From Armatimonadota bacterium (GTDB taxonomy: Bacteria > Armatimonadota > UBA5829 > JAUSEB01), in NCBI GenBank assembly GCA_030649165.1, contig JAUSGG010000259.1, positions 1 to 59,200 on the forward strand: a DNA stretch of 59,200 bases, in the 5' to 3' direction. Below the pieces are notes generated by a model that worked only from the letters and a program-made list of their open reading frames with translations, was not told the DNA's origin and made no database searches. Positions 1-59,200 of this stretch are shown piece by piece. Position 1 is the first letter of the stretch, and each line of letters starts with the position of its first letter. The position numbers and the translations under genes were made by a program.

Positions 1-50
1 AGGGGATTACCTTTGTCTTACGAGATAACCTATCTTATTAGCCCCAGTTA

Positions 51-90
51 GCCCCCTCTCCCCTGAGCGGGAGAGGGATGGGGTGAGGGG
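51..90. repeat. GAGAGGG-type dispersed palindrome
   Basis: A CCTCTCCCC / GGGAGAGG inverted repeat followed by GGGGTGAGGGG. Related copies occur in most intergenic gaps of this window (for example near 1.8, 5.0, 8.55, 27.5, 36.2, 49.75 and 58.8 kb). No coding sequence is convincing in bases 1-224; the rest is a short GATCAGTCCGA-type tandem (about 160-185) and the ribosome binding site of the first gene. Confidence 0.75.
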
Positions 91-224
91 TTTCCGTTTC
101 GCATTCTGTTTGCACGCAGAGGTCATCGCGAATAATCCGGGTAAGGGAGTCGGACAGGTCTGATCAGTCCGATCAGTCCGACGACAATCCCGACACCCAA
201 CCCCCGACCGTAGGAGGACTAAGG

Positions 225-1016
225 ATGTCAACAGAGCCACCGAGCGCTTGGAAGTGTCAGACTTGCGGAGCGTTGAATAGATTTGCCAACCCCACTTGCG
301 CGCTCTGCAATAATCCTCGTCCGGCGGACGTCGCAATGCCGGCGGGGGCTCCTACCCAATTGGGAGGCGCGCCTACACCGATGGGGGGCTCGCCCACTCC
401 CCTGGGAGGTTCACCTGCTCCAATGGCCGGCCCGCCTCCGGCCGCGCCGCCCGGCTACGGGCCGACACCCCCGCCCGGAGCCATGCCACGACCGGCCCCT
501 CCGCCGAGTATGCCCGTCGGGCTGATCTTGCTAACGGTTCTGGAGGGACTGTTAGCGATTTTCCTGCTCATTAGTCTCATATCGTTGGTGCTTGGCTCGG
601 GCGGCCCCGCGCAGTCGCACTACGGCCATTCGATGCCCGCGGTCCAATCAAAGGCAATCAGCGGCGTGATTGGCCTTGTCGCGCTGTGTCTGGCGGGATT
701 CGCGCTCTATGGGTTCATCCGCCGGTTATCGGCTGCGAGGATAGCCGCCATCGTGCAGTCGGTTCTTCACCTTCTTCTGGGCCTGCTTGTCGGGGGATTG
801 GGCGTGCTGACCGCTATCGGGGCCGCGGCGATGAGATCGAATCCCGGCATGATCCCCGGTGGGCCCGGGATGCCGAACGCCGGTTCCTCGCTCGCAACAG
901 GGGCGGCGGTAGGGGGCGCTATCTTGATCGTCATCGGCGGTATAGTCATCGTGCTCACCGGCATAATCATCTGGTATCTCACAACCCAGAGTGTGCGCGA
1001 CTGGCTCTCGCAATAG
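225..1016 (+). CDS. RanBP2-type zinc-finger, four-helix membrane protein
   Basis: A 263-residue protein that opens with a RanBP2-type zinc ribbon: Trp9, then Cys11, Cys14, Asn18, Cys25 and Cys28 in the W-x-C-x2-C-x3-N-x6-C-x2-C pattern. Residues about 35-95 are Pro/Gly-rich with repeated PTPxGG units, followed by about four hydrophobic segments (near 97-123, 143-166, 170-203 and 223-253). The start follows AGGAGG eight bases upstream. The next gene is a paralogue 17 bases downstream, so the two are probably co-transcribed. In eukaryotes this finger binds ubiquitin or RNA; its role here is unknown. I infer a membrane-anchored cytoplasmic zinc finger that recruits a partner. Confidence 0.8.
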   Translation: MSTEPPSAWKCQTCGALNRFANPTCALCNNPRPADVAMPAGAPTQLGGAPTPMGGSPTPLGGSPAPMAGPPPAAPPGYGPTPPPGAMPRPAPPPSMPVGLILLTVLEGLLAIFLLISLISLVLGSGGPAQSHYGHSMPAVQSKAISGVIGLVALCLAGFALYGFIRRLSAARIAAIVQSVLHLLLGLLVGGLGVLTAIGAAAMRSNPGMIPGGPGMPNAGSSLATGAAVGGAILIVIGGIVIVLTGIIIWYLTTQSVRDWLSQ

Positions 1017-1033
1017 GCGAGAAGGAATGAGGT

Positions 1034-1762
1034 ATGAGGATGAGTGATGAGTCAGGGACTGAGAGCACGTGGAAATGCCGGAACTGCGGGACCTTGAACC
1101 GGTTCGAAAGCGCCGCGTGCGCGTTGTGTAACAAACCCCGCCCGGCGGATGCTGTCATATTGTCCTCTACGCCTCATCTGTACGACGGAGGGGCGGGGGG
1201 TGGCGTGAAGAACACTGGCTTTCCCTCATCGCTTATCGTCCTGGTGGCCTACGAGGCCCTCGTCTTACTGTACTGGCTGTACAGCTCTTTCGTCTTCATT
1301 CCCCAGATGTACCGCAAAATGGGGAGTATGATGCAAATGCCGAATATGGGCGGATCGATGGGCGGACCGGCCCCGGATTTCGGCGCGATGGCTTCGATGG
1401 GAATGGTCATGACCCTGGTCTTCGGTCTGATCTCGCTCGCTGTCAGAGGTGTTATGGTCGCCGGTTGGGTGAAGCGATGGCCGTTCGCTCGCGTAATGGG
1501 AATCGTCCGCTACGCTCTGAGCGTCGCCGGCGGACTGTTGGGTTTGGTCAACGTTGTTGTTATGTTGGTCGCCTTTTCGGCTATGAGAGGCGTCTTTCCT
1601 CCTGGAGGCGCGCCGGGCCCCATGGGAGGTATGGACAAGGCTTTCGTGCACATGACGAACCCGGCTTTGCAGGCCGCCGTTGCGCTCGTGACCCTCTCCT
1701 TCGGCATCGTAGGCATTTGTTTTCTAACAACGAGCAAGGTGAAGGAGTACTTCTCGCGGTAA
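1034..1762 (+). CDS. RanBP2-type zinc-finger membrane protein, paralogue
   Basis: A 242-residue paralogue of the preceding gene. The zinc ribbon is Trp13, Cys15, Cys18, Asn22, Cys29, Cys32, followed by the same N-K-P-R-P-A-D sequence seen upstream. The proline-rich linker is shorter and the membrane part contains Met/Gly-rich loops (around residues 100-120 and 190-205) between four hydrophobic segments. ATG codons at 1034 and 1040 are both possible; AAGGA at 1022 fits the first and GAGGT at 1029 fits the second. Function unknown; tandem duplication of a finger plus four-helix module suggests a hetero-oligomer. Confidence 0.78.
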   Translation: MRMSDESGTESTWKCRNCGTLNRFESAACALCNKPRPADAVILSSTPHLYDGGAGGGVKNTGFPSSLIVLVAYEALVLLYWLYSSFVFIPQMYRKMGSMMQMPNMGGSMGGPAPDFGAMASMGMVMTLVFGLISLAVRGVMVAGWVKRWPFARVMGIVRYALSVAGGLLGLVNVVVMLVAFSAMRGVFPPGGAPGPMGGMDKAFVHMTNPALQAAVALVTLSFGIVGICFLTTSKVKEYFSR

Positions 1763-1805
1763 CCATGTTAGAACAAGCGCCGGATGAAGTCGCGACGCAG
1801 TCTTG

Positions 1806-1930
1806 ACCTCACCCCAGCCCTCTCCTGAAAGGAGAGGGCGTTCCCCCTCTTCTTAGGAGGACAGGGATTTCCCCTCCTCTTAGGAGGGGGTTAGGGGGAG
1901 GTTCAACCAACAACCAACAACTAACAACCA
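1806..1930. repeat. palindromic repeats and CAACCAACAA tract
   Basis: Three nested GAGAGGG/GGAGGGG palindromes (1806-1903) are followed by a C/A-rich microrepeat of CAACCAACAA type (1904-1930). Nothing coding is seen between 1763 and 1956 apart from the ribosome binding site GGGAGG at 1945. Confidence 0.75.
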
Positions 1931-1956
1931 GTTTGGCTTCGCGTGGGAGGAAGGTT

Positions 1957-3303
1957 GTGTCGGGGAAGCGTGTAGTCCTGGTCAACACAAATAGGCTCAA
2001 GCCCGGTGTGCCGCCGGTCGCGCTCGACTACCTCGCCGCTGCGTGTGAGGACAAGGGCGTCGAAGTCGAGATCCTCGACCTGTGCTACTCTACCGACACT
2101 CGCGCGGACATCGCGGCTTATTTCAAAGACCGCAAGCCGGACCTGGTCGGCGTGTCGGTCAGGAACCTCGACGACGTATTCCACTCGATATTCTTCCTGC
2201 CCGGCGTCAAGAAGATTGTGGATGAGATAAAGCAGGCTGTGGACTCGCCGGTCGTCCTTGGAGGCAGCGGTTTCTCCATCGCGCCGGAGCAGATACTGGA
2301 CTACTTCGGTGTCGATCTGGGAGTCGCCGGGGAAGGGGAGGAGGCCCTGCCGGCGCTGGCGGAGAGCGTGGGCAATTCCTCCACCTACCCCAGCATACCG
2401 GGATTGGTCTACAGGACCGAATCGGGAATTCAGCGCAATCCCCTCGGCGCCATCGATCTGAACGCCGCGAACATCGGCAGGAGGGGGTACGTCGATCACA
2501 CGCCTTACTTGCAGGATACAAGATCGGTGAGCAAGACCGGCGCCGTGCAGGCGAAGCGAGGCTGCGCGCAATCCTGCATATACTGCATTGTGCCGGCTGT
2601 CGAAGGGACCTGCGTGCGGCTCAGGCCGGTGGCTCAGATTGTGGACGAGATTGAGAATCTGGCCAAACAGGGCGTTTACTCGTTCTGGTTCGCCGACAGC
2701 GAGTTCAACTGTCCCGATGAGCATGCCGAGGAGATATGCAGGGAGATCATAGCACGCGGCCTGCCTGAAGTCATCTCGTGGAACGCGTACATCGCCCCAA
2801 AGCCTTTTTCAAAGGAGCTGGCCGGGCTGATGAAAGAAGCGGGCTGCAGAGCGGCGGTAGACTGCATCGACCACGGTGTTGACGAAATGCTGGAGCGGAT
2901 TGGCAAGGATTTCCGCGCGGAAGATATCCGCGAGGCCGTAATCGCCGCTAGGGAGGCCGGCCTCAACGTGGGGCACTGCCTCATGCTCGGGGGGCCGGGT
3001 GACTCGATGGATGGTATGCTTAAGACGCTCGAGCTTCTTCTCTCTCTGCGCCCGCTCAATGTGGTCTGGGCGGACCCGCCGGGGATGCGCGTCTATCCTA
3101 ACTCGCCGCTCGCGGACATCGTCGCGCAAGAAGGCTTCGACAAAAAGAACCGCAATCTGTCCGGACATATCAAGGCCAATGAGAACCTTCTGCTCCCCGT
3201 GTATTATCTGAGCAGAAAAATGGGCATATTGGCTCCTGGCGTCAAGCTCTGGCGCCGGATCGGACACGCGCGTTTCCGGTGGAAGAACAGAGTCGCCGGA
3301 TAA
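1957..3303 (+). CDS. cobalamin-type radical SAM protein, copy 1
   Basis: A 448-residue protein of the B12-binding-domain radical SAM group. Residues 1-150 form a Rossmann-like domain with the V-N-x-N...PPVALDYLAAA opening and GEGEEALPAL typical of these proteins, though the classical D-x-H-x-x-G cobalamin motif is not visible. The radical SAM cluster ligands are Cys203, Cys207 and Cys210 (CAQSCIYC). I chose GTG 1957 over an upstream TTG because GGGAGG lies seven bases before it and the neighbouring paralogue has the same start. A second copy follows 238 bases downstream. The substrate is unknown; methylation, ring contraction or cyclisation chemistry is possible. Confidence 0.85.
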   Translation: MSGKRVVLVNTNRLKPGVPPVALDYLAAACEDKGVEVEILDLCYSTDTRADIAAYFKDRKPDLVGVSVRNLDDVFHSIFFLPGVKKIVDEIKQAVDSPVVLGGSGFSIAPEQILDYFGVDLGVAGEGEEALPALAESVGNSSTYPSIPGLVYRTESGIQRNPLGAIDLNAANIGRRGYVDHTPYLQDTRSVSKTGAVQAKRGCAQSCIYCIVPAVEGTCVRLRPVAQIVDEIENLAKQGVYSFWFADSEFNCPDEHAEEICREIIARGLPEVISWNAYIAPKPFSKELAGLMKEAGCRAAVDCIDHGVDEMLERIGKDFRAEDIREAVIAAREAGLNVGHCLMLGGPGDSMDGMLKTLELLLSLRPLNVVWADPPGMRVYPNSPLADIVAQEGFDKKNRNLSGHIKANENLLLPVYYLSRKMGILAPGVKLWRRIGHARFRWKNRVAG

Positions 3304-3307
3304 GCCA

Positions 3308-3450
3308 TCTCAACCCCCTCCCTCTTTAGGGGAGGGCTGGGGTGGGGTCATTCCGCGGAGCGACGCTGCCGAAGAAGGCAACCGAGGGGGCGCCGGATAA
3401 CCCATCCTTCGGTAGCACAGCGACAGCGACGCTGCCGAAGGAGGCGTTCC
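3308..3450. repeat. GAGGG palindrome and CGACGCTGCCGAAG repeats
   Basis: A GGGGAGGG palindrome (3308-3349) is followed by repeated GCGACGCTGCCGAAG and its inverted partner CCTTCGGTAGCACAGCG. The same CTTCGGCAGCG / CTACCGAAGG pair recurs at 47937-47976 and near 50537-50575. No coding sequence is seen from 3304 to 3541. Confidence 0.7.
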
Positions 3451-3541
3451 AGCTTAAGTCAATCGCCCGAATCTTTCGTCCTTTCGTGATTGACTCCGCA
3501 CGTAATCGAGATGCGCCCTGAAGTTGAAGGAGAGAACCGAC

Positions 3542-4879
3542 GTGGCCGACAAAAGCATAGTCCTGGTCAACCCAAACCAGCTCACACCGGGCGTGCCGCC
3601 GATAGCTCTGGACTATCTGGCGGCGGCCTGCAAATCGAAGGGAATAACCGCCGATGTTCTCGACCTCTGCTATTCCGCGGATTCTCAGGCGGACATAGAA
3701 GCCTTCCTGCGCGATCGCGCCCCGGACCTGATCGGCGTTACCCTCAGAAATCTCGACGACATCCACTGCGGCGATTTTCTACTGCCGAACGTAAAGACCA
3801 TCGTAGACCGTCTCAAGAAGGCAAGCAATGCGCCGATCGTGCTCGGTGGGAGCGGCTTCTCCATCGCCCCGGAACGGATACTTGACTACTGCGGCGTCGA
3901 TCTTGGCGTCGCTGGGGAGGGCGAAGAGGCGCTGCCTATGCTGGTCGAAAAGCTGGGGGACGTGTCGGCCTATCCATCGATTCCGGGGCTCGTGTACCGG
4001 AATAGCGGCTCGTTCGCGCGCAACCCCGTCGGCCAGGCCGATCCAGCGTCGCTGCCGATAGCCAAGAGGGGGCACATCGACTACGGCCCGTACATCTCCG
4101 AAAACCCCTCAACGCCCAAGACTACGGCGGTGCAGGCGAAGCGCGGCTGCGGCCAGAACTGCATCTACTGCATCGTGCCGCGGATAGAAGGGACAACGGT
4201 CCGGCTGCGGCCCGTCGAGCACATCGTAGACGAGATAGAGAGCATCGTGGGGCTTGGGATCAAGTCATTCTGGTTCGCCGACAGCGAATTTAACTGCCCG
4301 GAGGAACATGCGAAGTCGATCTGCCGTGAGATGATCGCGCGCGGTCTCCCCGAGCGGATAACCTGGATGGCCTATACCTCCCCAAAACCTTTCTCGCGGG
4401 AGCTTGCCGAGCTGATGAAGCAGGCCGGCTGCAGTATGCTGTTCAGCACAATCGACCACGGCGCCGATCAAATGCTGGAGCGCTTGAACAAAGATTTCCG
4501 GACGGAAGACATCCGCGACGCGGTGAAAGCCGCCAGGGACGCGGGAATGAAATCCTGCTATTCGCTCATGCTCGGCGCGCCTGGGGAAACGTTCGAGACC
4601 CTGCAGAAGGCCGCGGAGTTCCTGCTCACGCTGCGCCCGATCAAGATTCCCCTCAAAGACCCGCAGGGGTTCCGTATCTACCCGAACTCTCCGCTGGCCG
4701 ATATCGTGCGCGAGGAAGGCTTCAGCCGGAAAAACCGAAGTCTGGCGGGCAAGATCGAAGATAACGAAGACCTTCTGCGGCCGGTGTTCTATTTCAGCGG
4801 GAAACTCGGTCCGCTCGCCTCAGCCGCGAAACTGTGGAGGCGCATAGCCAAGACGCCCTACCGCTGCGCGCCAAGATGA
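3542..4879 (+). CDS. cobalamin-type radical SAM protein, copy 2
   Basis: A 445-residue protein alignable end to end with the previous gene: the same Rossmann-type N-terminal domain, GEGEEALPML, and the cluster motif CGQNCIYC at exactly the same positions (Cys203, Cys207, Cys210). GTG 3542 is preceded by GAAGGAG at 3526; this start gives N-termini that match in both copies. The region after the cluster (FWFADSEFNCP, YTSPKPFS, IDHGADQMLER) is strongly conserved, so both copies probably act on related substrates or work in succession. The pair looks like an ancient tandem duplication rather than a recent one, since the DNA has diverged while the spacing is kept. Confidence 0.85.
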   Translation: MADKSIVLVNPNQLTPGVPPIALDYLAAACKSKGITADVLDLCYSADSQADIEAFLRDRAPDLIGVTLRNLDDIHCGDFLLPNVKTIVDRLKKASNAPIVLGGSGFSIAPERILDYCGVDLGVAGEGEEALPMLVEKLGDVSAYPSIPGLVYRNSGSFARNPVGQADPASLPIAKRGHIDYGPYISENPSTPKTTAVQAKRGCGQNCIYCIVPRIEGTTVRLRPVEHIVDEIESIVGLGIKSFWFADSEFNCPEEHAKSICREMIARGLPERITWMAYTSPKPFSRELAELMKQAGCSMLFSTIDHGADQMLERLNKDFRTEDIRDAVKAARDAGMKSCYSLMLGAPGETFETLQKAAEFLLTLRPIKIPLKDPQGFRIYPNSPLADIVREEGFSRKNRSLAGKIEDNEDLLRPVFYFSGKLGPLASAAKLWRRIAKTPYRCAPR

Positions 4880-4899
4880 TGGCAGAAGAGAAAGTGCGT

Positions 4900-5000
4900 T
4901 CGAACGAGTCGAAAGAGTCGAAGGAGTCGGACGAGTCAGGCGAGCCGGGGCGCGAACTCCCTCTCCCTGGAAGGGAGAGGGCTGGGGTGAGGGTTGAACT
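4900..5000. repeat. GAGTCGAA tandem array plus palindrome
   Basis: About five imperfect units of the form GAGTCGAAA/GAGTCGGAC (4905-4948) run into a GGGAGAGGG palindrome (4960-5000). The gap to mutL (to 5135) also holds a CATCCGCGTT/CGCGTTTATCGG microrepeat at about 5057-5085. No gene is seen. Confidence 0.7.
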
Positions 5001-5135
5001 GCGCGCATACAGCCAACCTTCCCGTCTCCCCCCAACACCCGACACCCTATCCCCATCCGCGTTCATCCGCGTTTATCGGTGGTTTCGCCTTCCATATACT
5101 TCCGTCTTATCGCAAAACGGCGTAATATACACTTA

Positions 5136-7016
5136 ATGCCGAGCATAGTACTACTCGATGAGCATACCTCCAACCGGATCGCCGCCGGCGAGGTGATAGA
5201 GCGTCCCGCGTCCGTCGTGAAGGAGCTGGTGGAGAATGCTCTGGACGCGGGCGCGACGAGGATCGTCGTCGATCTGGAGGACGGCGGCAAGGAGCTGATT
5301 CGCGTTACCGACAACGGCGTCGGAATGGCGCGCGACGATTCGGTCCTGTCGCTGCAGCGCCACGCGACCTCCAAGATCAGCTCCGCCGAAGACCTGTTCG
5401 AGATTCGCACCCTGGGCTTCAGAGGCGAAGCGCTTCCCAGCGTAGCCTCCGTCTCCTACCTTGAACTTGCCACCAAGAACAGCTCCGAAACCTCCGGCGT
5501 TCGTCTCAAGGTCGAGGCTGGGACCATCGTCGACCTCGAAGAAGTCGGGATGCCGGAAGGCACGACCATCAGCGTAAGAAAGCTCTTCTTCAACACGCCG
5601 GCAAGGCAGAAGTTCCTCAAAAGCAGTCAGACGGAGCTCGGGCACATAGTCGACCTGTTGGGACGTTTTGCCGTCTCGTACAACGCCGTGAGCTTCAGGC
5701 TTACCCACAACGGGCAGGAACTGCTCTCTACCGCTTCGTCGCCGGATTTGCTGAACGCCATAGTCGGCGTGTACGGCCGCGACGTCGCAAGGGACGTGAT
5801 CGCCGTCGAACACGCGGGGCCGGCGGCGCAGGTGGCGGGATACGTGTCGAGGCCGTCGCTGACCAGGGCGAATCGTTCCGGGCAGGTGTTCTTTGTCAAC
5901 AGGCGGCTCGTGCGGCATAAGATATTGACCCACGCGCTCGATGAGGGTTACAGGGGCCTCGTCGGCCAGGGCCGCTACCCAATGGCGATAATCCTCATCG
6001 ATATGCCTCCCGATCTCGTCGACGTTAACGTCCACCCCGCCAAGGCCGAGGTTCGGTTCAGCAGGGACGGCGAGGTCCACAGCGCCGTGATGAAAGCCGT
6101 CAGAGGCGCGCTTATGGTCGGCGGCGCGGTCCCGGAGATCACCGAGACCGTCGCCCCAGGGCAGGCTACCGCGCCCGCTCACAGGCCGGCGGTCCCATTG
6201 CGCCAGGAAGTCCTGCTGCCGCGGGAGGAAGTGGACATGTCGGCGTTCCGGGCGGCCCTCGCACAGAGAGCCGGTGGCGTCGAGGCAGCGGCCTCCGCCG
6301 ATCCCTTCGAGTGGACACAGTCCCCGTCGGCTACAATTCCCAGACCAGACCCGCTCCCATCTCCGGCAATCCAGCCCGCGCCGGTCGAGCAGCCCGTCGA
6401 GCCCACCCCGGCGCCGATATCGCTGACGTCGCTTCAAGTCGTGGGGCAGGCCCGCAATATGTATATTGTCGCCGAGTGCGACGATGGCATCATCGTAATC
6501 GATCAGCACGTGGCGCATGAAAGAGTCTTGTTTGAAAGACTGTCCACCGCGGCCGAAGCCAGGGCCGTGGGCGTGCAGCTTCTGATGATTCCTCTCACGC
6601 TGCACTTGGGCCGGCGCGAGGCCCTCGTCGTTCAAGAGAAGATGGAAGAACTGAGGAGCATAGGATTTGAGCTTGAGCCATTTGGCGGAGACTCCTTTGT
6701 GGTGCGGGGCGTGCCTTCCAACATCGCGCGGAAGGATTACGCCCAGGCCCTCCGCGACATTATAGACGAGCTCGTGCAGGTCAGCGTCACGCGGCATCTT
6801 CTCCCCAAACAGGAGCAGGTGCTTATAACCGCGGCGTGCAAGATGGCAGTAAAGGCCGGCGACCCGATGTCGCATGACGAGATGACCGCCCTTGTCTCTG
6901 ACCTGCTCAAGACCGGCAACCCGTTCACCTGCCCGCACGGGCGGCCCATAATACTGAGCCTGTCCAACTGGGAACTGGATAAGAAGTTCCACAGGCCCGC
7001 GCGCAGAACGGGTTAG
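5136..7016 (+). CDS. mutL: DNA mismatch repair protein MutL
   Basis: MutL, 626 residues. It couples mismatch recognition by MutS to strand nicking and excision. The N-terminal GHKL ATPase shows ENALDAGA, DNGVGM and GFRGEAL. After a Pro/Ala-rich linker (about residues 350-430) the C-terminal dimerisation domain has the endonuclease signature from Asp456 (DQHVAHERVLFE, with Val in place of the usual Ala), an ACKMAVK segment and CPHGRP beginning at Cys599. It is therefore the nicking type of MutL found in organisms without MutH. The ATG at 5136 gives the family-typical N-terminus; an upstream in-frame ATG would add 19 unrelated residues. No mutS lies in the window. Confidence 0.97.
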   Translation: MPSIVLLDEHTSNRIAAGEVIERPASVVKELVENALDAGATRIVVDLEDGGKELIRVTDNGVGMARDDSVLSLQRHATSKISSAEDLFEIRTLGFRGEALPSVASVSYLELATKNSSETSGVRLKVEAGTIVDLEEVGMPEGTTISVRKLFFNTPARQKFLKSSQTELGHIVDLLGRFAVSYNAVSFRLTHNGQELLSTASSPDLLNAIVGVYGRDVARDVIAVEHAGPAAQVAGYVSRPSLTRANRSGQVFFVNRRLVRHKILTHALDEGYRGLVGQGRYPMAIILIDMPPDLVDVNVHPAKAEVRFSRDGEVHSAVMKAVRGALMVGGAVPEITETVAPGQATAPAHRPAVPLRQEVLLPREEVDMSAFRAALAQRAGGVEAAASADPFEWTQSPSATIPRPDPLPSPAIQPAPVEQPVEPTPAPISLTSLQVVGQARNMYIVAECDDGIIVIDQHVAHERVLFERLSTAAEARAVGVQLLMIPLTLHLGRREALVVQEKMEELRSIGFELEPFGGDSFVVRGVPSNIARKDYAQALRDIIDELVQVSVTRHLLPKQEQVLITAACKMAVKAGDPMSHDEMTALVSDLLKTGNPFTCPHGRPIILSLSNWELDKKFHRPARRTG

Positions 7017-7032
7017 GGAATGCAAGCAACGT

Positions 7033-8511
7033 ATGGAAGGAACTGCGAAAGCTATGCTTAACAACGATGATTACGTTTTCAAGGTGCGCGGCAACTACAC
7101 TCTGGCGTGCTGGGGGGAGGTGTTCAAGTATTCGGTCGATGATTGGAAGACGGTCATCGACGGAATGGCCGAAGACCAGAAAAACACTATCTACTTCTGG
7201 CTGAGCGGCCTTTTCCGGTCGGAGAAATATCCGGAATCGTTCTTTTATCCTCAGACACGACTCAAGGACGCGGACGTTCGGGAGCTGATCTACTACTGCC
7301 ACGGCAAGGGCATCAAGTTCTACCTCGGTTACGGCGTCTTCGCCTGGTTTGGCATGGACAAGGTGGCTGAAGCCCATCCCGATACGCTGGCAAAGGAGAA
7401 CGGCGGCATGTGCCCGTCGAATGAGCTCGCGAGGAAGATCAACCTCGAGTACGGTATGGAAATGCTGGACCGCTATCCCGGAGTGGACGGCTTCTTCCTG
7501 GAGATGAGGGACGAGTACGGCCCGTGTCTTTGCGACACCTGCCAAAAACCGCTCGACGAGCACGGCTCAAAGCAATACGGGCAGTCTGAGCTGACCTGGC
7601 TCAAAGAGTTCACGACCGAGCTGTGGAAACGAAAGCCCGAGGCGGAGATATCGGTAACCGTCGGATACCGGGAGAAGGGATCTCATACCAACGACCCGAT
7701 GTACTACGAAGGCATAAGGGCAATGGACGAGCCGCGGACTTACTGGATGGCCGTCCGCGACAACTACGAACTGCCGGGGGCGGGCGGTAAGCAGTATCCC
7801 CTCAGCCACTTTTCAAAGCAGATGCTGCACTGGATCCAGTACTACTCCTGTTCCCCGAAACAGATCGGCGAATGGGCGGCAAGAGCGCACAAGGCCGGCG
7901 CAATCGGGGCGTGCCCGGCGTTCGAGCCCGGCTTCAACAGCTACTCTTACTACAGCTATGATGTGCCTTTTCCCGTGAACGTTCTGCCTTACCGCATGAC
8001 CAGGTTCGCGTTTCAGCAGTTCTGCGGGAACCCCGAACTGAGCTACGACAGGTTCAAAGAGCTGGCCGCATCGGAGTTCTTCGATCCGGGCGTTGACCCG
8101 CGGTATGTCGAAGACCTGTTGTACCTGTCGGAGGTGATACAGGCCGCCTGCGGCAGCCGCAAGACCAGGTTGAGCCGCGCGTGGAAGTCCGGCTGGTTCA
8201 GGGAGTGCGCCGCCGTGGCGGCCAAAGCAACGGATGGCAAGTCGCTTTCCGAGGACGAGTGGCACGTTGTGGAGGCGGCCGTAACTGAGTTCCGCAAGAT
8301 GGACCACGATCATTCCGCCAGGCTTGCCGAGATCGAGACGCGACTCATGTTGCTCGAAAGCAAGGGCGGACGCAGCCGCGCGACGGCGGAGATCATGCGA
8401 AAGGCGATAATCGACACGCGTTGGGAGCTTATGTTCGGCCCGGAGCACGAAGAGCTGCTGGCCCGCGCCCTCAAGAACGCCAAATGCAATCTACCGGAAA
8501 CTAAAGGGTGA
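7033..8511 (+). CDS. putative TIM-barrel glycoside hydrolase-like protein
   Basis: A cytoplasmic-looking 492-residue protein without a signal peptide. The N-terminal two thirds reads like the (beta/alpha)8 barrel of GH20-related families: aromatic-rich strands, then DGFFLEMRDEYG followed by a C-x-C-x2-C knot, a combination common in uncharacterised sugar-active enzymes. The C-terminal 150 residues are helical. It begins 16 bases after mutL on the same strand and precedes a much larger secreted protein of similar fold, so a shared carbohydrate substrate is plausible. ATG 7033 and ATG 7054 are equally supported by weak ribosome binding sites. The exact activity cannot be assigned. Confidence 0.6.
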   Translation: MEGTAKAMLNNDDYVFKVRGNYTLACWGEVFKYSVDDWKTVIDGMAEDQKNTIYFWLSGLFRSEKYPESFFYPQTRLKDADVRELIYYCHGKGIKFYLGYGVFAWFGMDKVAEAHPDTLAKENGGMCPSNELARKINLEYGMEMLDRYPGVDGFFLEMRDEYGPCLCDTCQKPLDEHGSKQYGQSELTWLKEFTTELWKRKPEAEISVTVGYREKGSHTNDPMYYEGIRAMDEPRTYWMAVRDNYELPGAGGKQYPLSHFSKQMLHWIQYYSCSPKQIGEWAARAHKAGAIGACPAFEPGFNSYSYYSYDVPFPVNVLPYRMTRFAFQQFCGNPELSYDRFKELAASEFFDPGVDPRYVEDLLYLSEVIQAACGSRKTRLSRAWKSGWFRECAAVAAKATDGKSLSEDEWHVVEAAVTEFRKMDHDHSARLAEIETRLMLLESKGGRSRATAEIMRKAIIDTRWELMFGPEHEELLARALKNAKCNLPETKG

Positions 8512-8548
8512 TGCAAGGACTGAGGCAGCGTGCCTGCTTCTGAGAGAA

Positions 8549-8585
8549 TTTCCCCCTCCTCTTAGGAGGGGGGTTAGGGGGAGGT
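8549..8585. repeat. dispersed GGAGGGG palindrome
   Basis: CCCCCTCCTCTTAGGAGGGG-type inverted repeat followed by TTAGGGGGAGG, same family as elsewhere in the window. Confidence 0.7.
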
Positions 8586-8674
8586 CCTGCGGACGCTCTG
8601 TAGCGACGCTCCCCGTGGGCGCCTGTGGGCGTTTATATCGAAACCAGTCGAGGAAAGGCAAGGGGGAAGAGAAC

Positions 8675-11600
8675 GTGTTCGTGATTCTGGTGTTTAGCGT
8701 TATCATGTGTGGTTTGTTGGCCGGCGCGGGTCCGGTTGCCGCGAATGACATCAAGCTCATTCCCTATCCCAAGGAGATAACGCGCTCAACCGGCGCCCTT
8801 CGGGTGGGCCCGGCGCGGTACGTCACCCCCGCGCCGTCCAGGACCGTGGAGGTGGCCAAGGCGTCTCTATCGAGCTACCTTCCCAGGTCCGGCAGCCCCA
8901 TCACGGTGCGCCTGGGTTCAGCGGAGGAGGGTTACGACAACAGTTGGCTCACGCCCGACGAAAACAGCTTCCTCAGCAACCCCTCTACCTCGAATGCGGC
9001 GAGCGTTCTGAAGATTGCCTCGGACAGTATCACCGTCGTCGGCAAGGGCAAATGGGGGATGCTCTACGGCGCGCAGACGTTGAACCAACTCATACGCGGA
9101 ACCGACGCAAAACAGGGCATTTGGCGTATGAACGCCAGCCTTCCCTGCCTTACCATCAAGGACTGGCCGGACATGCAGTGGCGCTGCCTTTCGCCCACGA
9201 TGACCTGGTACTCCGGCTACCTCAAGCTCGAAGGCTTCGACCAGTGCAACTGGACCCTGGACGAGTGGAAGTGGCTGGTGGACTGGTCGCTGCTCCACAA
9301 GGTCAATGGTTGGGCTTTGTGTATGTACGGCAATTGGCCTTTTACCCTTCCCGGCTACGAAGAAACGACGCTGGATGTGGACTCGTTCTACTACGATCCC
9401 AAGACCGGCAAGAAGACCCCATGGCGTTTCACCCACAAGAACATCAAGAAAGAGTTCCTGCCGGAGCTTATCCGCTACGCGAACGAGCGCGGGGTGAAGA
9501 TATACGCCTATATCGGCAAGAACACGTTCAACGGCACGTATGGTGTCAAACATCCCGACGCCAATGCGGGCGGCGCCGCCGAGCTGATACCGTTCCACCC
9601 CGGAGTCCACGAATACTGGAACGCGTTTCTCAGGCGCATCATCGAGATCGGGTTTGACGGCTTTGTCTTCGAGGATCCCGAGGCGAACCACGTTCCCAAC
9701 CAGAACGAGATGTGCTACAAGACCTTTTGGGAGCCTTGGGCCGAGAAGTACGGCTTTAAGTCCATCGCTGAAACCAACCAGAGTGACCCGCCGCTCGGCG
9801 TGCAGGTCGAATACTACTCCTGGCTCTTCAAGACGTTCGACGACCTGATTCGGAAGAATGCCGATGAACTGCGGCGTCCTGATCCCGAAATCTACTTGAT
9901 CTCGCACGTCCTGCTGTCGCGAATGGTCGGCGAGAGCAAGACACAGGCTGAACGCGACAAATGGTTCGCGTATATCGACGAGAAGCAAGGTCGCAAGGTA
10001 TCCTTCATCATACTGGAAGCTGACGAATCCAAGTATGTGAGCTTCCTCGGGCGCGACCGCGTCGCCAGCCTCGGAGGGCGGGGCGGATCGTGCACGTGCG
10101 CTATGCGCCGGATCGCCAGCGTAAACAACAATTGGTCCAACGGCCCGTTCGGCGCCGACCTGGCTTACGAGCGCGCCTGCCAGAAACACATCTACGAGGC
10201 GGGCGGCTTCGGCGCAATGGCCTACGTCTTCGAGTGGACCAATACCGAGGTCTTCGGGTACCTGGGCTCGCAGTACCTATGGCATAACGCCGGCGTTCCG
10301 GGCATCGACAACGACAACCAGACAGGCTTCCTCTACTACGCGTACCCGTCCTATTACGGCGACGAGGTGGGCGAGATGGCCGCCCGGATACTGGACGAAG
10401 GGCCGTGCGTCAACGACGCAATGATGCTCGAAGGAGTCTACGGGACCCAGTATCCGTCAACGGGCGCGCCGCTGCATCGTGACTATCAACTCCTGGCGGC
10501 CATAGCCGACAAGTCCGTCAAGATGGCCCGAAAGGCCTATAAGGCTTACACTGGCGAAAATCCGAACCTCTTGAAGCCGGTCTACCGTCAGGAAGACTAT
10601 CGCTGGAACGGCTTCGACCCAATGGCCGACAAGCTCTTCAAGTCCGAGCGGCTGCGGCTCCTTTACGTATCGACCAAGCGATCGCAGGCGATGTGCGAGG
10701 CCGTATTGGCCCACCGCATGGCGCAGCGGCTCATTGCCGAGGGCGCCCCCGCGGGCGAAGTGTTGAAGTACCTCAATAAAGCCCTGGAAGCAGCCAAGGA
10801 GAGCCAGCGCATTTACTGTCTCAACTACGATGACGACTACGACTGGACCGATGGCCTCTGTTCGAGGGTGGTCGATGAGCTGGAACTGATTCGAAATCGC
10901 TTCGCCGCCTCGGTCAGCGGGACCGAGAAGGTCGCCAAATCCTGGACGTTCGACAACCCGGGCGATCCGCGGGGCTGGACGGAATCCCATGACCTGGAAG
11001 CTCCGGTCGTCAAGGACGGGGCGTTCTTCGCGCGGGGGACTGGGGTAAACCCGATTATCGTCCAGACCGAGCCTTTATTGGCTGCCGTAAACGCCCGGTC
11101 CATTGTCGAGATCGACATTTCATCCGACCGCGACGGTCTACTCCGCCTCTTCTGGGCAACCGCGGCCGACATGGAGAAGCAAGCTAAGGGAGCCTATCCG
11201 TACACCGAGGAGCGCGTCCGAAACGCCGAGTTGAAGGGTGGGGGAGAGGCGCGCGTGTACCGGCTTTCTCCCGCCTGGAACGGCGTTCTGGCCAACTTGC
11301 GGTTCGACATACCCAAGGATGCGAGCGTTCGGATCAACTCCATCCGCATAGTCGAGTATCCCGAATCGAGCGCGGCCTCCCCGGACGCCTTGAAGAAACC
11401 TGTCCCCAGTACCGTCCGCCGGAGCGGCGACCGTCCGCTCTTCATACCCTGGGAGAAACTCTCGGATATCGTACCCAAAGCCCAAGCAGCCAAGAAACCG
11501 GGGCTGTATCTGGTTACGGACATCGGCTTCGACCGAAGGCCCGACTTCTTCAGGCTTGGCGTGGTCTTCACCGTCGAGGCTCGGGATGCCGAGGGCAAGT

Positions 11601-12571
11601 GGAAGCCCGTCTTCCGCCGCGGGCTGGAAAGAAGGACAACGGGTTGGGAACACTGGGATATCCCGCTGGATGGCGTTGCCGCCGGATCGGGAAGCCTCAA
11701 GCTGCGATTCACAACAGACTCGTACTCCCGCGCCCAGCGCCGAGGCGCTCCGAGCTGGAAATGGGCGATCTGGGGCCGGCCTCAGTTGGTGGAGGTGACC
11801 GCCGACGGCAGGCGCCGGGTCCGATATGACTTCGTGAAGCAAATCGCCGGCGGCAAGATGCTGGTTCGGCTCGACGAGGACGGTCGGGAGCGCCAATTCG
11901 ACGGCAAGGGCGCTGACTCGACCGGCGCGACATTCGCCTGTATATCACCGGATCCCATCGGGTTGCTCAAGTCCGGCGAAGCAAGGTATTGGCAAATCGT
12001 CGACGGCTTCGCGGAGTGGGCCTCGCCGCCCGATCACAAAGGTCAGTACCGATCCTATCTGGGGTCCGTGGATTCGGGTTGGGTCTACGGCGCGGAGAAC
12101 GGCGAGCTTGCCTGGCGCACTGCTCCCGTCACCGATAAGAAGACGACGGCCGTGGTGTTCGTCGGAGGCACGGGCTACGCCGCCGGGAAGGCCGAGCTTT
12201 GGCTCAACGGTGAGAAGCTGTTGTCGTTCGATATGTCGAAGCCGTCCAATCAGAGATGGGAAGAGAACGGCGTGGAGATGCGCTACATCCACGGCGGCGA
12301 CACCCGCGACAAAACGACGACCTACGGCATCAGCGGCATCTACATCCCCGTGATTCCGGCTTCCAAAGTAACGCCCGGCAGATCACTCGATCTTACAGTC
12401 AAAGTCGTCCCCGGGAGCGACTGGTTTATGGTGCACGAGTATCGGAACATTCGGGAAACCGCCCGGCAGGTGATGTGTCCCCTTCCGGAGGAGCCGGCAA
12501 TAGCCGCCTTCACCCCGCATGTCGATGGCAACTTCGGCGTAACCATTGCGGAGTACGAAGTTGGCCTGTGA
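8675..12571 (+). CDS. large secreted GH20-like (beta-hexosaminidase fold) protein
   Basis: A 1298-residue exported protein. GTG 8675, preceded by AAGGGGGAAGA, gives a clean signal peptide of about 24 residues ending near VAA-ND. Residues 25-150 match the non-catalytic GH20b-type domain (LIPYPKEI, GAQTLNQLI), followed by a barrel with WPDMQWRC, a KVNGWALCMYG strand and GFDGFVFEDPEAN, where the Glu-Asp pair lies at the position expected for catalysis. The canonical GH20 Asp-Glu context is altered, so hexosaminidase activity is not certain. The C-terminal 500 residues look like two or three beta-sandwich (carbohydrate-binding) modules. Probably hydrolyses a glycan outside the cytoplasmic membrane. 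Confidence 0.75.
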   Translation: MFVILVFSVIMCGLLAGAGPVAANDIKLIPYPKEITRSTGALRVGPARYVTPAPSRTVEVAKASLSSYLPRSGSPITVRLGSAEEGYDNSWLTPDENSFLSNPSTSNAASVLKIASDSITVVGKGKWGMLYGAQTLNQLIRGTDAKQGIWRMNASLPCLTIKDWPDMQWRCLSPTMTWYSGYLKLEGFDQCNWTLDEWKWLVDWSLLHKVNGWALCMYGNWPFTLPGYEETTLDVDSFYYDPKTGKKTPWRFTHKNIKKEFLPELIRYANERGVKIYAYIGKNTFNGTYGVKHPDANAGGAAELIPFHPGVHEYWNAFLRRIIEIGFDGFVFEDPEANHVPNQNEMCYKTFWEPWAEKYGFKSIAETNQSDPPLGVQVEYYSWLFKTFDDLIRKNADELRRPDPEIYLISHVLLSRMVGESKTQAERDKWFAYIDEKQGRKVSFIILEADESKYVSFLGRDRVASLGGRGGSCTCAMRRIASVNNNWSNGPFGADLAYERACQKHIYEAGGFGAMAYVFEWTNTEVFGYLGSQYLWHNAGVPGIDNDNQTGFLYYAYPSYYGDEVGEMAARILDEGPCVNDAMMLEGVYGTQYPSTGAPLHRDYQLLAAIADKSVKMARKAYKAYTGENPNLLKPVYRQEDYRWNGFDPMADKLFKSERLRLLYVSTKRSQAMCEAVLAHRMAQRLIAEGAPAGEVLKYLNKALEAAKESQRIYCLNYDDDYDWTDGLCSRVVDELELIRNRFAASVSGTEKVAKSWTFDNPGDPRGWTESHDLEAPVVKDGAFFARGTGVNPIIVQTEPLLAAVNARSIVEIDISSDRDGLLRLFWATAADMEKQAKGAYPYTEERVRNAELKGGGEARVYRLSPAWNGVLANLRFDIPKDASVRINSIRIVEYPESSAASPDALKKPVPSTVRRSGDRPLFIPWEKLSDIVPKAQAAKKPGLYLVTDIGFDRRPDFFRLGVVFTVEARDAEGKWKPVFRRGLERRTTGWEHWDIPLDGVAAGSGSLKLRFTTDSYSRAQRRGAPSWKWAIWGRPQLVEVTADGRRRVRYDFVKQIAGGKMLVRLDEDGRERQFDGKGADSTGATFACISPDPIGLLKSGEARYWQIVDGFAEWASPPDHKGQYRSYLGSVDSGWVYGAENGELAWRTAPVTDKKTTAVVFVGGTGYAAGKAELWLNGEKLLSFDMSKPSNQRWEENGVEMRYIHGGDTRDKTTTYGISGIYIPVIPASKVTPGRSLDLTVKVVPGSDWFMVHEYRNIRETARQVMCPLPEEPAIAAFTPHVDGNFGVTIAEYEVGL

Positions 12572-12693
12572 CATGCCCGGTCGATCTTCGGACAACCCGC
12601 GGTCCACGGAAATGCCGTCTGCGCTCATAATCACCAATCCGCGTTAATCGGCGTTCCTCATTGAATTTTCGCCTCCTGAGAGAATACCGTCTT

Positions 12694-12710
12694 TTGGCAC
12701 GATTCTTGCA
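12694..12710 (+). promoter_or_regulatory. sigma-54 promoter of small RNA 1
   Basis: TTGGCACGATTCTTGCA matches the sigma-54 (RpoN) consensus TGGCAC-N5-TTGCA with GG and GC separated by exactly ten bases. It is perfectly repeated at 12935-12951. About 60 conserved bases upstream could hold an activator site. Confidence 0.85.
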
Positions 12711-12720
12711 CTACCCTACC

Positions 12721-12815
12721 TAGACACAATACTTCTCCTTTTCTTCTTCCGAATGCTTGTAATATGGGGCGAAAGCCCCGCAGGAAGGCCCCGCTGAAGA
12801 GCGGGGTGTTTTTTT
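12721..12815 (+). ncRNA. putative sigma-54-dependent small RNA 1
   Basis: Predicted transcript of about 95 nt, starting about 12 bases after the -12 GC. It has an unpaired pyrimidine-rich 5' part (CTTCTCCTTTTCTTCTTCC, 12732-12750), a GNRA-capped hairpin GGGGC-GAAA-GCCCC (12766-12779), an AGGAAGG linker and a terminator hairpin. There is no ribosome binding site and no plausible reading frame. The CU-rich segment is complementary to Shine-Dalgarno sequences, so base pairing with mRNAs or titration of an RNA-binding protein are both possible. I do not recognise a known RNA family. Confidence 0.75.
12789..12815 (+). terminator. intrinsic terminator of small RNA 1
   Basis: Stem CCCCGCT / AGCGGGG with loop GAAG, followed by TG and seven T residues. 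Confidence 0.92.
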
Positions 12816-12934
12816 GCTCTGATCAGTCCCACCCGTTCGACTCCTCCGACTTTCTCGACACCCGTTCCCAACCCCCAATCCGCGTTAATCGGCGTTCCTC
12901 ATTGAATTTTCGCCTCCTGAGAGAATACCGTCTT

Positions 12935-12951
12935 TTGGCACGATTCTTGCA
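12935..12951 (+). promoter_or_regulatory. sigma-54 promoter of small RNA 2
   Basis: Identical copy of the -24/-12 element: GG at 12937-12938 and GC at 12949-12950 with ten bases between. Confidence 0.85.
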
Positions 12952-12961
12952 CTAACTCTAC

Positions 12962-13058
12962 CTAGACACAATACTTCTCCTTTTCTTCTTCCGAATGCTT
13001 GTAATATGGGGCGAAAGCCCCGCAGGAAGGCCCCGCTGAAAAGCGGGGTGTTTTTTTT
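12962..13058 (+). ncRNA. putative sigma-54-dependent small RNA 2
   Basis: Near-identical to small RNA 1, with the CU-rich 5' segment, the GAAA-capped hairpin at 13008-13021 and the AGGAAGG linker all unchanged. The differences lie outside the paired regions (terminator loop GAAA instead of GAAG), which is what selection on RNA structure would leave. Confidence 0.75.
13031..13058 (+). terminator. intrinsic terminator of small RNA 2
   Basis: Stem CCCCGCT / AGCGGGG, loop GAAA, followed by TG and eight T residues. Confidence 0.92.
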
Positions 13059-13158
13059 GCTCTGATCATTCGCACCCGTCCGAGTCCTCCGCCTCCCTCG
13101 CCTCTCTCGACTCTCTTATGCTACAATCCACTATCACAGCCCCTGCGGAGGCCAAACC

Positions 13159-13893
13159 GTGATCCCACTCAGAGACGAGAATCCGACGAGAACAACGCCC
13201 GTCATTGTGATCGCGCTCATCATTGCAAACGTTCTGATGTTTCTCATCGACCGGCTCGGCGCGCACGGCCCTGTGGGAGCCTTATACGAGTTCCGAATGG
13301 TGCCGCAGAACATAATAAACGAGGTGAGAGGTGTCGGCCCGGTCGCTCCGACGCTTCAACCTGTTTGGCTCACCATATTCACCTCGATGTTCATGCATGC
13401 CAACCTGCTGCACATCGGCGGCAATATGCTGTATTTGTGGATCTTCGGCAACAATATCGAGGACCGGGTGGGCCACGTCAAGTTCGTTCTGTTCTACCTC
13501 GCCGGGGGTTTCGCCGCGGCGGCTGCTCACATATTGAGCACGGCCGGCAATCCCTTCCTGGCCAAACTGCCCACGGTCGGCGCCAGCGGCGCCGTGGCGG
13601 CGGTCCTGGGAGCTTATCTCGTTCTGTTTCCGACCGCCCGTATTATCTGCCTGGTCATTCTCGGGTTTCTGATAACCACGGTCGCCGTGCCGGCCATTGT
13701 AGTGCTGTTGATCTGGATTGCGCTGCAGATCGTGAGTGTGAGCGTCGTCGGCGGACCGGGGGCGATGAGCGGCGGCGTCGCTTACTGGGCGCACATAGGC
13801 GGGTTTTTCGCTGGGGTGATCATGATCTATCTCCTCGGCGGCAAACGGCTGCTGGGCGGCCGCCGCCGCTACACTGGATATCCGGAGTGGTGA
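13159..13893 (+). CDS. rhomboid family intramembrane serine protease
   Basis: A 244-residue polytopic protease that cleaves transmembrane segments inside the bilayer. The catalytic Ser143 sits in GASGAVAAVLGA and the general base His212 in YWAHIGGFFAG; the HIGGNMLYLWIFG strand with the oxyanion-site Asn lies upstream, all as in GlpG-type rhomboids. Six hydrophobic segments are seen. GTG 13159 follows GGAGG at 13147. The gene stands alone, convergent with its right neighbour. Confidence 0.93.
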   Translation: MIPLRDENPTRTTPVIVIALIIANVLMFLIDRLGAHGPVGALYEFRMVPQNIINEVRGVGPVAPTLQPVWLTIFTSMFMHANLLHIGGNMLYLWIFGNNIEDRVGHVKFVLFYLAGGFAAAAAHILSTAGNPFLAKLPTVGASGAVAAVLGAYLVLFPTARIICLVILGFLITTVAVPAIVVLLIWIALQIVSVSVVGGPGAMSGGVAYWAHIGGFFAGVIMIYLLGGKRLLGGRRRYTGYPEW

Positions 13894-13920
13894 TTATGGT
13901 TGTTGGTTGTCGGACTCCCT

Positions 13921-15225
13921 CTACCCCCTCAGCCTCTCCGCCAGGTCCGCAAACGCGCGGCCCAGTATGGCGTCCGTGCGGGCGCAGTATCTGTCGCTGA
14001 CCTGGCCTTCGCTGGTGTATCGGAAGAGGTCGCCCTCGAACAGGAAGTCGCGCGCGTATTGCGCCTTGCCCATTGCGATATCGAGCCACTTCTGCTCACC
14101 GGTCAACTCGTGGAGCCTGACTCCATCGAGGATTCCCTGCGCGCAACACCATGCTTCCGCGGCGCCCCAGTCCTCCCCGCCCTTCATAGTGTACCTCGGC
14201 TCCAGTTCAGTGATCGCTTTTGCCTTGTCCAGGCCCCAGGTATCTCCGGTGGCCTCGTAAAGGTTCAAAAGCCCCTGTGTGAACCCCGCAAGGTTCGCGC
14301 CGCCTTCCTCGCCTTGCTGATCTTCCCGCGCCTTCGACAGTACCTTGTCCAGCTCGTATGCGAATGAAGCTTTGAGGTAATCTTCCGCCGCCTTGATGAA
14401 CAGCGGTTCCGGATGCTCTATGTAGGCGTAAGTCAGGAAATCCGCCCCGCCGCCCTGGGCGTAAGGGCAAATGTACTCCGTGTGATGGTTTCCCCTGGAG
14501 TCTCTCACCACACACGCGGGCGCCATGCCGTTCTCGTCTCTGGCTTCGTAGCGGGAGTTGGTTAGTTTGACCGCCCAGTCCAGGTACTCCTGAGTTCCTG
14601 TCACCTTGTGGAGAAATGCGAAGCAGTATACGTAGTTCATCCCGTGGTTGATGAACCCGACGCCGTCGTTGTGCCCATTGACCCAGTGCGCGTGCCGGTC
14701 GAAGTTATAGTTGGCCGGGTCGTGTATGTGATACTCGTGTATCGCCTCTATCTCGCGCTTCACCGCCGCGGGGTTTATCCGCCACATCTCGTCCCAGAGC
14801 GTGATCAGTCCTTCAAACTCGTGGCCGTCGTGGCCTCTGTAGTTGAAGTCGTCCGTAAACACGTTGTAGTAGATGTGCTCGCCCCAGCCGAACAGGCCGG
14901 TTGTCGGGCTAACGCAGTTCTCCATGAAATACGCCATGCAAGCGTCGGCCGCGTCGGAATAGCTCTTGTCTCCGGTCAGTTTACTCAGCTTATAGAGCAT
15001 CCTGAAATTGTCGTTATCGTAGTCCATGTTCGAGCACCGGCTCTGAAAGCTCGCGTCGAAGGAGACGCACATTGGGTTTATGTCGCGATGGGGCGGTTTG
15101 TGGGTCCTTACGTCGAGCTGATAGCAGAAGAGCGGCGTGTGGATGTCGCCGTAAGTGTCCGTGCCCTCATAGATCAGAGTATCCGCGTGCCGTTTTACCG
15201 TGGAAAGTACCTTGTCGTAGTCCAT
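13921..15225 (-). CDS. putative alpha/alpha-barrel carbohydrate-active protein
   Basis: A 434-residue cytoplasmic protein built of helical repeats rich in aromatic and acidic residues, with periodic G-[DE]-x-x-x-L/W-hydrophobic helix pairs (for example LTGDKSYSDAADACMAYF, VTGTQEYLDWAVKL, ATGDTWGLDKAKAI, LTGEQKWLDIAMGK). This pattern is typical of (alpha/alpha)6 barrels found in glycoside hydrolases, polysaccharide lyases and sugar epimerases. A conserved-looking FNYRGHDGHEFEG and GHNDGVGFINHGMNY may form the active cleft. The start has GGAG eight bases upstream, and the gene begins just after the stop of the 165-residue gene upstream, so both form an operon. The activity is not assignable. 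Confidence 0.65.
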   Translation of the reverse strand: MDYDKVLSTVKRHADTLIYEGTDTYGDIHTPLFCYQLDVRTHKPPHRDINPMCVSFDASFQSRCSNMDYDNDNFRMLYKLSKLTGDKSYSDAADACMAYFMENCVSPTTGLFGWGEHIYYNVFTDDFNYRGHDGHEFEGLITLWDEMWRINPAAVKREIEAIHEYHIHDPANYNFDRHAHWVNGHNDGVGFINHGMNYVYCFAFLHKVTGTQEYLDWAVKLTNSRYEARDENGMAPACVVRDSRGNHHTEYICPYAQGGGADFLTYAYIEHPEPLFIKAAEDYLKASFAYELDKVLSKAREDQQGEEGGANLAGFTQGLLNLYEATGDTWGLDKAKAITELEPRYTMKGGEDWGAAEAWCCAQGILDGVRLHELTGEQKWLDIAMGKAQYARDFLFEGDLFRYTSEGQVSDRYCARTDAILGRAFADLAERLRG

Positions 15226-15228
15226 TGT

Positions 15229-15726
15229 TTAACTCCAACTCACCGTAAAGCGCCGCTTGCCTTCCTCCGCGGCGGCGCACGTTATGTTGACGTGAAGGCC
15301 GCCGAATTCCCGCACGGCGCCTTCGAGCAGTCCTTGGTTCAAGGACTCAGGGTAGGGGGTATCGTCCTCGATAAGGAACTTCTTCTCCCCGACCTGCCGC
15401 GCCGTAATGCCGCCCAGACCTTGATGGTAACGCGCGTAGAACTCCGGCATAGCTTGGAGACAGGCTTCCGGGCTATCGACGTTGAGATCGCTCAGAACCT
15501 CCGATTCGATCCGGCTGACGAGCGGGACGATCTCCCTTCCCAGCCGGCGCATCGAATCGTCTCCAATCAAGTCTCTCAACTGCCTGACCCCGCGCATGGT
15601 GACCGCCGCGTCGTACCATTCTCCCTGTTTCTGTCTTGCCCTGTGCGAAGCGAGATACATCGGCACGAGCGCCAATATCTTGCTCGCCTTGTTGATGTAC
15701 ACCGTATAGTCCCCAAGTACCCTCAT
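15229..15726 (-). CDS. hypothetical protein, first gene of a two-gene operon
   Basis: A 165-residue soluble protein that I do not recognise. The first half is helical (an IxKASKILALVP start and VRQLRDLIGDDSMRRLGREI); the second half has an alpha/beta look with a FLIEDDTPYPESLNQGLLEG segment and ends in a FTVSW strand. The general layout recalls small ligand-binding domains of the 4-vinyl-reductase or heme-NO-binding type, but that is only an impression. GGGGAGG lies just before the ATG. It is translationally close to the downstream barrel protein. Confidence 0.6.
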   Translation of the reverse strand: MRVLGDYTVYINKASKILALVPMYLASHRARQKQGEWYDAAVTMRGVRQLRDLIGDDSMRRLGREIVPLVSRIESEVLSDLNVDSPEACLQAMPEFYARYHQGLGGITARQVGEKKFLIEDDTPYPESLNQGLLEGAVREFGGLHVNITCAAAEEGKRRFTVSWS

Positions 15727-15789
15727 CGTCCTCCCCTTAGAACCCTATAACCCTAAGAACCTAAGATCCTGCAACCCCAATAATAGCAC

Positions 15790-15820
15790 AAATGCCCCGG
15801 CAGAGGATGCCGGAGCATTT
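15790..15820. repeat. hairpin-forming inverted repeat
   Basis: AAATGCCCCGGCA and TGCCGGAGCATTT around a five-base loop, one mismatch in 13 pairs. It lies in the 393-base gap 15727-16119 and has no T-run in either direction, so it may be a bidirectional barrier or an mRNA leader structure of the 165-residue gene. The rest of the gap holds a dispersed palindromic element. Confidence 0.7.
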
Positions 15821-15979
15821 GCGCGTAACCGAGGAACAATGGCTGGCCGATCAAATCCGTGCTGCGTCAGCAGCGGAATCTAACTGCATTCTTCCCCAGG
15901 ATCGGCGCGTTGTCAAGGGTCGATTTTCATCTTCCTAAGAAAGCGCTCGAATTTGGACTGCGGGAACTTGTGCCCCGTT

Positions 15980-16057
15980 GTTTCGGATTTGAGGGTTGGG
16001 CTGCACACTCGCGCGGTTACAGCACAACCTTGCATCCCAGCCCGGAAATCCCGAAAC
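15980..16057. repeat. TTTCGGGATTT palindromic repeat, copy 1
   Basis: Inverted repeat beginning GTTTCGGATTTGAGGGTTGGG and ending CCCGGAAATCCCGAAAC. Same family as at 18297 and inside the larger elements at 19449, 48075 and 57083. A trace of the CCTAAGAAAGCGC module lies just upstream. Confidence 0.75.
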
Positions 16058-16119
16058 CGGCGCTTCTTATGACGTTTCGCGGAGTGTCGACAAACTGCGG
16101 GTTTCGCGAATGATGCAGG

Positions 16120-16905
16120 CTAATAGGGTGGCTGGGGAGTGACTGCGTTCGGAGGCGCGGCGGGGGTGGTGGGAACCGCGAATCTGCGTTCGACGATCTG
16201 CCCGATATTTCCCAGCGGAGGGAGTTTTCGGCCGTTCACCGTCAGGCGGACGCCTCCCGCGTTACCGGCCCGGAACACTACGGCTCTCTCCGCGCGCCAG
16301 CTAAGCTGGTGAGGTGGACCAAGCATACCCTCAAAAGCACGCTTTCCGTCAACAGTTACGCGGATCCACGATGTGCTCACTACGTCCACAACGAAGTTAA
16401 CGCCGTCAGGCGGTTGCGGAGCGGGCGTGGGTTTCGGAGTCGGCGTTGTGACGGGGATGGGCTTCGGGGGCGGAATGGGCGCGGAATCATCGTTGTCGGC
16501 GACGACCGGGGCGCGGTCCCGATTCGCGAGGCCCCTTATAGAACGCGCCAAAGGCTTGTACGCCGCCAGGCCGACGACCACCAGTATGATGAGTATGGCG
16601 AATGCTCGAACCACTGTGGTGGCGCCGTCGCTGGGTTTCGAAGCCGCGATCGCGGGGGCCTCCCGATGATTTGGCGAGAGATGCAGTTCGTACTGCTCGA
16701 GTAGAACCCCGCTGTCCAGCCCGAGGAAGTTCGCATAATCCCGCAGGAAGGCCCGGGTGTAGACTTTGTTGGGGAAAATGTCGAACCGTTCCTCTTCAAG
16801 CGCCTCCAGGTTTTGAGGAGTTATCCTCGTGGCGCTGTGCACTTCCGCCAGCGATATGCCCAGATTCTCCCTATGCTGCCTTAGTGTTTGTCCTATTGAG
16901 CCCAC
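16120..16905 (-). CDS. RodZ-like helix-turn-helix membrane protein
   Basis: A 261-residue protein with the RodZ layout: a cytoplasmic Xre-type HTH (residues about 6-70: GQTLRQHRENLGISLAEV, ITPQNLEALEEERFD, YTRAFLRDYANFLGLD), one membrane span (about 95-115), a Pro/Thr-rich linker, and a DUF4115-type periplasmic domain containing STSWIRVTVDGKRAFEG. RodZ links MreB to the cell-wall elongation complex and sets cell shape; the HTH binds MreB rather than DNA. The start is GTG at 16905. No mre genes are nearby. Confidence 0.85.
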   Translation of the reverse strand: MGSIGQTLRQHRENLGISLAEVHSATRITPQNLEALEEERFDIFPNKVYTRAFLRDYANFLGLDSGVLLEQYELHLSPNHREAPAIAASKPSDGATTVVRAFAILIILVVVGLAAYKPLARSIRGLANRDRAPVVADNDDSAPIPPPKPIPVTTPTPKPTPAPQPPDGVNFVVDVVSTSWIRVTVDGKRAFEGMLGPPHQLSWRAERAVVFRAGNAGGVRLTVNGRKLPPLGNIGQIVERRFAVPTTPAAPPNAVTPQPPY

Positions 16906-16929
16906 GTTTCAGTCCGCCGAATCGATTTT

Positions 16930-16975
16930 TCGGTAGGAGTCGGACGAGTCGGAGGAGTCGAAAGAGTCGGCCCCC
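16930..16975. repeat. GAGTCGGA tandem array
   Basis: Four imperfect nine-base units (GAGTCGGAC, GAGTCGGAG, GAGTCGAAA, GAGTCGGCC) between the RodZ-like and ROK genes. Confidence 0.75.
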
Positions 16976-16989
16976 ACAACCCTTCACAA

Positions 16990-17967
16990 CTACAACCCTT
17001 CACCCACAAGTCCCAACCGCTCCATTGCAAGCGTAATGGCTCCGACGACGGCGACGTCGTCTCCCAGCGCGGCCGGCACCACGCCGACTATTTTTGACAG
17101 GCCGCTGAGAGCGCGTTTCTCGATGACCCGACGCACGGGCTCAAAGAGCAACTCGCCGGCCCGCGTGACGCCGCCGCCGATGACGACCAGCTCCGGGTTC
17201 AGAATGTTGACTACGTTCGCGACTCCTATGCCGAGATAGTTCATCGCCTGGTTCCAGATGTAGGAGCTGAACTCATCTTCCTCGGCCGCTCCACGGCTCA
17301 CGTGCTCTGACGTGATGAGCATTGGATTGCCGTCCACCCAATGCAGGAGAACCGTCGAAGGCCAATCGAAACACTCTCGTCTGGCGCGTTTGGCGATCGA
17401 GCTGCCGGAAGAAAGAGACTCCAGACATCCGCGGTCGCCACAGGTACACGGCGGTCCGTCGGGCAACACGACCTGATGCCCGAACTCACCCGCGTTTCCG
17501 TTGCTTCCCCTGTACAGCTTGCGGTCGATCACGATGCCGCCGCCGATCCCGGCGCTCACCGTGAAATAGACGAAATTGTTGACGTTCATCCCTGCGCCGA
17601 ACATAAGCTCCGCCAGGGTGGCAACGGTCGCGTCGTTATCGATCCAGGCCGGGGCGTTGAACTCTTCGCTGAATATCTTGGCGAGGGCGACATTGTCCCA
17701 CCCCGGCATATTGGGGCAGGTGAGAACGAGTCCTCTTTCGGCATCCACCGGACCGCCGCAGCAAACGCCGATCCCGTCGATGTCCTCGCTCGACATGTGG
17801 TAATCGCTCAACAGGCCCCAAACGGCGGCTTTGACGGAATCGATCACCTGCTCCCGCCCGAGGTTCACGAGAGTGGCGAGCCTCTTCTTGTTGATGAGAT
17901 TGCCGTTCTCATCGGCCACGCCGACAATCGTCTTGGACCCGCCGATATCTATTCCGACTATGCTCAT
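16990..17967 (-). CDS. ROK family sugar kinase
   Basis: A 325-residue ROK protein, most likely glucokinase or a related hexose kinase. The ATP-binding DIGGSK motif is at residues 7-12, the sugar-binding ...NDATVATLAE and GEFGHQ segments follow, and the zinc-binding CTCGDRGC motif with the adjacent LES is intact. There is no HTH domain, so it is an enzyme and not a ROK repressor. No strong ribosome binding site is seen before the ATG. A 20-base palindrome lies 115 bases upstream. Confidence 0.9.
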   Translation of the reverse strand: MSIVGIDIGGSKTIVGVADENGNLINKKRLATLVNLGREQVIDSVKAAVWGLLSDYHMSSEDIDGIGVCCGGPVDAERGLVLTCPNMPGWDNVALAKIFSEEFNAPAWIDNDATVATLAELMFGAGMNVNNFVYFTVSAGIGGGIVIDRKLYRGSNGNAGEFGHQVVLPDGPPCTCGDRGCLESLSSGSSIAKRARRECFDWPSTVLLHWVDGNPMLITSEHVSRGAAEEDEFSSYIWNQAMNYLGIGVANVVNILNPELVVIGGGVTRAGELLFEPVRRVIEKRALSGLSKIVGVVPAALGDDVAVVGAITLAMERLGLVGEGL

Positions 17968-18081
17968 GCGGTATCACGTGTCTTGTCAAATAAGGTGGTC
18001 TCATTCTCTCACATTTGGCTGCCCGCGTCCATAGGCTTGAGAGTGAACAGTGGCCTGGCTCCCATCGCGTTACTTCGGGTA

Positions 18082-18101
18082 GTGCGAACAGGTGTTCGCA
18101 C
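18082..18101. promoter_or_regulatory. perfect 20-base palindrome, LexA-box-like
   Basis: GTGCGAACAGGTGTTCGCAC is a perfect inverted repeat with a four-base centre. Its core CGAAC-AGGT-GTTCG fits the CGAACRNRYGTTCG-type SOS box bound by LexA of Bacillus and relatives. It sits in the 609-base gap 17968-18576 between the divergent ROK kinase and HTH-MBL genes, closer to the kinase. Either a LexA site or an operator for another dimeric regulator. Confidence 0.6.
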
Positions 18102-18296
18102 AAATAACCTCAAAACTTAAGCTAAAACACTGGAACCAAATCCCTCCGTCAGTCGTCAATCACTAGTAGTGGTCAACGGCCAGGCGATTCGTGGCGTGAC
18201 TGGTGAGTGTGGATTGCGGCGATTCATCGCCGCTTTGCCGCCCAGTCATTCCAAGCGACGATTCGCCGGGACAGCGGCTGAGGGACTTCAGGTGGT

Positions 18297-18383
18297 GTTT
18301 CGGGATTTGAGGGTTGGGCTTTACAGTAATGCGGGTACAGCACAACCCTGCATCCCAACCCGGAAATCCCGAAACGGGGCGCT
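18297..18383. repeat. TTTCGGGATTT palindromic repeat, copy 2
   Basis: GTTTCGGGATTTGAGGGTTGGG at the left and CCCAACCCGGAAATCCCGAAAC at the right, with a CAGCACAACC loop also seen in copy 1. The rest of the gap up to 18576 holds a microrepeat of GCGCCGAAAC / GCGCGGAAAC units (about 18455-18545) and no gene. Confidence 0.78.
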
Positions 18384-18576
18384 TGCTCACTGGATTCGTA
18401 ACAGACTGACGACAGAAACCAGGCTATTCGACATTGTTGGTAAAATGAGCGTAAATCGCGCGGAAACGCGCCGAAACATGCGCCGAATGGTTCAGTCTTT
18501 ATGCGAAACAGCCGCGAACCAGCGCTAAACCGCGCGGAAACAGCAGTAAACCGACAACCGATCAAGGAGCGATGCC

Positions 18577-19413
18577 GTGACGCTGGAAGACGAATTCGGG
18601 GACATCATCAAGAAGGCCCGGAGGGGACTGGGCCAGTCAGCGGATGAGGTTTATCGGGCGACCCGGATCGAACCGGGAACACTTGCCGAGATGGAGTCCT
18701 ATCGGTACGCGCCGAATGACGACCAGATTCGCGCGCTGGCCGGCGTCCTCGAACTGGACGCCGCGAAACTGACCGAGATCGCCCGCGGCGCCTGGAGTCC
18801 CAAACCCGAACCGTGGCTGACGCAAACCGCCGCGGATGTCACCCTCGTGCCGGTGGACGTCGGCGGCTACGTCGAGAACTGCTACATCATCGCCTGTCCC
18901 CTGGAACGGCGGGCGCTGATAGTCGATCCCGGCGGCGCGGTAGACATCATAGCGGAGACCATCTCGGATTCCGGATTCCGGGCCGATGCGATCGCAATAA
19001 CACACGGGCATTCCGACCACACCGCCGGTGTGCCCGGCCTGGTGGAAGCCCTTGGTGTCCCCACTATCATCGGCCATTCCGAAGCCGTCCGTTCGCTGGG
19101 CGGCGCCGGCGTTCGCCTCCGCCATGTGCAAGACGAAGACGAATTCGCCGTGGGACAGCTCAACTTCAAGGTCCTGCACACGCCGGGCCATACCACTGCA
19201 AGCTGCTGCTACCTCACAGGGTCGATCTGCTGCGTTGGAGACACGCTCTTCGCCGGGTCCGTCGGAGGTACGCAGGGACCGACGGCGTATCAGTCCCTGC
19301 TCAAATCGATCAGATCGAAGCTGCTCAGTCTGCCGGCCGCCACGGTTCCACTGCCGGGTCACGGCCCCGCGACCACTGTCGGGGAGCAGTTGAAGCACAA
19401 TCCCTTCTTCTGA
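18577..19413 (+). CDS. HTH-metallo-beta-lactamase-fold fusion protein
   Basis: A 278-residue protein with two domains. Residues about 8-65 form an Xre-like helix-turn-helix (GLGQSADEVYRATRIEPGTLAEME). Residues about 85-278 form a glyoxalase-II-type metallo-hydrolase with His143, His145, Asp147 and His148 (HGHSDH), HTPGHT, a GDTLFAGSVGG segment and a final PGHGPATT that supplies the last metal ligand. MBL-fold enzymes of this type hydrolyse thioesters. Fusion to an HTH is unusual and hints at a hydrolase tethered to DNA or to a regulator. GTG 18577 follows AAGGAG by eight bases. Confidence 0.85.
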   Translation: MTLEDEFGDIIKKARRGLGQSADEVYRATRIEPGTLAEMESYRYAPNDDQIRALAGVLELDAAKLTEIARGAWSPKPEPWLTQTAADVTLVPVDVGGYVENCYIIACPLERRALIVDPGGAVDIIAETISDSGFRADAIAITHGHSDHTAGVPGLVEALGVPTIIGHSEAVRSLGGAGVRLRHVQDEDEFAVGQLNFKVLHTPGHTTASCCYLTGSICCVGDTLFAGSVGGTQGPTAYQSLLKSIRSKLLSLPAATVPLPGHGPATTVGEQLKHNPFF

Positions 19414-19448
19414 GTTCGGACCACAGGGAATGAACGTGGGCTTCTGCC

Positions 19449-19747
19449 TTGAACTGGGAGTGTTGAAGAACCGTCATTCCGAGGAGGAACGACGAGGAAT
19501 CCGCTTTTTCCGAATGCAAGATCGTGCTCAAAAGCAGATTTCTCGCTTCGCTCCTAAGAAAGCGCCCCGTTTCGGGATTTCCGGGTTGGGACCCGAAGCT
19601 GTCCGCTATAGCATGCGTATGACGTCCAACCCTCAAATCCCGAAACAACGGGGTGGTTCCTTTCCGAAATAACCCCGCCCGCGGGGTCGGTTGCTCGAAA
19701 TGACGTTAGCGGCGGCTTTCGGACTTTTTGAACACTCCCAACTGCAA
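19449..19747. mobile_element. MITE-like element with GGGAGTGTT termini
   Basis: A 299-bp non-coding element. The ends are imperfect inverted repeats (TTGAACTGGGAGTGTTGAA at 19449; TTGAACACTCCCAACTGCAA at 19728). Inside are a GTCATTCCGAGGAGGAAC module, a CCTAAGAAAGCGCC junction, the TTTCGGGATTT palindrome and a CCCCGCCCGCGGGG hairpin ending in a second GAAATGACGTT. The interior matches the elements at 48075 and 57083, but the termini differ. Confidence 0.7.
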
Positions 19748-19770
19748 GCCGAAGTATCGGCGATCGGCGG

Positions 19771-20133
19771 TCATGGCACCTCCATTCCGAGGGCCATTTC
19801 CAGATGCGTGACCGCTTGTTCGCAAAACGAACTCATCAGATCCACATGCTCCCTGGTGCTGGCCTCGGAGGCGAACAGCGCCTGGTTTGCCTGGTCCAGG
19901 ATATCTTCGATGCTCTCTAACGCCTGTTCGCCGTGCATTACCAGCCGCTCGTCGTCGGTAGAGTCGAGCGCTTCCTCAAGAAACGAACGCGCCTGCTCGC
20001 CGTATCTTATCGCTTCCTGCACGTGAGACAGCATCTCTTCATTGTCGTCTGACGCAATGGCCTGTTCGATATTGACGGCTGTACGCTGGGTGTTGACCTG
20101 TGCTTCTTGTAGAGGGTCATCTTGCATTGACAT
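19771..20133 (-). CDS. small acidic helical protein
   Basis: A 120-residue all-helical, acidic protein with four predicted helices and repeated E-x-x-x-x-A/L spacing (VQEAIRYGEQARSFLEEAL, HGEQALESIEDILDQANQAL). AGGAGG lies eight bases before the ATG, so it is probably well expressed. The pattern resembles small helical-bundle proteins that bind metals or pack as stress proteins, though no family is recognised. It is divergent from prs. Confidence 0.65.
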   Translation of the reverse strand: MSMQDDPLQEAQVNTQRTAVNIEQAIASDDNEEMLSHVQEAIRYGEQARSFLEEALDSTDDERLVMHGEQALESIEDILDQANQALFASEASTREHVDLMSSFCEQAVTHLEMALGMEVP

Positions 20134-20306
20134 TGACTATTCCTCCTGTGTCCGCGGTTACTGCGGTTGGACTGATGCGTGGTCGGGGCCGGTTGAAAGG
20201 CTTTTACCCTTGTAAAGAGCGTCGATAAACCGGCGGCGCGCGTCCGCCAAAAGGAAAACTCAAGCGCCTTTTAACCGTGGCTCAACGTCCCCAATCCTAA
20301 AAACAT

Positions 20307-20335
20307 TTGAACGGCTCAGCCGTAAACTGTATAAT
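20307..20335 (+). promoter_or_regulatory. sigma-70-type promoter of prs
   Basis: TTGAAC (20307-20312), 17-base spacer, TATAAT (20330-20335). The spacer contains the palindrome CGGCT-C-AGCCG (20312-20322), which could be an operator. Confidence 0.8.
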
Positions 20336-20368
20336 CTACATGGCGATGGTTGCGCGCCGGAGGACATC

Positions 20369-21316
20369 ATGCGGAGGGATGGCGAGTTGAAACTGTTTGC
20401 AGGGACGGGGAATCCGAAGCTGGCGGAGGATATCGCGGCGTATCTGAAGATGCCGCTCGGGGATCTCAAGATATCCCGCTTCAGTGACGGGGAGACTTAC
20501 GTGAAGTTCAACGAGAGCGTTAGGGGAGTTGATGCTTTCGTTGTCCAACCGACATCTCCCCCGGTGGACCATAACCTGGTCCAGCTTCTGATTCTGATGG
20601 ACGCGCTGCGCCGCGCCTCCGCGGACCGTATAACCGCGGTCATCCCTTACTACGGCTACGCTCGACAGGAAAAGAAGGACGCTCCGCGAGAGCCGATTAC
20701 CGCGAAGTTAATCGCCGACGTTCTTACCACCGCGGGCGCGGACCGTATAATCACTATGGACCTACACGCGGACGCGATCCAGGGCTTCTTCAATATTCCC
20801 GTTGACCATCTGACCGCCATCTCGATGATCTCTCAGTACATCAAGGAGAAGAACCTGGAGAATATGGTCATTGTGTCTCCGGACGAAGGCAGGGTCAAGA
20901 AAGTGCGCCAGGTCACCGGCCGCCTTCAGGCTCCGCTCGCGGTGGGTTACAAGTTCCACCCGGACCATCACGTATCGGAAGTGACCCATCTGGCGGGCGA
21001 CGTGAGGGACAAGGTCCCAATCATTATCGAGGATATGATAACGACCGGCGGCAGCGTGTGCGAGTGCGTGGATTCGCTTCTGCAGCACGGCTGCAAGCCG
21101 GAGATATACGTGGCGGCGACTCACGGTGTGCTCACCGGCCCGGCGATGGAGAGGCTGTCCCGCCCGGAGATCAAGGAGGTTATCGTCACCGATACAATCG
21201 CGCTGCCCGAAGAGAAACGAATACCGAAGCTGAAGTCGCTTTCGGTGGCGCCTCTGTTCGGTGAAGCGATCCGCCGCGTGCACGAGAGGGAGTCGATAAC
21301 GTCGTTGTTTGATTGA
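20369..21316 (+). CDS. prs: ribose-phosphate pyrophosphokinase
   Basis: PRPP synthetase, 315 residues, a normal length. It transfers pyrophosphate from ATP to ribose 5-phosphate, feeding purine, pyrimidine, histidine and NAD synthesis. Visible signatures: GNPKLAEDIA near the N-terminus, the FSDGE loop, YYGYARQ with the flexible-loop Arg, MDLHADAIQGFF, and the PRPP-binding IIIEDMITTGGS. The ATG at 20369 follows GGAGG and a strong promoter. It stands first in a possible run with the PHP and YjbQ genes. Confidence 0.97.
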   Translation: MRRDGELKLFAGTGNPKLAEDIAAYLKMPLGDLKISRFSDGETYVKFNESVRGVDAFVVQPTSPPVDHNLVQLLILMDALRRASADRITAVIPYYGYARQEKKDAPREPITAKLIADVLTTAGADRIITMDLHADAIQGFFNIPVDHLTAISMISQYIKEKNLENMVIVSPDEGRVKKVRQVTGRLQAPLAVGYKFHPDHHVSEVTHLAGDVRDKVPIIIEDMITTGGSVCECVDSLLQHGCKPEIYVAATHGVLTGPAMERLSRPEIKEVIVTDTIALPEEKRIPKLKSLSVAPLFGEAIRRVHERESITSLFD

Positions 21317-21402
21317 GGAGTCGGGGGAATAGGACGGATAGGACGGATCCGACGGATCGCTGCAACCAGCACAACCGTCAACCAACAACCAACAACTAAT
21401 AA
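21317..21402. repeat. GGATAGGAC array and CAACCAACAA tract
   Basis: Three or four imperfect GGATAGGAC/GGATCCGAC units followed by a CAACC/CAACAA microrepeat. It fills the gap between prs and the PHP gene. Confidence 0.7.
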
Positions 21403-21403
21403 C

Positions 21404-22081
21404 ATGGCTTACGATTTTCACACCCACACATTTTTTAGCGACGGGGAGCTTCTTCCTTCGGAGTTGATCCGCCGCGCTATCGTCAACGGCTATGAAGCGA
21501 TGGCGATCACGGACCACGCCTCCGCCTCGAATATGGGGCACGTCATCGATGAGGTCCGGCGCGACTGCGAACTCGCCCGCGATAGGTGGGGCTTCATGGT
21601 CTTGCCGGGCGTCGAGCTGACGCACTGTCCCGCTTCCGCAATATCTGAACTGGCGGCAAAGGCAAAAGCCGCGGGGGCGGCAATCGTGGTGGTGCACGGC
21701 GAAACGGTAGTGGAGCCGGTGGAGCCCGGAACCAACAGGGCAGCGGTCGAGTCGCCGGATGTGGACGTGCTGGCGCACCCGGGGTTTATCACGACCGAGG
21801 AAGCGCGAATCGCCGCCGGCGCGGGGATTTTCCTGGAGATTAGCTGCCGCCGAGGTCATTCCCTTACAAATGGACACGTCGCGCGGGTCGCGCGCGAGAC
21901 AGGCGCGCTTCTGCTCGTGAACACGGACGCGCATTCGCCGTCCGATCTGCTTAACGACACATTCGCCCGCACGGTCGCCCTCGGCGCCGGACTCTCTGAC
22001 GCGGAGGCCGAAAAGGCCCTGCGACAGAACCCCGCCGCGCTCCTGCAGCGCGTGGCCCGCTGCCGCGCGACAGGGGTTTGA
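21404..22081 (+). CDS. PHP-domain metal-dependent phosphoesterase
   Basis: A 225-residue PHP protein with intact metal-site motifs: [11 protein letters not shown] (H-x-H near residue 5), ITDHASASN, the HGE segment in the middle, EISCRRGHS and [10 protein letters not shown] near the end. Related proteins act as histidinol phosphatases or nucleotide phosphoesterases; the sequence alone does not choose between them. It ends five bases before the next gene. Confidence 0.85.
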
Positions 22082-22086
22082 GCATA

Positions 22087-22488
22087 ATGCGCCGTATAAG
22101 CGTAAGAACCAGCGACCGAGTACAGATGATCGATATCACGGATCGCGTTCGGACGGCGGTTACCGAGGCCGGTCTGCGCGACGGTATATGCCTGGTGTTC
22201 GTCCCGCACACGACCGCGGGCGTGACTATTAACGAGAACGCCGATCCAAGCGTCGTTCGTGATGTGCTCACTGCCCTTTCCGCTCTCGTCCCGGCCTCCG
22301 GCTGCTACACGCACTCCGAAGGCAACTCGGACGCCCACATCAAAGCCAGCATGATGGGGTTTTCCGTCGAGCTGATCGTGGAGAACGGCGAACTGCAACT
22401 GGGAACCTGGCAGGGCGTCTACTTCTGTGAGTTCGACGGTCCACGAAGCAGACAGGTGTGGGTGCGGACGGTGAACAGTGACCAGTGA
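22087..22488 (+). CDS. YjbQ / UPF0047 family protein
   Basis: A 133-residue member of the YjbQ family, a compact beta-rich trimeric fold. Conserved segments are present: PHTTAGVTINENADPSV, THSEGNSDAHIKASMMG and LGTWQGVYFCEFDGPR, with the His and Asp residues that form the putative metal site. Some members show weak thiamine-phosphate synthase activity, but the physiological role is unsettled. ATG 22087 is preferred over a TTG at 22078 that would overlap the PHP stop codon. Confidence 0.88.
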   Translation: MRRISVRTSDRVQMIDITDRVRTAVTEAGLRDGICLVFVPHTTAGVTINENADPSVVRDVLTALSALVPASGCYTHSEGNSDAHIKASMMGFSVELIVENGELQLGTWQGVYFCEFDGPRSRQVWVRTVNSDQ

Positions 22489-22587
22489 ACAGTGAGTGGA
22501 CAGTGATCGGTGAACAGTAAACAGTGAACAGTCCCTCGCACTACGACTGGCGACCAACCACCAACCAACAACCACCAACCCTAACCA
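22475..22587. repeat. GTGAACAGT and CCAACCAACAA microrepeats
   Basis: Seven or so imperfect CAGTGAACAGT units (22475-22530), then CAACCACCAACC-type units (22552-22585). Non-coding. Confidence 0.7.
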
Positions 22588-23196
22588 CTACTTGTATCTG
22601 ACCCCGAGGTGGCCGAAGTAGTTGTCCCTGACGTCCTCGTCGGTGCGCCGCGACACCCGGCCGTTGAGAAAGAGCACGTTGCGGAAGTTGTTCCTGCGAG
22701 ACCTTACGAAATGCCACGCGTCGCGGTCCGTCAGGAGCAGAGTGTTTTCCGGAGCTTTCACCTCGGACCATTTCAAGGCCATATCAGCGCCGACCCACTT
22801 CGGATGTTTCCATCCAATCGCCTGGTTCATCAAGTAGCTCGTGAAGTGGCCCCACGTGAGGAACGAATCGGGATACGGGGCGGCATCGCCGGCGTCGTCG
22901 GGACACCTGAAAGCGCGGCGGCTTTTCACATAGGGCGCGATCTGTTCGGGCCAGGGGCGCTCCCATCCGAAGTACTTTCGGGTTTGGGGCGAGTTGGAGG
23001 GGAAAGCTCCCTCGTGGTCCGAGGCGTACATGGCGAAGGCAGCGTGCAATTGGCGCAAATGACTGACGCACGTTGAAGCTTTGCGAAGCTCGACGCGCTC
23101 GTCCAGCGTCGATACCACGAGTCCGGCAAGAACGACAATGATGCCGGCGATGAGCATTATCTCGATTGGCGTCAGTATCCGTTCACGTCTTGACAT
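22588..23196 (-). CDS. type II pseudopilin-like prepilin protein
   Basis: A 202-residue protein with the prepilin-like N-terminus RRERILTPIEIMLIAGIIVVL (methylation-site Glu five residues after the presumed cleavage point, then a hydrophobic helix), a C-x-x-x-L-R-Q-L-H segment, a CPDD loop and a C-terminal strand with FLNGRVSRR that takes the place of the H-x9-DG motif of the large DUF1559 pseudopilin group. Such proteins are abundant in PVC and Armatimonadota-like genomes and their role is unclear. It follows cysK by 12 bases on the same strand. Confidence 0.72.
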   Translation of the reverse strand: MSRRERILTPIEIMLIAGIIVVLAGLVVSTLDERVELRKASTCVSHLRQLHAAFAMYASDHEGAFPSNSPQTRKYFGWERPWPEQIAPYVKSRRAFRCPDDAGDAAPYPDSFLTWGHFTSYLMNQAIGWKHPKWVGADMALKWSEVKAPENTLLLTDRDAWHFVRSRRNNFRNVLFLNGRVSRRTDEDVRDNYFGHLGVRYK

Positions 23197-23208
23197 GCGG
23201 ATTGCGGT

Positions 23209-24138
23209 TTAGGCCTCGGAGAACAGCGGAGTGCTCAGGTACCGCTCTCCCGTATCAGGAAGAACAACAACAATGAGCTTGCCGCAGTTTTCCTCTCTTT
23301 TTGCGAGCTCAACGGCCGCCCATACGGCGGCCCCGGAGGAAATCCCGGCGAGTATCCCTTCTTTGCGCGCCAACTGTCTGGCCATTTCGATCGCGTCTTC
23401 AGACCTTACCTGCACGATCTCGTCGATCAGATCAGCGCGCAGAACATCCGGTATGAAGCCGGCGCCGATTCCCTGTATCTTGTGCGGCCCGGGCTGGCCT
23501 CCGGAAAGAACAGGAGAGTCCTTCGGCTCGACGGCGACTATGCGCAGCGAGGGTTTGCGCGGCTTCAGCGCTTCACCGACTCCGGTCAACGTTCCGCCGG
23601 TGCCGACGCCGCTTACGAAGATGTCCAACCCGCCGTCGGTGTCATCCCAGACCTCTTTCGCGGTGGTCTCCCTGTGAACCTTCGGGTTGGCGGGGTTCCG
23701 AAACTGCTGCGGAATAAACGAGTTGGGAGTTTCGGCCGCGATCTCTTCGGCTTTGCGGACCGCTCCCTTCATCCCTTCACTGCCCGGGGTGAGAACGACC
23801 TGCGCTCCAAATCCGGCGAGCAGAGTCCGGCGTTCGACGCTCATCGTCTCGGGCATTGTAAGAATGAGGCGGAAACCGAGCGCGGCGGCTACGAAGCCCA
23901 GGGCAATGCCCGTGTTGCCGCTCGTAGGCTCTATGATGACACTGTCCTTGTCGATAACTCCTCGCGAAATCGCGTCGCGGATCATGCTGACGCCGATACG
24001 ATCTTTCACGCTTCCGGCGGGGTTGAAGAACTCCAGTTTCGCCGCGACCGTTGCATAACAGCCTTCCGTCACCTTGTTCAGCCTGACAAGAGGCGTGTTT
24101 CCGACGAGTTCCGTGATGTCGTTGGCAATCCCGCTCAT
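23209..24138 (-). CDS. cysK: cysteine synthase A
   Basis: O-acetylserine sulfhydrylase, 309 residues, pyridoxal-phosphate dependent. The PLP lysine is Lys45 (PAGSVKDR), the substrate loop PTSGNTG and the phosphate-binding [11 protein letters not shown] are intact, and GISSGAA is near the end. It makes cysteine from O-acetylserine and sulfide. GGAGG lies seven bases before the ATG. The gene directly upstream encodes an Rrf2 regulator 18 bases away, so the pair is one operon. Confidence 0.96.
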
Positions 24139-24156
24139 TATTGACCTCCGCTGTTG

Positions 24157-24606
24157 TCAGATGTTCATCATATAGCTTTGCGAACCGCGCATTTGCTCGT
24201 GACGATCGACCAGATCTTGAATACTTGTTGAGTCGACCACTTCACTTATTGAAGCCCGAAGTCGTTCCCAGAGATCGACCAGGCCACATGACCCCTGTCG
24301 TTCACATCTTTCGAGATCGCTCCGGCTGACGCAGCGAACCGGGACGATGGGACCGCTCAAAGCGCGAAGTATCTCACCGACGAAGATCTGGGACGACGCC
24401 CTGGCGAGATCGTACCCGCCGCCGGCCCCGCGAAAGCTTCGGATGACCCCGGCGCGCCGCAGCGTTGCCAGAAGCTGCTCCAGAAACTGCTCGGGAATCT
24501 CCTGCCTTCCGGCGATCTCTTTTGCCTGGACAGGCGTATTACCTCTATGGACGGCTATGTCAACCACGGCCCTGATTCCGTAGTCTTCCTTTGCGGTGAA
24601 GTTCAA
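24157..24606 (-). CDS. Rrf2 family regulator (IscR/CymR-like)
   Basis: A 149-residue winged-helix regulator with the Rrf2 layout: N-terminal recognition domain (QAKEIAGRQEIPEQFLEQLL, GAGGGYDLAR) and a dimerisation helix. It keeps three cysteines at 92, 101 and 107; IscR has its [2Fe-2S] ligands at 92, 98 and 104. The shape suggests a possible Fe-S cluster, though the spacing differs. Location before cysK suggests control of cysteine or sulfur supply, as for CymR. The start is TTG with GGAG eight bases upstream. Confidence 0.9.
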   Translation of the reverse strand: MNFTAKEDYGIRAVVDIAVHRGNTPVQAKEIAGRQEIPEQFLEQLLATLRRAGVIRSFRGAGGGYDLARASSQIFVGEILRALSGPIVPVRCVSRSDLERCERQGSCGLVDLWERLRASISEVVDSTSIQDLVDRHEQMRGSQSYMMNI

Positions 24607-24627
24607 GGGCTGCTCCTCGTTTTAAGG

Positions 24628-24683
24628 CGACTAAGTCGATTGGATTACTACCAAAATTATATCAGCGTTGCCGGTTTCGTCAA
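24628..24683 (-). promoter_or_regulatory. promoter and operator of the rrf2-cysK operon
   Basis: On the minus strand: TTGACG (24678-24683), 16-base spacer, TATAAT (24656-24661). Just downstream of the -10 are two palindromes, TTGG-N7-CCAA (24640-24654) and CGACT-A-AGTCG (24628-24638). The second covers the likely start region and is well placed for autorepression by the Rrf2 protein. Confidence 0.75.
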
Positions 24684-24705
24684 GGCGGCGAGCGATTGTG
24701 CCAGT

Positions 24706-24752
24706 CGGACGGATAGGACGGATAGGACCGATCGGACGGATAAGGCCAATCG
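24706..24752. repeat. GGACGGATAG tandem array
   Basis: Four imperfect ten-base units (GGACGGATAG, GACGGATAGG, ACCGATCGGA, CGGATAAGGCC) in the gap between the rrf2 promoter and the end of the nfnB-like gene. Confidence 0.7.
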
Positions 24753-24769
24753 GACCTGCCCGACAACCG

Positions 24770-26197
24770 TCAACCCATTGGGAGCCCGTGCTTGCGCCGG
24801 ATGAACGCATCGATGCCAAGCGCGGCGGTCTTGCCCGCGCCCATGGCCGTGATGACGGTCGCGGCGCCGGTCACGGCGTCTCCGCCGGAAAACACGCCCG
24901 GCACGGAAGTCGCTCCCGTAGCCGCGTCAACTATTATGCCGCCCCAGCTTTCAGTTTGCAATCCCGGCGTGCTCATGCGTATCAGGGGATTCGGCGCCTG
25001 GCCTATTGCCACGATGGCGCTGTCGACCTCCATCATAAACTCGGAGCCTTTGATCGGCACGGGCCGCCGCCTGCCGGAAGAGTCAGGCTCGCCGAGCTCC
25101 ATCCGAATGCACTCCATCGCCGTCAGCCATCCTTTTTCGTTACCGATGAACCGTGTGGGGTTGGTCAGCAAGTGGAGACGCACGCCCTCTTCGATAGCGT
25201 TCTCGATCTCCTCCGCTCGGGCGGGCATTTCAGTCCGGGAGCGGCGATAAACGATTGACACTTCCCTCGCCCCGATGCGGAGCGACGTTCTGGCCGCGTC
25301 CATAGCGACGTTCCCCGCGCCGATCACGGCGGCCTTGTTGGGAATCCGAACGGGCGTCGCGTACTCGGGGAAACGGTTTGCTTTCATCAGGTTGACCCTG
25401 GTCAGGAACTCGTTCGCGGACAGGACACCGTTGAGGTTCTCGCCGGGGATATTCATCATACTGGGGGCGCCCGCGCCGGAGCCGACGAAGACCGCTTCGA
25501 AGCCGTTTTGCAGAAGCTGATCGATGGTGATTGTCTTGCCGATGATGACGTTGTTGAGCGCCTGAACGCCAAGGGAACGGACGTAATCGATCTCCCGGTC
25601 GAGGATGTCGCGCGGCAGGCGGAACTCCGGGATGCCGTATCTGAGCACGCCGCCCGGCTTGTGCAGGGCCTCAAAGATGGTTACGGAGTACCCCATCTTT
25701 GCCAGTTCGCCGGCTACCGTCAGCCCGGCAGGGCCGGAGCCGACGACGGCCACCGCGTACTCGTGAAGCTCGGGATGCCGCGGACGTATCTCAGACGGTG
25801 CGGAGCCGTTTCCGTGGCTCGCCTCAAAGTCGGCGACGAATCGCTCGAGTCTGCCTATAGCGATAGGCTCTCCGAGCTTGTTCATCACGCAAACCTGCTC
25901 GCACTGTTCTTCCTGAGGGCAGACTCTTCCGCAGATCGCCGGAAGCGAATTGGCGCTTTTGACAAGACTGGCCGCCTCGGCGAAATGCCCTTCGCTGACC
26001 ATCTTTATGAACCCTGGGATGTCGATGCCGACCGGGCAGCCTTTCACGCAGGGCTGCTGCTTGCACTGCAAGCATCTGCTCGCCTCTTCCAGCGCCTGCT
26101 CCTCGTTGTAGCCGAGAGCGACTTCGAGAAAGTTCTCGACGCGTTCCTCGGCGGGCTGATGCGGCATCGGCAGTCTCTTTTTGATCTCTTTCTTCAC
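24770..26197 (-). CDS. nfnB: NfnB/GltD-like NADPH oxidoreductase, large subunit
   Basis: A 475-residue flavoprotein of the GltD/NfnB family. N-terminal cysteines form two [4Fe-4S] sites (CLQCKQQPCVKGCP and CGRVCPQEEQCEQVC), followed by FAD (VVGSGPAGLTVA) and NADPH (VIGAGNVAMDAART) Rossmann motifs. Together with the adjacent small subunit it matches the NADH-dependent reduced ferredoxin:NADP oxidoreductase, which bifurcates electrons between NADH, NADPH and ferredoxin. The start GTG overlaps the stop of the upstream gene (GTGA), with GGAGG inside that gene. The alternative, a homotetrameric glutamate synthase, is less likely given the partner. Confidence 0.88.
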   Translation of the reverse strand: MKKEIKKRLPMPHQPAEERVENFLEVALGYNEEQALEEASRCLQCKQQPCVKGCPVGIDIPGFIKMVSEGHFAEAASLVKSANSLPAICGRVCPQEEQCEQVCVMNKLGEPIAIGRLERFVADFEASHGNGSAPSEIRPRHPELHEYAVAVVGSGPAGLTVAGELAKMGYSVTIFEALHKPGGVLRYGIPEFRLPRDILDREIDYVRSLGVQALNNVIIGKTITIDQLLQNGFEAVFVGSGAGAPSMMNIPGENLNGVLSANEFLTRVNLMKANRFPEYATPVRIPNKAAVIGAGNVAMDAARTSLRIGAREVSIVYRRSRTEMPARAEEIENAIEEGVRLHLLTNPTRFIGNEKGWLTAMECIRMELGEPDSSGRRRPVPIKGSEFMMEVDSAIVAIGQAPNPLIRMSTPGLQTESWGGIIVDAATGATSVPGVFSGGDAVTGAATVITAMGAGKTAALGIDAFIRRKHGLPMG

Positions 26198-27117
26198 TTA
26201 GCTACCTCCGCCGCGCGTTCCATTGCCAGTCGCTCCTCTTCGTAATATGCAAGTTTTCTGTTCTTGAGCTCGTCCCAATCGACCTGGTGCGCGTCGAAGT
26301 CCGGACCATCGACGCAGGTGAACCTGGTGACTCCGCCAACCGTCACGCGGCATCCTCCGCACATTCCTGTTCCGTCGATCATAATGGGGTCGAGGCTCAC
26401 AATTGTCTTTACCTTGTATGGCCTGGTGAGGTCAGATATCGCCCGCATCATCGGCATCGGCCCGATTGCAAAGACCGCGCTGACGGGCCGACCGGAATCC
26501 AATATGCCGCGAAGGGCGTCCGTGACAAACCCTTTGACGCCGTACGAGCCGTTGTCGGTAGTTATGAGCAGTTCGTCGCTGACGCGGCGCATCTCGTCCT
26601 CAAGTATCAGAAGCGATTTGTCACGCGCGCCGAGGATAGTGATGACGTTATTCCCCGCATCCTTCAGCGCCGCGACGATAGGGCGGAGAAAGGCTATTCC
26701 CACGCCACCGCCGACACAGGCCACCGTGCCGAAGTTCTCGATCTCTGACGGCGTACCGAGCGGCCCGGCAACATCCGGCACGCAGTCGCCTTCATCGATC
26801 AAGCCCAGTTCCTTCGTAGTCCGGCCCACTTCCTGGAAGATGACGGTGATGGTCCCGTTCTGCTTGTCCGCGTCGGAAATGGTCAGCGGAATGCGTTCGG
26901 CGCGTTCGTTCGGCCTGACCACCACGAACTGACCGGCCCGGCTCGCGGCCGCGATCAGCGGGGCTTGAATCTCCAGGAGCGTTACGGTCTCGGCCAGCTT
27001 TTCCTTTCTCAGGACTTTGTTACACAACGCATCGGGGCCGAACAGCTTAGAGCCGCGGCACAAATGCTCCGGCCCATCGTTGTCAGACGCCGGCGCGAAG
27101 ACCTTTTGATCTTCCAC
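26194..27117 (-). CDS. nfnA: NfnA-like ferredoxin:NADP oxidoreductase, small subunit
   Basis: A 307-residue FAD/NAD(H)-binding protein of the dihydroorotate-dehydrogenase electron-transfer type. It has NKVLRKEKLAETVTLLEI at the start of the flavin domain, RIPLTI, an NAD domain (CVGGGVGIAFLRPI), and a C-terminal [2Fe-2S] segment, MCGGCRVTV...FTCVDGPDF, with Cys-x2-Cys and a later Cys. GTG 27117 is chosen because GGGAGG lies eight bases upstream; this gives a 40-residue N-terminal extension unlike most relatives. Operonic with the large subunit and with the small DUF2007-like gene upstream. Confidence 0.88.
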   Translation of the reverse strand: MEDQKVFAPASDNDGPEHLCRGSKLFGPDALCNKVLRKEKLAETVTLLEIQAPLIAAASRAGQFVVVRPNERAERIPLTISDADKQNGTITVIFQEVGRTTKELGLIDEGDCVPDVAGPLGTPSEIENFGTVACVGGGVGIAFLRPIVAALKDAGNNVITILGARDKSLLILEDEMRRVSDELLITTDNGSYGVKGFVTDALRGILDSGRPVSAVFAIGPMPMMRAISDLTRPYKVKTIVSLDPIMIDGTGMCGGCRVTVGGVTRFTCVDGPDFDAHQVDWDELKNRKLAYYEEERLAMERAAEVAK

Positions 27118-27142
27118 AACTGCTTCCTCCCGTGTACAAGAC

Positions 27143-27439
27143 TCACCGGGCGTCCTCGGCCGGCGGCTCGCCTGTTGTCTCTTGTTCAATCTTGAAATCA
27201 CCCGACTCATAGGCGCGCAGCACGTCCAGCGCCCGTTCGCTGTCGGACCTGACTGTAAGCACCTCTCCCCAGTATCCTTCGGCGTTGACCATGACTCCGT
27301 CCATCCACGGAATCTGCCGCGACCACACGACCGATTCTATGCCTGCCTGCTCCAGGAGGCTCTTGATCAGATGAGCCATTGGCTCGTTAGCGGCCCGGTA
27401 TACCGGCACGAGTTCCGAATTCGTTTCGTAAGCGCGCAT
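27143..27439 (-). CDS. DUF2007-like small protein
   Basis: A 98-residue protein with the VPVYRAANEPMAHLIKSLLEQ start and GIESVVWSR segment typical of small DUF2007 (putative signal-transducing) proteins, followed by GEVLTVRSDSERALDVLRAYE. It precedes nfnA by 25 bases on the same strand. The family often sits near redox and envelope genes; its role is not known. The acidic tail TTGEPPAEDAR looks disordered. Confidence 0.7.
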   Translation of the reverse strand: MRAYETNSELVPVYRAANEPMAHLIKSLLEQAGIESVVWSRQIPWMDGVMVNAEGYWGEVLTVRSDSERALDVLRAYESGDFKIEQETTGEPPAEDAR

Positions 27440-27501
27440 ACGTTACACCTTGCAAGAGTTCAGTTCCAGCAGCCAACGGATAAAGTGGAGACACAGCCTG
27501 A

Positions 27502-27578
27502 ACCTCCCCCTAACCCCTAACCCCCTCCTAAGAGGAGGGGGAACTCCCTCTCCCGCCAAGGGAGAGAGGGGGTAGGTG
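27502..27578. repeat. dispersed GGAGGGGG/GAGAGGG palindromes
   Basis: Two adjacent palindromes of the window-wide family; the gap 27440-27625 contains nothing else. Confidence 0.75.
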
Positions 27579-27625
27579 GCGCATGCTCCATTACCTGGAT
27601 AGGTTCCCGGAAAACTGAACTGTTT

Positions 27626-28036
27626 CTACACCTCGATCATGGTTGCGGTAGCTTCGGCGACCACGGTCCCATCGGGTTTTCGGATCTCCGCCTTGCACAG
27701 GATCGCCCGGCCTTCGGTCGAAACGATCGATCCGGCGACGATCAACGGCATTCCGGTTTCCGCGGGACGTTTGTACCTCATCGACATCTCGGCGGTCACT
27801 GCCCTGTATCCGCTGACCCACGCGAGCCTGCCCATTGCTTCATCGGCGACCGTCGCCAGGATTCCGCCGTGGGTGATTCCCATCCACCCCTGGTGTTCGG
27901 CGGCGGGAGTGAACTCGGCGACGTATTCCCCGTCCTGGTTCTCAAAGTCGAGCTTCAGGCCGATCGGGTTGCGCTGTCCGCACCCGAAGCACATACCGTT
28001 ATCGTTCAGATCCAAGTCTTTTACGGCCAAAATCAC
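27626..28036 (-). CDS. PaaI-type hotdog-fold thioesterase
   Basis: A 136-residue single hotdog-domain protein. The signature GWMGITHGGILATVADEAMG matches the catalytic loop of PaaI-type acyl-CoA thioesterases; YKRPAETGMPLIVAG and AEATATMIEV give the remaining strands. A C-x2-C pair near the N-terminus (CFGCGQ) is common in this subgroup. The gene overlaps the end of the endonuclease III gene by 38 bases; GTG 28036 or TTG 28030 (better ribosome-site spacing) could be the start. The substrate is unknown. Confidence 0.82.
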   Translation of the reverse strand: MILAVKDLDLNDNGMCFGCGQRNPIGLKLDFENQDGEYVAEFTPAAEHQGWMGITHGGILATVADEAMGRLAWVSGYRAVTAEMSMRYKRPAETGMPLIVAGSIVSTEGRAILCKAEIRKPDGTVVAEATATMIEV

Positions 28037-28664
28037 ACTCCCGGTTCAGGACGCACTCGTCGCACCTCGGCTCGCGGGGCCGGCAAATCTCTCTTCCGAG
28101 GCGGACCAGGTTCATGTGAAACGAGTAGACTCGCTTGGCAGGCACGATCTCCCGCAACAACTCGTGAGCGGCCTCGGCGCTCGCTGCCGGAGGTATCAGT
28201 CCTACTCGCGCGCTTACCCGGTGGACGTGGGTATCGACCGGCATCGCGGGTTTTCCCAGCGAGAAAAGGAGCACGCACGCCGCGGTCTTGGGACCGACAC
28301 CCTCAAAGCCGGAAAGATACTCCAGAGCCTGTCTCATCGGCAGCGCATCGAGATGGTTCAACTCCAGACGGCCCTGCTGTTCGTGAATCCGCCGGAGTAT
28401 CTGCTTTATCCTGCCCGCCTTTATCCCGGAAAGCCCGCCTACGTGAATGCTTTGCGCTATCCGCTCTACCGGCGCTTCCATTACCTCTTCCCAGGTTGGA
28501 AACGCCGTCCGCAGACTGGCGAAAGCGCGCCGGCAGTTCGCGGAGGTCGTGTTCTGGGACAGTATCGTCAGGACCAGTTCGTCGAGCGGCGGGTTGTGTC
28601 TGACCCACTCGGGACGCCCGTACGCCGACTCCAGGAAATCGCAGACGCGCTCTGTATGCTTCAT
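27999..28664 (-). CDS. nth: endonuclease III-type DNA glycosylase
   Basis: A 221-residue helix-hairpin-helix base-excision glycosylase/AP lyase. FEGVGPKTAACVLL holds the lysine nucleophile and PVDTHVHRV the catalytic Asp; the C-terminal cysteines are spaced C-x6-C-x2-C-x5-C, the full [4Fe-4S] loop. It removes oxidised pyrimidines. TATAAT lies at 28675-28680 on the minus strand, only about ten bases before the ATG, so the transcript would be almost leaderless. The gene is a little longer at the N-terminus than E. coli Nth and ends in a basic tail. Confidence 0.92.
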   Translation of the reverse strand: MKHTERVCDFLESAYGRPEWVRHNPPLDELVLTILSQNTTSANCRRAFASLRTAFPTWEEVMEAPVERIAQSIHVGGLSGIKAGRIKQILRRIHEQQGRLELNHLDALPMRQALEYLSGFEGVGPKTAACVLLFSLGKPAMPVDTHVHRVSARVGLIPPAASAEAAHELLREIVPAKRVYSFHMNLVRLGREICRPREPRCDECVLNRECDFGRKRLGSER

Positions 28665-28946
28665 TCTCGATTCTATTATATCAGAGCAGTGTGTCGGCGG
28701 GAAGTTGTGGGATGGTTGGTTAGTTATTGTTGGTTGTCGGACGGGTCGGACCTGTCCGACTCCTTCGACTCAGTCTTCGGGCAGATTCATGGAGGAAACA
28801 GGCAGGCGGGCGTTGAATGCTGAATATCAGTAAGACAGGTCGTAAGCATTAACCCGCGGAGCGACACGCAGCGGGGAAACGCGCGAGGAGGTGGTGTTTT
28901 ACAAGCAAACAGGGTATACGGATTCAGATAGAGCGAACTTGAGGGA

Positions 28947-28971
28947 GTGAGAATGATGAGAACATTCTCAC
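28947..28971. promoter_or_regulatory. perfect inverted repeat upstream of secreted-protein gene
   Basis: GTGAGAATG, seven-base loop ATGAGAA, CATTCTCAC. It lies 38 bases before the GTG start and could be an operator or a hairpin in the mRNA leader. The gap 28665-29008 also holds a GGACGGGTCGGACCTGTCCGAC array (about 28738-28762) and no gene. Confidence 0.6.
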
Positions 28972-29008
28972 GTTAACGATGGCATCAGTGATGAAAGGAG
29001 TGGCAGTC

Positions 29009-29689
29009 GTGAGTAGATACACAGTGAGTGCGGTCTTAGCGCTGGTGGCGCTGTTGGCATTTGGCGCCGCGGCGTCGGCGGCCCCGTCGGTGTTCGGCAC
29101 GAGCGGCAACATAATAACTCCCGACGATACTATTCTGGCATCGGGAGCGTTCAACATCGCGTATCACGGCATTTCAACCGATGGCGACAACGCCAATTTC
29201 TTCGCGGCCAACGTAGGGCTTCTCCCGAACCTGGAGGTCGGGGCGACCGTGGCAACAGACGGCGACACGGACGTTCTCATCAACGCAAAGTACCGGGTTT
29301 TGGCCGAGGCAGCCTCGCGGCCGGCAGTGACGATTGGCGTTATCGACGCGGGCCAGCAGTTAACAGACGATTCCGGCTTCTACATTCTGTTGAGCAAGAG
29401 TCTTACCCCGGTCGTCGAGAGCGCGACGGAGAAGACCGTCGGACCAGTGCGCGGGCACCTCGGCTTCGGTAGCGGGGTCGTGCAGACCATTTTCGCGGCT
29501 CTGGACTGGACGGTGACGCCGAAGCTCAGTTTGATGCTTGAGGTCATCAGCGATTCGGAGTTACCACAAGATTCGATGTTCAACATCGGAGGCCGGTATG
29601 CGATATCGGACGATCTGAGGCTCGACTTGGGCCTTATCGATTTCGACGACTTGACTTATGGGATCAGTTACCAGGCATTAAAGTTCTAG
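29009..29689 (+). CDS. secreted beta-barrel-like protein (YjbH-like)
   Basis: A 226-residue protein starting at GTG 29009 with AAGGAG eight bases upstream, which gives a textbook signal peptide ending ...GAAASA-AP. The mature part is a series of about twelve amphipathic beta strands (NIITPDDTILASGAFNIAYH, LEVGATVATDG, RYAISDDLRLDLGLIDF) and ends with a hydrophobic strand finishing in Phe, typical of outer-membrane barrels. It resembles the small YjbH-type barrels involved in envelope polysaccharide, but identification is by fold only. A strong terminator follows at 29803. Confidence 0.65.
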   Translation: MSRYTVSAVLALVALLAFGAAASAAPSVFGTSGNIITPDDTILASGAFNIAYHGISTDGDNANFFAANVGLLPNLEVGATVATDGDTDVLINAKYRVLAEAASRPAVTIGVIDAGQQLTDDSGFYILLSKSLTPVVESATEKTVGPVRGHLGFGSGVVQTIFAALDWTVTPKLSLMLEVISDSELPQDSMFNIGGRYAISDDLRLDLGLIDFDDLTYGISYQALKF

Positions 29690-29708
29690 GTTGGTAAGTG
29701 ATCCGTAA

Positions 29709-29780
29709 CCTCCCGCGGGAACTGACTTCGATGATGTTCGATGAGTTGGTCGTTCAAGGTCGTTCCCGCAGGATAGGAGG
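29709..29780 (+). other. structured 3' region with long foldback
   Basis: CCTCC-C-GCGGGAAC-T-GAC (29709-29726) is complementary to GTC-GTTCCCGC...GGAGG (29759-29780), giving an interrupted stem of about 16 pairs, before the terminator of the preceding gene. It could protect the mRNA 3' end or be a separate small RNA. Confidence 0.55.
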
Positions 29781-29802
29781 TAGGTAATTCGTTGAACGAG
29801 GG

Positions 29803-29830
29803 GAGCGGCTGTGGCCGCTCTCTTTTTTTC
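29803..29830 (+). terminator. intrinsic terminator
   Basis: GAGCGGC-TGTG-GCCGCTC followed by TCTTTTTTTC. It ends the barrel-protein transcript. Confidence 0.9.
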
Positions 29831-29933
29831 GTACGTGGTTGGGCCGATGGAACAGAGCAGGAGTTTTCGGCTTGACCATCGAAAGCTGTTAGTGACAAAT
29901 CCGCGGCCCGCGCCGCCCAGGTGGGGGTGACCA

Positions 29934-30806
29934 TTGAAAATCCTGCTATTCGCTCTCTTCGTATCCGCGCTCACGGCCGCGACCGCATCCGCCGCGCCGC
30001 TGGTCAAAGTATCCGCCGTGCAGATGCGCTCGGTCGCCGACCTCGACAAGAACGTGCAGAAGATATCTCAGTTTCTGGAGAGTCTTGCCGGTCAGGGCGC
30101 GCAGATCGCCGTCTTCCCGGAATGCGCGCTGACCGCGTACGACACGGAAGCCATCAAACGCACGGACCCAAACAAGCTGGCGGCGGCCCTGGACGCCGTT
30201 GGACAGGCCTGCAGGAAGAGTAACATCGCGGCGGTTATTGGAACCCCGCTTTTCCGCCCTGACGGCAAACTGTGGAACAGCGCGGTTGTGTTCGGTCCTG
30301 ACGGCAAGGTGATCGAGCGGTACCACAAGGTCCATCTGGCGGAGGATTGGCCCGTGCCGGGCGATCATCTGGCGCTTTTCGATATAGCCGGTGTGAAGGC
30401 GACCATCATAATCTGTCACGACGAGCGTTACCCGGAACTCGTGCGGCTGCCCGTGATTGCCGGGGCGAGGCTTGTGTTCTACATATCGTCCGAGTCCGGC
30501 GTGACCTCGGAGACGAAGCTGAACCCGTACCGGGCGCAAATCCAGGCGAGGGCGGTCGAGAACTGCGTATGGGTGGTTCATGCGAACACCCCAGCCAACG
30601 AAGACGCCGGCGGCTCGCATGGGCAGAGCAGGATAATCAAGCCTGATGGGAACATAGTCCAGGAAGCGTCGATGTTCGGCGAGGAGACAGTGACCGCGAC
30701 TCTGGATATAGGCAAGGCCGACGGCGCATGGGCGAACAACAGCCTGAACTGCGAGTTTCTCAAGGCGTTCTGGGACGCCGGGCTGAAGGCGCTGCAGCGG
30801 AAGTAG
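29934..30806 (+). CDS. exported carbon-nitrogen hydrolase
   Basis: A 290-residue nitrilase-superfamily protein with a signal peptide (about 20 residues, ATASA-AP). The Glu-Lys-Cys catalytic triad is visible: FPECAL, YHKVHL and CHDERYP. Family members hydrolyse amide or nitrile C-N bonds. Most are cytoplasmic, so an exported one is less common and may act on cell-wall or environmental amides. TTG 29934 follows GGTGGGGGTGA. Confidence 0.85.
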   Translation: MKILLFALFVSALTAATASAAPLVKVSAVQMRSVADLDKNVQKISQFLESLAGQGAQIAVFPECALTAYDTEAIKRTDPNKLAAALDAVGQACRKSNIAAVIGTPLFRPDGKLWNSAVVFGPDGKVIERYHKVHLAEDWPVPGDHLALFDIAGVKATIIICHDERYPELVRLPVIAGARLVFYISSESGVTSETKLNPYRAQIQARAVENCVWVVHANTPANEDAGGSHGQSRIIKPDGNIVQEASMFGEETVTATLDIGKADGAWANNSLNCEFLKAFWDAGLKALQRK

Positions 30807-30863
30807 GCGCGGGCACGCCGCTCAAGACTCAGAACCCAGCGCTCAGAACTCAGAACTCGTATC

Positions 30864-31020
30864 GTAAGAGTTCAGAAATGGAGAGAACTTTCACCCTCAC
30901 CCCATTCGCTTCGCTCAGGGCAGGCTCTAACCCTCTCCCTTAAGGGAGAGGGGATTACGCTCGTCGTCTCCCGAAAGTGAGCAGCGAAGAAATACGTACT
31001 CGCCAAGCCTGAACTCTTAC
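30864..31020. mobile_element. MITE-like element, GTAAGAGTTCAG termini (copy A)
   Basis: A 157-bp element bounded by GTAAGAGTTCAG and CTGAACTCTTAC, a perfect 12-base terminal inverted repeat. The inside holds AAATGGAGAGAACTTTCACC, a GAGAGGG palindrome and GGGGATTACGCTCGTCGTC. Two further copies lie at 58786 and 58918. No transposase is encoded. Confidence 0.75.
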
Positions 31021-31026
31021 CTCGTA

Positions 31027-31055
31027 TTGCTAGCGCCTTATTGCTGTGCTATAAT
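31027..31055 (+). promoter_or_regulatory. promoter of the large permease gene
   Basis: TTGCTA, 17-base spacer, TATAAT at 31050-31055. It lies about 45 bases before the ATG and directly after the MITE. Confidence 0.75.
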
Positions 31056-31101
31056 CTTGCCAGCATTTCTACCAGGTGTGACGCCAAAGGAATAAGGAAC
31101 G

Positions 31102-34100
31102 ATGGCGATTCGGAAAGTTATCAAGCGAGCGGTCGTAGTGTTGATCTGCTTGCTCGGTGTATTGCTGCCGTCTCTCCCCCGAACACAGCATGACGAGTCT
31201 CCCCGGTCGTCCGCGTACCTGAAAACCGCGTCGGCGCAGACGACTCCAAAGGCGACGCCCGCGCTGGCGAGGCGGTACAAGAGCCTTACGTCCTTTATCG
31301 ACCCGGACAGGATGCTGGACACGATCAAGGAATTGTCCACGAAGTATCCCTCCAGAGTGACGGGTTACCCCGGATGCGACGCGGCCTCGCAGTACGTGGA
31401 AAAGCAGTTCCGGGAGATCGGCCTCGATGGCGTAAAGACCGAATCGTTTTACGCGACTTCTCCCGTCGATAGGGGCGCATCCGTGACCATCGGCGGACGA
31501 AGCTTTCCGCTTTATGGTATGTGGCCGAACCTGGTCCGCACGTCTCAGGTCCCCCCGGAGGGACTGAAGCTCCACGTTGTCGACCTCAAGTCCGGGTGTC
31601 TGCTCGACTGCGGCGGACATAAGATAGAGGGCAGCGCGGCGCTCATCGACTTCAACTGCGGCGCCGACTGGCTGAATGCGCCCCGATTGGGGGCGAAAGC
31701 CGTTATATATGTCGAGCCGGACACGACGATGCGCGGCGAGGCGGAGAACAAGTTCAGCGCTATCCCGGTCTCCATCCCTCGCTTCTGGATTTCCAAATCC
31801 GACGCCGCGGCGCTTCGCTCCGCGCTCAAGACCGGCGGGGAAGACCAGCCGGCGGTTATCAAGTGCCGGATGCCGTGGCAAAGACGTCAGGCCCGGAACA
31901 TAATTGGTGTCATCCCCGGGACGGACAGAAAGCTCCGGGACCAGATAATTCTTATCGAGGCGTACTACGACGGCACGTCGGTCGTGCCCGCCCTGGCGCC
32001 GGGGGCTGAAAGCGCTTGCGGCATAAGCGGAATGCTGGAACTGGCCAGGGCTTTCAAGAAATACCCGCCGAAGCGCACGATCATGTTCGTTGCCACCTCC
32101 GGTCATTTCCTGGGGCTCAACGGCATGAGGGCCTACCTCCACAAGCACTTGGAGGAGTTCCAGCAGTACGGCGCCAGAGAGAAGCTGAAAGGTTGGTTGA
32201 ACCGTAGTTTCTCCAGCGTTTTCCACTTCAAGATGCGGAAGCCTCCGCAGATCATGATGGTCGCCGGTATCGATCTCTCCAGCCGCACTGAAACACTCGG
32301 CGTCTTCTATAAGGGCTATTTCTACGACTACCGTGAGGATATTCAGAACAAGTTCTCGGACATTGGCCGGACTTGCGGTGACAACAGCCTGCGAGTCGCC
32401 GACGCGCTGAAGTTCAACCAGGCGGACCGTTTCGCGGACGGCATAAACCCGATCGCGGGCAAGACCTGGAGGAACTTCATTCCCGGCAAGATGGCTTTCG
32501 ATTCCGAGGTCGCGACTCTAGCCGGGATGAAAGGCGTGACGTTCGCCAGCGTGGACGACTCCCGCCCGCTCGTTGACACGCCGCTCGACACTATCGACCA
32601 CGTGAACATGCGGAACCTGACGAAGCAGGTCGGGCTGCTCGCATGTCTTCTCGATCACTTCGTTCGGGACAGCAACCGTCAGGGCGCGATCGGATCATTG
32701 AGAATGCCGATCGCGTCTCCACCGCCCAGTCCAACTCGAATGGGGCTGCAGGGCGGTTTCGCCACTCTGACGGGAAAGATCGTCAGGTTCGATCCGAACA
32801 AGAGCTTCATCCCAAATGTCGGTGTTTCCGGCTGCCTGGCGGTTGTCCGCAGCCCGCACAAGTCTTTTATGGGAGTCAGGGCCAACATAGTCGAGGGCTG
32901 CGACAAGCTAGGCAAGTTCACCTTCCTGGGAATGGGTCCCCTGACGGCCTTCTCCGGCAAGCATCCGACCCAAATCGGCGCGTACAAGCTGGACCCGAAA
33001 ACCGGAGAGATCATCTTCGCGCCTGACGAGGGCGCTTACGGAGAGTTCTACCCCACTGTGGTCAACATAACCAGCAGCACGAAGGAAGTGCCGATTGTCG
33101 CATTCGAGTGCGTCTCGACCTCCATTTACGATCTGATAGACCCGCAGGGGCTTCGGGCGCTGGCTACGCTGGACGTGTACGACGGAGACAGCAACGGCCG
33201 GCCTCGCATGTTCGGCGCGGCCCTCGCCGTGCCCGAGCCGATGAATTCCCGCGTGGAGGACATGGCTGTCGTGTTCTCGGAGAAGAACGCCAGGCTGAAG
33301 CTCGTCATGGGCGCGGGGCCGGCGGCGACGCGCCTGGTCTTGCTGAACGCGACGCCCAAGTATCCCACGGGCGTCGGCTATGACGTCGGCAATGGCGGCA
33401 CTATATCGAGCACGGCCTTCAAGGTGGCGAGCGATCTGTGGATTATGGACGAAAGCCGGCTTGCCAGCCTTAGGAAGTTCAGGATTATCAACGAAGGAAT
33501 CGACGACCTGCACAAGCGGAGCAAGCGCAGCCTCGATCGGGCCGAAAGTGCGCTGAAAGCGCACGATTATCTCGCTTATGACAGCTATTCTCGCGCGGCC
33601 TGGGGCTACGAGTCGCGCGCTTATCCCGACGTGATGAAGACGAAGAGGGACGTGCTGAACGGCGTCCTTTTCTACCTGTTCCTGCTGCTGCCGTTTGCGT
33701 ATTTCGTGGAGCGCCTGTTCTTCGCGTCACCTCAGCTCAAGTGGCAAATAGTCTGGGTTATGGTATTGTTCATGGCCGTCTTCGGTCTGATAAGCCAGGT
33801 CCATCCGGCGTTTGGGCTGGAAATGGACGCACCTATCGTATTCCTCGCGTTCATCATGCTGGCGCTCAGCTTGTTCGTCACGATGCTTGTGGTCGGCAAA
33901 TTCGAGGAGCAGCTTAAGACGCTCAACAAGACCATCGGCGGCGTGCACAAAGTGGACATCGGCCGGATGAGCGTGGCCGCAGCCGCCTTCTCCCTCGGCA
34001 TTTCCAACATGCGGAGGCGCAAAGCGCGAACGGTGCTGACGTGCGTCACGCTGGTCCTTCTCACATTCACCGTCCTTTCCTTCACTTCGATTGTATCGGT

Positions 34101-36162
34101 GATGCGGTTCAACAAGGTCGGCTCGCCCGGCAAGCCCGTGTACAACGGCATAATGATCCGCACTCCGATGTGGGACCCGCAGCAGGATTTGTCGTACCGG
34201 CTCGTCAACGACGAGTTCGGGAACGATAGATCGGTCGCCCCTCGGGCGTGGTTCTTCGGAGCGTTTCTCGGCGAGCAATCCTTCCTGACATTGCGCCGGG
34301 GAGAGAGCGTCTACAACGCCAAAGCGGCGACCGGGTTGACTGCCGCGGAGTCGAAGGTTACCGGTCCACAGAACACACTTCTGGCGGGCCGCTGGTTTAA
34401 CGTTAAAGATCGCCTTTCCACCATCATACCCACAGCCATCGCGGACAAGCTGCGCATTTCGGCGGAATGGGACACGGCCCAGGCCCTTGCGCCGCCTCCC
34501 GCTCAACCGCCGCCCGTGCCGCCGCCGCCTCCGCTTCTGACTCTTCTTCCGGGCGCCAACGGCAAGCCCGTGCCGACGGCCAAGGAGGGAGAACGCGACT
34601 GTTGGAAGCTCCGCCGCGGGGAAAAGGACTTCCGTTTCGCCATCGATGATAAGTGGATGAGCAACGCGGCGCCCGGCAGGGAAGTGACGGTCCAGGTCGA
34701 GTATTACGATATGCCGTCCGGTTCGATGTCGGTTGTCTACGACGCGCAGTCGTCGGGGGCGGGTTACGGTTCAGCCGCTCCCGTGCGCTTCGCGGGGAGC
34801 AAGACGTGGAAAGTGGCCACCTTCAAGTGTCCCAACGTCTATTTCGGCAACAGGCTGGAAGGGCGGGGGGACTTTCGCGTCGTGGCGGAGGATCCGGCAG
34901 CGACCTTCATAACGGCGGCGCGCGTGGTCCAGGATCCGCTGAAGGTCCCGAGCCAGTTGGTCTTCGGAGGCGCGAGCTACGACGTCATCGGCATCGCCGA
35001 CAGCTCTAAACTGAAACAGTTAAAAGACCTCGACGGCGAGCCGCTGACACCGGTGGACTTCATCCTGATGAACAAACAACAGCAGCAGGGTAAGTCCTCC
35101 GGCGACGCGGGCTTCAGGGAGTACACCCACCTGGAGCCGGACGCGACTTTCTTTGTGCCCTACGCCACCCTGATGAACATGGGTGGAGAGATTCGCTCCA
35201 TCGCGGTCGATTTCGTCACGCCGACGGAAGTCGAAAAAGCGCTGGACAACCTGATGCCCAGGCTCGCGCTGAACATATACGCCGGGCAAGGCGACAAGAT
35301 ATACCGGTACAGCTCCATAGCGGCCACGTCGGGCAAAGGCTTCCAGACGGTGTTCATTCCCGTGCTGATAGCCGCCTTGATCGTCCTCAACACGATGCTG
35401 GGATCGGTCTACGAGCGTATTCGGGAGATCGGCATCTTCAGCTCCATCGGGTTGGCGCCCAATCACATCGGGATGCTGTTCCTGGCGGAGTCGATGGTTT
35501 ACGCCATCATCGGCGCGGTGGCAGGCTACCTGGTCGGCCAGGGCGCGACCAAGCTGCTGACGACATTCCATTGGCTCCCGGATCTGTACCTGAACTTCTC
35601 CTCGATGTCGGCGGTGATGTCCACGGTGGTAGTAGTGGGCGTCGTTTTTCTGTCCACTCTATATCCGGCGCGGAAGGCGTCCGAGGTGGCGACTCCTTCA
35701 ATAGACCGGAGCTGGAAGGTTGCGGAGCCGGTGGGAGACGTTTGGAACATAACGCTGCCGTTCGCCGTTACGGGCGAGCAGGCGAGCGGGGTCAACGGAT
35801 TCCTTGTGGAGTGGTTCAAGGCGTACGAGGAGTATTCGATCGGCGATTTCGTGACGCAGGACGTGAAACCGGAGCCGGTCGAAGCAGAATATGGAGCCGG
35901 TTTCCGGATTACTTGTAAGGCATGGCTCGCGCCGTTCGACCTCGGCGTAAGCCAAGTCGTTGTGTTGAACACGCTGCCGACTGAAATGGAAGACGTCTTC
36001 GAGGTGTCGTTGGTCATCACCCGCGAGAGCGGCGACATCTCGAACTGGAAGAGGGTCAACCGCCGATTCCTGAACACGCTGCGGAAGCAGTTCCTGATCT
36101 GGCGGACGCTCAGGCACGAGGAACGCGAGCGGTACCAGGAGGCGGAAACAGTTACCGCGTAG
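31102..36162 (+). CDS. M28 peptidase-like domain fused to FtsX-type permease
   Basis: A 1686-residue membrane protein. An N-terminal signal anchor (about 8-27) leads to an M28 aminopeptidase-like domain (about 60-470). The metal site looks degenerate: the usual HYD is Y288-Y-D, the bridging Asp is Glu303 in PGAES, the catalytic Glu pair is Gly334-His335, and the last His is Asp in VDTPLDT. About 300 residues of other extracellular sequence follow, then four hydrophobic segments (from about 855), a periplasmic region with a Pro-rich stretch near 1133, and a C-terminal FtsX/MacB-like unit (IREIGIFSSIGLAPNHIG). A C-terminal cytoplasmic tail of about 160 residues follows. The start has AAGGAA and a promoter. 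Probably an ABC exporter or signalling permease without its own ATPase. Confidence 0.82.
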   Translation: MAIRKVIKRAVVVLICLLGVLLPSLPRTQHDESPRSSAYLKTASAQTTPKATPALARRYKSLTSFIDPDRMLDTIKELSTKYPSRVTGYPGCDAASQYVEKQFREIGLDGVKTESFYATSPVDRGASVTIGGRSFPLYGMWPNLVRTSQVPPEGLKLHVVDLKSGCLLDCGGHKIEGSAALIDFNCGADWLNAPRLGAKAVIYVEPDTTMRGEAENKFSAIPVSIPRFWISKSDAAALRSALKTGGEDQPAVIKCRMPWQRRQARNIIGVIPGTDRKLRDQIILIEAYYDGTSVVPALAPGAESACGISGMLELARAFKKYPPKRTIMFVATSGHFLGLNGMRAYLHKHLEEFQQYGAREKLKGWLNRSFSSVFHFKMRKPPQIMMVAGIDLSSRTETLGVFYKGYFYDYREDIQNKFSDIGRTCGDNSLRVADALKFNQADRFADGINPIAGKTWRNFIPGKMAFDSEVATLAGMKGVTFASVDDSRPLVDTPLDTIDHVNMRNLTKQVGLLACLLDHFVRDSNRQGAIGSLRMPIASPPPSPTRMGLQGGFATLTGKIVRFDPNKSFIPNVGVSGCLAVVRSPHKSFMGVRANIVEGCDKLGKFTFLGMGPLTAFSGKHPTQIGAYKLDPKTGEIIFAPDEGAYGEFYPTVVNITSSTKEVPIVAFECVSTSIYDLIDPQGLRALATLDVYDGDSNGRPRMFGAALAVPEPMNSRVEDMAVVFSEKNARLKLVMGAGPAATRLVLLNATPKYPTGVGYDVGNGGTISSTAFKVASDLWIMDESRLASLRKFRIINEGIDDLHKRSKRSLDRAESALKAHDYLAYDSYSRAAWGYESRAYPDVMKTKRDVLNGVLFYLFLLLPFAYFVERLFFASPQLKWQIVWVMVLFMAVFGLISQVHPAFGLEMDAPIVFLAFIMLALSLFVTMLVVGKFEEQLKTLNKTIGGVHKVDIGRMSVAAAAFSLGISNMRRRKARTVLTCVTLVLLTFTVLSFTSIVSVMRFNKVGSPGKPVYNGIMIRTPMWDPQQDLSYRLVNDEFGNDRSVAPRAWFFGAFLGEQSFLTLRRGESVYNAKAATGLTAAESKVTGPQNTLLAGRWFNVKDRLSTIIPTAIADKLRISAEWDTAQALAPPPAQPPPVPPPPPLLTLLPGANGKPVPTAKEGERDCWKLRRGEKDFRFAIDDKWMSNAAPGREVTVQVEYYDMPSGSMSVVYDAQSSGAGYGSAAPVRFAGSKTWKVATFKCPNVYFGNRLEGRGDFRVVAEDPAATFITAARVVQDPLKVPSQLVFGGASYDVIGIADSSKLKQLKDLDGEPLTPVDFILMNKQQQQGKSSGDAGFREYTHLEPDATFFVPYATLMNMGGEIRSIAVDFVTPTEVEKALDNLMPRLALNIYAGQGDKIYRYSSIAATSGKGFQTVFIPVLIAALIVLNTMLGSVYERIREIGIFSSIGLAPNHIGMLFLAESMVYAIIGAVAGYLVGQGATKLLTTFHWLPDLYLNFSSMSAVMSTVVVVGVVFLSTLYPARKASEVATPSIDRSWKVAEPVGDVWNITLPFAVTGEQASGVNGFLVEWFKAYEEYSIGDFVTQDVKPEPVEAEYGAGFRITCKAWLAPFDLGVSQVVVLNTLPTEMEDVFEVSLVITRESGDISNWKRVNRRFLNTLRKQFLIWRTLRHEERERYQEAETVTA

Positions 36163-36163
36163 T

Positions 36164-36424
36164 AACCTCCCCCTAACCCCCTCCTAGAAGGAGGGGGGAC
36201 TTGCTCTCCTGGGAAGGAGGGGGGACTCCCTCTCCTTTTAGGAGAGGGCAGGGGTGAGGTCCGTAACACAGTAACGGCTTAGGAATCAGACGGGGGTTTC
36301 GGGACGGGGGCGTCCCGAAACAACGTGACATGGGCTGTGTATGGGTAGTTCCACCCTCACCCTAACCCTCTCCCTCAAGGGAGAGGGGACTCCTCTCCCC
36401 TGGGGGAGAAGGTTGGGATGAGGG
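36164..36424. repeat. intergenic palindromes and GTTTCGGGACG hairpin
   Basis: Two blocks of GAGAGGG/GGAGGGG palindromes (36164-36262 and 36352-36424) flank a perfect 11-bp hairpin, GTTTCGGGACG-GGGG-CGTCCCGAAAC (36296-36321). The hairpin lacks a T-run. No gene is seen in the gap 36163-36475. Confidence 0.75.
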
Positions 36425-36475
36425 GGGAGACGCTTGGCCGGTGATCTCCAGCCGGTACTAGGATAGGTGCATTAT

Positions 36476-38488
36476 ATGGCTGAAATGGATAGCATCAGCG
36501 CCGCGCGATTAGACGCAGAGGAGGCGGCAAAGGACGAGCGGCAGGAAGTCGCATTCGAAGACGGCTTTAGCATGAAGTCGGTCATCGGGGCGATTTTCGT
36601 TGGCTTCGTCATGGTTCCGGGCGCTATGTACCTGGGACTTGTGGCGGGTCAGGGCCTCGGCCCGGCCGCGCAGTGGGTCACAATTGTCCTCTTCGCCGAA
36701 ATCGCCAGGCGGTCGTTTCTTCCGCTGAAGAAACAGGAAATCTTCATCCTGTACTACGTGGCCGGTGGGCTTGGAACCGGCGTGCTTGCCAGCATAGGTG
36801 TAGCCGGAGGTCCGTTCGGCAACCTGATATTCTGGCAGTACTTCGTTCAATCGCCTCAAGCTGCGCATATCGCGAAAGAGGTGCCGACCTGGTACGTTCC
36901 CGCGAAGGGTTCCGCGGCGCTGACGCATCGCACGTTCATGCATGCAGCCTGGACGACGCCGATCATCCTGCTTGTGATCAACGAAGTGTTGGGCAGGCTG
37001 AACGGTCTTGGTCTTGGTTACGCGCTCTTCAGAATCACTTCGGATGTGGAGCGACTTCCGTTCCCGATGGCGCCGGTGGCAGCCTCCGGAGCGACGGCGC
37101 TTGCGGAGGCCGGCAGCAAGGAGGAATCCTGGCGGTGGCAGCTTTTCTCGATAGGTAATATGATCGGACTGGTTTTCGGAGTCGTCTACGTCTTCATTCC
37201 GATATTCACCGGCCTCATACTCAGCAAGCCGTTGATGTTGATTCCGATTCCGTTCGTCGATCTGATGGCCAACACCGAGCACGTATTGCCGTCGGCTCTT
37301 ACCGGCATCACCGGCAACATCGGGGCTGTTATGATCGGCTTCGTTCTGCCATTCTGGTCCGTGGTGGGCATGTTCGCCAGCTCCGTGGTGTGTCAGATCG
37401 GGCTCAACCCGATACTCTACCATCACGGGTTCTTCCCGACATGGTCTCCCGGCATGAGCACGATCCCAAGCCAGATAGCCACAAGCATCGATTTCTGGAT
37501 GAGCATTGGGATCGGGACCGGACTCGCGGTTGGGGTCATCGGCCTTATGAGCGTTGCTCGGACCCTGATGGTGACAAGAGGCACGAACAGATCGTTCGCG
37601 GCAAGCATTCCGCGCGGCAGAGGGGACTATCCGATAGCCGTTGCCATTGGGATGTGGCTGTTCGCTACGGCTGCGTATATCATCATCTGCAAGCGGCTGG
37701 TGCCCGGCTTTCCGATATTGCTGACCATGTTTTACGGGCTGATATGGACCCCGCTCAACTCTTATGTCTCGGCCAGAATGTTCGGGCTAACGGGACAAGG
37801 CGTGAGTTTCCCACTGTTCCAGCAGGCGACTATAATGAAGAGCGGATACACCCAGGCAGACATCTGGTTCGCGCCGCTTCCACTGGGCGATCTCGGGATG
37901 ATGTCGCAGTTTTTCCGCGAGGTGGAACTGACTGGAACGAAGATTACGAGTATAATAAAAGCGGAGATCATGATGTTCTTCATCATCTTGGTCACAAGCT
38001 TCGTATTCTGGTCGTTCTTCTGGAAGACGAGTCCTATTCCCGCTCCGCAGTTCCCGTACGCTCAGAAGTTCTGGCCAATGGAAGCGACCATGCGCGGCAT
38101 CTGGCTGACCGCGAACAAGACTGGGGCCGATAATTTCATCTTGAAGGCGCTGAAGTGTTGGCTGATCGATCACAGGAGCGTGCCACTCGTAGAGATCGGG
38201 GCCGGCATCGGGTTCGGATCGTACTTCGTTCTGGCTATTACGCGCGCGCCGATGCTGCTGTTCTATGGACTAATGGGCGGCATAGGGTCCCTGCCGCATG
38301 TGACTATTCCGATGTTCGCCGGGGCCATGCTGGGCCGTTACTATTTCGCCAGGCGATTTGGCGCGATGAAGTGGACGATGTACGCGCCCGTGCTGCTGGC
38401 CGGATTCTCGTGCGGCATGGGCCTGACAGCCATGAGCGGCGTTGCTCTAGCCTTGATAGCAAAATCAGTATCATATCTGCCGTTTTGA
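36476..38488 (+). CDS. OPT-like polytopic membrane protein
   Basis: A 670-residue protein with about 14 hydrophobic segments. The N-terminal FEDGFSMKSVIGAIFVGFVMVPGAMYLGLVAGQG and the middle VERLPFPMAPVAASGATAL recall the oligopeptide-transporter (OPT) fold, though the protein is diverged and would be called a DUF of that superfamily. ATG 36476 fits a GGATAGG ribosome site better than GTG 36467. It lies between the two FtsX permeases and is probably part of the same system, possibly for movement of peptides or metal chelates. The direction of transport cannot be read from sequence. Confidence 0.7.
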   Translation: MAEMDSISAARLDAEEAAKDERQEVAFEDGFSMKSVIGAIFVGFVMVPGAMYLGLVAGQGLGPAAQWVTIVLFAEIARRSFLPLKKQEIFILYYVAGGLGTGVLASIGVAGGPFGNLIFWQYFVQSPQAAHIAKEVPTWYVPAKGSAALTHRTFMHAAWTTPIILLVINEVLGRLNGLGLGYALFRITSDVERLPFPMAPVAASGATALAEAGSKEESWRWQLFSIGNMIGLVFGVVYVFIPIFTGLILSKPLMLIPIPFVDLMANTEHVLPSALTGITGNIGAVMIGFVLPFWSVVGMFASSVVCQIGLNPILYHHGFFPTWSPGMSTIPSQIATSIDFWMSIGIGTGLAVGVIGLMSVARTLMVTRGTNRSFAASIPRGRGDYPIAVAIGMWLFATAAYIIICKRLVPGFPILLTMFYGLIWTPLNSYVSARMFGLTGQGVSFPLFQQATIMKSGYTQADIWFAPLPLGDLGMMSQFFREVELTGTKITSIIKAEIMMFFIILVTSFVFWSFFWKTSPIPAPQFPYAQKFWPMEATMRGIWLTANKTGADNFILKALKCWLIDHRSVPLVEIGAGIGFGSYFVLAITRAPMLLFYGLMGGIGSLPHVTIPMFAGAMLGRYYFARRFGAMKWTMYAPVLLAGFSCGMGLTAMSGVALALIAKSVSYLPF

Positions 38489-38508
38489 GGAGTTCTGAGG
38501 ACTGAGTG

Positions 38509-38556
38509 ACCTCACCCCAACCCTCTCCTAAAAGGAGAGGGGGTTAGGGGGCGGTT
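38509..38556. repeat. dispersed GGAGAGGG palindrome
   Basis: CCTCACCCC, CCTCTCC / GGAGAGG, GGTTAGGGGGCGG; same family as elsewhere. Confidence 0.7.
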
Positions 38557-38582
38557 AAGAGCGGCAGTTAGAACAGGTATAA

Positions 38583-39506
38583 ATGTCTGATAATTGGTCC
38601 GTAGTCGGCTGGCAGGGCGTATCGCTTCGAGCGCCGTCCGACTGGAACCTTGTGGCCGTGAGCGGTGAAGAGAATAAGGGCTACTTCCGCGTGGACAGCC
38701 CGTCTTCGTCGGCGGTCGAAGTCAGGTGGGAGGCCGCGAAGCAGGCGCCCGACCTGGACGCAAAGGCGGACATTTTTCTCGACGCGCTGGGCAAGACCGC
38801 GCGCAAGAAGCGGATCAGCTTTTCCAGCAGAGTCAAATCGAGGAAGCCGACGCCGGCGGAAGAGAAGTACGGCGGCGATTCCGTGGGATTCACGTGGAAG
38901 TCCGACCGCAGCGCCTATGGGCGGATGCTTTACTGCGGTTATTGCAAACGGCTTGTCGTCGGGCAGGTCGTCTCTGAACCGAAGCAGGATTTGTCGGGGT
39001 TGTCCGCGGCCATCCTGGGCTCGATATGCGAGCATGCGGACCCGGGATGGAATACGTGGGGTTTGTACGATCTGCAGGTTCCGGTCCCGGAGAGTCTGGG
39101 GCTGAAGCGGCACAGCCTGATGTCCAGCTTCGTAGAGTTGGAGTTCGCCGGGCGGGGCGAACGGCTCCTGGTTCAGCGCTGGGGCCTGGCGGCGAATACT
39201 TTGCTGAAGAAAACGAGCTTCGCGGATTGGCTCGCCAACTCGTATCTGAGGGGAATCGAAGGCTACCGGGTTGTCGCGGCGTCTGTTGAGGACCCGCACG
39301 AAGCGCTCGCTTTCGAAGGACGCAGGAGCTTGCTGAAGTTTCTGTTATCGACGATTTCGAGGTTGAGGGGCAAGTCGATGCCCCGGTCCGTGACGGGCCG
39401 GGCGTGGTACTGTGAAGACTCGAACCGGATCTATGCCGTGAGGCATTATCATCGTGGAGACAGCGGTCTCGATCCGGTTCTCAGAGATAAGATAAAGTGT
39501 CATTAG
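38583..39506 (+). CDS. hypothetical protein next to PqqD-family gene
   Basis: A 307-residue soluble protein not recognised by me. The N-terminus (WQGVSLRAPSDWNLVAV, GYFRVDSP...VEVRWE) resembles small alpha/beta domains with a PsbP/Mog1-like look, and this appears to be repeated in the second half (LQVPVPESLGLKRHSLMSSFVELEF). It contains a lone C-x2-C. The stop codon (39504-39506) directly precedes the ATG of the PqqD-family gene, so the two products are made together. A substrate-binding or scaffold role for the adjacent ABC system is inferred only from position. Confidence 0.6.
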   Translation: MSDNWSVVGWQGVSLRAPSDWNLVAVSGEENKGYFRVDSPSSSAVEVRWEAAKQAPDLDAKADIFLDALGKTARKKRISFSSRVKSRKPTPAEEKYGGDSVGFTWKSDRSAYGRMLYCGYCKRLVVGQVVSEPKQDLSGLSAAILGSICEHADPGWNTWGLYDLQVPVPESLGLKRHSLMSSFVELEFAGRGERLLVQRWGLAANTLLKKTSFADWLANSYLRGIEGYRVVAASVEDPHEALAFEGRRSLLKFLLSTISRLRGKSMPRSVTGRAWYCEDSNRIYAVRHYHRGDSGLDPVLRDKIKCH

Positions 39507-39932
39507 ATGGCTCTCAGAGATAGAGTTGCGAAATATGTTCCCGCGGTCGGCAGGCATTCACCGTTGTCGAGAGAGCAGACGATGGCGATTGCGCCGATCC
39601 ATAACGCCCAGATTACGTGGAACCGGGTAGAGGGCGGCGAGATATCGCTCAGCATTCCGCGGAGGTCCGACCGGCTGGGGAGGGTGATAGGACGCCTGTT
39701 CCGCGTTCCCGACCGGAAGGAGATCCTTCTGGATGAGGTCGGATCGACTGTATGGGAGATGTGCGACGGCAAACACAGCATCGCTAACATAATCGCCGAG
39801 ATGAGCAACACGTACAAACTAAACAGAAGAGAGGCCGAAGTCTCTGTGACGACTTACATAAAAATACTGGCGGAGCGAAGGCTCGTAGGTCTAGTGCAGC
39901 GAGGAGGTAAGTCCCGGCATGGTCGCCGATAG
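39507..39932 (+). CDS. PqqD family (RiPP recognition element-like) protein
   Basis: A 141-residue protein whose C-terminal half matches PqqD: LLDEVGSTVWEMCDG, then SIANIIAEM, REAEVSVTTYIKILAERRLVGLV. PqqD-type winged helices bind the leader of ribosomal peptides and present them to a radical SAM enzyme. The N-terminal 60 residues are an extra basic extension. No PQQ genes are near. The gene abuts the 307-residue gene and overlaps the SLBB permease by 14 bases. Its partner is probably a peptide or protein handled by the ABC transporter or by the downstream radical SAM protein. Confidence 0.82.
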   Translation: MALRDRVAKYVPAVGRHSPLSREQTMAIAPIHNAQITWNRVEGGEISLSIPRRSDRLGRVIGRLFRVPDRKEILLDEVGSTVWEMCDGKHSIANIIAEMSNTYKLNRREAEVSVTTYIKILAERRLVGLVQRGGKSRHGRR

Positions 39933-41214
39933 CAAGAGAGGCGTGGGACGGCAGATTCATCTGCCGCTCGGGCGCGCGTTTCTGATAAGTGTCAAGAGCA
40001 TAAAGATCAGATTCTGGCGGTCCGTAATTACCGCGGCCGGGATATTCCTGGGCATAGCCTTTCTGGTGTCCGTGCTGGCCCAGTTGGCGCTGCAGGCCCC
40101 GCCGGTCCCGAAGGAATTCGCATATCCGAACGTGTACGTGCGCGGAATGGTAAAACGTCCACTCGACAAGAGCATGGAGCCTGGCATCACCGCAAAGTCC
40201 GTCATCGAGACGGCGGGCGGATATGCGACTAAAGCTGACAAGCGCACTGTGACCGTCGTGAAAAAAGAAGGCGACCGGGTTATTCTGGACTTCGAAAATG
40301 CTGCCACCCCGGACACGCGCCTTGCGGCCGGCGATCTGGTTTTCGTGCCCGATTCCGGGGGTCGGCTGAAGCAACTGATCGTGGCCCTCGTCGTGCTGAC
40401 GGCGGCAATTGTCGGTCTCGTGCTTTGTCAGCGCGTGGCCGACAGGAAGAAGAGGATAGTCTCTACAACCGCCGTAATCGTGCTCGGCATTTTCGCTTTG
40501 TCTTTTGGGCTGACGCATTCCGGCTTGACTCCCCCAAAAACGCCCAAAGTCACCGTTGTACAGAGTTATCACACGCGCGGGGAGCTGAAGGTTCCGACCG
40601 ATCAGCCGGCGGGGGGCGGCGTCACGCTTGAGAAAGCGTTGGCGACGTCCGGCGGATTCGCCGGCAACGCGGACCGCCGGCACGTAATCGTCATCAAACG
40701 CAACGCGCCGAAGAAGCAGGTCGATCTGAAGACGGCGCAGGGCGCCGCGCTGGCGCGGACCCTGACGCTGGGGCCGGGTGACCTGGTCTATGTGCCGGAC
40801 GCGACAGCCAGGAACCGACAGATATGGCTGGTCATCATGTCGCTGGTCGTATGCACGATCGGGATATCCAACTCCATGCTGATGTCGGTGACCGAGCGCT
40901 TCAAAGAGATCGGCACCATGAAGTGTCTCGGGGCTCTGGACAAGTTCGTGGTCGAGCTGTTCCTGCTGGAAGCGATGCTGCTCGGCGTGGGCGCTTCCTT
41001 TGCCGGCTGGGTGGTCGGCTTTGGCCTTATGGCCCTTTTGGCGGGGGCCACGCAGGGTTGGGGGCTGCTGCTGCAATTGACTATGGTGGAGATACTGCGG
41101 ATGCTCGGCATAGCGGTTGGAGTAGGCACCGCGCTTACCACTATAGCGACGATTGCGCCTGCCATCCGCGCGGCCCAAATGCCCCCGGCGGCAGCGTTGA
41201 GGGTGGAGATTTAG
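39919..41214 (+). CDS. FtsX-type ABC permease with two SLBB domains
   Basis: A 431-residue permease with an unusual order: membrane segment (37-55), SLBB-like beta-grasp domain 1 (about 72-146: VYVRGMVKRPL, SVIETAGGYATKADKRTVTVV, LAAGDLVFVPDS), two membrane segments (153-171, 182-199), SLBB-like domain 2 (about 211-294: VIVIKR, GPGDLVYVPD), then a C-terminal FtsX core (302-428: SMLMSVTERFKEIGTMKCLGA). SLBB domains occur in the Wza family of polysaccharide exporters and bind glycans or other ligands; they take the place of the MacB periplasmic domain. AGGAGG precedes the ATG, which overlaps the PqqD stop. The ATPase follows 12 bases later. Confidence 0.85.
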   Translation: MVADSKRGVGRQIHLPLGRAFLISVKSIKIRFWRSVITAAGIFLGIAFLVSVLAQLALQAPPVPKEFAYPNVYVRGMVKRPLDKSMEPGITAKSVIETAGGYATKADKRTVTVVKKEGDRVILDFENAATPDTRLAAGDLVFVPDSGGRLKQLIVALVVLTAAIVGLVLCQRVADRKKRIVSTTAVIVLGIFALSFGLTHSGLTPPKTPKVTVVQSYHTRGELKVPTDQPAGGGVTLEKALATSGGFAGNADRRHVIVIKRNAPKKQVDLKTAQGAALARTLTLGPGDLVYVPDATARNRQIWLVIMSLVVCTIGISNSMLMSVTERFKEIGTMKCLGALDKFVVELFLLEAMLLGVGASFAGWVVGFGLMALLAGATQGWGLLLQLTMVEILRMLGIAVGVGTALTTIATIAPAIRAAQMPPAAALRVEI

Positions 41215-41226
41215 CGAGGTGAAAGA

Positions 41227-41967
41227 ATGACTGCTAATGAATACGTGGTCCGGACAAAGGACGTGGCGAAGGAATTCACGATGGGAGGCACGACGCTTCG
41301 GGCGTTGGACGGTGTCAATCTGGACATCTTTCGCGGCGAATACGTCTCCATAATGGGGCCATCCGGCTCCGGCAAATCGACGCTGTTCAACATGATAGGC
41401 GGTCTGGACAAGCCGACGGGCGGCAGCGTATTTATCAACGACGTCGACATGGCGCAGTTGGACGCGCAGGAACTCGCCTACTTGAGATGCCGGACCATCG
41501 GCTACATATTTCAGACGTTCAACCTGATTCCGGTCATGACGGCTCTGGAGAACGTGACTCTGCCGACAATCTTCGCCGGTATGCCCACCGATGATGGGAC
41601 AGAACGGGGCATCGAGCTGCTGAAGATGGTTGGACTGGGAGACAGGCTGAACCATAAGCCCTCCGAACTGTCGGGCGGGCAGCAGCAGCGCGTTGCGATT
41701 GCCCGTTCCCTGGCCAACAATCCCGCTATAATCCTGGCTGACGAGCCGACCGGCAACCTGGACCTGAAGACGGGCAAGGAGATCATCCTCCTGCTCAAGG
41801 AGCTCAACAAGGACCACGGCGTAACTATTATCTCCGCCACGCACGACTTGAAAATGATCGACGTATCCGACCGAATTGTCTGGATACGCGATGGAAAGAT
41901 CGAGCGTATAGAAGAGAGATCGGAGATCGATCTGCAGGTCGGCGAGCTCGAAGGGGTGGAGAGTTAA
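41227..41967 (+). CDS. ABC transporter ATP-binding protein (LolD/MacB type)
   Basis: A 246-residue nucleotide-binding protein with Walker [10 protein letters not shown], signature LSGGQQQR, Walker [12 protein letters not shown] and the switch His (SATHD). The order and spacing place it in the LolD/MacB/FtsE family that drives FtsX-type permeases. It is the only ATPase in the cluster, so it may serve both the SLBB permease and the large M28-like permease. GAGGTGA precedes the ATG. Confidence 0.93.
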
Positions 41968-41982
41968 CCTCTGGCATACGGC

Positions 41983-43266
41983 ATGATATCCACTGTCGCG
42001 CCGGATAGTCCGGCTGAGAAGGCCGGAATCCGGAAAGGCGACGAGTTAATAAGCATCAACGATCGGCCTGTCCGGGACGTTATCGACTTCCGGTTTCATT
42101 CCTCGGACACGCGTCTGGACATTCGCCTGCGGCGGCGCGGGCGCGAGGTCCAGGTCCTCATCAACAAAGGCTTCGACGATTCCCTCGGCATCGACTTCAC
42201 GCGCGAACTCTTCGACGGAGTAAGGACCTGCCGCAACCGCTGCGTGTTCTGCTTCGTGGACAACCTTCCGCGTGGAATGCGGCGGTCCCTCTACATCAAG
42301 GACGACGACTACCGGCTGTCGTTCTTGCACGGCAACTTCGTCACGCTGTCGAATCTGAGCGATACGGACGTCGATCGCATCATCGAACAGGGGCTGAGTC
42401 CGCTTTACGTCTCCGTGCATGCGACCCGACCGGAGCTTCGATCCGACCTGCTCCGGCCCAGGGATTGCCCGGACATACTCCCTCTCCTGCGCAAGCTGGC
42501 CGAAGGCCGTATTCGAATGCACGCGCAGATCGTTCTCTGCCCTGGAGTCAACGACGGTGAGCATCTGGATCGGACCATCGACGATCTGGCCGAGCTGTAC
42601 CCTGCCATTCAGTCGATAGGGGTGGTTCCGGTTGGCCTGACCAAGTATACGAAAGCACAAGAATTGGGCCCGTACTCATACACATCGACGCGAGCGATCC
42701 CGCGGAAAGTGGAGGCACGGCAGCGGCGATTTCGGGAAGAGCAGGGGACGAGGCTGGTCTATGCGTCGGATGAGCTGTACCTGTCGGCGGGGCGCCGGCT
42801 TCCGGGTGCGGCGGCGTACGAAGGGTATCCACAGTATGAAAACGGCATCGGGATAGCGCGCAGTTTTGTCGATGATATGCGGAGAGTTGCCAAACGACTG
42901 CCGGCCGGCGCGCCAGATCCGGTCCACGTGGGCCTGATCACCGGGAAGCTGGCGGAACCGTTCGTCAGGGAGTTGGCGGATACGTTAAACCACGCGCGGA
43001 ATGTACGGGTTGAAGTTTATCCCGTTGTCAACGACTTCTTCGGCGATACGGTCACGGTGGCGGGCCTTTTGACGGGCCGGGACATAATCCGGCAGTTACA
43101 ACTCCTGGAGTTGCCGGAAAGGCTGTTCGTTCCGACAACAATGCTGAGGGACGACGCTTTCCTGGACGATATTACGCTCCCCCAGGTTGGCGAACATCTC
43201 GGGCGTCAAGTCATTGCCGTGAAGCCGACCCCGGGAGACCTTGCCGCCGCGCTGGGGCTTACCTAG
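41983..43266 (+). CDS. PDZ-radical SAM protein of the DUF512 family
   Basis: A 427-residue protein with an N-terminal PDZ-like domain (ISTVAPDSPAEKAGIRKGDELISIN), a Cys cluster CRNRCVFCFVD with radical-SAM-like C-x3-C-x2-C spacing, and a C-terminal DUF512 domain (VYPVVNDFFGDTVTVAGLLTGRDI). Function is not established; it is widespread in cyanobacteria and Firmicutes. It begins 15 bases after the ATPase stop, so it may belong to the same transcription unit, as possible partner for the PqqD-family protein. It ends immediately before the convergent DoxX stop. Confidence 0.88.
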   Translation: MISTVAPDSPAEKAGIRKGDELISINDRPVRDVIDFRFHSSDTRLDIRLRRRGREVQVLINKGFDDSLGIDFTRELFDGVRTCRNRCVFCFVDNLPRGMRRSLYIKDDDYRLSFLHGNFVTLSNLSDTDVDRIIEQGLSPLYVSVHATRPELRSDLLRPRDCPDILPLLRKLAEGRIRMHAQIVLCPGVNDGEHLDRTIDDLAELYPAIQSIGVVPVGLTKYTKAQELGPYSYTSTRAIPRKVEARQRRFREEQGTRLVYASDELYLSAGRRLPGAAAYEGYPQYENGIGIARSFVDDMRRVAKRLPAGAPDPVHVGLITGKLAEPFVRELADTLNHARNVRVEVYPVVNDFFGDTVTVAGLLTGRDIIRQLQLLELPERLFVPTTMLRDDAFLDDITLPQVGEHLGRQVIAVKPTPGDLAAALGLT

Positions 43267-43704
43267 CTACAACTTCCAGTGTATCAACTTGTCGATTGAC
43301 AGCTTACCGGCGCCGGAGAACACCAGCGACAGGGCAGCCGCGGCCAAAGACAGCGCGTACTCGATGCCGCCCGGCAGGAAGAACCCACCCATTTTCCAGT
43401 GCACCATAGTAACGGCGACGATCATGTTTATAAGGATCATCACCGCGGCGAATCTGGTGAAAAGGCCGAGAATCAGCAGGATTCCCCCGCCGAATTCCGC
43501 GAAAACCACCAGAACGGCCCAAAAGGTCGCTGGGACGAATCCAAGCGAGCCGACCATTTGGACGACCGCTGAAAAGCCGTGTCCTCCGAACCATCCGAAG
43601 AGTTTCTGAGAACCGTGAGCCACAAATATGATTCCGACGACGATTCTCAGCGGCAGCGGCGCCCAACCTGCCAGTTTCTCAAACAGTCTTGCCAGCATGG
43701 GCAA
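43267..43704 (-). CDS. DoxX family membrane protein
   Basis: A 145-residue protein with four membrane helices and the family motif RIVVGIIFVAHGSQKLFGWFGG. DoxX proteins associate with terminal oxidases or thiosulfate oxidation, and some take part in redox stress responses. GAGGTGATT precedes the ATG. It is convergent with the DUF512 gene, with no gap between stop codons. Confidence 0.87.
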   Translation of the reverse strand: MPMLARLFEKLAGWAPLPLRIVVGIIFVAHGSQKLFGWFGGHGFSAVVQMVGSLGFVPATFWAVLVVFAEFGGGILLILGLFTRFAAVMILINMIVAVTMVHWKMGGFFLPGGIEYALSLAAAALSLVFSGAGKLSIDKLIHWKL

Positions 43705-43784
43705 TCACCTCACTCGTGAGATAATATACCCAGTGGGGGGCATAACCAAGCAAGCGGGCGGGAAGTGGTTGGGAGAACGCAGAA

Positions 43785-43838
43785 CACGTGACGTTAAAGC
43801 GTCACGCTGCCCACTGTGAAGCATGCTGAAGCAAGCTG
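43785..43838. repeat. GTGACG/GCTTGC double-hairpin repeat, copy 1
   Basis: GTGACG-TTAAAG-CGTCAC hairpin followed by GCATGC-TGAA-GCAAGC. A close copy lies at 44575, flanking the nitroreductase gene on the other side. Confidence 0.75.
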
Positions 43839-43915
43839 CTATCCTGCGGGAACGGCCTTGGAAAACCGGCGATTCGGATTTGCGCGAAGTCAGTTCCCGC
43901 AGGCTGATCGGAAGC

Positions 43916-44413
43916 TCAACCCGTATAACGTTCCCAATGAAGGACTTCGGAGAGCGATTTCTTCGTCGGCGCCGGCTCCTCCGCGGCATGGCCGATTGCG
44001 ACGAGACTGATGAGCCCGCGGTTGGAAGGCAGCCCCAGAAGCGCGGCGATTCTCGGTCCATATTGCTTCTTGTCGCCCGCCACCCAGCACGAGCCGAGAC
44101 CGTGGGCGCGCGCGGCATTCAGGATGTTCTGCGTCGCCGCCGAGCCGTCTTCGAGGTAGTACTTAACGTCCTGGCAGAAAACAGCAATGCAGACCGACGC
44201 CTGCGCTATGAACTTGCCGTAGTCGGTAATGTCGGCGATCCGGCTGCGCGTGTTCTCGTCCGTTACAGCGATAAACTGCCACGGCTGTATGTTCATGGCA
44301 GAGGCCGCCATCCGGCCGCAGTCGACGATCTCCTCGATGACCTCTCGTGGAACCGCGCCCTCTTTATAAGCGCGTATGCTTCTCCGGGTCTTCATACACT
44401 CTACCGCGTCCAT
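43916..44413 (-). CDS. nitroreductase family protein
   Basis: A 165-residue FMN-dependent nitroreductase-like protein; KTRRSIRAYKEG and AASAMNIQPWQFIAV are the FMN-binding segments, GSCWVAGDKKQYGPRIAALLGLP the later one. It is short, as in the single-domain subgroup often seen in anaerobes, and could reduce nitro compounds or act in flavin or cobalamin metabolism. The start at 44413 follows GGGAGG; an upstream in-frame ATG has no such site. Confidence 0.85.
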   Translation of the reverse strand: MDAVECMKTRRSIRAYKEGAVPREVIEEIVDCGRMAASAMNIQPWQFIAVTDENTRSRIADITDYGKFIAQASVCIAVFCQDVKYYLEDGSAATQNILNAARAHGLGSCWVAGDKKQYGPRIAALLGLPSNRGLISLVAIGHAAEEPAPTKKSLSEVLHWERYTG

Positions 44414-44493
44414 GTTTTCGCCTCCCAAATGTGTCTGTCGGTGATGTGGAACGAATGAGTGAAATCGTTCGTCTTAATATGTGAATGCGCCGT

Positions 44494-44630
44494 AGTGTTG
44501 AGGAGCCGATTGCCGGTCGTGAGAGAAGAGCACGGCCTTCTCGCCTCCCGGCTCCTCAACCACCTCAACACTTAACACGTGACGTTAAAGCGTCACGCTG
44601 CCTACGGTAAAGCTTGCTGAAGCAAGCTGC
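44494..44630. repeat. foldback and double-hairpin repeat, copy 2
   Basis: A 12-bp perfect inverted repeat (GTTGAGGAGCCG at 44497 / CGGCTCCTCAAC at 44549) is followed by the GTGACG-TTAAAG-CGTCAC and GCTTGC-TGAA-GCAAGC hairpins (44575-44630). The gap lies between phnE and the nitroreductase gene. Confidence 0.75.
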
Positions 44631-44652
44631 AACGTGGTATTGGGCCTAACAC

Positions 44653-46008
44653 CTACACGACTCGCTCTCGGATAACCGCGCTGGCGTAGTCCATCAGCAT
44701 CACGACGATAGCGATCAGCCAGATCGCGGTCGCGGCCTTCTCCCATTGCAGTCCGTTGATATATGAGTACAGCAGGTTGCCGATGCCGCCTCCTCCCACC
44801 AGTCCGATCACCGTCGCCATGCGCACGTTTATGTCCCAGCGGTACATAGTGAACGCGATGAATTGCGGGACGACCTGCGGGACTGCTCCGAACCGGACGA
44901 CCTGCAGCCAGTTGGCGCCCGTGGACATCACGGCCTCGATAGGCCCATGCTCGACGCTCTCGATGGCTTCGGAATAGAGCTTGCCCAGCGCGCCGATTCC
45001 GTGTATGGACAAAGCCAGGGCCCCGGCCAGCGGCCCGATTCCGACGATTATCGCCATCACGACCGCGATGATCAGGGCCTCTATCGAGCGCAGTATGTTG
45101 AACGCGGATCTGGTGACGGAGTATAACAGCCAGCCCGCCGGGATTTGCGCCGCCAGGTTCCTCGCCGCCAGGAAACTTAACGGAAAGCTGATTATGAGCG
45201 CGACAGCGGTCCCGATGAACGCGAGGAAGACCGTCTCTCGCATCAGCTTCAGGCTCTGGTCGAGTGTGTCGGACATTCGCCACTGCAACAATGGCAAAGG
45301 CTTCTTGACCTCGGCCTGCACCCAATAAGATCCCGGCAGTCTGATCGGATTCGCGAACGTGACCCGGAACGCTCCGGAACGGTCGGTGGCAACATCCGCC
45401 AGTTTCTTATCGCCTCCCGCTCGCAGGTAGACCGCTCCCTGCGCGCCCGGCGCAAAACCGCGCCCTGCCGCCGTGATGCGGCCTTTGTCCGTGGGGATAA
45501 GATTGAGACGCGGTCGGCGCTTCTCGAACGTTTCCGGCCTGCCCGATACTTCCGATTTCGTAACAATAAGATTCGCGTCAGCCGTCTGCAGATCGGAGGT
45601 CCTCAGCACGTCGGGCTGCGCCAGCGCGGAAACCAGATTGCGAGCGTTGGCGAGTCCGGAGGGCAAATCGACTTGTCTAATCTGCGTTCCGATCTCGCTC
45701 AGCCGCCAGCATAAGGCCAGGTTCAGCAAGGTCAACACGACGATCGGAATCGCCGGCGAGCCGCGGCGTCCTGTCGCGAGTCCCCACGCGTCCGCGATGT
45801 TCCAAAGCCAGATGAGTATGAGCCAAAGCGACGCGGCGGGCATACCGGCCATAACCGCTACCCCGATTTGCGCCAGCAACACCGCCAGAATCGCGAGACC
45901 GCGCTTATACTGCCCGCAATAGATCTGTCCCAGTCCGGGCGCGATTGACAGGAGAGTGGCAGCGACAGGGGAACGCGCGGGTTCCGGCTTCACGGGAGAA
46001 GTCCTCAC
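44653..46008 (-). CDS. phnE: phosphonate-type ABC permease PhnE with N-terminal extension
   Basis: A 451-residue permease, longer than the usual 260-280. The C-terminal half is PhnE (EAIESVEHGPIEAVMSTGANWLQVVRFG coupling loop, six hydrophobic segments). The first 80 residues form a separate membrane module starting SIAPGLGQIYCGQYKRGLAI, as in TM2-like proteins, followed by an extracytoplasmic IG-like stretch (about 150-230). This extra part is unusual and could sense or bind substrate. The ATG overlaps the end of phnC. Confidence 0.85.
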   Translation of the reverse strand: MRTSPVKPEPARSPVAATLLSIAPGLGQIYCGQYKRGLAILAVLLAQIGVAVMAGMPAASLWLILIWLWNIADAWGLATGRRGSPAIPIVVLTLLNLALCWRLSEIGTQIRQVDLPSGLANARNLVSALAQPDVLRTSDLQTADANLIVTKSEVSGRPETFEKRRPRLNLIPTDKGRITAAGRGFAPGAQGAVYLRAGGDKKLADVATDRSGAFRVTFANPIRLPGSYWVQAEVKKPLPLLQWRMSDTLDQSLKLMRETVFLAFIGTAVALIISFPLSFLAARNLAAQIPAGWLLYSVTRSAFNILRSIEALIIAVVMAIIVGIGPLAGALALSIHGIGALGKLYSEAIESVEHGPIEAVMSTGANWLQVVRFGAVPQVVPQFIAFTMYRWDINVRMATVIGLVGGGGIGNLLYSYINGLQWEKAATAIWLIAIVVMLMDYASAVIRERVV

Positions 46009-46766
46009 GTTACCTCGACCTCCTCCGCCCCTTCGCCGTAAATCTCCTTGAACCTTGTGTCATCGATCTCATCCGGCGGGCCGTCGAATACGATTTTTCC
46101 GGCCTTGAGAGCGATCACCCGGTCAGCGTACCTGCGCGCCAGGCTCAGGAAATGCAGGCTGCAGACCACGGTGATGCCGTCCTGCTTATTCGCCTGCTCC
46201 AAATAGTCGAGGATCGAGTGCGCGGTAGCGGGATCGAGACTGGCGACAGGCTCGTCCGCCAGTATGAGCTTCGGCTTCTGCGTCAGCGCGCGCGCTATTC
46301 CGACCCGCTGCTGCTGTCCTCCGGAGAGCGTGTCAGCCCGCTGCTCGGCTTTTTCCGCAATTCCGACTCTCGTGAGATTCAGCATCGCCAGTTCCCGGTC
46401 CTTGCTCGGAAACCAGTTTATGAGGCTGAGAAATGTATCGACGTACCCGAGCCGGCCCGCCAGGGTGTTCGTCAATACAGACGATCGCTTCACGAGGTTG
46501 AACTGCTGGAAGATCATGCCTACCTGTCCGCGGATCCGACGCAGCTCTTGCCGATTGGCTGAGGTCACGTCTATGCCGTCCAGTGTGATTGTGCCACTGG
46601 TGGGCTCGATCAGCCGGTTGATGCAGCGCATCAGCGTGCTCTTGCCCGAACCAGACAGGCCGATAACAGCCAGGAACTGTCCGTCCGGCACGAGGAGGTC
46701 GATTCCATCGAGCGCGACCGTTCCGTCCGGGTACACTTTTCTAAGCTGCGCGATATCCAGCGCCAT
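46005..46766 (-). CDS. phnC: phosphonate-type ABC ATPase PhnC
   Basis: A 253-residue ATP-binding subunit: [17 protein letters not shown] Walker [16 protein letters not shown] signature, LILADEPVASLDP Walker B. It is the PhnC type, matching the adjacent PhnD- and PhnE-like genes. Eight bases separate it from phnD. Confidence 0.93.
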   Translation of the reverse strand: MALDIAQLRKVYPDGTVALDGIDLLVPDGQFLAVIGLSGSGKSTLMRCINRLIEPTSGTITLDGIDVTSANRQELRRIRGQVGMIFQQFNLVKRSSVLTNTLAGRLGYVDTFLSLINWFPSKDRELAMLNLTRVGIAEKAEQRADTLSGGQQQRVGIARALTQKPKLILADEPVASLDPATAHSILDYLEQANKQDGITVVCSLHFLSLARRYADRVIALKAGKIVFDGPPDEIDDTRFKEIYGEGAEEVEVT

Positions 46767-46773
46767 GCGGCTC

Positions 46774-47688
46774 TCAGCCCTTCTTCACCGCCTCGCTGAT
46801 GTCGAGCTTCAGCGCCCGCACCGCGTGGCGAACGGAGTCATAGTCGGAGTCTTTCGCGGGAGTGAGGTCATCGATCCCATAGAGGCTCAATACCGTTTTG
46901 CGGCCTTCCTCTGACCTGGCCACGGCCAACAACCCTTCCTTGATCTTTAGCGTCACGTCCGGCGGAAGTCCTTTTCGCACGCTCACCGTGTCATTCGGGA
47001 TGGGGTCCGTCCTGGCGATGACTCTGGTCTTGCTCATCAAATCAGGAAGGGTCCTGAGCATTCTCTCGCGAGCGTCGCTGATAGGACCGCCGTATATCGC
47101 GCCTGCGTCCACCTGTTTATTGTAGACCGCGGCAATCACGGCGTCATGGCTCCCCGCGAAGACCGTTTGGCCGAAGAACTTATCCGGGTCATATCCCTTC
47201 TTCACCAGCAATATCTTTGGATAGATACAGCCTGACGTCGAGAGTGCGTCAACGTACGCGAACCGTTTTCCCTTCAAGTCGTCCAGAGACTTGATGCCGG
47301 AATCGGCGCGGGTGATGATGAGTCCGTTGTAGCTCGCCGAACCGCCCCGAATACTCTTGAGTATCACATCCACGCCGGACTTCTGATTGGCCAACACATA
47401 AGCGAACGGCGGAAGCCATCCGACGTCCACCTGGTTCGCGCCCATTGCTTCGACCACGGCAGCGTAGCTCGTCGGCACCGATACTCTTATGGAATACCCA
47501 GTCTGCTTCTCGAGCATCTTGCCAAGCTGCTCTCCGCTTACGGCCAGCTTCTGCTGTTCGACCGAAGGCACCACGGCCATCCGTATCGGGTTGCCGGGAG
47601 TCCCTATTGCGGACTTCCCGCGCCCGCAGCCGGCGGCGATTACCAACGCCGCGACCAACGCGGCAAGATACGCGAAACGGTTTCTCAA
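46774..47688 (-). CDS. phnD: phosphonate-type ABC substrate-binding lipoprotein PhnD
   Basis: A 304-residue substrate-binding protein, anchored as a lipoprotein (LVIAAGC lipobox at the N-terminus). The body follows the PhnD fold (VPTSYAAVVEAMGANQVDVGWLPPFAYVLA, ADSGIKSLDDLKGKRFAYVD, GSHDAVIAAVYNKQVDAGAIYG). TTG 47688 is preferred since AAGGAGG lies just before it and the signal sequence begins there. No C-P lyase or phosphonatase genes are near, so the ligand could be phosphonate, phosphite or another oxyanion. Confidence 0.9.
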   Translation of the reverse strand: MRNRFAYLAALVAALVIAAGCGRGKSAIGTPGNPIRMAVVPSVEQQKLAVSGEQLGKMLEKQTGYSIRVSVPTSYAAVVEAMGANQVDVGWLPPFAYVLANQKSGVDVILKSIRGGSASYNGLIITRADSGIKSLDDLKGKRFAYVDALSTSGCIYPKILLVKKGYDPDKFFGQTVFAGSHDAVIAAVYNKQVDAGAIYGGPISDARERMLRTLPDLMSKTRVIARTDPIPNDTVSVRKGLPPDVTLKIKEGLLAVARSEEGRKTVLSLYGIDDLTPAKDSDYDSVRHAVRALKLDISEAVKKG

Positions 47689-47806
47689 CGGCCTCCTCCT
47701 TGCCCCGGAAGAACGGGATAGGTGAAAGTTCTTTCCAAGTATACTCCTTTTTCGGAGCGCCGCATTCCTTCCAGCTTTCCACGGCAAGGGCGGGGTGTAC
47801 AAGAAG

Positions 47807-47832
47807 AATGGCCCGCTGGGCCGCGGGCCATT
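47807..47832. repeat. perfect hairpin upstream of phnD
   Basis: AATGGCCCGC-TGGGCC-GCGGGCCATT, ten base pairs with a six-base loop. It lies 119 bases upstream of phnD, possibly a leader structure or operator. Confidence 0.7.
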
Positions 47833-47936
47833 AGGCTGGTAAGGAGGAAGGAAAGGATTAACTTCCACTTCTGTAGACGCGCCGCGTTGTTAAAGTGTTC
47901 CCCGAAACGTGAAAAAACATGGGGCGGGGATTTCGC

Positions 47937-47976
47937 ATCCTTCGGCAGCGTCGCTTCCGCTCTGCTACCGAAGGAT
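47937..47976. repeat. ATCCTTCGG/CCGAAGGAT inverted repeat
   Basis: ATCCTTCGG and CCGAAGGAT with an inner GGCAGCG / CTGCTAC region; same family as at 3352-3450 and 50537-50575. Confidence 0.7.
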
Positions 47977-48074
47977 CGGTAATCGCCACCCATCGGCGGG
48001 AATGGGACTGATGGGACAAATGGGACGGATAGGACCCGGCAACTGTCAACCGACAACCCTCTGACGGTTATTTA

Positions 48075-48377
48075 TAACAGTTCAGGAATAGGAATTACGT
48101 GGCGCTGAATGTTATTTCGAGCGGAGCGCCAGCATAGTCGAGAAATCTGCTTCTGTAAAGTGGCCGGAAAAAGCAGATTCCTCGTTCCTCCTAATGAAGC
48201 GCCCCGTTTCGGGATTTCCGGGTTGGGACCCGAAGCTGTCCGCTATAGCATGCGTATGACGCCCAACCCTCAAATCCCGAAACAACGGGGTGGTTCGTTT
48301 CCGAAATAACCCCGCCCGCGGGGTCGGTTGCTCGGAATGACGTTGCCCGGCAGGTACTCACCATTCCTGAACTGTTG
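48075..48377. mobile_element. MITE-like composite element, copy 4
   Basis: A 303-bp element with TAACAGTTCAGGAAT / ATTCCTGAACTGTTG ends. From the left: an AATTACGTGGCGCTGAATG end, a module reading GAGAAATCTGCTTCTGTAAAG...CCTCGTTCCTC, the TTTCGGGATTT palindrome and a GACGTTGCCCGGCAGGTACTC end. Compared with the element at 57083 the ends and first module are reversed while the palindrome keeps its orientation. Confidence 0.75.
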
Positions 48378-48386
48378 CCATCTCCG

Positions 48387-48416
48387 TTGACGACCTATTG
48401 GGCCGGCTGTTATACT
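48387..48416 (+). promoter_or_regulatory. promoter of hemL
   Basis: TTGACG, 18-base spacer, TATACT. It gives a leader of only about ten bases before the GTG at 48434. Confidence 0.6.
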
Positions 48417-48433
48417 TCCGTGGAGGTAGACCA

Positions 48434-49720
48434 GTGCGCATAGACCGTTCGCTCGACCTGTTCGCTCAGGCCAGGAATCTGATACCCGGAGGAGTCAACA
48501 GCCCCGTCCGGGCGTTCAAGTCCGTCGGCGGCAATCCGATTTTCATAGAACGCGGAGCGGGAAGCCGCATGTTTGATGTCGATGGCAACTCCTACGTAGA
48601 CTACGTCTGTTCCTGGGGACCTCTGATCCTTGGGCATGCGCATCCCCGTATTGTGCAAACGCTGAAGACCGCGGCGGAGAAGGGGACCACGTTCGGGGCC
48701 TCCACTGAGGCCGAGGTTACGCTTGCTCGCATGATCGTCGAAGCCGTCCCGTCGATTGAGATGGTCCGTCTGGTCAACTCCGGCACGGAAGCCGTGATGA
48801 GCGCGATCAGGCTTGCGCGCGGGTTTACCGGCAGGAGCAAGGTAGTAAAGTTTGAAGGCTGCTATCACGGCCACAGCGACAGCCTGCTCGCCAAAGCCGG
48901 GTCGGGCATCGCCACGCTTGGGATTCCCGACAGCGCGGGGGTCCCGGAAAACCTGACCGCGGACACCCTGACTCTGCCTTACAACGACATTCACTCCGTG
49001 CGGGATTTGCTCTCCGCTCGCGGGTCCGAGGTCGCGTGCGTCATACTGGAGCCGATCGCGGGGAACATGGGCGTAATCGCGCCAAAGCCCGGCTTTCCGC
49101 GGGGGCTGCGGGAGCTGACCCAGCGGCACGGGGCGCTGCTGATCTTCGACGAGGTCATCACCGGTTTTCGCGTGTCATACGGCGGCGCGCAGCAGTTGTA
49201 CGGGGTTAGTCCGGACCTGACCACCCTCGGCAAGATTATCGGTGGTGGGCTGCCGATGGGAGCCTACGGCGGGCGGCGGGAGATTATGGAGCGCGTGGCG
49301 CCGGTTGGGCCGGTGTACCAGGCGGGAACGCTCTCCGGTAACCCGTTGGCGGTCGCGGCAGGCATCGAAATGCTGACCCTGCTCAAGGAAGATGGCGTAT
49401 ATGCCAAACTGGAGAAGAGCGGCGAGGCTCTTGGGCGAGGACTGTCGAGCGCCGCGGAGAAATGCGGCGTTCCCGCCACACTGAACCGCGTCGGCTCCAT
49501 GATGACGGCTTTCTTTACAGACACGGAAGTCATCGACTACGCAAGCGCAAAGACGTCAGACGTGTCGATGTATGCACAGTTCTTTACCGGAATGCTCGAA
49601 AGAGGGTTCTACTTCGCGCCATCGCAGTTCGAAGCGGCGTTCGTCTCAACCGCGCATTCCGACGCGGATATCGCTGGTACAATAGCCGCGGCGGAGCAAG
49701 TCCTGGCAGACATCGGATAA
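48434..49720 (+). CDS. hemL: glutamate-1-semialdehyde 2,1-aminomutase
   Basis: HemL, 428 residues, the PLP enzyme that makes 5-aminolevulinate in the C5 pathway of tetrapyrrole synthesis. Typical motifs: [72 protein letters not shown], and the PLP lysine in [20 protein letters not shown] 48434 follows GGAGG by seven bases. It is a single gene; no other hem genes are here. Its product supports both heme and the cobalamin needed by the radical SAM proteins. Confidence 0.96.
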
Positions 49721-49737
49721 AGTCGAGACACTGTTTG

Positions 49738-49912
49738 AACCTCCCCCTAACCCCCTCCTGAAAGGAGGGGGGATTTGCTCCCTCTCCTCTTAGGAGAGGG
49801 CTGGGGTGAGGTCTTGCTGGGACTGGACTTTATCCGGCGGCTGGGACGAACCACTAACCGCTAACCACGAACTACCAACTACCAACCATCAACCACCAAC
49901 TACTAACTACAT
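49738..49912. repeat. palindromes and ACCAACCAAC tract
   Basis: GGAGGGG and GAGAGGG palindromes (49738-49813) followed by about eight imperfect CTAACCAC/ACCAACC units (49850-49912). Non-coding gap 49721-49974. Confidence 0.75.
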
Positions 49913-49974
49913 CCTGGTTTAGTACTGCTGAGGCTGGGTATGATCATCACAGATTGTGCACGGGAGGAATTCCT

Positions 49975-50511
49975 ATGTCCCAGATTGCCGACGATGCCAG
50001 GCAAGTCCTGGAGATGGCGCTGCAGAACGAGCTGAAGGGTCGAGAGATTCTCGAACAAGCCAAAGAGAACGTCGAAAATCCTCTGGCCAAGGCCACGTTT
50101 GACTTTCTGGCACACGAAGAGGACAAGCACATCGCGATCATCAAACAGTTCGCCTCCGGGTTGACCGGTGAGCAAGAGCTGGACATGGCCGAGTTGACGA
50201 CGCTGACGACGCCGGAAGCGAAACAGCGCATAAGGAGCATTTTTGAACGCTTCCGTGTGGCGTTTGAGGAGGTTTCGGCAACCGACCAGCCGCGCCTGGA
50301 AGCATACCGGGTTGCGATGGATATGGAGCGCGCGGGCCACGACTTCTACAAGAGGGCGGCCCTCCAAGCATCCGATGAGAAGTCGAGGCGGCTTTACGAG
50401 TTCCTCGCCGGGGAAGAGATCAAGCATTTCGAGCTGATCCAGGACACGCACGATTTTCTGCAGCAGCCGGATGCTCTGTTGGCGGTCGAAGAGCGATGGA
50501 TGCAGGTTTAG
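49975..50511 (+). CDS. ferritin-like (rubrerythrin-type) protein
   Basis: A 178-residue four-helix protein of the ferritin superfamily. E-x-x-H-type ligands are seen in FDFLAHEEDKHIAII and FLAGEEIKHFELI, with partner Glu in MALQNELKGREIL and MDMERAGHDFYK, forming a two-helix-pair di-iron site. There is no rubredoxin domain. Likely roles are peroxide reduction or iron handling in an organism sensitive to oxygen. The ATG at 49975 follows GGGAGG. Confidence 0.85.
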   Translation: MSQIADDARQVLEMALQNELKGREILEQAKENVENPLAKATFDFLAHEEDKHIAIIKQFASGLTGEQELDMAELTTLTTPEAKQRIRSIFERFRVAFEEVSATDQPRLEAYRVAMDMERAGHDFYKRAALQASDEKSRRLYEFLAGEEIKHFELIQDTHDFLQQPDALLAVEERWMQV

Positions 50512-50536
50512 CCTGCTTGGCAGGTTAGTTGCCTAC

Positions 50537-50640
50537 TTCGGCAGCGTCGCCGGCGCTCTGCTACCGAAGGATCGGGAAGTCTATTTGCCGCGCATAACCC
50601 CACCCCAGCCCTCCCCTGAATGGGGATGGGGCAGGTTGTC
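50537..50640. repeat. CTTCGGCAGCG hairpin and GGGGATGGGG palindrome
   Basis: CTTCGGCAGCGTCGC...GCTCTGCTACCGAAGGATCGG inverted repeat, then CCAGCCCTCCCC / GGGGATGGGGCAGG. The gap 50512-50750 holds no gene. Confidence 0.7.
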
Positions 50641-50750
50641 TTATAACCTTCTAACTTTTAACTTCTAATCACTCTACATCTACGTTTCACTTAGGTCCTA
50701 GCAAGGGTACATGCAGAACAGATTGACTGCTCGTTTGGAGGCTGGGTCCA

Positions 50751-51605
50751 GTGAAAAAGTTGCTTGCATATTCCTGTTTGGCCTTTGTTATAGCGCAGTC
50801 AGGCGCGTACGCCGCCAACGGCAAGAAGCCGGTTATAACCATCTCGGCCACGGCGACCACAGCCACAGGGGCGGTTCGAGAGTTCTCGACTCCCGCAGGC
50901 CGCGTGGCCTGGTCACCGTCGCTGCCCCTGTACCGCGGCGATCTATTGAGATTGACTTTCAACATATCCAGGGTGGAGCCTTCGCGAGTCTCGGTCAAGC
51001 TGGACGGTCGCCCTATCGCGGACCTAAAGAGGCGTCCGTGGTCGGTCTTGATCAACACCTCGAACCTTGCGCCGGGCAAACACGTTGCCAAGGGTGACAT
51101 AAGATTTCCGGGAACGCCTCGAATGTACTCCATCGCGGAATTCCCGTTCCACGTCCACCCTCCGGCCTCGATGGTCAAGGGAATAGTCGAATCGATCGGG
51201 CCTGAGCAGGGAAAACCGCCGGTTCCGATGGTGGAGATAAGCCCGCCCAAGCTCGTAGTTCCTCCCGAGTCTCGTGTAGACGAGACTTTTCAGGTTACAT
51301 TGTGCTCATTGGACCTTGCTGCCGGCGGCGCGCTGCGGCGCGGAGAGCCGGTAGAGGTGAAGGGGCCTGTGGCTTTCTATCTTTCGGGCCCATCGAAGCT
51401 CGACCGTTGGGCCTACGTTATTACGAGGGATGGCAGGCAGATTGCGGGGGCCGGGCCGATGCGCCCGACAGTCTACCTGCAGGTAGCGCCTAAGTCCGGG
51501 AGCGAACCGGGGCTGCTTCCGGGCAAACTGCTGCTTCGGGCCTGGGGGGTTACAGGCAGCGGGACGTACAGCCGGCCAGTAGAGGCCGAGCTGGTGGTTG
51601 AATAA
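50751..51605 (+). CDS. secreted protein of the exosortase locus
   Basis: A 284-residue exported protein (signal peptide of about 22 residues, SGAYA-AN) made of beta-rich Ig-like domains: VITISATATT, LLRLTFNISRVEPSRVSVKLDG, then a second part with VEISPPKLVVPPESR and YLQVAPKSG. GTG start with GGAGG nearby. It stops 17 bases before the PEP-CTERM gene and so is the first gene of the exosortase operon. Not recognised as a known family; probably an envelope or extracellular partner of the surface protein. Confidence 0.65.
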   Translation: MKKLLAYSCLAFVIAQSGAYAANGKKPVITISATATTATGAVREFSTPAGRVAWSPSLPLYRGDLLRLTFNISRVEPSRVSVKLDGRPIADLKRRPWSVLINTSNLAPGKHVAKGDIRFPGTPRMYSIAEFPFHVHPPASMVKGIVESIGPEQGKPPVPMVEISPPKLVVPPESRVDETFQVTLCSLDLAAGGALRRGEPVEVKGPVAFYLSGPSKLDRWAYVITRDGRQIAGAGPMRPTVYLQVAPKSGSEPGLLPGKLLLRAWGVTGSGTYSRPVEAELVVE

Positions 51606-51622
51606 GATTTCCGGAGATAGCG

Positions 51623-52399
51623 ATGAAGAAACTGTGGATTCTCGCAGGTGTCTGCATATTGGCCGCGCCGGCTTACGGCGCGCGGCGCGGCGTGCCGCCC
51701 GGGTCGTATCTGAGAAAGCCCGTATCGTCCGTTGAGGAACTCGCGGCCGTAATCAGCAAAGACCGCGTTGTTCAAAGGCAGTTCGCTACGCACTTCGGCG
51801 TTCCCTCTGGCCAACTGGCGACCTACATCCGGGACAACGTAGTCATCACGAGGGTCAGCGCCAACACGCCGAAGTCCGTTTACATCATAAGACGTAACGG
51901 ACAAATGGTGGCGCAGCGGACGACCCTTCGCAAGGGCACGCCCATATTCGCGCTGAAAGACACGGGCGAACCGCTCCTGGTGTTGAAATGCGGCAACCCG
52001 GCGCTGAAAAAGCTGCCGCCAAGGGAGAAGGTAAGGGCGGGTCCGCCGCAAGTCTACCAACTTGTCCGTCCGAACGAAGCTCCTCTGCCTCCTCCGGTAG
52101 CTATGGCGCCTCCGAGCGAGGTTCCGCCATTACCGCCGCCGACTCTGGTGGCTGCCTCTCCGGCGCCCGCGCCGGTAGCGGCCGCGCCGCCGACTGTTGT
52201 GGCCAAAAAGCGCGTCCTGCTGCCGCTGCTTGGTGGATTGTTCGCGTTTCATCGCGGCGAAAAGCCGCCGCCGCCGATACCGGAGCCGGGCGGCGCTGCC
52301 GCGGTCACCGCGACAGCTCTTCTGCCGGCCGCCGGCTGGGCCATTAGACGAATTCGCTGCAGGGGCAGGACAAACGAAAGCGCAAACGAAAGCGCGTGA
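51623..52399 (+). CDS. PEP-CTERM surface protein, presumed exosortase substrate
   Basis: A 258-residue secreted protein with signal peptide (about 19 residues, APAYG-A). A folded domain (residues 28-140) is followed by a Pro-rich stretch (about 147-190). Near the C-terminus, Pro220-Glu221-Pro222 is followed by a hydrophobic segment (GGAAAVTATALLPAAGWA) and an Arg cluster (IRRIRCRGR), the layout of a PEP-CTERM sorting signal. The tail after the Arg cluster is about ten residues longer than normal. The exosortase gene begins 52 bases downstream, which makes this the likely dedicated substrate. The N-terminal domain resembles no family I know. Confidence 0.72.
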   Translation: MKKLWILAGVCILAAPAYGARRGVPPGSYLRKPVSSVEELAAVISKDRVVQRQFATHFGVPSGQLATYIRDNVVITRVSANTPKSVYIIRRNGQMVAQRTTLRKGTPIFALKDTGEPLLVLKCGNPALKKLPPREKVRAGPPQVYQLVRPNEAPLPPPVAMAPPSEVPPLPPPTLVAASPAPAPVAAAPPTVVAKKRVLLPLLGGLFAFHRGEKPPPPIPEPGGAAAVTATALLPAAGWAIRRIRCRGRTNESANESA

Positions 52400-52450
52400 C
52401 GGCGCCGCCGGGGCAGGGTCCCCTGTCCCGGCTATTTTTGCGGTACGCTT

Positions 52451-53368
52451 ATGGCAGAGATTGCTGCAAGGTCCAAACAAACCCGCGGAAAGACGGTAAG
52501 CAAGCCGGTTCGTTTTGCCGCGCCGAGGGGATCATGGCCCACGGTTGTCGCGTGCGGAGTGGCCGCGGCGGCGCTCGTCGCCGCATACTGGCCCGCCCTG
52601 TCCTTCTGGTGGACCACGTGGTTTGAGAAGGACAGCTTCTATTCCCACGGGCCGTTCGTGCCCGTAGCGTCCGCGTTTATCATCTGGGCAAATCACAAGA
52701 GGCTGCGCGGACTGACACCAAGTCCGTCAAAATGGGGCTATGCGCTGATGGTTGCCGCCATGTTCTGCGGATGGCTGGCCTGGATGGGGGCGAGCGCGAG
52801 CGTGATGGGCTTCACACTGCCCGTTTTCCTGTTCGGATGTGTTGTGGCGACGCTTGGGTTTCCGGCCGCGCGCTTGATGGCTTTTCCGCTGTTCCTCCTG
52901 TGGTTTGCCGCGCCGCCGCCTGAGTCGTTGCTGACCGGATTGAGTCTGAGAGTCCAGCTATTGTCGATCCGTGCCGCAGCGGCGGGTCTCGACTTCTTGG
53001 GGATAGGCGCGGCGAGCAGAGGAACGTTCATTGACACTCCGGCGTTGACTCTCGAAGTCGGCAGCGCGTGCAGCGGCTACAGGTTAGTCGTGTCGATGCT
53101 GGCCATAGCCGCGTTCTTCGCATACGTCCGACGCGGACCCGGATGGAGCAAACCCTCTCTCGTGGCCTTCGCTCTGCCTCTGAGTCTGGCGGCGAATTCA
53201 GTCCGAATAGTCACTATTGCGATCGTGGGGCAGTTCTGGGGCGCGCCGGGTGTTACCGCCGCGCATAATCTGACCGGTTATATGATGCTGGTGACGACCG
53301 CGGGGCTGCTGCTCCTGTTTGCGAGGATGGTGGGATGCGCTCGTTACAAAGAAATACCTTTGGCGTAG
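52451..53368 (+). CDS. exosortase (EpsH-like transpeptidase)
   Basis: A 305-residue polytopic membrane enzyme that cleaves PEP-CTERM signals. The three catalytic positions are present: Cys207 in GSACSGYR, Arg252 in NSVRI and His272 in AHNLTGY, together with WPALSFWW, FYSHGPFVP and LSLRVQL. Eight or so hydrophobic segments are seen. It is the Gram-negative functional analogue of sortase and often works with polysaccharide export. The gene overlaps epsI-like by 34 bases. Confidence 0.93.
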   Translation: MAEIAARSKQTRGKTVSKPVRFAAPRGSWPTVVACGVAAAALVAAYWPALSFWWTTWFEKDSFYSHGPFVPVASAFIIWANHKRLRGLTPSPSKWGYALMVAAMFCGWLAWMGASASVMGFTLPVFLFGCVVATLGFPAARLMAFPLFLLWFAAPPPESLLTGLSLRVQLLSIRAAAAGLDFLGIGAASRGTFIDTPALTLEVGSACSGYRLVVSMLAIAAFFAYVRRGPGWSKPSLVAFALPLSLAANSVRIVTIAIVGQFWGAPGVTAAHNLTGYMMLVTTAGLLLLFARMVGCARYKEIPLA

Positions 53369-54009
53369 CGGCGGTTTCGGTCGTATTCGCGGTTCTTACG
53401 TTCTTCGTGAGGCCGGCGATGATATTCGGCCGCGTAGTCGAGAAGTTCGATGACGTGCCCCGCGCAATAGGGGAGTGGATCGGCCGGGACGCCGACAGTC
53501 GTCAATCCGCCCGCCTTTTGCCCAACTCCGCCGTCTTAGTCCGCGACTACTACAACGGCAGCGGCAGGCAGGCGAACCTGCTGATAGTATACGGTCTCGA
53601 CATCGCGGACATCCACGATCCTCAGTACTGTTTCGAGGGAGAAGGCTGGAAGGTCATTGCCGGCCAAACAGTAAAGCTGCAGCCGGCCTCCGGCCCCGCC
53701 CATCCCGCCAGGATGACCCTGCTCCAACGATCTGGAGGCGGCTACACAGTCGGCATACATTGGTACGCGAGTCCTAATGGGTCCAAAGACACTTTGGCGG
53801 CACAAAGACTCGACATCTGGAAAAACGCGCTGCTGTCGCGGAGAGTCCATCCCTCGGCTCTAGTCAGGATATTGGTCCCCGTGACAGAAGGCCAGAACAC
53901 GGCGGAGTTGGACGCGCTGTCGCTCGCGTTCTATCTCGACGAGCCGGTAGTGCGAATGGTCTCGCGGTCGGCGAACGCGGCCCCGGCTGATATGGCCGAC
54001 GGACGTTAG
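53335..54009 (+). CDS. EpsI family exosortase-associated protein
   Basis: A 224-residue protein with a single N-terminal membrane segment and the EpsI (DUF3485) domain; IGEWIGRDADS, IHDPQYCFEGEGWKV and HWYASPNGSKD are typical. EpsI-like proteins accompany exosortases, sometimes fused to them, and their exact role is unknown. The ATG at 53335 overlaps the exosortase end. The gene ends six bases before the convergent PIG-L stop. Confidence 0.9.
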   Translation: MRSLQRNTFGVAAVSVVFAVLTFFVRPAMIFGRVVEKFDDVPRAIGEWIGRDADSRQSARLLPNSAVLVRDYYNGSGRQANLLIVYGLDIADIHDPQYCFEGEGWKVIAGQTVKLQPASGPAHPARMTLLQRSGGGYTVGIHWYASPNGSKDTLAAQRLDIWKNALLSRRVHPSALVRILVPVTEGQNTAELDALSLAFYLDEPVVRMVSRSANAAPADMADGR

Positions 54010-54015
54010 AATGAC

Positions 54016-54861
54016 CTACCTATCGAGGGGAAACAGTCTCTCGTACTCCTCCAGAGTCCAACCCTGAGGCAGCAGCATGTTCCTGTGCGGTCCGCTTTCC
54101 CTGCGGGAGAGTCGCTTGACGACAAATGGGGCCGTATAGACGTACTCTTCGGCATGGGGCACGCCCGCTGCCCCGCCGACTGTAATGCTCATCGCGTTGA
54201 TAATCGCATCGGCGGCCTCTTCGGTTGCCAGCATGCTCCCTTCCAGACAGCGCAGAGCCTGCCTTTTCTGGTCGATGACCTCAGTTATCTCAACGTAGTA
54301 GTTGGCCGGGGTGATATAAGGAGTGACCCTGTACATTGCGGTATTGTGTCGGGCCGGCCAAAGCAGTACGGTGTTCACGTGCCATCCGGGCTTCGTGGAG
54401 TCGGCTCCCCACTCATTCGCGTATTTCACCGCGCGCATCACTGCTGTCCCGGTCGTGGCGTGGTCCGGCTGGTCAGAAAACGCGGTGTCTACCGGATGGT
54501 GGGTTATCACGATATCAGGGCGGAAGTCGCGGATGATGTCTGTGATCTTCTGGATCTCCTCGTTGTTCCCGACGAAGATCTGGTCTTTGAAATCCAACTG
54601 CAGCAGATCAGCGCCCAATATCTTACATGCTTTTCTGATCTCATCCAGTTTCCTCGTCTTGACCTCTTCGAGTGGACGGTATCCCTCCTCCTTGGTGGGA
54701 GCCAGGAAGGGATTGCAATGCCTGGCGCCGTATGTCACCGGAACGACCAGAACGCGGTCCTTGTTTCGCGCGTGGACCGCGATCGTGCCCGCTGAGTTCC
54801 ACACGCAATCCGCCGGATGTGCGCCGAAAACGGCAATACGAAGTTGGTCTTCACGCGACAT
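54016..54861 (-). CDS. PIG-L (LmbE) family deacetylase-like protein
   Basis: A 281-residue protein of the LmbE/PIG-L fold, zinc-dependent N-deacetylases of amino sugars such as GlcNAc-phosphatidylinositol and mycothiol/bacillithiol precursors. The usual AHPDD is AHPADCVWNSAGT here: the zinc ligands His and second Asp are kept, but the first Asp, often the general base, is Ala. ITHHPVDTAFSDQPDHATTG supplies the later His. The Ala variant occurs in a subgroup and may not abolish activity. It lies convergent with the exosortase operon. Confidence 0.85.
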   Translation of the reverse strand: MSREDQLRIAVFGAHPADCVWNSAGTIAVHARNKDRVLVVPVTYGARHCNPFLAPTKEEGYRPLEEVKTRKLDEIRKACKILGADLLQLDFKDQIFVGNNEEIQKITDIIRDFRPDIVITHHPVDTAFSDQPDHATTGTAVMRAVKYANEWGADSTKPGWHVNTVLLWPARHNTAMYRVTPYITPANYYVEITEVIDQKRQALRCLEGSMLATEEAADAIINAMSITVGGAAGVPHAEEYVYTAPFVVKRLSRRESGPHRNMLLPQGWTLEEYERLFPLDR

Positions 54862-55305
54862 ATCAGATGCTCTCCCCTATTTGCTCTCGCGGCGCCGGCG
54901 ACTTGCGCCTTGAAACCGTTGTTCGAATACACGTTAACCGCGTGTCGGACAGCAACCTTCTTTCCGGTATTGAAACTCACGCCTCTCCTGCGAGATGACA
55001 ACCTGCTCCGCACAGTGAAGCAGCAAGCGTGAGGTAGAAGAACAGGGAGACTGGCGGCGCGTATTCGACGCGTGATGATCGGGCTCGTTTCGGAGTAAAC
55101 AGGGACAGAGCCAATAACCTCCCGATACTAACCACCAGCCATTCGGTTCCACTTGACTGCAACCCCATCAGTTCCCTACAATTAACAAAGCTGAAGTGGC
55201 TGCGGACGGCTATCCCTCACCGACCCGCCGCTTCTTCTCCGGAGGCAAATTGTTCGCACGACGCGAAGCCTTGGCCTCTCGGGGACCAGGAAACGGAGGT
55301 TGGAA
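54862..55305. other. divergent intergenic region
   Basis: A 444-base gap between divergently transcribed PIG-L and PEP carboxykinase genes. It holds the pckA promoter (55153-55182) and otherwise no gene or repeat family that I can recognise. Confidence 0.6.
55153..55182 (+). promoter_or_regulatory. promoter of pckA
   Basis: TTGACT, 18-base spacer, TACAAT at 55177-55182; the leader would be about 115 bases. Confidence 0.65.
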
Positions 55306-56937
55306 ATGGAAAGGTGTTTGCAGCAGGTCGCGCAGGCCATCGACGACCTGGGCGAAAGGCCCAACGTCGTCAGTCTCTCTCCCGAACAGATCAGAAGCCA
55401 GGCCGAGGCTTTCGGCCTCCCCACGAGGTTCGGAAACTACAACTTCACCTCTACAATCAAGAACCGCAGCGCGGGCCTCACCGTTTACGTCGGCGGACCC
55501 GGTGTTGCCCAGTCGAAACTGACTCAGAAGCGTAAAGAAATCCTGCAGAATCTCCCGGAGACTCTGCGCCTCGCTGACGAGTATTTCCGCAAAGCGCCTC
55601 TCGTTCGTGTTGACGCGACGATGGGTGAGAACTCGTCTTTCACGCCCCACTGCACTCTGTACGTGTCCACGTATCGTAAGGAGAGCGTGCGGCTGTCGCA
55701 CATGGTGGGGCAGACGCTCTTTCCCAAGGCCGATACTCCCGGGCCCCACTTCAACATCGTCTATGTGCCGGAGTGGCAGGAGAAAGACCGGCAAATCCTG
55801 GTATTCCCGGAAATCGGCGTAACGTACGTCCTTGGCTCAGACTACTACGGCGAGGCGAAGAAGGGTTTCCTGCGTATGGCGATGTGGCACGCCAAGCAGC
55901 AGGGGATGCTGGGCCTGCATGCGGGGACCAAGATAATTCACGCGAGGAACAGGGACGGCAGAGTGCGCCGGTTGGGGATGATCATCTTTGGCCTTACCGC
56001 GACCGGCAAGACCACTCATGCCTGCCATAACCACAACCTGACGTTAGACGACGAGGGAGTGGAGATAGTCCAGGACGACGTGGTCTTCTGGCGCAGGGAC
56101 GGCTCAGCGCTCGGGACGGAAAGGGGTTTCTACATCAAGACCGAGGGACTGGACCCCAATATTCAGCCGCTGCTCTATTCGGCTGCGACCAAACGTGACG
56201 CGATCCTCGAAAACGTTATGGTCGACTACTTGGGGAACGTGTTTTTCGACGATGAAACTCTGACCGCGAACGGCCGGGGCATTATTCAGCGGGCCGATCT
56301 GGGCGCGTGCGCGAGCGAAGGCGTAAACCTGCCTCCGGTCGATGATCTCGATGGTTTGATCATGGCGTTCATCGTGCGTCGGAATACTGTCGTGCCGATT
56401 GCGTCCAGACTCACCCCCGAACAGGCAGCCGCGGCGTTCATGCTCGGCGAGTCCATAGAAAGCTCCGGCGGCGATCCCCGCCGCGCCGGCGAATCCGTCA
56501 GAGAAGTCGGCACTAACCCGTTCATCATAGGCGACGAGTCTCAGGAAGGCAACATATTCTACGAGTTCGTGAAATCGCATCCGGAGAAGATTCAGTGCTT
56601 CATGCTGAACACCGGGGGCGTTGGCGAGATCGTGCAGAGGAACCTGGATGGGTCCAAGGTGATCAAGCAGAAGGTCACCAGAGTCCAGATTCCCGAAATG
56701 GCCTCTATAATCCGAGCGATCGCCCGGGAGACGGTCGAATGGGAAGATCACCCGTTCTGGGAGGTGCAAATCCCGAAGTCGATAGACGGAGCCGACGTGA
56801 ACAGGTTTGGCCTATCGAAGTTCTACAGTATTGAACAGGCGGAAGGCTTGATCGGAGACCTTCGGTTGGAACGGACGGAGTATATCGAGAGGTTCGAGGC
56901 GCTCGACCCGCGGATTCGCAGGGCTGTGGAGTTGTAA
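55306..56937 (+). CDS. pckA: phosphoenolpyruvate carboxykinase (ATP type)
   Basis: PEP carboxykinase, 543 residues, converting oxaloacetate and ATP to PEP, CO2 and ADP at the entry to gluconeogenesis. The P-loop is GLTATGKTTH (family usually GLSGTGKTT); the metal-binding LDDEGVEIVQDDVVFW and YIKTEGLDPNIQPLL follow, and FDDETLTANGRGIIQ, NTGGVGE are later landmarks. The order of motifs is that of PckA, but the sequence is a divergent branch. ATG 55306 has GGAGG six bases upstream; a TTG at 55300 lies inside this spacing and is less likely. Confidence 0.88.
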   Translation: MERCLQQVAQAIDDLGERPNVVSLSPEQIRSQAEAFGLPTRFGNYNFTSTIKNRSAGLTVYVGGPGVAQSKLTQKRKEILQNLPETLRLADEYFRKAPLVRVDATMGENSSFTPHCTLYVSTYRKESVRLSHMVGQTLFPKADTPGPHFNIVYVPEWQEKDRQILVFPEIGVTYVLGSDYYGEAKKGFLRMAMWHAKQQGMLGLHAGTKIIHARNRDGRVRRLGMIIFGLTATGKTTHACHNHNLTLDDEGVEIVQDDVVFWRRDGSALGTERGFYIKTEGLDPNIQPLLYSAATKRDAILENVMVDYLGNVFFDDETLTANGRGIIQRADLGACASEGVNLPPVDDLDGLIMAFIVRRNTVVPIASRLTPEQAAAAFMLGESIESSGGDPRRAGESVREVGTNPFIIGDESQEGNIFYEFVKSHPEKIQCFMLNTGGVGEIVQRNLDGSKVIKQKVTRVQIPEMASIIRAIARETVEWEDHPFWEVQIPKSIDGADVNRFGLSKFYSIEQAEGLIGDLRLERTEYIERFEALDPRIRRAVEL

Positions 56938-57033
56938 GAAGGAGTCGAAGGAGTCGAAGGAGTCTGGGGAGTCGGGGGAGTCGAAGGAGCCGGGGGAGTC
57001 GGAGGAGTCGGAGGAGGCGGGACCTGTCCCGCC
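56937..57033. repeat. GGAGTCGAA tandem array
   Basis: About ten imperfect nine-base units (GGAGTCGAA, GGAGTCTGG, GGAGTCGGG, GGAGCCGGG, GGAGTCGGA), the longest such array in the window, ending in a GGACCTGTCCCGCC palindrome. Confidence 0.8.
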
Positions 57034-57082
57034 GGTCTGACAACTGACAACCGTCAACCGTGAACCGACAACAGGCCCCTTG

Positions 57083-57387
57083 GTAACAGTTCAGGAATGG
57101 TGAATACCTGCCGGGCAACGTCATTCCGAGGAACGAGGAATCTGCTTTTTCCGGCTGCTTTACAGAAGCAGATTTCTCGACTACGCCGGCGCTCCGCTCC
57201 TAAGAAAGCGCCCGGTTTCGGGATTTCCGGGTTGGGACCCGAAGCTGTCCGGTATAGCATGCGTGTGACGCCCAACCCTCAAATCCCGAAACACCGGGGT
57301 GGTTCCCTTCCGAAATAACCACGCCTGCGTGGTCGGTTGCTCGAAATGACATTCAGCGCCACGTACTTCCTATTCCTGAACTGTTAC
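57083..57387. mobile_element. MITE-like composite element, copy 5
   Basis: A 305-bp element with GTAACAGTTCAGGAAT / ATTCCTGAACTGTTAC ends, the same length as the element at 48075. The outer ends and the CTGCTTTTTCC module are reversed relative to that copy, whereas the inner TTTCGGGATTT palindrome and CGCCTGCGTGG hairpin keep their orientation. Confidence 0.75.
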
Positions 57388-57392
57388 GCCCC

Positions 57393-57420
57393 TTGAGTTT
57401 TGAAGCGACTGCACTATAAT
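57393..57420 (+). promoter_or_regulatory. promoter of the J-domain gene
   Basis: TTGAGT, 16-base spacer, TATAAT at 57415-57420. It starts six bases past the end of the MITE-like element. Confidence 0.7.
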
Positions 57421-57438
57421 AAGAGTAGTGACGCTTAA

Positions 57439-58035
57439 ATGGCTAAGCTGGACTACTACGAATGCCTTGGGATATCGCAGGAAGCCACCCATGCGGAGGT
57501 AAAACGAGCCTACCGTCGAATGGTCAAGGCTAACCACCCGGACTCGAATCCCGACGATCCCGAAGCCGCTGAGAGACTCAAAGAGATTGTCGCAGCCTAC
57601 GAGTTACTGGGGGACGCTCGACGGCGCGCCAGATATGACCGCATCAACAGCCTGTTCGGGCCGCGCATCCGCACCAGAGAAGAGGTAATCGAGGAGAAAT
57701 CTTTCGAGTGGACCCACCGCCCCTACAGCGGACGTGTGCGACTGAACTCAGTGCTGCTCCGGCGCGACCAGGCGAGAAAAGCGGTGATTGCGTCCCTTCT
57801 GCTTCTGTTCATGACCTGCGCTCTGATCCTTTTCGCGTTGGCAAGCGACGGTTTTACTCGCAATCCGTTCCGGTATATCCCAAGATGGCGGGTGAACAGC
57901 CTGCCTCTACGACGCATGGGGCTGGAGATAGTCAGTGTTGTGCGCGTACGCGAGGAGATCGAGCAGCAAGGAGCATGGCAGCGGTATGAACCGGAAACGC
58001 TTACCTCAACCCGTTTCTCTTCTTGTGACCCCTAG
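57439..58035 (+). CDS. membrane-bound J-domain protein
   Basis: A 198-residue protein with an N-terminal J-domain (residues 5-68; DYYECLGISQEATHAEVKRAYRRM, the HPD motif in ANHPDSNPDD, AYELLGDARRRARYD), one membrane helix (about 115-135) and a C-terminal domain of unknown fold. It lacks the Gly/Phe and zinc regions of DnaJ, so it is a J-protein that recruits an Hsp70 to the membrane. Its 3' end overlaps the STAS gene by 30 bases in convergent orientation. Confidence 0.88.
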   Translation: MAKLDYYECLGISQEATHAEVKRAYRRMVKANHPDSNPDDPEAAERLKEIVAAYELLGDARRRARYDRINSLFGPRIRTREEVIEEKSFEWTHRPYSGRVRLNSVLLRRDQARKAVIASLLLLFMTCALILFALASDGFTRNPFRYIPRWRVNSLPLRRMGLEIVSVVRVREEIEQQGAWQRYEPETLTSTRFSSCDP

Positions 58036-58338
58036 AACGTTCCGAAGCCCGAGAATGTCGAACAATCTGCCTACCGTGTCGCTGCAACCGGTGATGGATA
58101 TCTCGCCACCGGCATCGGCTATGCGGCGGTAAGCTTTCACGATGACTTTCAGGCCTTCGCTGTCGAGGAAAGTAACGTCGCTGAAGTCGAGTGCCAGTCT
58201 GACGTTGGCCTCGGCCAACTCTCTCCGCAGGATGGCGTCCAACTTTGAGAAATTGGCGAAATCGAGCTCACCGGAAACCTTTACGGCCAGGAGTCGCTCG
58301 CGGCGGCTCACGTGTACTTCGAAAGGAACTTCGTCCAT
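58006..58338 (-). CDS. STAS domain anti-anti-sigma factor-like protein
   Basis: A 110-residue single STAS domain. DVTFLDSEGLKVIVKAYRRI contains the DSxGL motif with the serine phosphorylated by anti-sigma kinases in SpoIIAA-like proteins. ATG 58338 is preferred over the upstream ATG at 58380 since the STAS fold begins there. A possible kinase fragment lies at the right edge of the window. Confidence 0.85.
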   Translation of the reverse strand: MDEVPFEVHVSRRERLLAVKVSGELDFANFSKLDAILRRELAEANVRLALDFSDVTFLDSEGLKVIVKAYRRIADAGGEISITGCSDTVGRLFDILGLRNVLGVTRRETG

Positions 58339-58785
58339 GAAGCACCACCTTATATAGGTTTCGGCCAGATCTCGCAGCATCCCTACTACTGAGCTACCCT
58401 ATCAGGAACGGCAGCTATATGTCAATAGTCACTGAACAGGTCCCGACATAACGAATCGTTCTTACCCTCTCCGAACCGATGATAACCGGGGATCGGGCGC
58501 TTCCCATACTCAAGGTGGCCAAGACACTCAGGATTTAACCACGGAAACACGAAAACTTAGGAAAGCACGAAACGGATGTGCGCCCCACGAACCCCGCCGG
58601 CGGAGGTCCAGAGAACCTCCTACATCACTCACGCTGCGTCTAATGCGTAAACCCTGTCGGGGTGCGCGTCAAGATTGTGGTTATGGGGGCGGAACATTCA
58701 GGCCGGCACACGAAGATATGCAATCGTGTCTTACCATTATCCTGACGCACACCCGCCCTGTCGGTAAGGGTCGGTAAGGGTTGCA
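58339..58785. other. non-coding stretch, nothing recognised
   Basis: 447 bases with no credible gene, tRNA or rRNA. It holds a small GTCGGTAAGG duplication at about 58760-58780 and a CGCCGGCGG inverted repeat near 58607. Confidence 0.5.
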
Positions 58786-58916
58786 GTAACAGTTCAGAAA
58801 TGGAGAGAACTTTCACCCTCACCCTAACCCTCTCCCTCAAGGGAGAGGGGATTACGCTCGTCGTCTCCCGAAAGTGAGCAGCGAAGAGATACCACTCACC
58901 AAGCCTGAACTCTTAC
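58786..58916. mobile_element. MITE-like element, GTAA(C/G)AGTTCAG termini (copy B)
   Basis: A 131-bp copy of the element at 30864: GTAACAGTTCAG at the left, CTGAACTCTTAC at the right, the same AAATGGAGAGAACTTTCACC start and GATTACGCTCGTCGTC interior. Confidence 0.7.
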
Positions 58917-58917
58917 G

Positions 58918-59053
58918 GTAAGAGTTCAGGAATGGGTAGAATTGTATCACCCTCACCCTAACCCTCTCCCGTCAAGGGAGAGGGGATTACGCTCGTCTTC
59001 TTCCGAGGACGGAGGAATAACGACCGACAGTCTACCAAATCGTGAACAGTTAC
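58918..59053. mobile_element. MITE-like element, copy C
   Basis: A 136-bp third copy that starts one base after copy B, GTAAGAGTTCAG at the left and an eroded TGAACAGTTAC at the right. The back-to-back arrangement suggests insertion of one next to the end of the other. Confidence 0.6.
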
Positions 59054-59106
59054 CTCTTACAGGGCCTACGCACGCAAATTTCTTCTGTGACGGACGCATA
59101 CTCGTT

Positions 59107-59200
59107 ATGACAACGGGCGACGACGCCTTGACATGCGTTACAGCGGTGCGCCTCTCTTCCACCAGGGCAGACGCCCGCATCGATGTGCCGGCCGAGGTCA
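59107..59200 (+). CDS. partial open frame at the window edge, possible anti-sigma factor
   Basis: An open frame from ATG 59107 to the end of the window (31 codons, no stop). It reads MTTGDDALTCV, then an ...ARIDVPAEV stretch that resembles the first strand of RsbW/SpoIIAB-type anti-sigma kinases. With a STAS protein nearby this is a reasonable guess. No ribosome binding site is obvious and the identification is weak. Confidence 0.35.
   Translation, partial: MTTGDDALTCVTAVRLSSTRADARIDVPAEV

Follow-up and report, generated by a model that had tools for sequence, protein, structure and literature searches.

What are the two nearly identical, closely spaced repeats that lie between a GH20-type gene and a rhomboid-family protease gene in an Armatimonadota genome, and which genes might they control? 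The window, the whole stretch of DNA analyzed here, is 59,200 nucleotides long. An earlier note on the same DNA had described the repeats as a tandem pair of sigma-54-dependent small RNA (sRNA) genes, each with a pyrimidine run able to pair with Shine-Dalgarno (SD) sequences. Here we compare the repeats with their relatives and with the gene starts that they could pair with.

Results

Structure of the repeat pair

The repeat comparison confirmed the tandem arrangement: two direct repeats, each made of a perfect -24/-12 promoter, a body of ~95 nt, and an intrinsic terminator (Table 1). The 103-nt blocks at 12713-12815 and 12955-13057 are 98% identical, and the 92-nt blocks at 12622-12713 and 12863-12954 are 95% identical. 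The unit of ~192 bp given in the earlier note holds as the conserved length but not as the repeat period, which is ~242 bp (241-243 bp from start to start). Allowing three mismatches, these two sites were the only matches to the promoter element in the window, compared with 0.14 expected from shuffled sequences. The terminator loop is GAAG in copy 1 and GAAA in copy 2, and the T-run of copy 2 has one extra T, as had been reported; the copies also differ between promoter and core (CCCTACC/ACTCTACC).

Folding of the copies gave the GGGGC-GAAA-GCCCC hairpin and an 8-bp terminator (MFE, -33.7; z, -2.4 and -2.2). The unit directly downstream of the -24/-12 promoter has the size of an sRNA and ends in an intrinsic terminator without a reading frame; the window copies do contain a 14-codon ATG frame, but it is not kept in genome G001, where the rhomboid protease gene also adjoins the sRNA copy.

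The window genome (G000; 5.48 Mb, 266 contigs, 99% complete) carries a third copy on contig C201, which scored 83.5 bits with the covariance model described below and is nearer the family consensus; the window copies scored 78 and 73 bits. On sequence grounds, the window copies are a recent tandem duplication of one sRNA gene.

Table 1. Coordinates of the features in the window
Feature	Position	Strand	Details
GH20-type gene, other flank of the repeats	8615-12571		
Upstream region duplicated with copy 1	12640-12693	+	Expected location of activator site; TACCG half-site at 12684-12688
-24/-12 (sigma-54) promoter, copy 1	12694-12710	+	TTGGCACGATTCTTGCA; expected +1 near 12721; same element before nearly all relatives
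5' antisense arm, copy 1 (predicted)	12721-12762	+	Pyrimidine core CTTCTCCTTTTCTTCTTCC at 12732-12750, then family-f1 tail GAATGCTTGTAA
GNRA-capped hairpin, copy 1	12766-12779	+	GGGGC-GAAA-GCCCC; particular to window lineage, absent or different in other families
Intrinsic terminator, copy 1	12788-12815	+	GCCCCGCT-GAAG-AGCGGGGT and T7
-24/-12 (sigma-54) promoter, copy 2	12935-12951	+	Same sequence as copy 1
5' antisense arm, copy 2 (predicted)	12963-13004	+	Pyrimidine core at 12974-12992
GNRA-capped hairpin, copy 2	13008-13021	+	By folding
Intrinsic terminator, copy 2	13030-13058	+	Loop GAAA, T8
Rhomboid-family protease gene, downstream	13159-13893	+	PF01694, 115 bits; context only
Exosortase gene (PEP-CTERM sorting enzyme)	52451-53368	+	TIGR02602, 147 bits (cut-off 105.6); PF09721, 175 bits
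EpsI-type exosortase-associated protein	53335-54009	+	TIGR02914, 53 bits (cut-off 42.8)

Relatives of the repeats within one class

Within the class, a covariance model built from 33 members found relatives in 21 of 28 genomes; across the rest of the phylum Armatimonadota (263 genomes), it found none. Among the 58 aligned matches, ~51 from ~20 genomes were convincing in having promoter, core, and terminator together. A pattern of promoter plus pyrimidine stretch found members in 18 of the 28 class genomes, and the reversed control pattern gave 0 matches. Tandem sets of two or three were common (G014, G020, G026, and G022), the members in G022 being divergent. Two simpler queries were set aside: the 19-nt pyrimidine run alone gave 46 matches in named genomes, at the level of chance, and single -24/-12 matches from a DNA search of 100 relatives were mostly promoters of other genes, with few true relatives among them.

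The promoter, the pyrimidine core, and the terminator were kept across the family, with compensatory changes in the terminator stem, while the middle of the body varied between families. The GNRA hairpin and AGGAAGG linker pointed out in the earlier note are real in the window copies but not general features. In single-sequence folds of families f2 and f3, the core forms half of a 5' hairpin (GAGAAAA-loop-UUUUCUC), and in the f5 copy G020d it lies in a loop closed by UGGUAAG/CUUACCA. RNAalifold on the f2 and f3 members recovered the terminator alone, since the variable loop of the 5' hairpin shifts its alignment.

Neither the window nor any of 20 related loci matched a covariance model of Rfam 15, in line with the earlier statement that no RNA family was recognizable, and the phage records searched gave no match either. 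By these comparisons, the repeats belong to a previously undescribed family of Armatimonadota sRNA genes. The earlier note had held that a genome without rpoN, or relatives that lose the stems or the -24/-12 element, would speak against sigma-54-dependent sRNA genes. The window genome has two sigma-54 (rpoN) genes, and the relatives keep both element and terminator, so neither objection holds.

Complementarity of the core to PEP-CTERM gene starts

Read as its reverse complement, the consensus core CAUCUUUUUCUCCUUCC gives a full ribosome-binding site, GGAAGGAG-AAAAAG-AUG, comprising the SD, the spacer, and the start codon. The proposed pairing with SD sequences was thus supported in a more specific form, in which the predicted pairing spans all three elements and favors genes of PEP-CTERM proteins (signal peptide plus C-terminal PEP-CTERM motif). 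When the 28 genomes were scanned for AAGGAGAAAARGATG with at most one mismatch and the ORFs of at least 100 aa behind the matches were examined, 20 of 38 ORFs in rpoN-bearing genomes were PEP-CTERM genes, compared with 0 of 5 in the rpoN-less genomes (G013, G008, G006, G016, and G024). PEP-CTERM genes number ~9-46 per genome where present, ~1% of genes. The remaining 18 of the 38 starts belonged to other genes, and an exclusive link between the consensus site and PEP-CTERM genes in sRNA-bearing genomes, considered at first, was dropped as too strong for this wider sample.

Duplex energies were calculated for ORFs called in the surroundings of PEP-CTERM genes (80 regions) and of sRNAs (20 regions), with a single simple start rule for all. 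The median energy with the consensus core was -16.0 kcal/mol for PEP-CTERM starts (n = 89), -10.6 for other secreted proteins (n = 185), and -8.5 for all others (n = 1,024); energies of -15 kcal/mol or better were reached by 61%, 15%, and 7% of the starts, respectively. None of 100 shuffled cores equaled the PEP-CTERM difference. Part of the pairing signal arises because PEP-CTERM genes also carry strong SDs (median strength, -12.3 versus -7.9 for ordinary genes). Among strong-SD starts only, however, the medians were still -16.05 for PEP-CTERM genes and -11.5 for others (P = 5e-24, a value that is too small, as are the other P values here, because members and targets are phylogenetically related). 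The excess lay partly in the spacer, which was all purine in 19 of 78 PEP-CTERM starts and 11 of 439 others. A second pairing site, between ACAACAC in the leader and GUGUUGUGG in the tail, was weakly enriched (3/38 versus 2/481).

Genome G013, which has an exosortase and PEP-CTERM genes without rpoN or the sRNA, served as a control; its PEP-CTERM starts reached -12.35 (P = 9e-5) at similar SD strength. In G012, the PEP-CTERM starts were strongly complementary to the core although no sRNA was found there. Statistically, the family appears to combine a conserved pairing region with a coherent set of predicted targets.

Covariation between sRNAs and gene starts

With the mean of each sRNA and each target removed, sRNAs had a 0.71 kcal/mol better fit to PEP-CTERM starts from their own family than to those from other families, a difference equaled in 5 of 5,000 label permutations. 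Families f1, f2, and f4 showed the own-family preference clearly and f3 weakly; f5 did not show it, own starts there being no better than foreign ones. The f4 cores have CUCCUUCUGUCA, and f4 leaders contain CAGAAGGA in 5 of 41 PEP-CTERM genes and 0 of 438 others. The f1 leaders favor GGAGGAGA (3/6 versus 2/153), which matches CUCCUCC in the core of the C201 copy.

The arm of the window copies has diverged from the consensus core. Its best partner was the PEP-CTERM gene G000:C9:4601, at -37.8 kcal/mol (rank 1 among 142 same-genome starts), with a near-antisense match over ~40 nt that extends from AGACAC, paired with GUGUCU at the start codon, to CUUGU in the tail. Shuffles of this purine-rich leader gave a mean of -19.2 and a best value of -36.5 in 2,000, so that composition aids the pairing but does not explain it. 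The seven PEP-CTERM starts ranged from -19 to -38 with the window arm, compared with a median of -15.9 (P = 2e-4).

The second-best partner of the window sRNA was a gene on contig C261 (L253; minus strand, start near plus-strand position 2255), which encodes a secreted protein with an early-ending frame. Since a PEP-CTERM motif follows downstream in another frame (C261:870-938), either the assembly or the gene itself probably contains a frameshift.

Distribution of exosortase, sigma-54, activators, and Hfq

The exosortase was found in 24 of the 28 class genomes and was absent from G006, G008, G016, and G024, which have no PEP-CTERM genes or one weak match. The sRNA was present in 21 of the 24 genomes with an exosortase and in 0 of the 4 without. 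Sigma-54 was absent from G013, G006, G016, and G024, was barely matched in G008, and was not found in G025, which is 69% complete. These rpoN-less genomes lack the sRNA, G025 being the exception; the full list of genomes without it is G013, G008, G006, G016, and G024, plus G012 and G007. NtrC-type activators resembling PrsR were absent from the same first five. The best matches to PrsR proper scored ~386-434 bits, all under the cut-off of 502.6, and do not place the activators in the PrsR regulon. Hfq was found in 24 of the 28 class genomes, including the window genome.

In the window itself, the region with the exosortase and EpsI genes (50751-54009) also encodes a secreted protein (51623-52399) that ends in IPEPGG...AIRRIRCR; it is PEP-CTERM-like without a family match.

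The earlier note had expected an enhancer site upstream of the promoters. A palindrome different from the PrsR binding site, CYGGTA-N4-TACCRG, occurred there with at most two mismatches in 10 of 51 members (e.g., L320 and L139), compared with 0.2 in shuffles, and is a candidate activator site; the window copies match it poorly, with four mismatches, and the motif is not convincing there. A -24/-12 element of their own was found within 300 nt of 12 of 96 PEP-CTERM genes. In G022 (L275-L278), three of four PEP-CTERM genes combine a perfect -24/-12 promoter of their own with rather poor SDs, and control of the PEP-CTERM genes may have shifted to transcription in this genome.

Other RNAs and leader elements

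A second RNA type, GGCACAAACAACCAUCUUUUCCUCCUUCC..., carries a TATAAT-like element in place of the -24/-12 promoter, together with a short terminator, and is also antisense to ribosome-binding sites. It was seen in seven f2 genomes (L123:1489 and L151:282, both on the plus strand, and L153, L155, L156, L157, L117, and L114). G007, which lacks the family sRNA, has a different RNA with the core CCAUCUUUUCCUCCUUCC and a TATAAT-like element, also present in G002, G004, G011, G014, G015, and G018. Neither the family sRNA nor a TATAAT-type RNA was found in G012. RNAs with two consecutive anti-SD stretches ahead of a terminator (CAUCUUYUUCUCCUUUCACCUCCU...) were observed at L109, L112, and L115 (G003:C35, G018:C61, and G009:C25), mostly without a clear sigma-54 promoter.

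In several PEP-CTERM leaders (L250, L251, L255, L256, L113, and L126), the SD is closely preceded by a hairpin, GGCUCCGAAGAGAGCC. As a pattern with at most two mismatches, it was found in 4 of 96 PEP-CTERM genes and 0 of 1,263 others.

Discussion

The results make it likely that sibling sRNAs under sigma-54 control block the translation of PEP-CTERM mRNAs, and that Hfq probably takes part. Once an NtrC-type activator is switched on, sigma-54 RNA polymerase would make an RNA of ~95 nt. Its 5' arm, with Hfq likely assisting, would pair with PEP-CTERM mRNAs across the SD, the spacer, and the start codon, and translation of these surface proteins would be blocked. The several sibling copies of a genome would share a common target set with partial specialization, the window copies fitting one PEP-CTERM gene best. 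Since the RNA is complementary to PEP-CTERM translation starts, it probably turns the surface proteins off as a group; because some PEP-CTERM genes, a minority, carry a -24/-12 element themselves, one might speculate that a single signal turns some surface proteins on and others off.

The core could instead mimic the 16S rRNA tail and dampen any mRNA with a strong SD, PEP-CTERM genes being prominent through their strong SDs alone. The CUCCUU within the core, the strength of the PEP-CTERM SDs, and the finding that roughly one consensus-site gene in two lies outside the PEP-CTERM group all fit such a general anti-SD RNA. However, the PEP-CTERM excess persists once SD strength is matched, reaches into the spacer, and is missing in the sRNA-less G013 despite similar SD strength; the family-specific flanks, moreover, covary with those of the leaders. 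We consider a general anti-SD RNA unlikely. More improbable still is that the sRNAs pair with PEP-CTERM mRNAs with another outcome, in which the mRNAs act as sponges for the sRNAs or are stabilized. The sign of the effect does not follow from complementarity by itself, and in f2 and f3 the core sits in a 5' hairpin whose GAGAAAA arm mimics the target, so that activity itself could be regulated. Pairing across the SD and the start codon normally represses, however, and a sponge needs no set of many dispersed targets matched at their start codons.

The AGGAAGG linker of the window copies contains a GGA motif, and the RNA might titrate a CsrA-type protein through it or serve as a CrcZ-like Hfq/Crc sponge. 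This idea was dropped because the linker, unlike the antisense core, is not conserved across the family; the many repeated GGA or A-rich protein-binding motifs of a CrcZ/CsrB-type sponge were not found, the motifs seen not being family-wide, and we regard titration as very improbable. Equally hard to credit is that the repeats are unexpressed, decayed repeat or promoter fragments. Promoter, core, and terminator are kept jointly in the convincing members while the rest diverges, and the terminator stem shows compensatory changes.

Translational repression by sibling sRNAs remains our preferred reading. Beyond it we lean, with less assurance, toward an RNA layer dedicated to the exosortase system, in which one sigma-54-dependent family, with a core antisense to the whole ribosome-binding site and coevolving with its targets, would control the PEP-CTERM surface proteome across the class; in genus g7, its place may have been taken by an RNA with a similar core under a different promoter. 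If true, this would be the first sRNA linked to the PEP-CTERM/exosortase system, as far as the searched literature shows, and a convenient case in which to test how bacteria switch an extensive surface-protein family at once. The same literature contained no described sRNA family from the phylum Armatimonadota. Where a pairing core mirrors a complete start site, the target set may be readable from the RNA alone.

Comparison with known systems

The earlier note had named CrcZ and PrrF1/PrrF2 of Pseudomonas as parallels. CrcZ is an RpoN-dependent sRNA that acts as a sponge through repeated A-rich motifs; the family described here shares the RpoN-type promoter, but its conserved part is the antisense core and it has no such motifs. 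PrrF1 and PrrF2 form a tandem sRNA pair, like the window copies, but are regulated by Fur, whereas the window copies have a -24/-12 promoter and no Rfam match. Neither is the closest in logic; Qrr1-5 of the Vibrionaceae, with several sibling copies and trans-acting pairing near the ribosome-binding site, are closer. In V. fischeri, Qrr1 needs sigma-54 together with LuxO or SypG, and BinK, a suppressor of aggregation, keeps it down (PMC10162802). The likeness lies in sigma-54 dependence (predicted here from the promoter), sibling copies, and putative trans-acting pairing at ribosome-binding sites. Unlike Qrr, the present family belongs to another phylum and has no match in Rfam, the Qrr family included; its predicted targets are PEP-CTERM genes rather than quorum regulators; and its arm is complementary to the SD, spacer, and AUG together.

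In Proteobacteria, a regulon of the PEP-CTERM/exosortase system that involves PrsK/PrsR and -24/-12 promoters ties sigma-54 to PEP-CTERM genes at the DNA level (Haft et al. 2006, PMC1569441). The minority of PEP-CTERM genes with a -24/-12 element and the PrsR-like NtrC-type activators in the class resemble that regulon, which differs in having been described as transcriptional activation, in Proteobacteria only, and with no RNA component. Haft et al. expected additional PEP-CTERM regulators elsewhere (PMC1569441), and the sRNA family, if our reading is true, would be an RNA-level member of these. Sibling sigma-54-dependent sRNAs that act at ribosome-binding sites are already known from Qrr; judged by Rfam and the literature searched, the family, the phylum, and the target system are new.
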